Assembly: GCA_020630015.1 (NCBI GenBank)
Contig: JAHDCF010000025.1
Location: forward strand, 1-40,145
Length of the DNA: 40,145 bases
Direction: 5' to 3'
DNA from: Planktomarina sp.
Lineage (GTDB): Bacteria > Pseudomonadota > Alphaproteobacteria > Rhodobacterales > Rhodobacteraceae
Below the pieces are notes generated by a model. That model was not told where the DNA came from. It searched no databases and was given only the letters and a program-made list of their open reading frames with translations. Each line of letters begins with the position of its first letter. Positions within the stretch are counted from its first letter, which is position 1. Below, in pieces: positions 1 to 40,145 of this stretch. The position numbers and the translations under genes are program-made.

Positions 1-53
1 CGCAGCGGATTGCAAATCCGTGTACACCGGTTCGATTCCGGTACTCGCCTCCA
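1..53 (+). tRNA. tRNA-Cys (GCA), 3' part
   Basis: Partial tRNA whose 5' end lies before the window. The anticodon loop TTGCAAA (anticodon GCA) is flanked by the GCGGA/TCCGT stem. A TΨC arm with TTCGATT loop follows, then the acceptor strand and an encoded CCA at 51–53. The discriminator base is T, as expected for tRNA-Cys. Confidence 0.93.
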
Positions 54-127
54 TGGAAAGCTCTTTTCAGCATAAAAAACCTGCGAAACGCTCACGAATT
101 CGAAGTATTGCTGACTAACGATCCGAT

Positions 128-164
128 TTGCCGGAAATCATCCAATTCCTATACTTTGGGATAT
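128..164 (+). promoter_or_regulatory. Putative promoter and operator of the alg44-alg8 operon
   Basis: A -35-like TTGCCG (128–133) and a -10-like TATACT (150–155) are separated by 16 bases, giving a leader of about 75 bases before the GTG at 237. The -10 lies inside CTATACTTTGGGATAT (149–164), which matches 14 of 16 bases of a motif upstream of the FIST gene (12107–12122, minus strand). GGATA (159–163) also forms an inverted repeat with TATCC (170–174). The function as an operator is inference. The remainder of 54–236 shows nothing else. Confidence 0.45.
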
Positions 165-236
165 CAGAGTATCCATCTTTGCCCATGACCCTTAGGCGGA
201 AACTGGTACTCAATCTTCAGGAAATGGAGAATTGGT

Positions 237-1649
237 GTGGATATTCGTCATGAGAGGGCGCTGCCTGACCTTGAATATCGGGTTCAAGCGCCGCTGGTGT
301 TAACACTGGCGAACACGAAAAAACAGATTGAGATCCGGGAATGGTCGCTTGCGGGCATCATTTATCCCGAGGATATCAACGTCTTGCCACAGCGAGGAGA
401 GCTGACGATTCCTTTTCAGGGAATTGATCTATCATTCCCTGTTACCTTCACCCAAGGCTCGTCGAAAAATGAACTCCTTTTCCAAGATCTGACAGGTCGT
501 CAACGCGAAACGCTGGCTGTGTTTTATCGTTCGATCTTATCTGGAAAAATGGCCAGTTCTGAAACCATGATCACAGCGTTGGATACGCCTGTCGATCTGA
601 TCCCAATGGGCGAAACCGAAGAAGAAACCAGTGCGGGGCAAAAAGAAAAAAGCCCAAGAATTTTACGGATCATTTGGAACGTAGCCTTTTATTTCATTTT
701 GGCCGCGCTGCTATTTATTCTCATCGGTGGGCAGATTTGGTCCAAGCTAACCACAGTACAGATCACCGGCGGGCGTGTAATGGCACCCGTGCTCGCTCTC
801 TCCGCCCCAGAAGCAGCGTATGTGGATCGAATTCTAGTGCAGGAAGGAGATGCCGTTTCCCAAGGTCAGGTTCTGATCCGTATGTCCGATCCGGATCGTG
901 AAAGTGACGTCGAAGATATTCGTAAAGATTTGCCCTATGCCAAATCACGTGTGCGCGAAGCGCGGGCACTGCTTGAAGCGCATCTGGCTCAAAAATCAGT
1001 ATATCGCGCCCCATTCGAACAAAATTTGGATCGTGCTTTGGCGCAACGTTCACTGCGTGACTTGCTGGGGTATTATAACATGGACGGCGTGTTATTGGCA
1101 TTGTCGAACTTGGAAAAGTTTGATCAAGGGCAAGCCCCAATCGATAGCGATTTTCACAAAATTACATCGAAACTTAAATCAGACCTTAATCAAGCCAAGG
1201 ATGCAGAAAGCAGGTTAAAACGCGATCTTTCAAACGCCAAAGATGCCGCGCGTGCATTGGATGTGATTGCCAAAGCGGATGGTTTTGTTGCTGAAATTCC
1301 GGTGCTTCAGAATGAATATGTGCATCGCGGCCAGCCCTTGATGACATTCGAGGAAAATACCGCACGTCAATTGCGAGGTTGGATTAGTGAACATCGGGCA
1401 AAAGCAATCTTTGTCGGAATGATCGCCAAAGTCGAAATCACCGATGTCACGGGCACGCGTTCCATAGATGCCCAAATCATTGATATCTTTGCCGGGGTGG
1501 ATCCAGCAACCGATAAGGGTTTTGGCGCAATTGTGACGTTGTCCCTGCCCGATCTTCAGGCGCAGGAAACGCGAGACATTTTGCGCCCAGACGCCCCAGT
1601 CACAATTCGTGCCTTAAAGCCTTGGGCGACACGTTGGGGGACATGGTAA
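237..1649 (+). CDS. alg44: Alg44-like PilZ/membrane-fusion protein for polysaccharide synthesis
   Basis: 470 aa with GTG start; GGAGA at 226–230 is correctly spaced, and no closer in-frame ATG fits. The order is an N-terminal PilZ-like domain (about residues 10–115), one transmembrane helix (about 145–167), and a periplasmic HlyD-type part with a lipoyl-like half (about 178–220), a long coiled-coil hairpin (about 220–345) and a closing β-region. This PilZ–TM–HlyD architecture is that of Alg44, the c-di-GMP-responsive co-polymerase of mannuronan synthase. The PilZ loop reads EWSLAG, close to (D/N)xSxxG, but the usual RxxxR is not recognisable (only R15 aligns), so c-di-GMP binding is uncertain. 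The stop overlaps the start of the adjacent Alg8-like gene (TAATG), so translational coupling is likely. Confidence 0.82.
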   Translation: MDIRHERALPDLEYRVQAPLVLTLANTKKQIEIREWSLAGIIYPEDINVLPQRGELTIPFQGIDLSFPVTFTQGSSKNELLFQDLTGRQRETLAVFYRSILSGKMASSETMITALDTPVDLIPMGETEEETSAGQKEKSPRILRIIWNVAFYFILAALLFILIGGQIWSKLTTVQITGGRVMAPVLALSAPEAAYVDRILVQEGDAVSQGQVLIRMSDPDRESDVEDIRKDLPYAKSRVREARALLEAHLAQKSVYRAPFEQNLDRALAQRSLRDLLGYYNMDGVLLALSNLEKFDQGQAPIDSDFHKITSKLKSDLNQAKDAESRLKRDLSNAKDAARALDVIAKADGFVAEIPVLQNEYVHRGQPLMTFEENTARQLRGWISEHRAKAIFVGMIAKVEITDVTGTRSIDAQIIDIFAGVDPATDKGFGAIVTLSLPDLQAQETRDILRPDAPVTIRALKPWATRWGTW

Positions 1650-3238
1650 TGTATGCTCCCTCCTCCGATTATGCCTTTGACAAAGACCTAACTGTTCGCC
1701 TTCGCGATCTGAAGGCACCTGCCAAGCGTGGTTTGGCAAAATGGTCAATTCGACAAATGTTTTTGATGTTCACCATTGCAATGATCTTATTGTGGTTGTT
1801 GGTATCTTTGTCGAACCGCTTTTTTGTGCCTGAAGTTCAGCACATCACATTCACCTTAGGCGCATTGGGCATGTGGCGTTTTGGATGGTGGTTTACACAC
1901 GCAGTGCGCGCTGAAATTTATCGCCGGTCGCGGTTTCCCAAGATGCGCGCAGCCGCGCAGCGTCTTTGGGATCAAGGTTGGCGCCCGCGCCGCCTTCATA
2001 TTCAGATGACCACCTATTACGAAGAACCTGCGATCACCAAACGCGTCATCGGGTCCATCCTCTCGCAGATCCGGCGCGAGCGCATTCCAACAACTTTGTA
2101 TATTGGAACTGGTTCTGCTTATGATGAACAAATCATTCGTGATTTTGTGGAAACCCACAGCCAAGATATCCCCGGTGATTTGGCGGATCTGGTTTTCATT
2201 CGTCAAAACCAGCCAGGCAAACGAATGGCCATTGGTCTGATCGTCCGCGCCATCAACAGAAACGGTGTCGAAAAGGATGATCTGGTCATCTTTATGGACG
2301 GCGACGCCCTTTATGGCGACGATGTATTGGAAAAAACTCTGTCGATGTTTGGTGCCGATCCTGAATTACAGGCTTTGACCACAGATGAAGAAGTCATCTG
2401 TTACGGACCAAAATGGATCGCAAATTGGCTGGACATGCGCTTTGCACAACGCCGTTTGGCCATGCAATCCCACGCGATTTCCGGCAAAGTATTGACCCTT
2501 ACTGGACGTATGAGCGTGTTTCGCGCGGAACATATGTTAAGCCTAAAATTCATCCGCACGATTGAAGCGGATCATTTGGATCATTGGCTGTGGGGTCGCT
2601 TTCGGTTTTTGTCTGGTGACGATAAATCAACTTGGTATCACATGCTGACCCAAGGTGCGAAAATGACCTACGTGCCTGACGCGACCGTTTACACGATCGA
2701 AGTCATCAAAGAAAATGGCATGCAGCGCATGGTTCAAAACTTTCGCCGGTGGTCTGGTAATATGCTTCGCAACGGCAGCCGCGCAATCGCACTTGGGCCT
2801 CGCCGCGTGAACCCCTTTATTTGGTGGTGTTTGGTGGACCAAAGATTGGCAATGTGGACCATGATGGTCAGTCCTGCTTTGGCAGTTCTGGGCACGATCG
2901 TGGCACCGGATTACATTTGGTCATGCCTCATCTGGATCATCTTTTCTCGGGTTGTTTTGTGCATCTTTTTGTTTACGCACAGTCGTCGTGTGGATCTGAG
3001 CTGGCCGTTTATTTTGTATCTGAACCAGATCATTAACGCGTCTGTTAAAATTTTTATGATTTTCCATTTGTCCAAGCAGAAATGGTCAAACCGCGGAAAT
3101 CAATCTAGCCAATCTGGCGAAGGTTGGCTGGCAAGTGCCCAAAACGGTATGGCCAAGTTCCAACTTATCACCACGGTTGTGGGCTTCATCTATTTGCTGT
3201 CCTGTTTGGTCGGCCTTGTTCCATTTCCTACATTTTAA
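1649..3238 (+). CDS. alg8: Alg8-like family 2 glycosyltransferase (mannuronan synthase type)
   Basis: 529 aa from the ATG overlapping the previous stop; GGGGGA at 1636–1641 sits 7 bases upstream. ATG 1643 and TTG 1622 are possible longer starts. There are two N-terminal membrane helices, a cytoplasmic GT2 domain and several C-terminal helices. Visible GT2 motifs are FMDGDALYGDD (metal/nucleotide binding), SGDDKSTWY (the catalytic-base 'TED' position, close to the Alg8 form) and FRRWSGNMLRN (the QxxRW position). With Alg44 and a GDP-mannose dehydrogenase nearby, the expected reaction is polymerisation of GDP-mannuronate at the inner membrane. The actual sugar is inferred. The gene ends before an intrinsic terminator. 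Confidence 0.82.
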   Translation: MYAPSSDYAFDKDLTVRLRDLKAPAKRGLAKWSIRQMFLMFTIAMILLWLLVSLSNRFFVPEVQHITFTLGALGMWRFGWWFTHAVRAEIYRRSRFPKMRAAAQRLWDQGWRPRRLHIQMTTYYEEPAITKRVIGSILSQIRRERIPTTLYIGTGSAYDEQIIRDFVETHSQDIPGDLADLVFIRQNQPGKRMAIGLIVRAINRNGVEKDDLVIFMDGDALYGDDVLEKTLSMFGADPELQALTTDEEVICYGPKWIANWLDMRFAQRRLAMQSHAISGKVLTLTGRMSVFRAEHMLSLKFIRTIEADHLDHWLWGRFRFLSGDDKSTWYHMLTQGAKMTYVPDATVYTIEVIKENGMQRMVQNFRRWSGNMLRNGSRAIALGPRRVNPFIWWCLVDQRLAMWTMMVSPALAVLGTIVAPDYIWSCLIWIIFSRVVLCIFLFTHSRRVDLSWPFILYLNQIINASVKIFMIFHLSKQKWSNRGNQSSQSGEGWLASAQNGMAKFQLITTVVGFIYLLSCLVGLVPFPTF

Positions 3239-3351
3239 CAAGGGGATCAAACCAAGTTCACAGCAAACAAAAAATGACTGCAAACCAACTGCAGCACTGA
3301 ATATGTGTCTATTGGTTCATCTCTCACATTTCCTTTGCAATAGATACATCT

Positions 3352-3382
3352 TGCCCGGCCTTTTTGGCCGGGCATTTTATTT
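3352..3382 (+). terminator. Rho-independent terminator after alg8
   Basis: A nine-base-pair stem TGCCCGGCC (3352–3360) / GGCCGGGCA (3366–3374) encloses a TTTTT loop and is followed by TTTTATTT. It separates the alg44-alg8 unit from algD. The rest of 3239–3536 holds only the algD leader. Confidence 0.9.
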
Positions 3383-3454
3383 CACGTTCCATTTTATCAA
3401 ATTCTCAGCGCCATATCCAAAGGGATAGGTGACCTGCCCAATTTTACACAAATC

Positions 3455-3460
3455 TATACT
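3455..3460 (+). promoter_or_regulatory. Possible -10 element for algD
   Basis: TATACT lies 77 bases before the algD ATG in the context CTATACTTCCCC. The eight bases CTATACTT (3454–3461) are identical to those in the alg44 and FIST leaders. No good -35 hexamer is visible, which would fit an activator-dependent promoter but is weak evidence alone. Confidence 0.3.
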
Positions 3461-3536
3461 TCCCCCACAAAACATAAGTTTTTCAATCCCTTATGAACAG
3501 TTTCAGAGTGATGAACCTATCAAAGGACTATGAAAA

Positions 3537-4931
3537 ATGTTGAACGCTGCAATCAATTCTAATGCTGCGACACCGCTTGCGCCGCTGCACATCGTTGGTG
3601 AAAAACCATCAATCTCGATTGTCGGCTTGGGCTATGTGGGTGCTGTGTCAACCGCATGTTTGTCGAGCTTGGGTCACCGCATCGTTGGTGTTGATTTGGA
3701 TGAAACCAAAATCGCCCAAATTGGGGAAGGCAAAGCCCCCATTCACGAAGCCAACTTGGAAAAACTTCTGTCCGAAGGGGTTGATGCACAGCTTATCACA
3801 ACCACAAACGACCTTGTAGATGCGGTTGCCGATACTGACGTCACCTTTGTTTCTGTTGGCACACCGACATCTGAAGATGGTGGATGTGATTACCGTTTCA
3901 TCGAAAGCGCCGCCCGATCCATTGGTGAAGGAATTGCGCTGAAATCTGATTTCCACGTTGTTGTCATGCGCTGTTCGATCCCTCCCGGAACAACAATGAG
4001 GGTAATGACACCGATTATCGAAGAATATTCAGGCAAAAAACTGGGTGATGGCTTCGGCGTTTGCTTCAATCCTGAATTCCTGCGCGAAGGCGTGGCAGTA
4101 GCCGATTTTTATGCCCCCCCCAAAACTGTCATTGGCGCCACATGTGAAAAATCAGCGGACATTTTGAAATCTGTCTATTCACCGGTGGATGACACGCCGA
4201 TCATCACATCCATCGAGACAGCCGAGATGGTTAAATATGTCGATAATGTTTGGCATGCCGCCAAAGTTTGTTTCGCAAACGAAGTTGGCCGTCTTTGCAA
4301 ACCATTAAACGTCGACAGCCATGATGTGATGGATGTGTTTGTTCAAGACACAAAACTGAACCTATCCCCCTATTATCTGAAGCCAGGTTTTGCATACGGT
4401 GGGTCCTGTCTGCCGAAAGAAGTTCGTGCGGTAACGCACATTGCAAAGGGCCTGGGTGTGTCTTTGCCAATGATCGAAAACTTAGACGTTTCAAACAAAG
4501 CTCATATCGATGCGGCCACGCAAATGGCAGAAGCAACACAGGCCAAAACGGTTGCTGTACTGGGTTTGGCATTCAAACCCGGCACCGATGATTTGCGCGA
4601 AAGCCCGATTTTGGAGGTGATTGCAGATTTGCATGCCAAAGGTATCAAAGTTCAAATCCACGACCCAGCCATCACAACACAGACGCCCCTGGCGGGACAG
4701 TTGGCTTATGTTCAACACGGAAGTTCCGGCCTGCGCGATGTCGCCCCGGCCTTGCCAGAAATGATCTGCGAAAACATCGAAGGCGCTGTTCAAAACGCTG
4801 ACGCCATTTTGGTGACCCAGAAGAACAAAGCTTACGCTACGGCCGCCAAGGAAAGCACGCTGCCGGTAATTGATCTGGTGCGATTGTTTGACGGTGAAAC
4901 ACCCGAAAACTGCACAGGTATCGGCTGGTAA
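3537..4931 (+). CDS. algD: GDP-mannose 6-dehydrogenase (AlgD type)
   Basis: 464 aa of the UDP-glucose/GDP-mannose dehydrogenase family, oxidising GDP-mannose to GDP-mannuronate with two NAD+. The Rossmann motif GLGYVGA is at 30–36 and NPEFLREG near 178–185. EMVKYVDNVWHAAKV follows near 230–244, and the catalytic cysteine is C291 in FAYGGSCLPKE. The wording around NVWHAAK and QDTKLNLSPYYLKPGF resembles Pseudomonas AlgD more than UDP-glucose dehydrogenases. The protein carries about 24 extra N-terminal residues. AAAGGA (3522–3527) sits 9 bases before the ATG. An out-of-frame ATG at 3530 opens a 10-codon frame but is too close to that ribosome site. It is probably cotranscribed with the following RTX gene. 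Confidence 0.9.
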   Translation: MLNAAINSNAATPLAPLHIVGEKPSISIVGLGYVGAVSTACLSSLGHRIVGVDLDETKIAQIGEGKAPIHEANLEKLLSEGVDAQLITTTNDLVDAVADTDVTFVSVGTPTSEDGGCDYRFIESAARSIGEGIALKSDFHVVVMRCSIPPGTTMRVMTPIIEEYSGKKLGDGFGVCFNPEFLREGVAVADFYAPPKTVIGATCEKSADILKSVYSPVDDTPIITSIETAEMVKYVDNVWHAAKVCFANEVGRLCKPLNVDSHDVMDVFVQDTKLNLSPYYLKPGFAYGGSCLPKEVRAVTHIAKGLGVSLPMIENLDVSNKAHIDAATQMAEATQAKTVAVLGLAFKPGTDDLRESPILEVIADLHAKGIKVQIHDPAITTQTPLAGQLAYVQHGSSGLRDVAPALPEMICENIEGAVQNADAILVTQKNKAYATAAKESTLPVIDLVRLFDGETPENCTGIGW

Positions 4932-4973
4932 CCCCGGCCAAATTCTCTCCCCTCTTCTTTAAGGACTATGACG

Positions 4974-7448
4974 ATGACTGACCAAATCTTTGGAACAAAT
5001 CTGAACGACATTCTAAGTGTCCTTCAGCCAGGTTCCGTCGTGAACGGCCTTGCCGGTGACGATGAAATCACCGGCGGCTCTGGAAACGACACAATCTTCG
5101 GAGACTTTCAAAACGAAAACCTGTTAACCCAGGTCGAAGATGCCAACAGCTTTGCCGATTATGCCAATACCGGAGACTGGCAAGTGGCAAATGGCGACGA
5201 TGGGCACAGCAAAATGACCCAAGTGGTCACAACCGAAGATGGCGTGTCTTACTCTGTCTCATTCGAAAGTGCCGCAAACCTTGGCGCCGGTTATACAGGC
5301 GGTGCGATCGAAGTTGTTTGGAATGGTGACGTTGTCGGAACATTCACCTCTGAAACAGGCGTGTTTGAAACCCATTCAATCGAAGTTGTTGGCACTGGTG
5401 GTGAAGATGTGTTGACCTTCCGATCTGTGGATTACACGCCGGAAAACGGGCCCACAATTATGACCGATGGTCCGATCAATTATTATGAAACGACCGTTGA
5501 AATTGCTGGCCAAGAGGTAACAGTAAACGCAGTCGCACCGGGCCAACCTGGATTATATCAAGTTTTGAATGGTACGCTTCATACCTTTGATGTTGAAACC
5601 CAAACATATATCCAAGCAGGATCTGACGCGACTGTAACGATCAATGGCATCGGCTTTAACCAAGAAGACGATCTGTTTTACGGAATCGCAGTCAGCAATG
5701 GCACCGACAGCCTCGGCAATCCGGTCGAACGCACCGACATCATGATGATCGATGCACATGGCAACAGCTATCGTATTGGCGAAGGGCCTTACGCATCATG
5801 GACCGGGGATTTCGACGACCAAGGAAATCTTTGGTCATTCCATTCGAGCATGGATCGCATTACTGTTATCGATGTTGATCAATTTGATGCCGATGGAAAT
5901 CCTGTGGTTGAGGTCTTCAAATTCCCCAACAACATGATCACAGAGCGCGTTTGGGACGTGGCCTATAATGCCGAAACACAACAGTTCATGGGCCTTGTTG
6001 GACCATCTGCAGAAGGTGAACCAGGTCAATTGATGATCATCGACATTTCAAACGTAGAAAATGGTGGTGAACCTGAATTTTCCTTCATCGAGATCACAGG
6101 AACGATGATCGACGGCACTGCGGAAGATGGCCTTCCACGCATGACATTTGGGTCTGCTGTTATCGATGGTGATGGCAACTTATACGTAGGTGGTAACGGC
6201 GGCGACCACGATATGAATGATGCAACAGGCATATCTGGTGGTATCTATCGTGTCGTCACCGACCAAGACACGGGTACCGGTCACTTGGAATTGGTGACAG
6301 AAGCGCCAAGGGCCTATTCCAACGATGGTGCCAGTGATCCACGCGCACTTGATCTCTTTGCTGTTACGGATCTCAACACAAGTGTTTTGATACGAACTCC
6401 TGAACTTACCGAAGTAGAACTCGAAGATGGCAGTTACAATGATACCATCAGTTCAGGATCAGACAGCGATGTGGTTTTTGGCGGTTACGGCGATGACGTG
6501 GTAACGGGCGAAGGACGCGGCGATAACTTGTCTGGGAACGAAGGCGACGACCAAATCTACGGTGGGAACGCACCGGGCGTCTTCTCAAGCATCGTTTCGT
6601 ATTATGACGATGCTGGCTTGCGATATGACCAATTCGGGAACCTGCTGCCGGATGACGATGACCAATTGTTCGGTGGAACCGGGCAGGATCTTCTCAGAGG
6701 GTCAGCCGGTCACGATACCCTTTATGGAGGGGACGGTGATGACCAATTGTCAGGCGGATCGGGTCTTGATGTTCTTTATGGGGATCTTGGTTCTGATCAA
6801 ATGTCCGGCGGTGGACAAGATGACTTCATTTTCGGCGGTCAAGGCGACGACTTTTTGAGCGGAGGCTCTGGTTCAGACATCTTGAACGGGGAAACAGGCC
6901 AAGACACTTTGGAAGGCGGAAGTGGTAACGATTATCTAAATGGTGGTCTTGCAAACGACGACATCAACGGTGGTTCGGGCAATGACACAATCGAAGATGA
7001 CGGAGGCAGCGATCGAATTCGCGCCGGATCAGGCAACGATTCAATCAGCGCTGGTGATGGAAACGATTACATCAATGCGGGCAATGGCGACGACGTGATC
7101 GACGGCGGGGCCGGACGTGACCGGATCTATCTTGGGGCTGGCGAAGATGTCGCCAGTGGCGGAGAAGGATCAGATCGCTTCATCTTCCGTTCAGAAGATT
7201 TGGATGGAAGCAGCGACAGGATCGACGACTTCACCAACACCGGCAATGAACAGGATAGTCTAGATTTTAGCCAACTGGCACTTCTTGAAGATGGTCAAAC
7301 GCAGGAAGATTGGATGTCGCAAAATGTTTCGCAAGGCGCAGACAATTCGGTTGTTATCACACTCGACTCCGGCACGCTGACGCTGGTTGATCACAACAAC
7401 ATGGGTGATCAATTCCTTCAGTCAGTCTCTGACGCGATGATTTTCTAA
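4974..7448 (+). CDS. Large RTX calcium-binding secreted protein with propeller-like middle domain
   Basis: 824 aa from ATG 4974. AAGGA at 4961–4965 is 8 bases upstream, whereas ATG 4968 would be only 2 bases away. A short block of GGxGxD repeats sits at the N terminus (about 25–45). It is followed by a β-rich, possibly carbohydrate-binding region (about 50–190) and a propeller-like region with recurrent GN(L/S)Y/W blades (about 195–470). A long RTX array follows (about 495–740), then an acidic, hydrophobic-ending tail typical of type I secretion. There is no N-terminal signal peptide and no protease HExxH or epimerase motif that I can see. The position behind algD suggests a matrix or polymer-binding protein. 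No type I exporter is encoded nearby. Confidence 0.8.
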   Translation: MTDQIFGTNLNDILSVLQPGSVVNGLAGDDEITGGSGNDTIFGDFQNENLLTQVEDANSFADYANTGDWQVANGDDGHSKMTQVVTTEDGVSYSVSFESAANLGAGYTGGAIEVVWNGDVVGTFTSETGVFETHSIEVVGTGGEDVLTFRSVDYTPENGPTIMTDGPINYYETTVEIAGQEVTVNAVAPGQPGLYQVLNGTLHTFDVETQTYIQAGSDATVTINGIGFNQEDDLFYGIAVSNGTDSLGNPVERTDIMMIDAHGNSYRIGEGPYASWTGDFDDQGNLWSFHSSMDRITVIDVDQFDADGNPVVEVFKFPNNMITERVWDVAYNAETQQFMGLVGPSAEGEPGQLMIIDISNVENGGEPEFSFIEITGTMIDGTAEDGLPRMTFGSAVIDGDGNLYVGGNGGDHDMNDATGISGGIYRVVTDQDTGTGHLELVTEAPRAYSNDGASDPRALDLFAVTDLNTSVLIRTPELTEVELEDGSYNDTISSGSDSDVVFGGYGDDVVTGEGRGDNLSGNEGDDQIYGGNAPGVFSSIVSYYDDAGLRYDQFGNLLPDDDDQLFGGTGQDLLRGSAGHDTLYGGDGDDQLSGGSGLDVLYGDLGSDQMSGGGQDDFIFGGQGDDFLSGGSGSDILNGETGQDTLEGGSGNDYLNGGLANDDINGGSGNDTIEDDGGSDRIRAGSGNDSISAGDGNDYINAGNGDDVIDGGAGRDRIYLGAGEDVASGGEGSDRFIFRSEDLDGSSDRIDDFTNTGNEQDSLDFSQLALLEDGQTQEDWMSQNVSQGADNSVVITLDSGTLTLVDHNNMGDQFLQSVSDAMIF

Positions 7449-7456
7449 GAATGCAG

Positions 7457-7482
7457 GAGGCTGGTCAAAAAAGACCAGCCTC
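7457..7482. terminator. Bidirectional terminator between the RTX gene and the response regulator
   Basis: A ten-base-pair stem GAGGCTGGTC (7457–7466) / GACCAGCCTC (7473–7482) surrounds an A6 loop, with TTTC after it on the plus strand. It serves the converging genes. The hairpin includes the last codons and the stop codon of the minus-strand response regulator. Confidence 0.75.
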
Positions 7483-8082
7483 TTTCGCTATCATGGCTGC
7501 ATGTGTGCGATTTTTCGCTTCCAATTTGCGGCACAGCGTTTTCACGTGCAGTTTGATTGTAACTTCCTGCAGATCAAGATCCCGAGCAATTTCTTTGTTC
7601 GAAAGCCCCTGACAAAGCCCACCCAACACCTCTAATTCCCGAGGCGACAAACCTTTGGCAAGTTCGTTGGTTTCTTCTTCCTCTTCAGCGGTCATAAATT
7701 TAACCGGCACAAATGTTTCACCCGCAGCCATAAACCGAATGGCGTTCACCATGGATGCGGCTGCCATGGTTTTGGGCAAAAACCCAATCGCACCCGCATC
7801 AAGCGCCTGTTGGGCAATGGCTTTTGGGGCGATGCCCGACATTAAAGCAACGGGGAATGGATCACTTGCTTCTTTCGCTGCCGCCAATCCCTCCAACCCA
7901 TTCATGCCGGGCATTGAATAATCCAACAGGACCAATTGATACCGCTTGTTGGTTCGAATGGCTTCTAGTGCACTCTCAAGATCAGCGACAACATCGACCT
8001 CAAAATCGGTTTCTCGATCCAGAAACGCGGCTAACGTTTCGCGAACCAAATCATGGTCATCGGCAATCAAAATTCTGATCAT
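7465..8082 (-). CDS. NarL/FixJ-family (LuxR-type) response regulator
   Basis: 205 aa. The receiver domain (1–120) has acidic residues D9/D10, phospho-acceptor D54 in VLLDYSMPG and K104 in FLPK. A LuxR-type helix-turn-helix (about 142–202) begins LSPRELEVL and continues SNKEIARDL. The start overlaps the stop of the upstream hybrid kinase by four bases (ATGA), so it is the likely cognate output of that kinase. It would bind DNA as a dimer at inverted repeats; the imperfect palindrome upstream of the FIST gene and alg44 is a candidate site (inference). Its last codons form half of a bidirectional terminator. Confidence 0.9.
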   Translation of the reverse strand: MIRILIADDHDLVRETLAAFLDRETDFEVDVVADLESALEAIRTNKRYQLVLLDYSMPGMNGLEGLAAAKEASDPFPVALMSGIAPKAIAQQALDAGAIGFLPKTMAAASMVNAIRFMAAGETFVPVKFMTAEEEEETNELAKGLSPRELEVLGGLCQGLSNKEIARDLDLQEVTIKLHVKTLCRKLEAKNRTHAAMIAKEAGLF

Positions 8083-10856
8083 GAAAACAATCCCTGCGCA
8101 ACTTCCTGCGCAAGTTGCCCCAAGTTGACGGGTTTCGCAAACAATCCTTGAATGGAGGGCTTGTTCAGGCGCGGATCGGCCAATCTTCGTGCCAAAGCTG
8201 TCACAACAAAGATAGGAATTTGCATTCCCTGCCCCCGCAATTGTTCGATAACATCGCCCCCAGTCAAGCCAGGCATATCATAATCCGTAATCAAACAGTC
8301 CCAATCATCCGGATCATCCATCAACACTTCGATGGCCAGACTGGGATCATCCACGACGCTCACCTCAGCACCACAAGATTCAAGAAACGATACGATCACC
8401 CCTGCGACGGCCTGCTCATCATCCAAAACCAAAATTGTTTTACCGGTTAAATCCACCAATGCGGCGTCATCGCCATCTGCGAAATCGTTGTCTTCGATCC
8501 GGGGGAATGCAACGTGAAAGGCGGTTCCCTGCCCTTCTTGGGTATCAACGATGATAAACCCATCAAGCCGCTGCACAATCGCAGAAACCATGGCCAATCC
8601 AACACCAGTTCCGCGATTGCCTTTGGTGCTGAAGTAAGGTTCGAAGATTTTGTTCAAAACGTCCGCGGGAATGCCACCAGCAGTGTCTTCAACCACAACT
8701 TCAAAATATGATTGACCGGGTCGATTTTCACCGATGATCGGCTGTGTGTTTGAAGAAGGCTCAAAGGTTCGAAGGGCAACTTCGATCGTTCCTTTTGCCC
8801 CCTCGAAAGCATCGTTTGCATTTAGGATCAGATTCAAAATCACCAATGAAATATCCGCGTTCACACCTCGAATGTTCATTGGAAAGTCTGGTTTGTCGAA
8901 ACTTAGAGTGACATTTGATCCAAGGTTTGATGCGGCCAGCCCTTCCACCTCTGACAATATTGATCTGAGATCAAAAATCCCTGCGTCACCCGCATCAGCC
9001 CCAAGATCAAGCAACCTGTTCACCAATCTTGCTGCGGTGTTTCCCGCTTTCAGGATTCGGTTTGCATGTTGCCTTTGATCTTCCGTTGCGTCTGGTTCTG
9101 ATACGATCAAAGTGGCTGAACCCGAAATCGCTGACAGCACGTTATTAAAGTCATGTGCCACACCCGCAGCCAATTCAGAAATTGCTTCGCGACGGCGGGT
9201 ACTTTCGATCTGTGCATTCAAGGCCGCCATCCGCTGTCTGTTGCCCACGGCGGTTGTCACATCCCGAATAACCACAATGCTGCCGACTTTTTCTAAATCG
9301 GTTTGGGAAACCTCATGATATTGGCCTGCATCGCCCAAAGCCCTTTCAAAAATCCTGCCACGATCAGACATGCCAACTTCGGCTTTCAAGCGATCTTCGT
9401 TTTCTGGGGTTCTATAGAATCGCTGCCATTTTCGGCCTGTCAGTAAGAGTTCACTTTCAAATCCCAAAAGCTGGGCCATTTTCGAATTTGAATAAACAAC
9501 ACGCCCATCAAAATCGGTGATTCCGATACCATCACTCGCATTTTCCACGGCGGCGGCCCTTTGTTTCAGCAACCGTTCAGTATTTCGAAGGGCCGTGGTA
9601 TCTGTGGCAGAGATAACCGTGGCACCTTCCGAAGTTATCTGTGCGCGGAAAAGAACCTGCCGGCCGTCGGGCAAACCTGATCGAACCCCTTCCTTATATT
9701 CGGAAAGCTGATGAAAATCGGGTCTTCTCATCTGTTCCGAAATATTTTGAAACGACTTCGGCAGCCCCTCGATATAGGCCGACCAATTTTCATCAAACGA
9801 TGTTCCTACTCCCCATTTCGAAACAGGCGACGGGAACATGGTTCGGGTACTATCGTTACAAAACCCAATCGTTTTATCGGGCATTAGCATCAAAAAAGCA
9901 TCACGGGTGTGTTCCAACACCTCTTGCAGTCGCGCCTCTGCAATGCGTGTCTGTTCAATAGATTCCACTCGCTCGGTTGCATCGGTTTGCGTCGCCACCA
10001 GTTGTGCCAAGTTTCCATCGTGATCATAGACTGGAAACAAGGCCAGATCGTTCCAGAATTCTTCGCCATTTTTTCGTTTATTACGGATTAAAAATGTCCC
10101 GGCGGTTCGATCTTTAACTGCCGCGCGCAAACGCGATCTTTCCGGAGATTGAGGTGCCTCTGCCGACAAAAAACGGCAATTTTTGCCCAATACTTCCGAT
10201 GCAGAATACCCCGATAACGTTTCGAATGCTTGGTTCACATAAATGAGCGGCAAATCAGGTTGTGTTGCGTCGGCGATTGCAAAACCTGACGATGATCCGT
10301 CAATGACTGCTGCCAACCGATCATTTTGAATGCTCAATTCCAAATTGTTGGAAACCTGACCAAACAATCCAACCAATCGCTTCAAAAATCGAAGGTTTTT
10401 GTTTGAGAACTTTCCCGGCTGTGGATCAAAACACAAAAGCACGGTTTGTGCGTCCGAATTATCATTGGCCACAGCGAACAACAAACTGCGCTGGTCGGCA
10501 TAACGCTTTCGAAAATCTTCATCCAAGCCTTCAATTTTCGAAAGATCGATCACATTGCGCGATTTGCGAAAATAATCTGCGTTTTGAATATGAAACGACA
10601 GCTCATCTTCAAATGCTGTGCTGAAGGAAACAGAAAGCGTGCCGTCCGACAATTTCCCCAACGCAACCCGTTGTGCATCAAGGCTTTCCGCCGCCTTTTT
10701 AAGCGCATTTAGCAAGGCCCCCTTGGGATCGCCTGACTGTGTTGCGACCTCCAATATTTCAAGAAGGGCTTTGGTTTCCGCCAAAGCCTCTCTCTCTCGA
10801 TCACGAACGATTTCAAGTTCAATTAATGTTTCGCGAAGTCTTTCGTTTTGGGACAT
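8079..10856 (-). CDS. Hybrid sensor histidine kinase with LOV-type and PAS sensor domains
   Basis: 925 aa with no transmembrane segment, so cytoplasmic. A short coiled coil (1–40) and a GAF-like region (about 40–175) come first. A LOV-type PAS domain (about 180–298) and two further PAS-like regions (about 305–420 and 430–540) follow. The kinase part has a HisKA domain with H568 in AAGVAHDFNN, an ATPase domain with GTGVGLAM near 749, and a C-terminal receiver (about 806–925, D858). The LOV domain has GKNCRFL with C227, plus R244, N259, N269 and Q290 at the expected flavin-contacting positions; the last Q of the usual NCRFLQ is S. It starts 14 bases after the FIST gene, with GGAA upstream, and overlaps the regulator gene. 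A cytoplasmic multi-input phosphorelay is the likely role. Blue-light sensing is inferred from motifs. Confidence 0.88.
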   Translation of the reverse strand: MSQNERLRETLIELEIVRDREREALAETKALLEILEVATQSGDPKGALLNALKKAAESLDAQRVALGKLSDGTLSVSFSTAFEDELSFHIQNADYFRKSRNVIDLSKIEGLDEDFRKRYADQRSLLFAVANDNSDAQTVLLCFDPQPGKFSNKNLRFLKRLVGLFGQVSNNLELSIQNDRLAAVIDGSSSGFAIADATQPDLPLIYVNQAFETLSGYSASEVLGKNCRFLSAEAPQSPERSRLRAAVKDRTAGTFLIRNKRKNGEEFWNDLALFPVYDHDGNLAQLVATQTDATERVESIEQTRIAEARLQEVLEHTRDAFLMLMPDKTIGFCNDSTRTMFPSPVSKWGVGTSFDENWSAYIEGLPKSFQNISEQMRRPDFHQLSEYKEGVRSGLPDGRQVLFRAQITSEGATVISATDTTALRNTERLLKQRAAAVENASDGIGITDFDGRVVYSNSKMAQLLGFESELLLTGRKWQRFYRTPENEDRLKAEVGMSDRGRIFERALGDAGQYHEVSQTDLEKVGSIVVIRDVTTAVGNRQRMAALNAQIESTRRREAISELAAGVAHDFNNVLSAISGSATLIVSEPDATEDQRQHANRILKAGNTAARLVNRLLDLGADAGDAGIFDLRSILSEVEGLAASNLGSNVTLSFDKPDFPMNIRGVNADISLVILNLILNANDAFEGAKGTIEVALRTFEPSSNTQPIIGENRPGQSYFEVVVEDTAGGIPADVLNKIFEPYFSTKGNRGTGVGLAMVSAIVQRLDGFIIVDTQEGQGTAFHVAFPRIEDNDFADGDDAALVDLTGKTILVLDDEQAVAGVIVSFLESCGAEVSVVDDPSLAIEVLMDDPDDWDCLITDYDMPGLTGGDVIEQLRGQGMQIPIFVVTALARRLADPRLNKPSIQGLFAKPVNLGQLAQEVAQGLFS

Positions 10857-10870
10857 TCATTTTCCAAAGT

Positions 10871-12040
10871 TCAGTCACCTTTCGAAAAGATTACACAAGA
10901 AATCATTAAATTCCCATGCCTGTTCCCACCTGCGCGCATTGGGCCTTGTTCACCAAAAGTGAAAGCCCCCAAAAAGGGAGCGTTTTTCAACGCATCACTC
11001 ACACCGCCACTGATTTCATCAATGCGATCGGCCACGGACAACATGCATCCCCCACAATATATCATAAAGGCACCGGCAATATCTTCATCTTGAATCGCGG
11101 CATTTTGCTTGGCCATCTGCGCCACACGTCCCCCGCGCTCAACCAATGCATCGCGCGTCCCTGTCATCTGAACTATTTCTTCGCCTTCTGATAGTTCGGC
11201 AAAAAGATCGATGTTTCCATTTTCGTGCACGACACTTGGGTGCGCCAACAAATAAAATGGGATACCTCTGACCGTCGAAACTTGCCGCCCCAAGGGCCAC
11301 ATGGTTGCGTCCGATAAAATGCTCTTTTCACCGTCATCGTTTGGCTTAATAATTTCCCCACCATTCCACTTTGCATAAACATCTGCGGCAGGTTCACCAT
11401 CAATCTTGATCAAGCACCGACCATCGGTTTTTGTTACAATCCCTGAATGTTGGGTCGGCTCATACCCATTTTGATATGCAATCTCCACGGGGGTGGAACT
11501 GAACATCACCGTGACAACAAGCCCGGCATCAATCGCCTCCCCACCATCACTCACACGCCAACCACCGGCAACGGCTTCGTCTGCGGCACTTCCACCGATC
11601 ACGGGCACCGAGGGACCAACGGCATCTTCGATGCCCATCAAGACCTCTTCTTCTGCTCCAGGTGTGGCGGACAGAATGATCAAATCAGGTGCTTCGCCAA
11701 CACGTTGCGCGCGTTCTATTGCAGTTGTGACGGTATCAAATGTTGCTTTCCTTGGATTATCTCCAAATGGCATGGCATAGCTGCCATAATCACCCTCTGG
11801 ATCGGAAAAAACCATGCCAACAACGTCGGATGCGCCGGTATTCGACATGGCACCACGGCACGATGTTGCCACATGCAAATTACGTGTGGATTGCGAAAGG
11901 GACTTAATATCTGACGCGGAAACGACGCCTTCTTTGTGATGGACCATCACAACATCGCACAAACGGGTTTCACCATTCATTTCATCCAAAAGGGATTTCA
12001 AAGGGCCCCAATCCTGCCCTGATATTGTTTGAATACGCAT
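10871..12040 (-). CDS. FIST-domain sensory protein (NosP-like)
   Basis: 389 aa, soluble. The start is taken at ATG 12040 because GAGAGG lies just upstream; GTG 12046 would place it inside the ribosome site. The FIST N domain (about 25–215) contains ATSCRGAMS and PVIGGSAADE, and the FIST_C domain (about 220–370) ends in APFLGAFTFGEQGP. The length and the neighbouring hybrid kinase match NosP, a haem-binding nitric-oxide sensor encoded beside the kinase NahK in Pseudomonas, where it affects biofilm. Other FIST proteins are proposed to sense amino acids or other small ligands, so haem/NO binding is an inference. It is the first gene of the FIST–kinase–regulator operon. Confidence 0.82.
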   Translation of the reverse strand: MRIQTISGQDWGPLKSLLDEMNGETRLCDVVMVHHKEGVVSASDIKSLSQSTRNLHVATSCRGAMSNTGASDVVGMVFSDPEGDYGSYAMPFGDNPRKATFDTVTTAIERAQRVGEAPDLIILSATPGAEEEVLMGIEDAVGPSVPVIGGSAADEAVAGGWRVSDGGEAIDAGLVVTVMFSSTPVEIAYQNGYEPTQHSGIVTKTDGRCLIKIDGEPAADVYAKWNGGEIIKPNDDGEKSILSDATMWPLGRQVSTVRGIPFYLLAHPSVVHENGNIDLFAELSEGEEIVQMTGTRDALVERGGRVAQMAKQNAAIQDEDIAGAFMIYCGGCMLSVADRIDEISGGVSDALKNAPFLGAFTFGEQGPMRAGGNRHGNLMISCVIFSKGD

Positions 12041-12106
12041 GTTCACCTCTCACAGGTGGGCATACACGGTTCATTCGCAGACCGTTTGGGTCATGCGTAT
12101 AGAGAC

Positions 12107-12122
12107 CTATCCTAAAGTATAG
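12107..12122 (-). promoter_or_regulatory. Imperfect palindrome / -10 region upstream of the FIST operon
   Basis: On the minus strand this reads CTATACTTTAGGATAG, two CTAT(A/C)C half-sites facing each other across four bases, with an embedded TATACT. It lies 67 bases before the FIST start, much as the near-identical motif lies about 73 bases before alg44. It may be the operator of the LuxR-type regulator in this operon (inference). No convincing -35 is seen. Confidence 0.4.
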
Positions 12123-12124
12123 TC

Positions 12125-12541
12125 TTAGTCTTCGCCATAAGCGGAAGAGATCATGTGGCTGGACAACGTTGTATAGGTTTCAAGCCATGCATTCTTTTCG
12201 GCCTCAGTGAAATCGCTGCCCAAAAGCTCTGACAAAGTCATGATGAGGGCTTCACCGACCGGCGCATATTGATCCGCTGACACACCATATGAAACGTGAC
12301 GTGTTGCCAAGTCCGAAGCAGCTGACAGCAACCCATCGGGGTCATCCAAACTGTCAACGATAAAAGACAACGTATCAACCAACTTACGGCCTTGTTCATC
12401 AATATCATTTTTGAACAAAGGTTCGAGATCGGGCCGCAATTGAAACAATTTGCGATAAAACATCATCGCCACCATTTCACGGCTGGCCATTGCTTTGGCC
12501 CAGGACATCCGGATCAAATCTGCAGAATTTTCTTGGGTCAT
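12125..12541 (-). CDS. Single-domain globin (flavohaemoglobin-like haem domain)
   Basis: 138 aa, one globin fold without the FAD/NAD reductase module of flavohaemoglobin. Haem-pocket residues match the Hmp pattern: Y29 in MFYRKLF (B10 position), Q50 in DEQGRKL (E7) and proximal H82 in RHVSYGV (F8). This set is typical of globins that bind O2 and detoxify or sense NO. The ATG at 12541 is chosen because upstream in-frame codons run into the tRNA-Phe gene. AAAGG is upstream at a loose spacing. It lies 84 bases before the FIST gene in the same direction, which suggests a shared NO/O2 theme. No partner reductase is encoded nearby. Confidence 0.85.
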   Translation of the reverse strand: MTQENSADLIRMSWAKAMASREMVAMMFYRKLFQLRPDLEPLFKNDIDEQGRKLVDTLSFIVDSLDDPDGLLSAASDLATRHVSYGVSADQYAPVGEALIMTLSELLGSDFTEAEKNAWLETYTTLSSHMISSAYGED

Positions 12542-12580
12542 ATCTCGTTGCCTTTCGACGTCACTTTCACCTTTGGAAAG

Positions 12581-12656
12581 TGGTGCCCGGGGGCGGATTT
12601 GAACCACCGACACGAGGATTTTCAGTCCACTGCTCTACCCCTGAGCTACCCGGGCA
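12581..12656 (-). tRNA. tRNA-Phe (GAA)
   Basis: A complete 76-base cloverleaf on the minus strand. The acceptor TGCCCGG pairs with CCGGGCA, the D arm contains AGCTCAGGGGTAGAGC, and the anticodon loop is CTGAAAA (GAA). The TΨC loop is TTCAAAT, and a 3' CCA is encoded. Confidence 0.96.
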
Positions 12657-12770
12657 CGGGTGCGGTTCACCGCAGGTGGGGGTCGTGTAGGACATGGGTT
12701 CGCGACTGTCTAGTGGTGAATGACAAAAATCTGATCTCTGGCTTTGCACCGTTCAATTTCCTTCGCAAAT

Positions 12771-12798
12771 TTGTCACGCAATCAGACTGTGCTACCAT
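12771..12798 (+). promoter_or_regulatory. Putative promoter of the cytochrome b561–Rieske operon
   Basis: TTGTCA (12771–12776) and TACCAT (12793–12798) are spaced by 16 bases, about 35 bases before the b561 start codon. The rest of 12657–12833 shows no other feature. Confidence 0.4.
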
Positions 12799-12833
12799 TT
12801 ATTAAATACAAGAATCTCAAAAGCTGAACTCAA

Positions 12834-13364
12834 ATGCCCGATCCTACGAAAACCCGATACTCGCATATCCAAATCGCACTTCACTGGCTTACTGCTTTGC
12901 TTGTTTTGCTGATGCTTGTTTTGGGCATGGCGTACAGCGCAGAGGTTTTAGGCGCGTCAGGCATTCGGGCCCATCAAGTATTTGGGCAAATTCTAATCGT
13001 TGTTGTATGCGTTCGCTTTGTTCTCAGCTTTCGATCCAAACCTGTGAAGAATGTCTCCCACTTGGCGATTGAAAGAATTACGGCAAGCGCCATCCATTGG
13101 CTTTTGTATTTGACACTTTTTGTCTATCTTTTCACGGGATATGTGGCGGCATCAGGTTTGCGCGCGCCAATGTTGGCCCTGCCTGTTCCCGCCGATTTTG
13201 CCTACAGCGAGTTTGCTGAAACCCTTTTGGATGTTCACTTTTTGATGAAGTGGGTGTTGCTTTCGCTTTTTGCGTTGCACATCGCAGGGGTTTTAAAGCA
13301 CCATTTTTGGGACAAAGACAGAACTTTTTTCAACATGTGGTTTTCATCAACGAAAGGTGACTAG
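12834..13364 (+). CDS. Cytochrome b561 family protein
   Basis: 176 aa with four transmembrane helices (about 15–35, 45–65, 85–107 and 133–155). Histidines that can hold two b haems are H17 (ALHW, helix 1), H47 (RAHQ, helix 2), H135 (DVHF) and H149 (ALHIAGV). This is the bacterial CybB-like type, which passes electrons between membrane quinol and a periplasmic partner. The next gene, a predicted exported Rieske-like protein, starts two bases after its stop, so the two probably form one redox unit. The ribosome site is weak. The electron donor or acceptor cannot be told from the sequence. Confidence 0.88.
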   Translation: MPDPTKTRYSHIQIALHWLTALLVLLMLVLGMAYSAEVLGASGIRAHQVFGQILIVVVCVRFVLSFRSKPVKNVSHLAIERITASAIHWLLYLTLFVYLFTGYVAASGLRAPMLALPVPADFAYSEFAETLLDVHFLMKWVLLSLFALHIAGVLKHHFWDKDRTFFNMWFSSTKGD

Positions 13365-13366
13365 AT

Positions 13367-13954
13367 ATGCAAAAACTGACCAGACGACACGTTCTCGTGA
13401 CATTGTCAGGGGCCAGTGTCGCGCTGTGCCCAGCGATTTTGAATGCTCATGATGGCGAAGAATTTAGCTGGGGGGATGGGGTAAACACCAGCATCCCACC
13501 GGTGCCTGACCGCATATTGGCATTAGAAACACCGACGTCACCTGTCGATGTCACAGACCTAAAACCGGGCGATGTTGCCGTGGTGTCACGTCCAACAGTT
13601 CTGCCAGAATATGGGCGCATGAACCAAATTCAATATGTTGCCGTTTTAAGACGTACGGATGCACAGATCCAAGCGGCAAAAGGCAATGACCAATCCGATA
13701 CAATATTTGATCCTCGATACTTGGTGGTGAACCTTGTGTGCCCGCATCGCGGGTTCGCTGTTGGTGTCACGGGGCGGGCTGACCGGCCGTTCGCATGCAC
13801 AAAAGAAGGTGACCGGCACCACAGTATTTTTGATGCGTCCGGTTTTGGCGTTCACGGAAAATCAAAAGGGGAATACATGAGCGTTCCCGACTATGATTTG
13901 ATGATCGAAGCGTCGGGAGACGCCGTAACAAAAGCCGTGTTAACTTTGGCATAA
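13367..13954 (+). CDS. Exported Rieske-like [2Fe-2S] protein with atypical cluster motif
   Basis: 195 aa. An N-terminal TRRHVLVTLSG stretch and hydrophobic segment to about residue 27 look like a Tat-type signal. The first cluster pair is C125-P-H127, and C144 follows after 16 residues as in Rieske proteins. Its histidine partner is then at H151 or H152 (C-x6/7-H), not the usual C-x2-H, so the second loop has about four extra residues. HHSIFD still resembles the canonical HGSxFD. It is probably the periplasmic electron-transfer partner of the cytochrome b561 directly upstream (AAAGG ribosome site). If the cluster is not formed, it would be a Rieske fold without iron. Confidence 0.72.
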   Translation: MQKLTRRHVLVTLSGASVALCPAILNAHDGEEFSWGDGVNTSIPPVPDRILALETPTSPVDVTDLKPGDVAVVSRPTVLPEYGRMNQIQYVAVLRRTDAQIQAAKGNDQSDTIFDPRYLVVNLVCPHRGFAVGVTGRADRPFACTKEGDRHHSIFDASGFGVHGKSKGEYMSVPDYDLMIEASGDAVTKAVLTLA

Positions 13955-13963
13955 GTACATTTT

Positions 13964-14134
13964 CTAGTGGCGGGTCGGGTCTGTCTCTTCTTCAGACTCA
14001 CTCGCCACCTCTTCGTCCCCTGCCAAGGTATATGTTCCGTCGAACCAACGTCCCAAATCGATATCGGCGCAACGTTTAGAACAAAATGGTCTATACTTTT
14101 GATCCATTTCTTTTTGGCAAATCGGACAGGCCAT
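13964..14134 (-). CDS. yacG: YacG, zinc-binding DNA gyrase inhibitor family
   Basis: 56 aa. The two knuckles of the YacG zinc ribbon are present: C3-P-I-C6 and C18-SKR-C22. They are followed by DIDLGRWFDGTY, matching the family's DLgrWa.e.Y region, and an acidic tail. The ATG shares one base with the stop of the RNase G gene (TGATG), so it is translationally coupled. It is the last gene of the murA–infA–rng run, converging on the Rieske gene ten bases away, with no hairpin terminator visible between them. Confidence 0.9.
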   Translation of the reverse strand: MACPICQKEMDQKYRPFCSKRCADIDLGRWFDGTYTLAGDEEVASESEEETDPTRH

Positions 14135-15153
14135 CAAAACACCTCAGCCGTGGGCACCCGTTCCCGTTTCCGCTTGAGCTCGGCGTGACCAAGGGGTGTC
14201 CATCCCACAAACTCTGTTGCGACGGGGCATTTACGGCACGCCGCTTTAAGGGCGGTTTCCACAGGTTTGCGATCACGCTTTGTCAGTGGGGCAAAATCAA
14301 CGGTAATTTGACCGGCCAGACCACGCAGGCGCAATTGCCGCGGAAGATCAGCCGCCGCCGCAAGATTTGCCTTTAACGCCGCGGCCGGTGATGCATCTGA
14401 CCCCGTATTGACATCAACAGCCACCAAAGCGCGGGTTGCTTCGATAAACATTGATCCCGATGAAAGATGTGCCAGATCACCCGTGGATTGCTCCAAGGCG
14501 TCCAAGGCGCCAGACGCCTCTAAATCTGCTGGATCGGTCAGGACATCTGTAACATCAGCCCATTCTCGCCATGCCAAGGTATGTGGGCTGTCACCTTCCA
14601 ACAAAACGACAGGATCTTTTCCGTCCTCAGATGAAATGGCATCAGCAAGCGACCGCATTGCGGCTATATCTTCGGCAACGTCATCTGCAGATTGCCCGGC
14701 GGCACTACTGCGGATGATCAACCCCATATCAGATCCATCCATCCCATCGCGCGCCAACAGATCCAGCTGATCGCGCGTGGCATCATCCCGAATTTGCCGG
14801 GAAATGTTCAGACCCGGCGAATCTGGCGTCACAATTGCATATCTGCTTTTAAACAAAATACGTTGGGTTACCGGAATTGCTTTGCCCCTTTCGGCCAACC
14901 CCGACACCTGCACAGTGATGGTTTGGCCTTGTGACAGGTTCGACGCTTTGCGCAAAAATCCAGTTCCCCCCGGAATTTTCAGCATCGCACCGCCAATCCC
15001 CTTTATCGGGCGATCCACAACCGCGCGCAGGATGCTGCCCACAGGCAGAATGTCTGCACTTTCGACAAAGACATCATCAATCTTGCCATCCACCATAAGA
15101 ACGGCAACTTGCGCGTCGCCCAGATGGCCCAAAATGGCTTGGCGCCCTTTCAT
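14134..15153 (-). CDS. rng: Short ribonuclease E/G family protein
   Basis: 339 aa from ATG 15153, preceded by GGGGGG. It has an S1-like region (about 35–100), then the RNase H/DNase I-like catalytic part. The metal-binding aspartates are D247 (VAVDVNTG) and D286 (ITVDF), at the places of D303 and D346 of E. coli RNase E. It is shorter than typical RNase G (roughly 480 residues) and lacks the CPxCxGxG zinc link; only CRKC near 306–309 is seen. It overlaps maf by four bases (ATGA) and yacG by one. Endoribonuclease activity on rRNA or mRNA is likely but not certain for this compact form. Confidence 0.85.
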
Positions 15154-15719
15154 GATGCCCCCCAAACAGACAGTCCCGCCGAAGACAAAAGATTGGCAGT
15201 TTCCGCCAATGGAAGGCCCATTATCGCGGGATAAGATCCGCTAATCCAAGGGATGAACGCACCCGCTGGGCCTTGAATACCATATCCGCCAGCTTTGCCT
15301 TGCCAATCTTTGGTGGCAATATATCCGTCAAGCTCGGCGGCTGACAGGCGTTTCATTTTAACTTTTGAAACAACATCTCGCTGGTACATTTGATCCGGTG
15401 TTTTCACGACAACCGCAGTGATCACAGAATGCCTTCGTCCCGATAAATGCGACAAAAACTGGCGCGCTTCTTCTTCATCACTGGGTTTGCCCATGATCCG
15501 TCTGCCCAAAGCCACCGTTGTATCAGCGCATAAAATCACTTCGCCTGCCCCAACCTTTAGGGCCTCAGCTTTGGATTTCGCGATGCGGCGGCAATATGCG
15601 CGCGGAAGCTCACCCCGCTGGGGCGTTTCATCAATATCAGGGCTACGAATTTGGTCTGGTTCCAAACCCAAAACCGCCAGCAATTCCCGGCGGCGCGGAC
15701 TGCCAGAGCCCAAGATCAA
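15150..15719 (-). CDS. maf: Maf-family nucleotide pyrophosphatase
   Basis: 189 aa. The N terminus [13 protein letters not shown] is the Maf phosphate-binding motif. DETPQRGE, the catalytic ADTTV and [10 protein letters not shown] follow, as in the dTTP/UTP or methylated-nucleotide pyrophosphatases. The start appears to be TTG at 15719, because the frame above has no ATG or GTG before it runs into infA. The infA stop lies only a few bases upstream. It overlaps the following RNase G gene. Confidence 0.88.
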
Positions 15720-15723
15720 CCGT

Positions 15724-15942
15724 TTACTTGAAACGGTAATTGATCCGACCCTTCGTCAGGTCATATGGGGTCATTGCAACTTGCACTTTATCGCCTGTCA
15801 GAACACGGATGCGGTTTTTGCGCATCTTGCCTGCCATTGTTGCGACGATCTCATGGCCGTTTTCCAGCTCGACCCGAAATGTCGCATTTGGCAAGAGTTC
15901 CTTCACGACGCCCGGAAATTCGAGTGGTTCTTCCTTAGCCAT
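15724..15942 (-). CDS. infA: Translation initiation factor IF-1
   Basis: 72 aa, the standard length, an S1/OB-fold protein binding the 30S A site. It starts [11 protein letters not shown] and contains [27 protein letters not shown] and LTKGRINYR, all hallmark IF-1 stretches. AAGGAGAG precedes the ATG at good spacing. A gap of 89 bases to the upstream phosphatase gene may hold its own promoter, though no clear hexamers are seen. Confidence 0.97.
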
Positions 15943-16031
15943 GGTCTCTCCTTACTTAACTGCCCGATGGTGGGCGCGCTCTACATGCGGTGGGACTTAA
16001 GGTTTTTCAAGGGAAATCAACCAGAATATGG

Positions 16032-16493
16032 TTAGTTTGCAATGATTGGTGGCCCAAAACGTTCAATTAATCGGTTTGAGATTTGATCACGGGCCTGTCG
16101 ATAGGCATCCATCTTCTCTTCTCGACGATCACCAAGTGCAGTTGGATCCACGATTGGCCAATATTCCACGGACAACGAATAATACTTCGTCAATTCCAAA
16201 ACACGCTTTTGGCTAGTTGGTGATAAGGCCACAACCATGTCAAACGACGCAATTTCTTCGCCGCCTTCTTCCATTTCATCAAAGCTGCGCGTTTGGTGGC
16301 GTGACAGCTCTATACCCAATTCTTTGCACACAGCGATGGAAAACCCATCGATATCAAGATCCCCCACCACACCCGCCGATTGAACATAGGCTTGGGTACC
16401 ATAATATTTTTTCATTAGGCCTTCGGCCATGGGCGATCTGACGGCATTATGGTCACAGCAAAAGAGAATAGATTGTGGAAGCTCTTTTGCCAT
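16032..16493 (-). CDS. Low-molecular-weight protein tyrosine phosphatase / ArsC-like
   Basis: 153 aa from ATG 16493, five bases after the UPF0262 stop. The P-loop near the N terminus is CDHNAVRS (C-x5-R-S), with a preceding C. The general acid is expected in WPIVDP near residue 117. This is the LMW-PTP fold shared by tyrosine phosphatases and thioredoxin-coupled arsenate reductases; no clear extra cysteine pair for arsenate reduction is visible, so phosphatase is favoured. The position between UPF0262 and infA is the Rhodobacterales gene order. Confidence 0.82.
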   Translation of the reverse strand: MAKELPQSILFCCDHNAVRSPMAEGLMKKYYGTQAYVQSAGVVGDLDIDGFSIAVCKELGIELSRHQTRSFDEMEEGGEEIASFDMVVALSPTSQKRVLELTKYYSLSVEYWPIVDPTALGDRREEKMDAYRQARDQISNRLIERFGPPIIAN

Positions 16494-16498
16494 TCCCC

Positions 16499-16972
16499 TC
16501 ACCCTCCGAAATGCAAAACGCAAATAAGTGTAAACAAACGTCGGGCGGTATCACCATCCACTTTCACTTTACCGTCCAAACGTTCTTGCAACACCCGTGC
16601 ACCTTCGTTGTGGATGCCCCGCCGCGCCATATCAATTGTTTCTATTTGGCTGGGTGTCTGGGTTTTGACCGCCTCGAAGTAACTTTCGCAAATCTGAAAG
16701 TAATCTTTCACAACTTGTTTGAACGGACCCAATGAAAGATGGAATTCCGCCGCCTTTTGATTTTCGGTCGTTGCAACGTCAAACACAAGCCTGCGATCCC
16801 GAATGGCCAAAAGCAAATTGTATGGTCCATCAACCGCATTTTCATTGGCCGGCAATTCGAAGGAATTGTCTTCCAACAGATCAAACATCGCGACCGATCG
16901 TTCCTGTTCTATTTCAGGGGTCGGTTTCGGCAGATTTCGATCATCCAATTCTATGTTTGCGATACGGCTCAT
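16499..16972 (-). CDS. UPF0262 family protein
   Basis: 157 aa, recognised as the UPF0262 family (alphaproteobacterial, function unknown). It begins MSRIANIELDDRNL, and the end contains ETIDMARRGIHNEGA and ERLDGKV. It overlaps the hisD stop by four bases (ATGA) and stands immediately before the phosphatase gene. It has no transmembrane segment or signal peptide. Confidence 0.85.
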   Translation of the reverse strand: MSRIANIELDDRNLPKPTPEIEQERSVAMFDLLEDNSFELPANENAVDGPYNLLLAIRDRRLVFDVATTENQKAAEFHLSLGPFKQVVKDYFQICESYFEAVKTQTPSQIETIDMARRGIHNEGARVLQERLDGKVKVDGDTARRLFTLICVLHFGG

Positions 16973-18273
16973 GATTGGTTCAGTTTATCCAAACGCGCTC
17001 GGACGGAAAGACCGTGGGCTTGCAAACTTTCAGATTTGGCCAAAATTTCTGCGGCCGGTCCGATAGCCGCCAATGCGGCCGGTGTCATTTGCGCAAGGGT
17101 TGTGCGTTTCATAAAATCCAGAACGGACAATCCCGATGAAAACCGCGCTGACCGAGCTGTTGGCAGAACATGGTTTGGCCCCCCGACGTAATCACCGATC
17201 GCCTCAGGCGTCCATGCGCCAAGGAATATTGCCCCGGCATGCGTGATCTGGTCTGAAAGGGCAACGGGATCGGACACGCAAATTTCCAAATGCTCTGGGG
17301 CGATACGATTGGTTAAATCAACCGCCTCAGCCATTGAATGAACGGTAATTACGGCCCCGTAATCACGCCAAGATGGACCAGCGATATCGCGCCTTTGCAA
17401 CGATTTCAGCTGTTGATCCACTTCTTGCGCCACGGCCTGCCCAAAACCCGCATCATCCGTGATTAAAATGGATTGCGCGCTTTCGTCATGTTCAGCCTGT
17501 GACAGAAGATCTGTCGCAATCCACGCAGGATCATTGTCTTTGTCCGCGATCACCAAAATTTCTGAGGGTCCAGCGATCATATCGATGCCAACCTTACCAA
17601 ACACCCGACGTTTCGCCGCGGCCACAAAGGCATTGCCCGGACCCGTGATTTTGTCCACTGGTGCGATCGTATCGGTGCCATAGGCCAAGGCGGCAACCGC
17701 CTGAGCACCACCAATCCGATAAACTTCATCCACACCAGCAATTTTGGCGGCCAGCAACACCAAAGGGTTCACCTTGCCATCCGGTGTCGGCACCACCATG
17801 GCCAATCGTTCAACCCCGGCGACTTTGGCCGGAATGGCATTCATCAATACCGACGAAGGATAAGACGCCAATCCACCCGGCACATATAATCCAGCCGAAG
17901 AAACCGCCGTCCAACGCCAGCCCAGCTTTGCACCACAGTCATCTTCCCAAAACGCATCATCTGGCTTTTGGCGCTCATGATAGGCTCGGATGCGATCTGC
18001 AGCGATTTCCAGCGCCTCTTTTTCAGATGCAGAAACATCGGCGCAGTATTCTTCGAATTCAGAATCTGTGAACGCCATTTCAGAAGCAGAGATTTCTAAC
18101 CGATCAAATTTTGCGGTCATCTCTAACACCGCCGCATCGCCGCGTGCTCGCACATCGGCGATGATGTCGGCCACGATCGCATCCACATCCGGGCTGTCTT
18201 CGCGTTTGGCCGACAAAAGGGCCTGAAACCCCTGTTCAAAGTCAGGGTCTTGGGTGTTCAGAAAAACCGGCAT
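16969..18273 (-). CDS. hisD: Histidinol dehydrogenase
   Basis: 434 aa, the usual length. It catalyses the last two NAD+-dependent oxidations of histidine synthesis. Recognisable stretches are GLYVPGG (about 128–134), GPGNAFVAAAKR, IAGPSEILV, the zinc-site SQAEHDESAQ, RIAPEHLEI and DYVGGPNHVLPT. No other his genes are present; hisD sits within the murA–infA run, as in other Rhodobacterales. AAGGA lies upstream of the ATG at a slightly long spacing. Confidence 0.97.
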   Translation of the reverse strand: MPVFLNTQDPDFEQGFQALLSAKREDSPDVDAIVADIIADVRARGDAAVLEMTAKFDRLEISASEMAFTDSEFEEYCADVSASEKEALEIAADRIRAYHERQKPDDAFWEDDCGAKLGWRWTAVSSAGLYVPGGLASYPSSVLMNAIPAKVAGVERLAMVVPTPDGKVNPLVLLAAKIAGVDEVYRIGGAQAVAALAYGTDTIAPVDKITGPGNAFVAAAKRRVFGKVGIDMIAGPSEILVIADKDNDPAWIATDLLSQAEHDESAQSILITDDAGFGQAVAQEVDQQLKSLQRRDIAGPSWRDYGAVITVHSMAEAVDLTNRIAPEHLEICVSDPVALSDQITHAGAIFLGAWTPEAIGDYVGGPNHVLPTARSARFSSGLSVLDFMKRTTLAQMTPAALAAIGPAAEILAKSESLQAHGLSVRARLDKLNQS

Positions 18274-18298
18274 GGCAGGTTATTTCCTTCCGAAAAGA

Positions 18299-18772
18299 TC
18301 AATCGTGGTTTGGTGTCTTACCAGATGGGGCGATGTAAGGTTTTGTCACGTCTTGCAAACCAACTTCCAAGGCTTCGACAGACACCATCACCTCACCGTC
18401 GCCAGCAAAAACCAGATGCACCTGCCCCATGCCGTCTTTTCCGGGCAAAAATGACACCGACAATAAAGACATCACCAAATCAGATTGCGCTTTGTCAAAA
18501 CCGCTGGATTGTACCGACAAAACATCATCCACAAACAACAGAGCCTGCGTGCGTTCCACATCCCGTGATCGTTCCTGCGCCGCTGGCGCGTCTTCCCATC
18601 GGAAACGGTTTATCAACAAGGCAAACCGGCGCTTTGCACCATCGAACCCCATTTCCGCCACCGGCACGACCGCATCCTGTGCCAAGGCCGAAATCACTTG
18701 CAGATCTTCCAGATCCAGCGCTTTCAATCGCAATGGCTTGTCAACGCCATCTTCAAATCGCGCATCAGACAT
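18299..18772 (-). CDS. DUF2948 family protein
   Basis: 157 aa of unknown function, matching my memory of the DUF2948 family encoded next to murA in Rhodobacterales. Typical stretches are LRLKALDLEDLQVISAL, RRFALLINRFRWE and a C-terminal LEVGLQDVTKPY. It is soluble, with no signal. Its ATG overlaps the murA stop (TAATG), so the two are translated together. Confidence 0.85.
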   Translation of the reverse strand: MSDARFEDGVDKPLRLKALDLEDLQVISALAQDAVVPVAEMGFDGAKRRFALLINRFRWEDAPAAQERSRDVERTQALLFVDDVLSVQSSGFDKAQSDLVMSLLSVSFLPGKDGMGQVHLVFAGDGEVMVSVEALEVGLQDVTKPYIAPSGKTPNHD

Positions 18773-20037
18773 TATTCTGAAATCCGTTGAATGTTTGCGC
18801 CTATTGCGCTCAGCTTTTCTTCGATGCGCTCATAACCGCGATCCAAGTGATACACGCGATTAACCTGCGTTTCACCTTCCGCAGCCAATCCCGCCATAAT
18901 CAAAGAAACGGATGCGCGCAAATCTGTCGCCATCACTGGTGCGCCGCGCAAACCGTTAACACCGGTCACCTTGGCGGTGCCGCCGTCCACATCGATTTGA
19001 GCCCCCATTCGGATCAACTCTGGCGCATGCATAAACCGATTTTCAAAAATCGTTTCTTCAAGAACCGAAGTTCCGTCAGCGGTGCAAAGTGCCGCCATCA
19101 TTTGCGCCTGCAAATCTGTTGGAAACCCAGGGAAAGGCTCCGTCACTACATCAATCGCCTTCACCCGATCAACGACGCGTTTCACGCGAAGACCCGCATC
19201 GGTTTCGGTAATTTCCATACCCATTAATTCCATTTTCTGGCACAGGCTTTCCACCAGTGATCGCTTGCCGCCAACCACTTCGATGTCGCCGCCTGTGATC
19301 GCAGGGGCAAGCATGAACGTGCCCATTTCGATCCGATCGGGGATCACCGCGTGGGTGGCCCCATGCAGGCTATCAACACCTTCGATTGTAATCGTTGATG
19401 TCCCCGCGCCATCAATCTTGGCACCCATCGCGATCAAACAATCGCACAAGCCAACGGTGTCGGGTTCGCGCGCGGCATTTTTGATCACGGTTGTCCCTTT
19501 GGCCAAAACAGCTGCGGTGATGGCATTTTCGGTGCCCCCCACTGTCACAAATGGGAATTCAATCACAGCACCTTTCAACCCGTTTGGCGCTGATGCATGC
19601 ACATAGCCTTCTTTGAGTTCCAACGTGGCACCCAGCTTTTCCAAAGCTGTAAGGTGCAAATCCACCTTGCGTGCACCGATTGCGCAACCACCCGGCAATG
19701 ACACAATCGCGTGGCCAGTGCGCCCCACCAAGGGACCCAACACATTAAATGAGGCCCGCAGTTTACGCACCATATCGTAATCGGCTTTATGGTTGGTAAT
19801 ATCACGACCAGACAGGGCCATAACATTGCCATCGGACAGCAATGTTACCTCAACCCCCAAAGATCGCAAAAGATCACTAAGCGTTCCAATATCAGACAAA
19901 CGCGGTACATTTGTCAGGGTCAAAGGTTCATCGCTTAGGATCGCGGCACACATCAGCTTTAGGCAAGTGTTCTTTGCACCAGCCACTGGTATTTGCCCGC
20001 TAAGTGGGCCGTTGCCCTTTACAAGAATGGAATCCAT
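18772..20037 (-). CDS. murA: UDP-N-acetylglucosamine 1-carboxyvinyltransferase (MurA)
   Basis: 421 aa. It transfers enolpyruvate from PEP to UDP-GlcNAc, the first committed step of peptidoglycan synthesis. K22/N23 in GAKNTCLK and the PEP-adduct cysteine C118 in [14 protein letters not shown] are present; having Cys rather than Asp there predicts fosfomycin sensitivity. The C-terminal [13 protein letters not shown] is also diagnostic. The ATG directly abuts the stop of the upstream 52-aa gene. Confidence 0.97.
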
Positions 20038-20196
20038 TTATTCACCCTTTGCCTGTGATGTCTGGCCTGCCTTGCGCGCCCGCGCTTGTGCCTTACGCTT
20101 GCCCATGTTTGCTTTCAACGCCGCTTTCAATCGCGCTTCTCGATCGTTCGCTTTGGCGTCTTTCCGCCCCTTTTTGGAATCTGCGGTGTCATTCAT
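20038..20196 (-). CDS. Small basic protein upstream of murA
   Basis: 52 aa from ATG 20196, rich in K, R and A (NDREARLKAALKANMGKRKAQARARK), probably helical and nucleic-acid binding by charge alone. I do not recognise a named family, although similar small proteins precede murA in related bacteria. An upstream in-frame start (20247) would add 17 residues but is less likely. Its stop abuts the murA start, implying coupling. Confidence 0.6.
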   Translation of the reverse strand: MNDTADSKKGRKDAKANDREARLKAALKANMGKRKAQARARKAGQTSQAKGE

Positions 20197-20278
20197 GGCG
20201 CTGCCATACCTGAGACGGTGCAAGGCGTCCAGTTTTGGCTTGCACAAACCGTACGATACGCTTACATCGCGCCGCAGT

Positions 20279-20353
20279 GCTGTGGTAGCTCAGTGGTAGA
20301 GCACACCCTTGGTAAGGGTGAGGTCGGGAGTTCAATCCTCCCTCACAGCACCA
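20279..20353 (+). tRNA. tRNA-Thr (GGT)
   Basis: A complete 75-base cloverleaf. The acceptor GCTGTGG pairs with the 3' TCACAGC, the D arm is AGCTCAGTGGTAGAGC, and the anticodon loop TTGGTAA gives GGT. The TΨC loop is TTCAATC, and the terminal CCA is encoded. Confidence 0.96.
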
Positions 20354-20507
20354 TCCTCGTTCTAGTTGTCGCTAAAGGCCCAGAATGGCCATTTGCGTGC
20401 ATTGTCTGGCATCAAGACGGCACTTCTCGCCATTTCCCGGAGACCTATAGATGATTGGCCGAGATTGGTCGGCCCCCGCGTGTGCCATTGGCACAAATTC
20501 AAACAGA

Positions 20508-21515
20508 TCAATTATGTATCAGAGCATTTTCCCATTCAGCGAGGAACTTATTTCGCTTCAGCGTGTCGAGGAAAGTCATGAGGGTAGGCTCCAACGTTAT
20601 TTTCGAACCTTCAACGCCCGCTGTCTGATCTATAAGTGGAGGGAGTGATCGAATATTTCCGGTTCGATTGGATTGGGTCGACAACAGAAACTCTAAAAAG
20701 CGTTTCGCGGCGGCGGGTTCGCTTGATGTCTTCGAAACGAAGGCGGTGCGCAACATGGTTGTCGGAAAGTCCGAAGGCAAAATAATTTCAAGCGTTTCCC
20801 GGCTTTCAGGACGCGCTTCGGCGTAACTCCCAAGCACGTTATAAGCGACAGCGATTTTTCCATCGGTCAAATCGTCTATCATTTCTCCGGAACAGCAATA
20901 AAGCTGAACATCCAATCCGCCCATGACTTCCATCAATCGCCAAAATGTTTCGGACGCGCGCGCATCTTGGGTGGCAAAAAGGTACCCTAGCCCCGATTGA
21001 CGAACGTCATAGGTTCCAATGCGCCCCTTGAATACTTCAGGACGGGATCGCAACGCTTCGATCAGTTCTTGCCGCGATCTTGGGATCGGATGCCCCGCAA
21101 ATTCGGACCGTTTGATCACGATTGCCGCTGGCTCAGATGTGAAGGCAAAAAGGCTTTGTCGCCATTGCGCCCACGCGGGATGCGTCACCCCATCAAGATT
21201 CAATGCGAACCCATCATTCGTCAGTTTGAATTGTAAATCCATGGCACTGGAGATCACAATATCAAACGCCTCGGGGCTTGCGCGAAACCGATGGTTAATA
21301 TCTGCCGTTCCGGTGACCAAATATTCAATCGAAACATCTGGGTTTTGGCTGACAAAGGCGTCGACAAGGGGGGCGAACAAATCTGTATCGGTGCTTGAAA
21401 TGATGCGGATGTTGGTTGCTGCATCCTCTGTATTGAAGAGTTTCCGGTCTTCCCATTCCTGCGACCATACGGCACTGCACCAAATAATGAGACCTAAAGC
21501 GACAAGGTTACGCAC
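20508..21515 (-). CDS. ABC-type periplasmic substrate-binding protein in a two-component operon
   Basis: 335 aa with a signal peptide (MRNLVALGLIIWCSAVWS, cleavage near residue 18). The body is a periplasmic binding protein of the iron/thiamine-type extracellular solute-binding family: IRIISSTDTDLFAPLVDAF, FDIVISSAMDLQFKL, GRIGTYDVRQSGLGYLF and VAYNVLGSY. The start is GTG, 22 bases inside the kinase gene, so it is translationally coupled to the sensor. No ABC permease or ATPase is nearby, so it may be a ligand-sensing accessory of the TctDE-type system rather than a transport component (inference). Confidence 0.8.
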   Translation of the reverse strand: MRNLVALGLIIWCSAVWSQEWEDRKLFNTEDAATNIRIISSTDTDLFAPLVDAFVSQNPDVSIEYLVTGTADINHRFRASPEAFDIVISSAMDLQFKLTNDGFALNLDGVTHPAWAQWRQSLFAFTSEPAAIVIKRSEFAGHPIPRSRQELIEALRSRPEVFKGRIGTYDVRQSGLGYLFATQDARASETFWRLMEVMGGLDVQLYCCSGEMIDDLTDGKIAVAYNVLGSYAEARPESRETLEIILPSDFPTTMLRTAFVSKTSSEPAAAKRFLEFLLSTQSNRTGNIRSLPPLIDQTAGVEGSKITLEPTLMTFLDTLKRNKFLAEWENALIHN

Positions 21516-22861
21516 GCACCGCCCTCCAACTTGTTTTCAAGGTGAATATTACCGCCATGCGCCAAAGCGACGTCACGTGCGATGGTAAGTCCCAAACCCG
21601 ATCCAACGATGTCCTTTGAATTTTCCCCCCGTTGGAAGCGTGTGGTCAAACTCTCGATCTCACCCACAGGAAAACCGGGGCCATTGTCACAAACCGTAAC
21701 AGATGGGGATGGGACTCGTGAAACAAAGATCTCAATCGTGCTTTCCATCGGTCCATATTTCATTGCGTTGTCGATCAGGTTTCGCACAGCATTCTGAATC
21801 AAAACCGGATCACCTTTGTAGATGACTTGGTCATCACTATGCAGCGCCAATGACAAATCCTTCATTTCAGCAATGGGCGTTAGTCTTTCGACCAAATCAC
21901 GCGTCAATTCGACAAGATTGATTTCTTCCCGTACCAAGTGATCTGCCCTGAACGTGATCATTGCGTGATCCAAAAGCTGTCCTGCAGCGCGGGAACTTTC
22001 GTCGATTGCTTTTATCATGGATCGCATCGCTTCCCGATTTTCTTCCTTGTCAACGCGTTGCAAGGTCGCGTCAGCATATGATCGAACAGTCGCGAGCGGC
22101 GTGCGCACCCGGTGCGCCGCTTCTGCTATGAAATCTTCTGATTGGCTGAGGGATTGGTCCAACCGTCCCATCAATGAATTCAGCGAACTGACCAATGGGC
22201 CCATTTCCTTTGGAACTGACCTCTTAAACGGTCTCAAATCTTGAGGGCCCCTTCGCGTCACTGATTTCGTCAATTTGCCAAGCTGACCAATTGTTGCCGA
22301 AGTCGCCCAAAACGAAAGCGCCGACGTTAAGGCAAAAAAACCAAACCCCAAAAAGGCAGCATTTCTTGATATCTGATCGAGAGTTTTCGACAAATCGTCT
22401 TGCGTCTGGGCAAGGATGATTTGAATTTCTGTTCGTTCACTGGCCCCAATTAGGGTTCGACTGGCGCTGATAATTCGCACTTTTGCACCCCGCACAAAGC
22501 TGGTTTTGAAGGTTGGGGTATTGCTTGAAGATGCATCCACCCCAACAAGATCTTCGTAACCCGACAAAAATTTTCCATCCTGAAGGATCGCATAAAAAAT
22601 TCGATCGTCTGCCTGCGTGCTAAGCATTGAGAAGGCCGAGTACGGCAAATCAAGTTCAATCGTGCTGTTCCGGATTGCCGCGGCATCCAGCATTGAGGTC
22701 GCCGAGGCCAAAAGGATGTTGTCTTGTCCTTGCTGCGCGATCTGAACGGAAAAGCTTCTTACAACGAAAAAGAATAGCAGCGCGAGAACCGCCGCCCCGC
22801 CGATCAAGGTGAACACCAATCGGTTCCGCAAGGATCCAGACGTGGCGACCTTATTTGTCAT
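21494..22861 (-). CDS. tctE: TctE-like sensor histidine kinase
   Basis: 455 aa from ATG 22861. Two transmembrane helices (about 13–36 and 168–192) flank a periplasmic sensor region resembling the 2CSK_N domain of TctE/QseC-type kinases. A HAMP-like linker follows, then HisKA with H250 in AAHRVRTPLA and an ATPase domain with NLIDNAMKYGP, DNGPGFP and GSGLGLTIA. It overlaps the regulator gene by 11 bases and the binding-protein gene by 22. It probably controls the divergent tctCBA operon. The exact ligand (a tricarboxylate or another carboxylate) is unknown. Confidence 0.88.
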   Translation of the reverse strand: MTNKVATSGSLRNRLVFTLIGGAAVLALLFFFVVRSFSVQIAQQGQDNILLASATSMLDAAAIRNSTIELDLPYSAFSMLSTQADDRIFYAILQDGKFLSGYEDLVGVDASSSNTPTFKTSFVRGAKVRIISASRTLIGASERTEIQIILAQTQDDLSKTLDQISRNAAFLGFGFFALTSALSFWATSATIGQLGKLTKSVTRRGPQDLRPFKRSVPKEMGPLVSSLNSLMGRLDQSLSQSEDFIAEAAHRVRTPLATVRSYADATLQRVDKEENREAMRSMIKAIDESSRAAGQLLDHAMITFRADHLVREEINLVELTRDLVERLTPIAEMKDLSLALHSDDQVIYKGDPVLIQNAVRNLIDNAMKYGPMESTIEIFVSRVPSPSVTVCDNGPGFPVGEIESLTTRFQRGENSKDIVGSGLGLTIARDVALAHGGNIHLENKLEGGACVTLSL

Positions 22862-23519
22862 GGTCCAACCGATAACCAAGGCCGCGTAACGTCGTGATTT
22901 TCATATCAGAGGCCCGAAGGAGTTTTCGTAAGCGTCCGATGTAAACTTCGATCGCGTTTTCTGAGACGTCCTCTTCATAGGAAAACAACCGGTCTGCGAG
23001 TTTGTGCTTTGAAAAGATTTGACCCGGAGCGTTGAGGAACAATTCAAGCAACCGCAATTCGCGATTACGCATCGTTACAGCCTTTTTGCCCACGGTCAGG
23101 TGCCCTGCAACTGGATCAAAAACGATGCCGCCAATTTCGATTTTTGTTCTGGCATTGCCAGTACGACGACGCAACACTGCCCGGCAACGGGCCTCCAGTT
23201 CCGCGTGATCAAAAGGTTTGGTGACATAGTCATCAGCCCCCAAATCCAGTGTGCCGATTCGATCTGAAACCTGGCTTCGCGCGGTCAAAATGATAACAGG
23301 TGTGTCCAAATCACTGGCCCGATGTCGTTGCAAAAAGCTGCGCCCATCACCATCGGGCAGCATGATATCAAGAAGGATTAGATCGTATTCGCTGGTCGCA
23401 ACAAATGCCATCCCGTCCTCTAAATCTCTTGCATGATCAATGACATGGCCGTCTTGTCGCATGCGCGACGTAATCGCATTTGCAAGATCAATATTGTCTT
23501 CAATCAGAAGAAATTTCAT
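22851..23519 (-). CDS. tctD: TctD-like OmpR-family response regulator
   Basis: 222 aa from ATG 23519, chosen because MKFLLIEDN is the natural receiver start. The receiver has D51 in LILLDIMLPDGDG and K in YVTKPF. The winged-helix output domain (about 125–220) contains MRNRELRLLELFL, SENAIEVYIGRLRKLL and LRGLGYRL. It is transcribed away from tctC, with a 107-base shared control region. It is the first gene of the regulator–kinase–binding-protein operon. The ribosome site is weak. Confidence 0.9.
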   Translation of the reverse strand: MKFLLIEDNIDLANAITSRMRQDGHVIDHARDLEDGMAFVATSEYDLILLDIMLPDGDGRSFLQRHRASDLDTPVIILTARSQVSDRIGTLDLGADDYVTKPFDHAELEARCRAVLRRRTGNARTKIEIGGIVFDPVAGHLTVGKKAVTMRNRELRLLELFLNAPGQIFSKHKLADRLFSYEEDVSENAIEVYIGRLRKLLRASDMKITTLRGLGYRLDHDK

Positions 23520-23544
23520 CGGGTCTAACGCTAATTCTTTTTTG

Positions 23545-23611
23545 TGACAGGTCAGTGTCAGGTTGATGTGAATGACTGTCAGATAACTGCTCCGCATCGC
23601 GGACAGTTGTC
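23545..23611. promoter_or_regulatory. Divergent control region tctD/tctC with repeated GACAG elements
   Basis: TGACAG (23545–23550) and its complement CTGTCA (23576–23581) face each other, and GACAGTTGTC (23602–23611) adds a third, palindromic copy. GTCAGTGTCAGG lies between them. They are candidates for TctD binding; the assignment is inference. The strong ribosome site of tctC (GGGAGGA, 23616–23622) follows. Confidence 0.35.
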
Positions 23612-23626
23612 AAATGGGAGGACAAT

Positions 23627-24610
23627 ATGTCGAATTTTAAACTGGGCCGTCGTGCCCTTCTTGCGGCTGTAGCCGCATTTGGTCTTACAGGGCCCGTGAT
23701 TGCGGATGGTCACCAAGTATTGGAAAGCATTCACTTTCTGATCCCCGGCGGTGCCGGCGGTGGCTGGGATGGTACGGCACGCGGAACCGGCGAAGCGTTG
23801 ACGGCTGCTGGCCTTGTTGGATCAGCATCTTACGAAAACATGTCAGGTGGTGGCGGTGGTAAAGCCATTGGGTATCTGATCGAAAACGCAGACAGCAACC
23901 ATGGTACGTTGATGGTTAACTCAACACCCATCGTTATCCGGTCTTTGACGGGCGTGTTCCCCCACAATTTCCGTGACCTTACTTTGGTATCCGGCACGAT
24001 CGGTGATTATGCTGCGTTGGTGGTGAACGCAGACAGCCCGCTGAACAGCATGGCCGATCTAATTGCGGCCTATGATGCCGATGCGGCTGGCACTGCGATT
24101 GGTGGCGGCTCAGTTCCCGGTGGTATGGACCACCTGGTGGCAGCCATGGTGATGGAGGCTGCAGGCAAAGACGCGCTGAACGTCAAATACATCCCATATG
24201 ATGCAGGTGGTAAGGCGATGGCGGCATTGCTGTCTGGTGAAATCAAAGCCCTTTCCACAGGCTTTTCTGAAGCCGTTGCATTGGCACAAGCAGGTGAAGT
24301 CAAAATTTTGGGCGTGACATCTGACGAACGCGTTGCCGCTATGGACAGCGCGATGACAATGAAAGAGCAAGGCATCGACACAACTTTCGTCAACTGGCGC
24401 GGGTTCTTTGCCGCACCGGGTTTGCCAGCTGAAAAATTGGCGATGTATCAAGATGCAATTGCCAAGATGTACGACACCCCAGAATGGGAAGCCGTGCGCG
24501 CCCGTAATGGTTGGGTGAACATCCACAATTCGGGTGATGACTTCAAAACCTTCCTTGAAGGTCAAGAAAAAGTCATCGGCGACTTGATGAAAAAATTGGG
24601 CTTCTTGTAA
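23627..24610 (+). CDS. tctC: Tripartite tricarboxylate transporter substrate-binding protein
   Basis: 327 aa, the TctC/Bug family size. The signal peptide (LGRRALLAAVAAFGLTGPVIA) is cleaved near residue 26. Family features are IHFLIPGGAGGGWDGTAR, GSVPGGMDHLVAA and the C-terminal KMYDTPEWEAVRARNGW. It binds a carboxylate in the periplasm for the TctAB permease encoded next. GGGAGGA is well spaced before the ATG. An attenuator-like hairpin after it could raise its level over the membrane genes. Confidence 0.93.
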   Translation: MSNFKLGRRALLAAVAAFGLTGPVIADGHQVLESIHFLIPGGAGGGWDGTARGTGEALTAAGLVGSASYENMSGGGGGKAIGYLIENADSNHGTLMVNSTPIVIRSLTGVFPHNFRDLTLVSGTIGDYAALVVNADSPLNSMADLIAAYDADAAGTAIGGGSVPGGMDHLVAAMVMEAAGKDALNVKYIPYDAGGKAMAALLSGEIKALSTGFSEAVALAQAGEVKILGVTSDERVAAMDSAMTMKEQGIDTTFVNWRGFFAAPGLPAEKLAMYQDAIAKMYDTPEWEAVRARNGWVNIHNSGDDFKTFLEGQEKVIGDLMKKLGFL

Positions 24611-24622
24611 GACCGTTTTACG

Positions 24623-24657
24623 GGGCGGCGCATATGGTGCCGCCCTGTTTTGATTTT
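24623..24657 (+). terminator. Attenuator-like hairpin between tctC and tctB
   Basis: A stem of nine pairs, GGGCGGCGC (24623–24631) / GTGCCGCCC (24637–24645) with one G·T, encloses the loop ATATG. TGTTTTGATTTT follows it. Partial termination here would give more binding protein than permease, a common layout for such transporters. Confidence 0.65.
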
Positions 24658-24667
24658 GGGGGATGAT

Positions 24668-25150
24668 ATGGCTTTGGACCGTTGGATCGCACTGATCCTG
24701 CTGCTGTTTTGTTTGGTGTATGGATACACCGCATGGTTTTCGATGGATGGCGAATTGGCCCCGTTCATGAAACGCAATCCAATTTGGCCCAGTACATTTC
24801 CAAAGGTCCTATCGATTATTGGTGTTATCACCTCTTTGGTTATATTGACCGGCCTTGAGAAGGGCGAACAAAAGATCGGCGAAATCGATTATCGCCGTTT
24901 GACGGACTATAACCTTGGTCAGGCTTTGCTGCTTCTTGGGCTTATGGTGGCCTATGCCTTTTGCCTGCGCACTGTCGGGTTTTTGATTTCAACTTCCTGC
25001 TTTTTAATTTTGGGTAGTGTGATTTTAGGGGAACGAAAGTGGCATTTGATGTTGCCCTTATCCATCGGCGCGACATTGATTGTTTGGTATTTGGTGCAAG
25101 AAATCTTGGGCATTTTCCTGCGACCGCTTCCAATCTTTTTAGGAGTCTAA
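24668..25150 (+). CDS. tctB: Tripartite tricarboxylate transporter small membrane subunit
   Basis: 160 aa from ATG 24668, preceded by GGGGGA. It has four predicted transmembrane helices (about 5–24, 40–62, 80–110 and 120–150), as in TctB. It pairs with TctA in the inner membrane, driven by an ion gradient rather than ATP. The tctA start follows its stop by one base. Confidence 0.88.
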   Translation: MALDRWIALILLLFCLVYGYTAWFSMDGELAPFMKRNPIWPSTFPKVLSIIGVITSLVILTGLEKGEQKIGEIDYRRLTDYNLGQALLLLGLMVAYAFCLRTVGFLISTSCFLILGSVILGERKWHLMLPLSIGATLIVWYLVQEILGIFLRPLPIFLGV

Positions 25151-25151
25151 G

Positions 25152-26666
25152 ATGTTAGAAGGTATCTTACTTGGCCTGCAAACGGCCCTTTCCCTAAAAA
25201 TGATATTGGTGGTGATTGGTGGATGTTTGATTGGCACATTCATCGGTATGTTGCCCGGGCTTGGACCTATGTCGATCATCGCCATCATGATCCCCGTCGC
25301 CATTTCCATGGGTGATCCGGCGGCTGCTTTGATCCTTTTGGCCGGGGTGTATTACGGTGCGATCTTTGGTGGATCCACATCTTCGATCCTTTTGAACGCA
25401 CCGGGTGTCGCCGGAACCGTGGCGACCAGTTTTGATGGTTATCCCATGGCAAAACAGGGCAAAGCGGGCAAGGCTTTGACCATCGCCGCCATCGCCAGCT
25501 TTTGTGGTGGTACAATTGGCGCGCTTTTGTTGATGGGGTTTGCACCTGCGTTATCGTCGGTGGCCCTTTTATTTCATTCGGCTGAATATTTTGCCCTGAT
25601 GGTTGTTGGCCTTTCCGCGATTGCGGCCTTTGCCGGTTCTGGCAATGTGGCCAAGGCCATTATGATGACCGTTCTGGGCCTAATGTTGGCCACCGTGGGT
25701 GAAACCACAATGGCCCCCATGCCGCGCTTCACCATGGGATTGATGGACCTTCAATCAGGCCTTGGGTTTGTCACCCTTGCGATGGCGTTGTTTGCCCTGC
25801 CCGAAGCTTTGTACCTGGTCCTAAAGCCGCGTGAAATGAAGTCAGGCGAGGGGGTGAATTTCAGAGATCTACAAGTCACAAGGGCCGAGGCGAAATCGAT
25901 TGCCCCGGTCATTGGCCGACAGTCGATCCAAGGCTTTTTCATCGGGGTCTTACCTGGCGCAGGCGCAACCATTGCAAGCTTTCTGGGCTATGCTGTGGAA
26001 CGCAATATCGCCACCAAAGAGGAACAGGATAAGTTTGGCAAAGGATCGATCAAAGGTCTTGCCGCGCCTGAAACAGCCAATAATGCTGCATGCACCGGGT
26101 CCTTTGTGCCATTGCTGACTTTGGGCATCCCTGGATCTGGGACCACAGCAATCCTATTGGGTGCGCTGATTGCACTGAACGTAACCCCCGGCCCACGCTT
26201 GATGGTGGATGATCCACAGATTTTCTGGGCGGTTATAATTTCCATGTATATTGGGAACCTGATCCTTTTGATCTTAAACCTTCCACTGATCCCCTTCATC
26301 GCGAAAGTGTTGGCTGTACCACGAAATTTCCTGATACCCTTCATCCTGTTTTTCACACTCATGGGGGCCTACATCGGGCAAAACAACGCCACGGAGCTTT
26401 TAATACTGGTCGGGTTTGGCATTTGCGCCACCGCCCTGAAATTCGCCAACTATCCGCTTGCCCCGCTGCTGATTGGATTCATTTTGGGAAGCATGTTGGA
26501 AGACAATTTCGCGCGTTCAATGCAGCTTTATGATGGTGTTGCGTTCATCTGGGAGCGTCCGATGACAATGGCTTTGTTGCTTTTGGCAGCAATACTGATT
26601 GTCTTACCCAGTTATCGTGCGCACCGCGCGAAATCCAAAACAGCGGGTGTAGCTGATGGTGACTGA
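25152..26666 (+). CDS. tctA: Tripartite tricarboxylate transporter large membrane subunit
   Basis: 504 aa, the normal TctA length, with about 11–12 transmembrane helices. Signature stretches are GTFIGMLPGLGPMSIIA (about 28–44), YYGAIFGGSTSSILLNAPG (about 67–85) and LGIPGSGTTAILLGAL in the second half. The two related glycine/proline-rich motifs mark the inverted halves of the carrier. It is the last gene of tctCBA. The short convergent gap to the glyoxalase-like gene (26667–26719) shows no hairpin terminator. Confidence 0.95.
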   Translation: MLEGILLGLQTALSLKMILVVIGGCLIGTFIGMLPGLGPMSIIAIMIPVAISMGDPAAALILLAGVYYGAIFGGSTSSILLNAPGVAGTVATSFDGYPMAKQGKAGKALTIAAIASFCGGTIGALLLMGFAPALSSVALLFHSAEYFALMVVGLSAIAAFAGSGNVAKAIMMTVLGLMLATVGETTMAPMPRFTMGLMDLQSGLGFVTLAMALFALPEALYLVLKPREMKSGEGVNFRDLQVTRAEAKSIAPVIGRQSIQGFFIGVLPGAGATIASFLGYAVERNIATKEEQDKFGKGSIKGLAAPETANNAACTGSFVPLLTLGIPGSGTTAILLGALIALNVTPGPRLMVDDPQIFWAVIISMYIGNLILLILNLPLIPFIAKVLAVPRNFLIPFILFFTLMGAYIGQNNATELLILVGFGICATALKFANYPLAPLLIGFILGSMLEDNFARSMQLYDGVAFIWERPMTMALLLLAAILIVLPSYRAHRAKSKTAGVADGD

Positions 26667-26719
26667 TGTCCTTTTGCTGAAATCAGATGCTATTCACACG
26701 AATGGCAGCTTTCACGCAG

Positions 26720-27568
26720 TTATTTCTGAATTCTAGAAAGAACATAGCGGATGACAATACCGCCTAGCGTCGGCATGTCAGTATGGATCACCTCTTCTTT
26801 GACGGCCTCAAGGTCGTTCACACGAACATCCAACGCTGCAATTCTTGGCCCATCCGTCAAAAAGTCGTCGGGCAAATTGGTCAAAAAGAGGGATTGGAAC
26901 TGCTGCGGGTTCACGATCCGCCAGTAACCGTTGGTGGTCTGGACACTGTCAAACCCTTCGGCATCTGTGGTGGAGGAAACACCGTGAATGCGGGTCAGCC
27001 AATCCAAAACCGGCGCTTTGTTCTCGGCCACAATCGTTGCGGCCGCAAAGCCGTGGGCACCATTCGGGTGGGTCATCCGGTCTGGGAATTCCAACAGGTC
27101 ACGCCTGTGTTGTTGACAGGCAAAAACTGACAAGCGCGGCATGGCGTCGTTTCGAAACACCTTCAGCGTGGTTTTGGTCCGATCCGGCTGTCCATCGACG
27201 CGCACGACATCACGGCCAAAATCGATTGTCCCGGTGCAAGGAATGCCCCGCTCAGCCAGTTGTGCCTCTGCCTCTTCGGCGTCCTCGGTAAATAGCGCGG
27301 TGAGCGCGACACCTTCGGACTCTTTCAAGAACCCCTCCACGTGTCGGCCAAAGCGAAAACCGCCCGTTTCATATCCGTCAAGCAAAGAAGCATCTCCGAT
27401 GCTCACGATCTCAAGGATTTGGTGGTGGAACAATGCCAGAGCAGTCGATGTTCCCCATGGGTGCTGGCTCGGAGGCGCGATGAAAAACCCCAAACTCCGA
27501 TAGGTTTCAATCGCTTGATCAAGATCGCGCACGGCGATCAGCGGGTGATCGATGCCAAGAAATGCCAA
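26720..27568 (-). CDS. VOC/glyoxalase-like domain protein
   Basis: 282 aa. The N-terminal half begins FLGIDHPLIAVRDLDQAIETYRSLGF, a vicinal-oxygen-chelate βαβββ unit. A second, weaker half includes HGFAAATIVAENKAPVLDWL. Overall it resembles the Glyoxalase_3 type, often of unknown substrate. The start is TTG at 27568, supported by AGGAGGT (27579–27573 on the minus strand), one of the strongest ribosome sites in the window. It is the last gene of the dehydrogenase operon. Metal ligands cannot be assigned with confidence. Confidence 0.75.
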   Translation of the reverse strand: MAFLGIDHPLIAVRDLDQAIETYRSLGFFIAPPSQHPWGTSTALALFHHQILEIVSIGDASLLDGYETGGFRFGRHVEGFLKESEGVALTALFTEDAEEAEAQLAERGIPCTGTIDFGRDVVRVDGQPDRTKTTLKVFRNDAMPRLSVFACQQHRRDLLEFPDRMTHPNGAHGFAAATIVAENKAPVLDWLTRIHGVSSTTDAEGFDSVQTTNGYWRIVNPQQFQSLFLTNLPDDFLTDGPRIAALDVRVNDLEAVKEEVIHTDMPTLGGIVIRYVLSRIQK

Positions 27569-27577
27569 CGGAACCTC

Positions 27578-28312
27578 CTATATGAAGCCGCCAAAGCTGC
27601 CAGGTTTGCGGTCACGGATGGTCGCTTGGGGGCCGTAAACGGTTTTTCCCGCAGGCACGGATTTGGTGACAATAGCCCCTGCGGCAACAACAGCGTTTTC
27701 GCCAATCTCAATGCCCCCTAAAATGATTGAATGACCACCCAGAACCGCCCCTTTACCGATCAGAGGGTGCCGTCGGTCCTCCATGCTGACAAAATTCGAT
27801 CCCAGTGTGACCCCGTGCCAGATGCTCACATCATCTTTGATGATTGCTGTGCGCCCAATCACAACGCCCAACCCGTGGTCAAGCCAGACGCGACGGCCGA
27901 TCTGGGCCTCTGGCGCGATATCCACGCTGAGTTGCCGCCCCAGCATTGCTTTGACCGCGGCCGCTGCGGTGTCACGGCCTGACGAGAGCAAAGCACGCGT
28001 GGCGCGATAGGACAAAAGACCCTGAAAGCCGGGAGCAAAGAGCAGCACATGCGCAGCGTCGGTGCTGAGGTCACGTTCAGCTGTCGCCTTGAGGTCATCC
28101 AAGGCGTGGGCGATTGCCCCCGGATCGTCCAAGAATGTTTCGCTAACAAGTTCGCGCACCCTTTGACGCGCTTGCAAATCCGGCAGTAGCCCCGCCAGAA
28201 CAGCGGCAAGCAGCTCTGCTTCGCTTTGCACCTCATCCGGTGTGAACCCATAAAGCGCTATAAGCGCAGGTTCTTCATGAAACAGGCGGGCGGTGTCTTC
28301 GATCAGGCTCAT
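27578..28312 (-). CDS. cysE: Serine O-acetyltransferase family protein
   Basis: 244 aa from ATG 28312, one base after the aldehyde dehydrogenase stop. The N-terminal helical region (about 1–125) resembles the SATase domain. The C-terminal left-handed β-helix shows hexapeptide repeats. CysE-type catalytic positions are kept: D/H in WLDHGLGVVIG and H in DRRHP. It would make O-acetylserine from serine and acetyl-CoA. SIWHGVTLGS instead of the usual SILQ.VTLGG shows divergence, and the location in a catabolic-looking operon is odd, so another acyl acceptor is possible. Confidence 0.8.
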   Translation of the reverse strand: MSLIEDTARLFHEEPALIALYGFTPDEVQSEAELLAAVLAGLLPDLQARQRVRELVSETFLDDPGAIAHALDDLKATAERDLSTDAAHVLLFAPGFQGLLSYRATRALLSSGRDTAAAAVKAMLGRQLSVDIAPEAQIGRRVWLDHGLGVVIGRTAIIKDDVSIWHGVTLGSNFVSMEDRRHPLIGKGAVLGGHSIILGGIEIGENAVVAAGAIVTKSVPAGKTVYGPQATIRDRKPGSFGGFI

Positions 28313-28313
28313 G

Positions 28314-29828
28314 TCACACGCTCGGGGCATATCCAAAGGCCACGCGCGGCACTTCGGCGGTTTCGACCCAAACGCTCTTGGGCTCTGTGTATTCCATCAA
28401 GACATCCATACCCGAAGACCGCCCAAAACCTGACAGGCGCGAACCGCCAAAAGGGGTGGATACGTGGATCGCCTTATAGCCATTCACCCAAAACGTGCCC
28501 GCCCGAACATTCGCTGCCATGCGGTGGGCCAGGCTGACGTTGTTCGTCCAAACCGCGCCCGCCAACCCGAAATCGGTGCCGTTGGCGATGCGGACGGCAT
28601 CGGCCTCGTCTTCGAAGCTTAGGGCGGTAACGACAGGGCCGAATATCTCTGCTTGGGCGGCGTTTGCTTCGGACGGCAAATCAGTGAGGATCGTTGGGGG
28701 TACGATCAACGCATCACCCATGGTACGGTCACCGGTCAAAACCTTGGCACCGTCCTTCGCCGCCTCATCAACCATGGCTGTCACATGATCAAACTGGCGA
28801 CGGTTGCTGATCGGCCCAATCTCTGTTCGTTCATCCAACGGATCGCCGACGGTCAATTGCCCCATCCCGTCCGCAACCATTTTGACGAACTGATCTTTGA
28901 TCGACTCTTGCACCAAAAGTCGTGATCCGGCGACGCAGCTTTGCCCCGCAGTCGCGAAAATCGCAGCCTGTGCGCCTTTGCACGCTGCCTCTAGGTCAGC
29001 ATCTTCAAACACGATATTGGCGGACTTGCCACCGAGTTCCAGCACGACAGGTTTTAGGGCCTTACCAGCCGAAGTCGCAACAATCCGCCCTGTTGTGGGG
29101 GAGCCTACAAAAACCACCTTGCGGGTCGCTTCATGGGCAATCGCCGCTTCACCCGCCGTGGGCCCAAGGCCCGCCAGCACGTTAACTAATCCCTTGGGTG
29201 CGCCTGCTTCTTCGCAGATTGCCGCCAACGCGATTGAGGTTACAGGGGTCAATTCGCTGGGCTTTAAAACCACACCATTGCCGCATGCCATGGCAGGGGC
29301 GATTTGCCATCCGGCGGTGAACATGGGGGCATTCCATGGGGTAATCTGGAAGATTACCCCCAAAGGTTCGCGGATCGTATAATTCAAATGGCCCGAAGGA
29401 ACCGGGATCACTTCACCATGGAGTTTGTCCGTGTAGCCCGCGTAATAGCGGAACATCTCAGCGACCTTTGCAACCTCAACCTGACAATCGCGGATGGGTT
29501 TGCCGGACACGACCGCCTCAACCTGAGCCAGGGGTTCCTGTCGTCCCTCCACCAGAGATGCGATCTTCTGCATGACAATTCCACGGCCAGCGGCGGTGAA
29601 ATCCGCCATCCAAACCTTTTGAGCAGCATCGGAGGCCGCGCAAGCTTGGTTCGCAATTTCTGCGCCACAATCTGAATACTCAGCCAATACAGTGCGCGAA
29701 TACGGATCCTCCAAAGCGATCACAGCGCCATCACCCGAAACAAACTTCCCACACACATGGCTTTTCGGGACATCGGGCAAGCCAAGCTCTGCACAAAGTG
29801 ATTTGTAATGAGCGATACGATCAAGCAT
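28314..29828 (-). CDS. NAD(P)-dependent aldehyde dehydrogenase
   Basis: 504 aa from ATG 29828; longer in-frame starts run far into the preceding gene. The active-site set is complete: N165 in TPWNAP, the catalytic base E264 in LELGGKSAN and the nucleophile C298 in GQSCVAGSR. The C-terminal FGGSRLSGFGR is also typical of the family. It oxidises an aldehyde to its acid. Following a β-hydroxyacid dehydrogenase, the substrate may be the semialdehyde that enzyme makes, but the identity is unknown. It overlaps that gene by eight bases. Confidence 0.9.
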   Translation of the reverse strand: MLDRIAHYKSLCAELGLPDVPKSHVCGKFVSGDGAVIALEDPYSRTVLAEYSDCGAEIANQACAASDAAQKVWMADFTAAGRGIVMQKIASLVEGRQEPLAQVEAVVSGKPIRDCQVEVAKVAEMFRYYAGYTDKLHGEVIPVPSGHLNYTIREPLGVIFQITPWNAPMFTAGWQIAPAMACGNGVVLKPSELTPVTSIALAAICEEAGAPKGLVNVLAGLGPTAGEAAIAHEATRKVVFVGSPTTGRIVATSAGKALKPVVLELGGKSANIVFEDADLEAACKGAQAAIFATAGQSCVAGSRLLVQESIKDQFVKMVADGMGQLTVGDPLDERTEIGPISNRRQFDHVTAMVDEAAKDGAKVLTGDRTMGDALIVPPTILTDLPSEANAAQAEIFGPVVTALSFEDEADAVRIANGTDFGLAGAVWTNNVSLAHRMAANVRAGTFWVNGYKAIHVSTPFGGSRLSGFGRSSGMDVLMEYTEPKSVWVETAEVPRVAFGYAPSV

Positions 29829-30678
29829 TGGCGCGTTTCCGATATTTGTAGATTTCGTTGAAGTCGGCACTGTCATCCAACATTTCGCGACTATTTTCCC
29901 AAATGGCCGCGATAGTTTCGGTTGCAGGCAGTTCAATGCCCAACCGTTCGGCCAACCCGGTGGCAAGACCGACATCCTTACGCATTAGTCCCATGGTGAA
30001 CCCAGAATCGTAAGTTTCGTTCATGATCCACTTGGGAAAGTTCACTTCACTTACACCTGATCGACCGGATCCTGCGTTGATCCCGGTCAGCAGCTCAGAA
30101 AGCGATATCCCTGCCCTTTCGGCCATCTGCGCCATCTCGCTCATTAATACAAGGTTAGCAGCGCACAGCAGGTTATTGGCGATCTTGACGGTATGACCCG
30201 CGCCAGATGGACCTATATGGACCAGCTTGCCGGTCATCTTTTCTAGCAGGGGTTTGACCTTGGCAAAGGCGGCTTCGTCACCTCCGACAACCATTGTCAT
30301 TGTCCCAGTGCGCGCGCCCAAAGGCCCACCGCTGACAGGACCATCAAGGAATGTGTAACCGTTGCTTTTCGCCGTAACCGCCAGACGCTTGGTCGTGTCA
30401 GGTTCAGATGTAGAGGTGTCCACAACAATCGTACCCGGCTTCAAGTGCGGGCCAAGCTCATCCATCACCGATGCAACGTTAGCTGCTTTTGGCAAGGACA
30501 AGATGACAGTATCGCAGGTGGCAAAATCGGCAAGAGATCCAGCAACTTTGGCGCCAGCCTTTTCAGCACGTGCACAGGCTTCTGACATTTCATCAAAGCA
30601 CAAGAGGTTGCAGTCCTGCTCCATCAAGCGCGAGAGGTATCCGCCCCCCATTGCGCCCAGTCCAACCAATCCGATCAT
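29821..30678 (-). CDS. NAD(P)-dependent β-hydroxyacid dehydrogenase (3-hydroxyisobutyrate dehydrogenase family)
   Basis: 285 aa from ATG 30678, with GAGGAG six bases upstream. The Rossmann motif GLVGLGAMGGGY is at 3–14 and the substrate-binding DGPVSGGPLGA near 112–122. The catalytic lysine is K165 in GHTVKIANN. The family includes 3-hydroxyisobutyrate dehydrogenase, tartronate semialdehyde reductase and related enzymes; motifs alone do not separate them. It is the first gene of the operon with the aldehyde dehydrogenase, acetyltransferase and VOC genes, under a promoter overlapped by an inverted repeat. Confidence 0.87.
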   Translation of the reverse strand: MIGLVGLGAMGGGYLSRLMEQDCNLLCFDEMSEACARAEKAGAKVAGSLADFATCDTVILSLPKAANVASVMDELGPHLKPGTIVVDTSTSEPDTTKRLAVTAKSNGYTFLDGPVSGGPLGARTGTMTMVVGGDEAAFAKVKPLLEKMTGKLVHIGPSGAGHTVKIANNLLCAANLVLMSEMAQMAERAGISLSELLTGINAGSGRSGVSEVNFPKWIMNETYDSGFTMGLMRKDVGLATGLAERLGIELPATETIAAIWENSREMLDDSADFNEIYKYRKRANA

Positions 30679-30735
30679 ATGACACTCCTCAAGTTTCGGG
30701 GAGGTTAGCCCAAGCTTCGGACGTACGGCAATTGC

Positions 30736-30771
30736 AGTATAACGAAAATAATGTTGCGCCCAACGCAACAT
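30736..30771 (-). promoter_or_regulatory. Promoter with overlapping inverted-repeat operator for the dehydrogenase operon
   Basis: On the minus strand TTGGGC (30763–30758) and TATACT (30741–30736) are spaced by 16 bases, about 58 bases before the ATG. A perfect inverted repeat with arms ATGTTGCG (30751–30758) and CGCAACAT (30764–30771) around five bases overlaps the -35. Its spacing fits the T-N11-A pattern of LysR-type sites. It could also act as a weak terminator for the LysR-like remnant, as TATTTT follows. Confidence 0.55.
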
Positions 30772-30779
30772 ATATGCAG

Positions 30780-31000
30780 CTACGCTTGGAAAGCCTGCAT
30801 GGATCGCATCGCATGATCGGCAAGCTTTATCGCCACTTCGGGCAAGCGCCGCCCAGAACGAGAGATCAGGCAGACCTCACCCAGCGACAATTCTGGCACG
30901 TCCAACGGCAGACCCGTAATGGTGGACGTTCGCAAAAAGCAAGGAATCGCTTTGTGCAGTTTCAGAAGAAAATCTCGCAAGGCTTCAATATCCTTGGCTT
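30780..31000 (-). pseudogene. Remnant of a LysR-type regulator (C-terminal fragment)
   Basis: The open frame ending at 30780 finishes with about 70 residues that look like the end of a LysR effector domain. These include IEALRDFLLKLHKAIP, GLPLDVPELSLGEVCLISR and SGRRLPEVAIKLADHAM. Upstream codons (to about 31178) show no helix-turn-helix and overlap the leader of the agmatinase-family gene. The N-terminal two thirds seem deleted. The 5' limit is approximate. The operator beside it suggests that the intact ancestor controlled the dehydrogenase operon. It could instead be an unrelated short protein. Confidence 0.42.
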
Positions 31001-31138
31001 GCGCTTTAGGACCGTAATCCAAATTGCCACCTTTCCTTTCACTTGTTTTGCGTTCTGCATCTGCTTGATCTTGATCTGTCTTGCCTTTCAAAGCAAAGCT
31101 GCAACCAAGGTCTTGCAAAAATAATGAGGGGCATACCG

Positions 31139-32095
31139 ATGGGACATGGATATGAAAGTGGCCGTTTGGATTTACCATTTGTGGGAATCTCTACCTTTGG
31201 CAAACGCCCTTACGTATCAGATTGGGGTAACATCAATGCAGATGTTGCCATCCTTGGGGCACCCTTTGACTTTGGCACACAATGGCGCGCCGGAGCCCGT
31301 TTTGGGCCACGCGCGGTTCGCGAAGCGTCAACCTTGTTTTCATTTGGACATGCGGGGGCCTATGATCACGAAGATGATATGACGTATCTGCCCGGCGAAG
31401 TGCGGATCGTTGATATCGGGGACGCCGATATCATCCACACCAAAACCGAAGAAAGCCACGCCAACATCGAGTACGGGGTACGCAAAATATTGGCCGCGGG
31501 GGCTTTGCCCGTCACCATCGGGGGCGATCATTCGATCAATATTCCATGCATCAATGCCTTTTCTGAGCAAGATCCAATCCATGTGGTGCAAATTGATGCA
31601 CATCTGGATTTTGTAGATGTACGCCACGGCGTGACCAACGGGCACGGAAATCCAATGCGACGGGCCATCGAAAAAGATTGGGTCACTGGCATGACTCAAC
31701 TGGGCATCCGAAACGTCAGTTCCACGGCCAAAGAAGGTTACGAAGATGCGCGCGCACGCGGGTCAGACATTTTGTCGGTACGTCAAGTGCGCAAGCTGGG
31801 CACCCAAGCGGTGCTGGACCGTATCCCAAAGGGTAAACGGTATTACGTCACAATCGACATTGATGCCTTCTGCCCTTCGATTGCACCGGGCACGGGCACC
31901 CCATCCCACGGCGGATTCTTGTATTACGATGTGTTGGAAATCCTGCAAGGATTGGCACAACAAGGGGATGTCGCCGGTATTGATTTGGTTGAGGTTGCAC
32001 CGGCTTATGACCCGACCGACAGCACGCAAATATTGGCCGCCCAGATTCTTCTGAACTTTTTGGGTTTCATTTTTGCGGAAAAATCTAGCGGTTAA
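31139..32095 (+). CDS. speB: Agmatinase/ureohydrolase family protein
   Basis: 318 aa from ATG 31139, six bases after GAGGGG; ATG 31124 is an alternative. All ligands of the ureohydrolase Mn2 centre are visible: H131 in GGDHS, D153/H155/D157 in DAHLD, and D240/D242 in TIDIDAF. The family hydrolyses guanidino compounds to urea. Agmatine, guanidinobutyrate and related substrates cannot be separated by motif. The stretch DAFCPSIAPGTGTP differs slightly from the usual DGxDPxxAPGTGTP. It stands alone, convergent with the lipoprotein gene. Confidence 0.88.
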   Translation: MGHGYESGRLDLPFVGISTFGKRPYVSDWGNINADVAILGAPFDFGTQWRAGARFGPRAVREASTLFSFGHAGAYDHEDDMTYLPGEVRIVDIGDADIIHTKTEESHANIEYGVRKILAAGALPVTIGGDHSINIPCINAFSEQDPIHVVQIDAHLDFVDVRHGVTNGHGNPMRRAIEKDWVTGMTQLGIRNVSSTAKEGYEDARARGSDILSVRQVRKLGTQAVLDRIPKGKRYYVTIDIDAFCPSIAPGTGTPSHGGFLYYDVLEILQGLAQQGDVAGIDLVEVAPAYDPTDSTQILAAQILLNFLGFIFAEKSSG

Positions 32096-32105
32096 GTCGC
32101 AGATA

Positions 32106-32510
32106 TTATCGGTTGCATTGATTGCCCGGGGTTATTTTGGAAACATAACCACCGTGGCTGCCATCGCTGGCGTCCGTGAAATGAAGCAAATGTCCATCAG
32201 TTGCCCGCGCGACGGTGAAGCACGCCCCTTCCCCATCGTAATCAGAACAGATCACGTCATTTGCTTTAAAAAACCATTTGCCTTTCAAACGGCCTTGGCC
32301 TGGGTCGTGATAAATTATTGTGCCATCTGCTTGGTAAAATTCGCAGACATCATTGTCTCCCAATTCTTCGTCACCATGAAATCCACCGATAACCGAATTA
32401 CCCACAAACATATTGCGCAATTCACCCTCACTTAGGCGGGATGTCATTTCTGCGGCACAGCCGGCAAGAACCAATATGCCGATCCCCGATGCAATCTTTT
32501 TAAGTTCCAT
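32106..32510 (-). CDS. Small predicted lipoprotein
   Basis: 134 aa. The signal sequence MELKKIASGIGILVLAGCAA ends in the lipobox LAGC, so lipidation at C18 is predicted. The mature part is β-rich (NSVIGGFHGDEELG, CEFYQADGTIIYHDP, LKGKWFFKANDVICSDY) and has four further cysteines. I do not recognise the family, but the pattern resembles small periplasmic proteins of unknown function in related bacteria. AAGGA is eight bases before the ATG. It follows the divergent cdsA by 26 bases and is probably cotranscribed. Confidence 0.78.
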   Translation of the reverse strand: MELKKIASGIGILVLAGCAAEMTSRLSEGELRNMFVGNSVIGGFHGDEELGDNDVCEFYQADGTIIYHDPGQGRLKGKWFFKANDVICSDYDGEGACFTVARATDGHLLHFTDASDGSHGGYVSKITPGNQCNR

Positions 32511-32536
32511 TTTGCCGTTCCTTTGTATTTTGGCGC

Positions 32537-33481
32537 TTATGCACCCCAGAAATATCGAACCAGATGATAAAACACCGGTGCCGAAAAGATTGCGGTATCC
32601 AACCTATCCGTGACACCACCTTGTGCATTCATCAATGGGCCCCATTCACGAATGCCTCGATCCCGTTTGATCGCGGCCATAACAAGGGCCCCCAAAAACC
32701 CCATGACAAAAATGATAGCGGCCAAAACCGCCGCCTGCCACCACGTAAATGGCGTGATCCAAAACAACAGCGCCCCGATGATCATTGAACCAATCACCCC
32801 GGCCACAAATCCTTGCACAGTTTTAGAAGGGGATAACAACGGGGCGATCTGACGTTTTCCAAAGCGTGATCCCCAAATGTATTGTATGGAATCAGAGGCC
32901 TGAACCACCGTCACAAAGAATAATATTAGCAGGGCCGCACGCCCTTCGAACATTGGAATTTCCAACATCATCAGGGCAGGAACATGGCTGACGCAAAACA
33001 CAGAAACCATCAACGACCACTGGGTTTCAGCCACCCGGATCAAAAAGGAATGGGGTTCACCACGCAACGCGCTGAGGATAGGCATAAACAAAAAGGCGTA
33101 GACGGGAATAAACATGGTCATGATCCCGTACCAATCCATCGCCACCGCCAAATACTGTACCGGCAATACAAAGAAAAATGCAGCAGCCAATGCCCAACTG
33201 TCGGATAGGCGGGTGTTCGTCAGGGATAAGAATTCGCGCAGCGCCGCAAACGACACCAAAATGAACAGGGCCAACACCCCACCTTTGCCAAGCGCCAAAG
33301 CGCCAATCAAAAGTATTGCAATCACCCACCACGCTTTGATGCGATCATTGATATTGGCAAACAGCTTGTTTCCACGCCCAACGGGCAAGGAATATTGCAA
33401 AAATTCACCGATCAGCGACATGATCAGCAGTGCCAGCAAAAGCCACCCGGCCAATGCCCAAAGTGTTGGATCCCAGCCCAT
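32537..33481 (-). CDS. CdsA-like phosphatidate cytidylyltransferase, divergent
   Basis: 314 aa with about eight transmembrane helices. The C-terminal signature region reads IKRDRGIREWGP, then NAQGGVTDRLD. It is recognisably that of CDP-diglyceride synthases (KRxxGIKDxG…HGGxxDRxD), but with RE for KD and Q for H. SPSKTVQGF in the preceding loop is typical. The gene is not in the usual uppS–cdsA–dxr setting, so this may be a second, YnbB-like copy. It starts within the plsC stop (TGATG), so it is coupled to that acyltransferase, which would supply its phosphatidate. Confidence 0.82.
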   Translation of the reverse strand: MGWDPTLWALAGWLLLALLIMSLIGEFLQYSLPVGRGNKLFANINDRIKAWWVIAILLIGALALGKGGVLALFILVSFAALREFLSLTNTRLSDSWALAAAFFFVLPVQYLAVAMDWYGIMTMFIPVYAFLFMPILSALRGEPHSFLIRVAETQWSLMVSVFCVSHVPALMMLEIPMFEGRAALLILFFVTVVQASDSIQYIWGSRFGKRQIAPLLSPSKTVQGFVAGVIGSMIIGALLFWITPFTWWQAAVLAAIIFVMGFLGALVMAAIKRDRGIREWGPLMNAQGGVTDRLDTAIFSAPVFYHLVRYFWGA

Positions 33482-34131
33482 CAAACGCGCCCCTTGTCTT
33501 GCATATCAGCCAATTTCATCAACTCTGCATGAGCGCGGCGCAAAAACCGTTTTTTGCTTTCTCGTTTCTTCAACGTGACCGGCGGACCAAAGGTGACCGT
33601 ACAAATCAATGGAATTGGCAACAACGTGCCCTTTGGCAAAACCCGGTTCAGGTTTTCGATCCAGGTTGGAATTGCTTCCACCTCCGGATTGTTGTGCAAA
33701 AAATGATACAGGCCGGTTTTGAATTCCAGCAGCTTTTCTTCGGTTTGATTTCGCTTCCCTTCGGGGAAAATGATCAAGCTTTGCCCCTGTTCAAGGGCAG
33801 CCGTCATCATGGCAACAGGTTCTTCCTCAGGCTTGCGCGTTTCGGGATTTCGATCAATCAGAACGGCCTTAAACACGCTTTCTGCGGCAAAGCGCCGTGT
33901 TTTTGATTTGAACCAATAATCCGCGGCGGCCACCGGGCGTGTTTTTTTGCGAATGTCTGTGGGCAATGATGTCCATATCAGAACAAAATCCCCGTTCGAT
34001 GTGTGATTTGCGTAATAAATCCGTGGCTTATCCTCTGGTGACACATCGATCCAGATGCCCCGCACCGCCGTTAATGCGCGGATCAACAGCTGCAGTGCGA
34101 TTGAAACAATTTCGGCAAACATCGCCTTCAT
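33481..34131 (-). CDS. plsC: 1-acyl-glycerol-3-phosphate acyltransferase (PlsC type)
   Basis: 216 aa from ATG 34131, six bases after AAAGG. The acyltransferase motif H-x4-D is H43…D48 in NHTSNGD, and FPEGKRN near 122–128 is the second motif. A hydrophobic N terminus anchors it to the inner membrane. It acylates lysophosphatidate to phosphatidate. It is translationally coupled to the CdsA-like gene, giving two consecutive steps of phospholipid synthesis. A promoter lies about 60 bases upstream. Confidence 0.87.
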   Translation of the reverse strand: MKAMFAEIVSIALQLLIRALTAVRGIWIDVSPEDKPRIYYANHTSNGDFVLIWTSLPTDIRKKTRPVAAADYWFKSKTRRFAAESVFKAVLIDRNPETRKPEEEPVAMMTAALEQGQSLIIFPEGKRNQTEEKLLEFKTGLYHFLHNNPEVEAIPTWIENLNRVLPKGTLLPIPLICTVTFGPPVTLKKRESKKRFLRRAHAELMKLADMQDKGRV

Positions 34132-34188
34132 GTAAGACCTTTCAACCAAACAACGGGTCTAAGAAATTTAAACACAACACCTGACCAG

Positions 34189-34216
34189 ACTATAGGCAAA
34201 GATGCCCGCGCATCAA
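34189..34216 (-). promoter_or_regulatory. Putative promoter of the plsC–cdsA–lipoprotein operon
   Basis: On the minus strand TTGATG (34216–34211) and TATAGT (34194–34189) are 16 bases apart, in the gap after the isomerase gene. The expected leader before the plsC ATG is about 50 bases. Confidence 0.48.
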
Positions 34217-34243
34217 AGGAAAACACAAACTGCGCCGCCACAC

Positions 34244-35089
34244 TTATTCCGTGTCGCCACCCAAATCGTGCCAAATGTCTTCGATCCATGATTTTATTTG
34301 CAGCGCTTCTTCCCACCGGTTCGACATCTCTTTGCCATCGGGGCCTGTCATCGCGTATTCAGGCGGCCCAAGTTCACACAAAAAGATGCAATCGCCGTCT
34401 GCACGGGTTCGCCAATCGGCCAACCCTTCGCGCCACCAACCTTTGAAAAGCTCCACCCATTTTTGGTGCTGCGGGAAATCAAGCTGTAATTGAATTTGTT
34501 GGCGGCTGGCCACACGCCCCTGAAAACTGTCAGAGCGTTGCAGGATCCGCGAAATTAACCCCATGTCACGGTCGCTCAAAGGGAACCAAAATTCACGATC
34601 CACAACGTAGTGAGACAGGTCCGCACACATGCGCATCTCCGGGATCGCGTCCAAGAGACATAATGTGGAATACAAATCGTTTGTAATACAATTGCGGTGG
34701 GCCTCGAATTGAATGGGCACCCCAATTTCATCAGACATTTCGATCCATTTGCGAATAACGGGGATCATTCCGTCAACCGACAATGGCATCACTTGCCCGA
34801 TCACATCGACAAAGGGTGAGCCAAAATCTTTGGCCATGATCAAAGTTTCACGTAACGATTCAACGGTTTTGGGAAACGCAACAATAAGGGGGGTCAATCC
34901 ATGGCGTTCCATTAAGGGGCGCACTTCGTGGGCCTGGGCCACATCCCCTGCCCCCAAATCAATGGCCATGCCATCATACCCGGCACCGGCCACCATTTCA
35001 CAAACCTGTTCATAGGGCAGCTTCACGCCGGTTTGATCATGGGGCTGCATCGCCCAGAGGGATGTATATGTTTTCAACCGCTGCGGCAT
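34244..35089 (-). CDS. Sugar phosphate isomerase/epimerase-like TIM-barrel protein
   Basis: 281 aa from ATG 35089; GAGGGG, formed by the last codons of the desaturase gene, lies five bases upstream. It resembles the xylose-isomerase-like/AP-endonuclease-2 barrel: AGYDGMAIDLG, PLIVAF, IQFEAHRNC (metal-type E and H) and MCADLSHYV. The substrate is unknown. It is tightly linked to the desaturase, three bases apart on the same strand. There is no signal peptide. Confidence 0.78.
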   Translation of the reverse strand: MPQRLKTYTSLWAMQPHDQTGVKLPYEQVCEMVAGAGYDGMAIDLGAGDVAQAHEVRPLMERHGLTPLIVAFPKTVESLRETLIMAKDFGSPFVDVIGQVMPLSVDGMIPVIRKWIEMSDEIGVPIQFEAHRNCITNDLYSTLCLLDAIPEMRMCADLSHYVVDREFWFPLSDRDMGLISRILQRSDSFQGRVASRQQIQLQLDFPQHQKWVELFKGWWREGLADWRTRADGDCIFLCELGPPEYAMTGPDGKEMSNRWEEALQIKSWIEDIWHDLGGDTE

Positions 35090-35091
35090 GC

Positions 35092-36075
35092 TTACCCCTC
35101 GGCTTTCAGGCGCATCCGCCCGCCAGAGGTTGGAACCACCCAAACCTCATCCATGGGCCACTGGCTTTCGTCTTTTTGAGAAAGCTTCTTGATCACCTCG
35201 ATCTGAAACTCAATCCATCCCATGCGGTGAACTTCACCGGCCTGCGCTTCCAGTTTTGAATTCAAATCTTTCAATTTCCAAAATGGGACAGATGGGAACG
35301 TATGGTGAGCTGTGTGATATGGCATTTGCCAACACAACCACAGAACCAATGCATTTGCGCGCGTCGATCGTGTGTTTTCCAAAATATCATCTTCATGGCT
35401 AAGACCAAGATGTTCGATGGTATTTTGCAATTGATGGATCGGTTTGGTCAAAACCATGGGGATAATCCAAAATGTCAGCGGCGCCCAAGTTTGAAACGCA
35501 ATCGCCAAAATCGCGATCAATCCATACCCCAACAGATGCATGCGGCTTTCGAAGATGACTTTGGATTCTTCCTCAATCCGAATGTAGGGTTCAACAATGA
35601 CACCCCGCGCCCGGCGGATCACCCCAACAACACGATTGCGCCAATAGGTGATCCCAAACAGCCAAAGAAGATAGCTTTGCAAAGTGTAAGGTTCACGCAC
35701 CAGTTCGCCATCGCGTTCCCAATTTTGGGTATGGCTATGATGGGCAAAGTGCATGATTTGATCAAAATCGCGCGGGAAGATCATGAAAAAACCGATGAAG
35801 CGACCAAAAAATTCATTCACCTTACGGGTGGCGAAAACGGTTGAATGGCTCAATTCATGTTGGGCGGCGTAAAGAAAGTTGATCAATACGCCCAAAACCA
35901 AACCTGTCAAAAGAACCCACCAACTGCCGATGGCTTGGCTGTGCAAAACGCCGATGACCAAAATGGCCCCAAGATGCGATGCCATTTGAAGGCCACCTTT
36001 CACATCCGAGCGTTCGTTCAACGCCTTCAACTCTGCTGGATTAAGAATCTTTCTGCGTGAAAATGATGCGTCCAT
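35092..36075 (-). CDS. Membrane fatty acid desaturase
   Basis: 327 aa. All three histidine boxes for the di-iron site are visible: QHELSH near 72–77, HFAHHSH near 109–115 and YHTAHH near 256–261. Several transmembrane helices lie around them (about 31–70, 88–100 and 178–210). The family is FA_desaturase; regioselectivity and whether the acceptor is acyl-CoA, a lipid or a carotenoid cannot be told. It begins after the terminator of the acyl-CoA synthetase gene, so it probably has its own promoter in 36076–36148, which I could not pin down. Confidence 0.88.
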   Translation of the reverse strand: MDASFSRRKILNPAELKALNERSDVKGGLQMASHLGAILVIGVLHSQAIGSWWVLLTGLVLGVLINFLYAAQHELSHSTVFATRKVNEFFGRFIGFFMIFPRDFDQIMHFAHHSHTQNWERDGELVREPYTLQSYLLWLFGITYWRNRVVGVIRRARGVIVEPYIRIEEESKVIFESRMHLLGYGLIAILAIAFQTWAPLTFWIIPMVLTKPIHQLQNTIEHLGLSHEDDILENTRSTRANALVLWLCWQMPYHTAHHTFPSVPFWKLKDLNSKLEAQAGEVHRMGWIEFQIEVIKKLSQKDESQWPMDEVWVVPTSGGRMRLKAEG

Positions 36076-36148
36076 CTTTCCCCTCCCAAGGCTTTGGGAA
36101 GGGTAAACAACAAAGACGGTGGGTCAAGAGGTTTGCATTCATCATCAC

Positions 36149-36183
36149 AAAAGAAAACCCACGGCGAATTCAATCGCCGTGGG
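36149..36183 (-). terminator. Rho-independent terminator of the acyl-CoA synthetase gene
   Basis: A perfect ten-pair stem CCCACGGCGA (36158–36167) / TCGCCGTGGG (36174–36183) is followed on the minus strand by TTTTCTTTT (36157–36149). It separates the synthetase from the desaturase–isomerase pair. Confidence 0.9.
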
Positions 36184-36204
36184 TAGAATAGTCTATTTAT
36201 GGGT

Positions 36205-38079
36205 TCAGGCCCGATCCCAAGGGCGGGTAAACGACCCCAAAACATCCGTAATTTGGGCGTCATCTGCACCGCCAGAAACATGAGCGACCAAACCGCGCTG
36301 TTTGTCTTCCACAACGGATGTTACTTTTGCATCAACACCGGCATCAGAAAGGGCGGCGTTATAAATCCGAGTGATCGCAGATTTGCGCAGATCAGGTTTA
36401 AATACTTTGCCCACAGCCGTTTTGGGAAGTTCGTCCAAGATTTCGATATACTTCGGATGCGCTGCGCGTTCTGAAATATGCGCCTGCGCATAAGACATCA
36501 GGGCATCAACTGTCACATCCGCACCTTCAACCAATTCCACATAAGCGCATGGAATTTCACCGGCATGGGCATCAGGTTGACCAATTGCCCCCACGAAACC
36601 CACGGCCTCGTGCCCGGCAAGGGCCTCTTCAATTTCGGCGGGGTCAATGTTGTGACCGCCACGGATAATCAAATCTTTGGCGCGACCGGTGATGAAGAGA
36701 TACCCATCTTCATCCATCCGCCCAAGATCACCCGTGCGCAGATGCGTATCAAAATGATAAAGGTGTTCGTTTTTGGCGGCCTCTGTATAGGTGTTGCCTG
36801 CAAAGACCCCCGGGTTTGAAACGCAGATTTCACCAATTTCATTGGTGTCGCATTCCTTGGGGCCATCCGCGGTGTCCAACAAGATCTTCACGTCAGTATA
36901 AGGCAATGGAATACCCACCGACCCAATTTTCTTGGCGCCTTCATTTGGGTTACAGCTGACCAGACAGGTGGCTTCGGTTAGGCCGTAGCCTTCAACAACC
37001 TCAACGCCTGTGGCCTTTTCAAACCGCTTGAACAGTTCCACCGGCAACGGTGAAGAGCCGGAAAACGCGGTTTTCAACGATGATACATCCGCATCCACCG
37101 GACGCTGCATCAAAGCTGAAAGCGCTGTGGGCACGGTGATCATGAACGTCACGTTCCAGCGTTCGATCAACTTCCAGAAGTTATCAAACACCCCGTCCCC
37201 GCGATACCCTTGCGGCGTGGGGAAGATTACATGCGCCCCAGATGAAATCATCGCCATCAAGATCACATGGCACGCAAACACGTGGAACAGCGGCAGCGGA
37301 CAGATGATGTTGTCTTCGGGTTCAAACAAAAGTCTATCACCCAGCCAGCCGTTATAGATCATACCGGAATATTTGTGTTGTGCGACCTTGGGCATCCCTG
37401 TCGTTCCACCGGTGTGAAAATACGCGGCAACCCGATCACCTGTGCTGTCGGCAAAATCAAGCTCTGTATTTTGCTTGTCCACCTCAGCATTAAAATTCAT
37501 CACCTTTGCATTGCTTGTGTGCTTCACTTTCGGGCGGATCAATGGAACGATCAGCTTTTTCGCACCGGTCAGATACCGAAGCAAATCCACCTCAAGCACG
37601 TGTTCTACGTTCGGCGCCATGGCAACAGCTTCGGCTGCTTTTTGCGGCACGTCTGTTTTCGGGAAACCGCGCAATGTCACCAAAACCTTGGCATTGGTTT
37701 CGCGCAAGATTGCGGCGATTTGATCGGCCTCCAACAGCGGGTTGATTGGGTTTGCGATACCCGCAATCCCACCACCCAAAAGGGTGATCGCCGCCTCGTT
37801 ACAAACGGGCAACATATACGCGACCACATCCGTTTCCCCAACACCCAAGCGGCGAAACAGGTTGGCGGCTTGCACGGATTTATTGCGCATTTCCTGCCAT
37901 GTCAGGGTTTCTGCCGCATCCTTTGGTCCGGATGTGATCTGAAAACTAACCCCCGGCTTTGCGCCATGACGTTCTGAAACTGAATTCAAAAACTGGTAAA
38001 GCGTTGATGGAACATCGCGGTCTTCCCACGGCATTTCATTCACAACGGCATCAATATCGGCCTTTACGGCAAATCCCAT
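36205..38079 (-). CDS. Acyl-CoA synthetase (AMP-forming)
   Basis: 624 aa from ATG 38079, eight bases after GGGAGG. ANL-superfamily motifs run in order: FHTGGTTGMPKVAQHK (ATP P-loop), GYGLTEAT, TGDLGRMDEDGYLFITGRAKDLIIRGG, and the C-terminal KTAVGKVFKP with the adenylation lysine. It activates an acid to acyl-CoA through acyl-AMP. The length suggests a medium- or long-chain fatty-acid ligase of the FadD/acyl-CoA synthetase group; the chain length is unknown. It lies 95 bases downstream of the ABC transporter gene. A small CCCGA/TCGGG inverted repeat lies in its leader. Confidence 0.9.
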   Translation of the reverse strand: MGFAVKADIDAVVNEMPWEDRDVPSTLYQFLNSVSERHGAKPGVSFQITSGPKDAAETLTWQEMRNKSVQAANLFRRLGVGETDVVAYMLPVCNEAAITLLGGGIAGIANPINPLLEADQIAAILRETNAKVLVTLRGFPKTDVPQKAAEAVAMAPNVEHVLEVDLLRYLTGAKKLIVPLIRPKVKHTSNAKVMNFNAEVDKQNTELDFADSTGDRVAAYFHTGGTTGMPKVAQHKYSGMIYNGWLGDRLLFEPEDNIICPLPLFHVFACHVILMAMISSGAHVIFPTPQGYRGDGVFDNFWKLIERWNVTFMITVPTALSALMQRPVDADVSSLKTAFSGSSPLPVELFKRFEKATGVEVVEGYGLTEATCLVSCNPNEGAKKIGSVGIPLPYTDVKILLDTADGPKECDTNEIGEICVSNPGVFAGNTYTEAAKNEHLYHFDTHLRTGDLGRMDEDGYLFITGRAKDLIIRGGHNIDPAEIEEALAGHEAVGFVGAIGQPDAHAGEIPCAYVELVEGADVTVDALMSYAQAHISERAAHPKYIEILDELPKTAVGKVFKPDLRKSAITRIYNAALSDAGVDAKVTSVVEDKQRGLVAHVSGGADDAQITDVLGSFTRPWDRA

Positions 38080-38174
38080 AGTGTATCCTCCCATATCCCC
38101 GATTGTTTCGGGTTTTGCGGGATAAACTGCTGTGAATCTGTAATTTGTGCAAGGGTTGCCTTCGCAAAGTGACC

Positions 38175-39977
38175 TTACGTCCGCCGATCTTCCTCATCCG
38201 AGGCAAACTGCAATCGTGCCAAACGGGCATAAAGCCCCCCTTTTTTGACCAATTGTGCATGGGTGCCCCGATCAACGATGCGCCCGTTATCCATCACCAA
38301 TATGACATCCGCCGTTTTCACCGTGGCCAAACGATGTGCAACGACCAAGGTTGTTCGCCCCTGCGACAATGTTTGAAACGCGTTTTGAACCGCCGCTTCG
38401 CTTTCGGAATCCAAGGCTGAAGTTGCCTCATCCAGAAGCAAAACGGGCGCATCGCGCAGGATTGCACGGGCAATGGCGATGCGCTGTTTTTGCCCGCCTG
38501 ACAGCATCACACCACGTTCCCCGACATATGTGTCATACCCATCTGGAAGGGCTTCGATAAAATCGTGTGCCGCCGCCGCATGCGCCGCGGCAAGCACCGC
38601 CTCACGCGGCGCGTCTGGGCGACCAAAGGCAATGTTTTCATAGGCTGACGCAGCAAAAATCACCGGATCTTGCGGCACCAATGCGATGTGTTGGCGAAAA
38701 TCAGATCGCGCCATATCTCGTAAATCAATGCCCCCAAGGGTTATACGCCCCTGATCCGGATCAAAGAAACGTTGCATCAGCTGAATAACGGTGGATTTAC
38801 CGGCCCCCGACGGGCCCACAAGCGCCACTGTTTGCCCGGGATCAACCTGAAAGCTGACATTGTTTAGGGCCGGTGTATCAGGGCGACTGGGAAAGCTGAA
38901 ACCCACGCTTTGAAATTCAATCGGCCCCATGCGCGCTTCAATGGGCGATGTCGGGTCTTGCAGGCTGTCTTCTGCTTGCATCAATTCGACCAATCGTTCC
39001 GTTGCTCCTGCGGCCCGTTGAATTTCTGTCCATAACTCTGACAAAGCCGCCGCAGATGATGCAACCATCGCGGCGTAAATGACAAATTGCACCAATTCCC
39101 CTGCCGATAGCGCCCCATCGCGTACATTGGTGGCGCCAATCCAAAGAACGCCCAAGATACCAGAGAACACCACGCAAATTACCAATATGGTTATCAAGGC
39201 CCGCACAAAAATGCGTTCTTTGGCCGACGAAAAGGCATGCTCTGTGACATCGGAAAACCGGGCACGGCTGGTGGTTTCTTGGGTGAAGGCCTGAACCGTT
39301 TGCACCGCCAACAAGTTCTCGGATGCCTGCCCGGACGCCGCAGCGATCCAATCTTGGTTTTCCCGACTGAGACGCCGCAAACGACGGCCCAGCGCAAGAA
39401 TGGGTAATAAAATTACAGGCACAATCAACAAAACCATCCCTGTCATTTGTGGGGATGTCCACAACATCATCACCAAACCACCAGACAGCAAAAGGATATT
39501 TCTCAAAAACCAACTTGCCGATGATCCAACCACCGCCAACAACAAAGTTGTGTCGGTGGTGATGCGGCTTAAAACCTCGCCGGTCATGATGCGTTCAAAA
39601 TATGCCGGGCTCATCCCGATGACGCGATCAAAAACGGCTTTGCGAATATCGGCGACAACCCGTTCCCCCAACCGGGTAACTACGTAATACCGCAAACCGG
39701 TGCTGAGTGCGAAAAGGATACCGATGCCGATGGCAATCAGGAAATATGTGTCCAAAAGTGCCAAATCACCACTGCCGAATGCGTCGATCACCCGGCGGGC
39801 CGCCACGGGCAGAACCAAACTGACCGTCGCTGTCAAAAGCAAGGCAACCACAGCAACAATCACCAAAGGTCGATGCGGCCGAAAAAACGGAAGCAACGCC
39901 GACAAAACAGCCACATCGCGCGATTTGGCCCGATCTTCCGTCATATCAGATGCACTGTTCGGGGTGGTTTGTGACAT
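38175..39977 (-). CDS. Exporter-type ABC transporter, fused permease and ATPase
   Basis: 600 aa. Six transmembrane helices (about 35–330) are followed by the nucleotide-binding domain with Walker A GPSGAGKST (about 390), the Q-loop in ALVPQDPV, signature LSGGQKQR and Walker B VLLLDEAT with catalytic E. The H-loop is in VVAHRLAT. The MsbA/LmrA-like half-transporter architecture works as a homodimer. Lipid or drug export is plausible given the lipid genes around it, but the substrate is not shown. The ATG follows AGG about seven bases upstream. Confidence 0.92.
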   Translation of the reverse strand: MSQTTPNSASDMTEDRAKSRDVAVLSALLPFFRPHRPLVIVAVVALLLTATVSLVLPVAARRVIDAFGSGDLALLDTYFLIAIGIGILFALSTGLRYYVVTRLGERVVADIRKAVFDRVIGMSPAYFERIMTGEVLSRITTDTTLLLAVVGSSASWFLRNILLLSGGLVMMLWTSPQMTGMVLLIVPVILLPILALGRRLRRLSRENQDWIAAASGQASENLLAVQTVQAFTQETTSRARFSDVTEHAFSSAKERIFVRALITILVICVVFSGILGVLWIGATNVRDGALSAGELVQFVIYAAMVASSAAALSELWTEIQRAAGATERLVELMQAEDSLQDPTSPIEARMGPIEFQSVGFSFPSRPDTPALNNVSFQVDPGQTVALVGPSGAGKSTVIQLMQRFFDPDQGRITLGGIDLRDMARSDFRQHIALVPQDPVIFAASAYENIAFGRPDAPREAVLAAAHAAAAHDFIEALPDGYDTYVGERGVMLSGGQKQRIAIARAILRDAPVLLLDEATSALDSESEAAVQNAFQTLSQGRTTLVVAHRLATVKTADVILVMDNGRIVDRGTHAQLVKKGGLYARLARLQFASDEEDRRT

Positions 39978-40098
39978 CAGGTTGCCTGTTTGAAATCATC
40001 TTGTCGTCCCCTATCAGGTTGGGGTCTGGTGACAAGACTTCAACTTGACGCATTTCAGGCGTCAGCGAAGATGGAAATCGAACTGTGGTGAAGTTTGT

Positions 40099-40145
40099 TG
40101 GAGCGGGCGGCGGGAATCGAACCCGCGTCATCAGCTTGGAAGGCT
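40099..40145 (-). tRNA. tRNA-Gly (TCC), 3' part
   Basis: A truncated tRNA at the window edge. On the minus strand the anticodon loop CTTCCAA (TCC), a GCGGG-TTCGATT-CCCGC arm, the acceptor strand CGCCCGC and an encoded CCA are visible. The 5' part lies beyond 40145. Confidence 0.9.

Follow-up and report, generated by a model that had tools for sequence, protein, structure and literature searches.

Gene content and conservation of the locus

The window, a 40,145-nucleotide stretch of Planktomarina sp. DNA (contig JAHDCF010000025.1), contains four adjacent minus-strand genes whose products all score above the curated Pfam cut-offs. Read along that strand, they encode a single-domain globin (12125..12541), a FIST/FIST_C protein (10871..12040), a hybrid histidine kinase (HK, 8079..10856) and a response regulator (RR, 7465..8082), which joins Response_reg and GerE domains and is thus of the NarL/LuxR type, a receiver followed by a helix-turn-helix. 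Open reading frames, Pfam and a LOV motif in the kinase confirmed the gene set described in an earlier note on this DNA, namely FIST, LOV/PAS hybrid kinase and LuxR-type regulator with a globin upstream, and reproduced its figures of a 14-base FIST–HK gap and a 4-base HK–RR overlap. The FIST reading frame extends to 12046, and the ATG at 12040 is preceded by a Shine–Dalgarno-like stretch. The globin frame spans 12125..12613 with an ATG at 12541, and a tRNA-Phe gene (12581..12655) precedes it.

A neighbourhood survey had been set beforehand as a test, and it demonstrated that the module is not confined to this genome. Among the 18 modules compared, mostly from Rhodobacteraceae-type bacteria, gene order is tight, and the LOV-bearing kinase beside FIST and a LuxR-type regulator is conserved across several genera; the loci are mutually related, and counts from them are not independent. 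The globin is a conserved and frequent neighbour, lying upstream of the module in 14 of the 17 loci with upstream DNA. Its residues Tyr29, Phe43, Gln50 and His82, which we take to be B10, CD1, E7 and F8, are invariant in 14/14 aligned sequences, the window included, and this combination of a proximal His and a conserved distal pocket predicts haem binding. The best solved-structure matches are the single-domain bacterial globins 3wfw (113 bits) and 3s1i (89 bits), presumably of the Hell's Gate kind. The haem-pocket residues are kept, yet the comparison gave no tie to nitric oxide (NO) or to the phosphorelay.

The adjoining exopolysaccharide (EPS) cluster is real. On the plus strand lie genes for an Alg44-like membrane-fusion subunit of the HlyD type (237..1649), a family-2 glycosyltransferase (1622..3238) termed Alg8-like from its neighbours, an AlgD-like nucleotide-sugar dehydrogenase (3537..4931), whose nearest solved structure is a GDP-mannose 6-dehydrogenase (367 bits), and an RTX calcium-binding-repeat protein (4968..7448), the last gene of the unit and convergent with RR. 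The N-terminal domain of the RTX protein gave weak fold matches, many of them beta-propellers, with TM scores to the query of at most 0.32 among the 50 matches listed. As the contig begins at base 1, AlgE-, AlgF- and AlgX-type genes are known only from the one relative scanned, L181, where Pfam matches to Alginate_exp, AlgF and ALGX lie upstream of Alg44–Alg8. The gene set of L181 and the AlgD-like enzyme resemble alginate clusters (AlgE, AlgF, AlgX, Alg44, Alg8, ManC and AlgD), whereas the terminal RTX gene differs, as does the lack of a Pfam PilZ match in the Alg44-like proteins of the window and five relatives. Two GGDEF matches above the cut-off are present in the genome. In most cases the module adjoins EPS genes, and these belong most often to an alginate-type cluster. 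Of the polysaccharide genes sought, none was detected at 3/17 module loci (L034, L045 and L075); the contig of L075 ends, and L182 from the same genome carries the polysaccharide cluster.

The FIST protein and the LOV hybrid kinase

The FIST protein scores 73.5 bits for FIST and 73.6 bits for FIST_C (gathering cut-offs 23.2 and 28.5). In the NosP–NahK and NosP–NosK systems, as outlined in the accessible portions of PMC8846402 and PMC12570481, a FIST protein is likewise encoded beside a histidine kinase and a response regulator, and the earlier note had read the present locus as such a NO system, with haem on FIST and an acquired LOV domain. This adjacency, together with the O2/NO-type pocket of the globin that is often upstream, is in keeping with that reading. 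However, the FIST protein reached 36.3 bits against the NosP model (NF041558), which has a cut-off of 450, and the His found at alignment column 361 in 12/12 NosP proteins is replaced by Gly in 17/17 members here. On these two grounds NosP membership was rejected; the protein is assigned by its sequence to a subfamily distinct from NosP, and its annotation as a NO-sensing NosP is unwarranted. The parallel drawn with NahK fell as well, with HK scoring 72.8 bits against a cut-off of 400 for the NahK/ErcS model (NF041832) and the match confined to the ATPase and receiver part. In addition, the RR output here is of the DNA-binding kind, in contrast to the c-di-GMP-type outputs mentioned in the accessible portions of the same two papers. 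We regard a NosP/NahK-type NO system as very improbable.

The structure model of the FIST protein has a mean pLDDT of 94, and its best fold matches are FBXO22 entries, with cyclic amide hydrolases also matched; no ligand was indicated by this fold search. Within the subfamily, C61, C329-GG-C332 and H375 (389-aa numbering) are invariant, and the cysteines (63, 331 and 334 in alignment numbering) are kept in 17/17 modules and in 7/7 more distant relatives. FIST could tentatively be seen as a thiol-, redox- or metal-dependent sensor, with Cys61, Cys329-Gly-Gly-Cys332 and His375 lining a putative site that would gate the light signal. The invariance of the cysteines supports this, as does the retention of cysteines, at shifted positions, in NosP, yet invariant cysteines can be structural, and His375 is not special to this subfamily, since its equivalent is also invariant in NosP and second FIST families.

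The domain order of HK is an N-terminus, LOV, a PAS region, HisKA, HATPase_c and a Response_reg receiver, with no Pfam family matched in residues 1–180. The LOV domain (residues 182–300, 9957..10313, minus strand) contains the GxNCRFL motif as GKNCRFL with the photoactive Cys227 (codon 10176..10178, minus strand), and the solved structures matching it include many known LOV photoreceptors. R228, R244, N259, N269 and Q290, which we take to be the flavin contacts, are each kept in 16 or 17 of the 18 modules. The LOV-like domain noted earlier is thus borne out as a LOV domain with a canonical pocket. It might instead sense redox state or oxygen through its flavin, light being incidental: the genome yielded no photosynthetic reaction centre, and LovK photochemistry is conditioned by the redox state of the cell, according to the visible text of PMC4844311. 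Against this stands the photoactive Cys, kept in 17/18 modules (L078 retains the module genes and has lost it), and we consider a redox or oxygen role unlikely.

A palindromic operator at the FIST and EPS promoters

Upstream of FIST lies the 16-bp palindrome CTATACTTTAGGATAG (12107..12122, minus strand), of the form CTATMC-N4-GKATAG, with a CTATAC box, probably −10-like (12097..12102, minus strand), beginning at the fifth base past it. The operator was first spotted by eye in the output of a de novo search upstream of the first module gene, in which counts of 5-bp inverted repeats and of 9-mers were not above shuffles and a 9-mer of the operator ranked among the top 9-mers, though shuffled sequences attained its count as well; the operator was afterwards tested by fresh searches. 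Elsewhere in the window it occurs solely before the Alg44-like gene (149..164, plus strand, centre 80 nt upstream) and the AlgD-like gene (3413..3428, plus strand, centre 116 nt upstream), each time with one mismatch. The FIST-derived pattern gave 3 matches in the window against 0.17 expected, a number reached by 0/100 shuffles. Nine sites occur in the genome, three of them inside this 12-kb locus; given the FIST site, the presence of two of the remaining eight at this locus has a P of about 5e-4.

Across modules with upstream DNA, the operator precedes FIST in 17/17 at ≤1 mismatch (17 at ≤2). At LOV-module loci it precedes alg44 in 5/7 (5 at ≤2), manC in 8/12 (11 at ≤2) and algD in 5/13 (8 at ≤2). 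Gene starts inside units gave 0/18 for HK (1 at ≤2), 0/18 for RR (0), 0/13 for RTX (0) and 0/8 for alg8 (1), and control ORF starts gave 1/623 (9 at ≤2). The EPS link noted earlier thereby goes beyond mere adjacency to a shared operator. The suggested operon held for FIST–HK–RR, the operator-bearing unit. Membership of the globin is weakened, as a conserved promoter/operator separates it from FIST and just 1/14 globin genes (2/14 with up to 2 mismatches) carries a separate operator.

By whole-genome count, genomes with the module do not stand out for the palindrome, so its placement alone is informative. No genome-wide enrichment was seen (9 sites in the window's genome versus 19 for the reversed control), and exact sites stand in the same ratio to controls in ten LOV-module genomes (21 versus 8) and eight module-free genomes (5 versus 2). 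Most distant operator sites had no recognizable target gene.

Might the palindrome be read by a sigma factor, or by some transcription factor other than RR, with RR merely sharing the regulon neighbourhood? The CTATNC box at a fixed distance, by which the conserved pattern may be part promoter, and the exact sites in module-free genomes speak for this, but near these genes the operator tracks one RR clade whatever the sensor, and we hold it quite improbable. At operator-bearing loci the RR recognition helix is KLHVKT-like (KLHV/M-x-T), with a deviating KLYVTT at L045; at ten operator-free loci it is KMDVKS or KAHVTA-like. A paralogous RR (57%) in genome G213 also has an exact operator upstream. 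Seven alginate clusters with an RR 55–73% identical, without FIST and with distant kinases or none, have at least one operator in 7/7, before EPS genes in just 3, and five clusters without a detected RR have it in 0/5. In these 12 clusters without the LOV module, operators at ≤1 mismatch precede alg44 in 2/11, manC in 0/4 and algD in 2/10. A 2-mismatch site lies before alg44 at L234, where no RR was found.

A model for the system and its relation to known ones

Taken together, FIST, LOV hybrid kinase and RR probably make up a single autoregulated two-component system in control of an alginate-type EPS operon. What is seen at the level of sequence is the canonical LOV pocket, the conserved module, the putative operator at its own and EPS promoters, and the operator alongside RR-type regulators. 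Blue light would form a flavin–Cys227 adduct in the kinase; FIST, with a ligand of its own, may supply a second input by binding the kinase in the way that NosP binds its partner kinase; and phosphoryl flow from the kinase would set the phosphorylation of RR, whose dimer is the proposed binder of CTATMC-N4-GKATAG before FIST and the EPS units alg44, manC and algD. In one relative, an algE-like gene would also be among the operator-fronted units. Transfer from kinase to RR is not self-evident, because no HPt was found in the hybrid kinase. The sign of RR control, activation or repression, could be read from promoter geometry: the −10-like CTATNC box starts 5 or 6 nt past the operator at FIST, whereas at half the EPS sites this spacing is 26 nt, and we give an even chance to the EPS genes being activated and the own operon repressed.

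LOV kinases are described, in the visible portion of PMC4844311, as acting on EPS or attachment in Rhizobium leguminosarum (LOV-HK) and Caulobacter (LovK–LovR). These alphaproteobacterial LOV kinases affect exopolysaccharide, biofilm or attachment, and differ from the present HisKA hybrid kinase with its FIST partner, adjoining LuxR-type RR and EPS operator. BphP–AlgB of Pseudomonas aeruginosa, as sketched in the accessible part of PMC6932827, similarly has a photoreceptor kinase feeding a regulator of collective (biofilm) behaviour that serves as a node for several inputs, but with a phytochrome and a different regulator; the likeness drawn here is at the level of description. NosP–NahK and NosP–NosK, by the same partial texts cited above, differ in FIST subfamily, in the LOV domain of the kinase and in the DNA-binding output. 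Among the open-licence papers listed, judged by title and visible abstract text, no description of a FIST/LOV-kinase/RR module was found. As far as the visible parts of these sources go, light effects on bacterial exopolysaccharide have so far rested on photoreceptor mutants; here the sequence of marine Rhodobacteraceae-type bacteria leads to a full proposed chain, in which LOV kinase and FIST act on a regulator and the regulator on a defined operator before named EPS genes. The operator renders the regulon testable through a single binding experiment.

A broader reading, which we put at somewhat below even, is a regulator–operator–alginate core with exchangeable front ends. In some genomes the front end would be the light-sensing kinase, with a non-NosP FIST protein as its gate; in others a molybdopterin-fold-like protein would take this place together with a hybrid kinase of a second kind. 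Both would feed the same RR clade, palindrome and slime genes. The FIST/LOV version would then be a coincidence detector, restricting polysaccharide production to times when light coincides with a signal of redox or cell state. On the best RR tree the two sensor types, A and B, require four label changes, which suggests repeated sensor exchange, and no more than suggests it, as the well-supported branches force only one. Clusters with the same regulator and operator but the other sensor pair provide a natural experiment in sensor exchange. An HPt match is present in two of the second-kind hybrid kinases.

Domains and gene layout of the sensory module

In the window, the genes for a globin (12125-12541), a FIST protein (10871-12040, counted from its ATG), a hybrid kinase (8079-10856) and a LuxR-type response regulator (RR; 7465-8082) lie on the minus strand, as does tRNA-Phe (12581-12655). 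The domains of all four proteins score over curated cut-offs, confirming the identities given in the earlier note, and the coordinates agree with the 14-base gap and 4-base overlap it had described among the FIST, kinase and RR genes. The exopolysaccharide (EPS) cluster reported beside them is also present, as a plus-strand unit of Alg44-like, Alg8-like, AlgD-like and RTX-repeat protein genes convergent on RR. The nearest solved structure to the AlgD-like enzyme is GDP-mannose 6-dehydrogenase (367 bits, versus 266 for the best UDP-glucose dehydrogenase); the Alg8-like protein had no match among solved structures at E 0.01. At 13367-13954, after a cytochrome b561-like gene, lies the gene for a putative Rieske-like protein with weak NCBIfam matches.

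Judged by sequence, the kinase contains a LOV domain, as had been proposed. Its residues 182-300 matched 102 solved sequences with E values no higher than 1e-15 (best E 7.7e-30), known LOV photoreceptors being numerous among the best 60, and Cys227 is present in 17/18 aligned kinases. The protein also has HisKA, ATPase and C-terminal receiver domains; a domain search gave no match for HPt, and for the N-terminal 180 residues there was no Pfam match with an E value of 1 or less. The one kinase that has lost the Cys, in the related locus L078 (13286-16093), retains the module and operators and is possibly a natural light-blind version.

The FIST protein had been called NosP-like, a reading we rejected: it scores 36.3 against the 450-bit cut-off of the NosP model. 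In an alignment with 12 NosP proteins from other genomes, all over that cut-off, the His common to 12/12 of them is Gly in 17/17 module FIST proteins, and C61, C329 and C332 are invariant. No solved chain matched by sequence at E 1; the predicted structure (pLDDT 94) has its best fold matches in FBXO22 entries, at a TM of about 0.5. A second, NosP-closer FIST family occurs in Rhodobacteraceae (L053-L059). A LuxR-type RR is nearby in 7/7 of its loci; similarity also identified a kinase at 5/7, with the LOV motif present in 0/5. At another locus (L052, 10485-12374), a relative of the window's FIST subfamily adjoins a GGDEF-EAL protein. Among solved structures, the globin is matched best by single-domain bacterial globins; it keeps Tyr29, Phe43, Gln50 and His82 in 14/14 sequences and may detoxify NO or bind O2.

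Conservation and association with polysaccharide genes

Module loci came from a FIST-protein scan of genome contigs (15 loci) and from further genome searches. With three contigs fetched twice set aside, 18 modules were counted: the window's own, L032-L040, L045, L048, L049, L050, L073, L075, L076 and L078. All 18 have FIST, kinase and RR side by side in that order (L045 has only the FIST end), so the adjacency extends beyond this genome, the point on which the earlier note had called for a neighbourhood survey. A globin lies upstream on the same strand in 14/17 modules with upstream DNA and was not found there in L032, L038 and L073; in L050 and L078 it is 1.6-1.8 kb off, with polysaccharide genes intervening. 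An RTX gene is directly convergent on RR in 13/18. The kinase was matched at E 1e-100 or better in 13/295 family genomes, two of which (G134 and G242) carry a kinase without the G-x-N-C-R-F motif (L051, L079). Neither FIST nor kinase was found in G045, the only same-genus genome searched.

Eleven polysaccharide query proteins were searched against the module and comparison loci. A match was present in 14/17 fetched module loci, or 11/14 without L040, L050 and L078, from which some queries derived, versus 1/40 evenly spaced 20-kb control stretches. None was found at the eight loci of more remote relatives, four of them <12 kb (seven contain FIST; L079 has just the kinase and RR), or at the seven loci of the second FIST family.

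A palindromic operator before FIST and EPS genes

A sequence resembling CTATAC-TTTA-GGATAG was first noticed before FIST in a printout of upstream regions, and each module with upstream DNA has a version of it before FIST. Within the window, the 16-base pattern with at most two mismatches occurs before FIST (12107-12122), Alg44 (149-164) and AlgD (3413-3428), three places versus 0.17 expected; 0/100 shuffles reach three. As CTATMC-N4-GKATAG, the proposed RR binding site, it has two sites with at most one mismatch in the 40 control stretches (800 kb).

We then counted operators from 300 nt upstream to 60 nt inside each gene start, set by similarity, excluding genes with an uncovered start. At most one mismatch (at most two in brackets) was found for 17/17 FIST genes (17), a count that is not independent because the pattern was taken from FIST promoters. 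The EPS counts are independent: Alg44 5/7 (5), ManC 8/12 (11), AlgD 5/13 (8) and Alg8 0/8 (1). The others were globin 1/14 (2), kinase 0/18 (1), RR 0/18 (0), RTX 0/13 (0) and control ORF starts 1/623 (9). Operator-to-gene distances are narrow, e.g. 80-98 nt for ManC. Locus L181 has an additional site before an AlgE-like gene. In L034, a one-mismatch site at 14578, past RR, precedes an ORF and then a receiver-SpoIIE phosphatase gene, possibly a further target.

The window's own genome (2.88 Mb) holds nine sites with at most one mismatch, versus 19 for a reversed control pattern. Exact sites versus reversed control number 21 and 8 in ten LOV-module genomes, 5 and 2 in eight genomes without the module, and 1 and 0 in G134 plus G242. 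The palindrome is thus not enriched as such, and its placement is the evidence. Three of the nine lie at this locus versus 0.04 expected (P about 6e-6, although the sites themselves defined the locus bounds); conditional on the FIST site, P is about 5e-4 for two more.

Of 17 FIST promoters, 11 have a CTATNC box (at most one mismatch) beginning at +5 and 4 have one beginning at +6; the largest single-position count over 500 shuffles was 4. Of 20 EPS sites, 10 have the box at +26 and 4 at +5, against a shuffle maximum of 5. Taken as a -10 element, CTATNC would place the operator over the FIST promoter but upstream of many EPS promoters, and the system may repress itself and activate the EPS genes.

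The operator and regulator beside other sensors

An Alg8 search at E 1e-60 matched 39/295 genomes, 20 of them at ≥61% identity. The LOV module is present in eight of these 20; from the remaining 12 the clusters were fetched and scanned. In seven of them there is an RR sharing 55-73% identity with that of the window, FIST is absent and kinases are distant or lacking; each of the seven stretches contains at least one operator (at most one mismatch). Five have it ahead of RR or of a divergent neighbour of RR (L232, L233, L235, L236 and L237; in L232 it precedes a sensor pair ahead of RR), and three have it ahead of EPS genes (L231, L236 and L238). The five stretches without RR have 0/5 at this threshold; one of them, L234, ends at the contig end and has one site with two mismatches. 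The operator accompanies the RR (7/7 versus 0/5, Fisher P 0.0013, relatedness ignored). Across all 12 clusters it precedes alg44 in 2/11, manC in 0/4 and algD in 2/10. The RR recognition helix is KLHVKT in 17/18 modules (KLYVTT in L045) and in L079 and L186, KLHMKT in L051, and KLH-V/M-x-T in the six compared (all but L235) of the seven RR-bearing clusters without FIST. At loci without the operator it is KMDVKS (L041-L043) or KAHVTA-like (L053-L059).

According to a review (PMC4844311), LOV kinases of Rhizobium and Caulobacter affect EPS or attachment, an effect shared with that proposed here; another paper (PMC3366940) describes EPS affected by a LOV protein in Xanthomonas. Pseudomonas BphP-AlgB (PMC6932827) is alike in that a photoreceptor kinase feeds a regulator. 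The combination with FIST, an operator and an exchangeable front end was not found in the literature searched on these topics.

Among the alginate clusters with a close RR relative (L231-L237), a second pair occurs, a molybdopterin-fold-like protein and another hybrid kinase. The former adjoins RR in L231, L232, L233, L235 and L237, and its PF00174 match passes the cut-off in three of these (L231, L232, L237) but falls short in the other two. The adjacent genes encode histidine kinases; a scan of four of them, from L231, L232, L235 and L236, gave an HPt match in L231 and L232. Hydrophobic N-termini, judged by eye, suggest that the pair's sensor proteins are periplasmic and membrane-bound. In L186 (G213, contig C62), a paralogous RR, 57% identical, has an exact operator in front (site 6123) and the second sensor pair divergent from it, so G213 contains both front ends.
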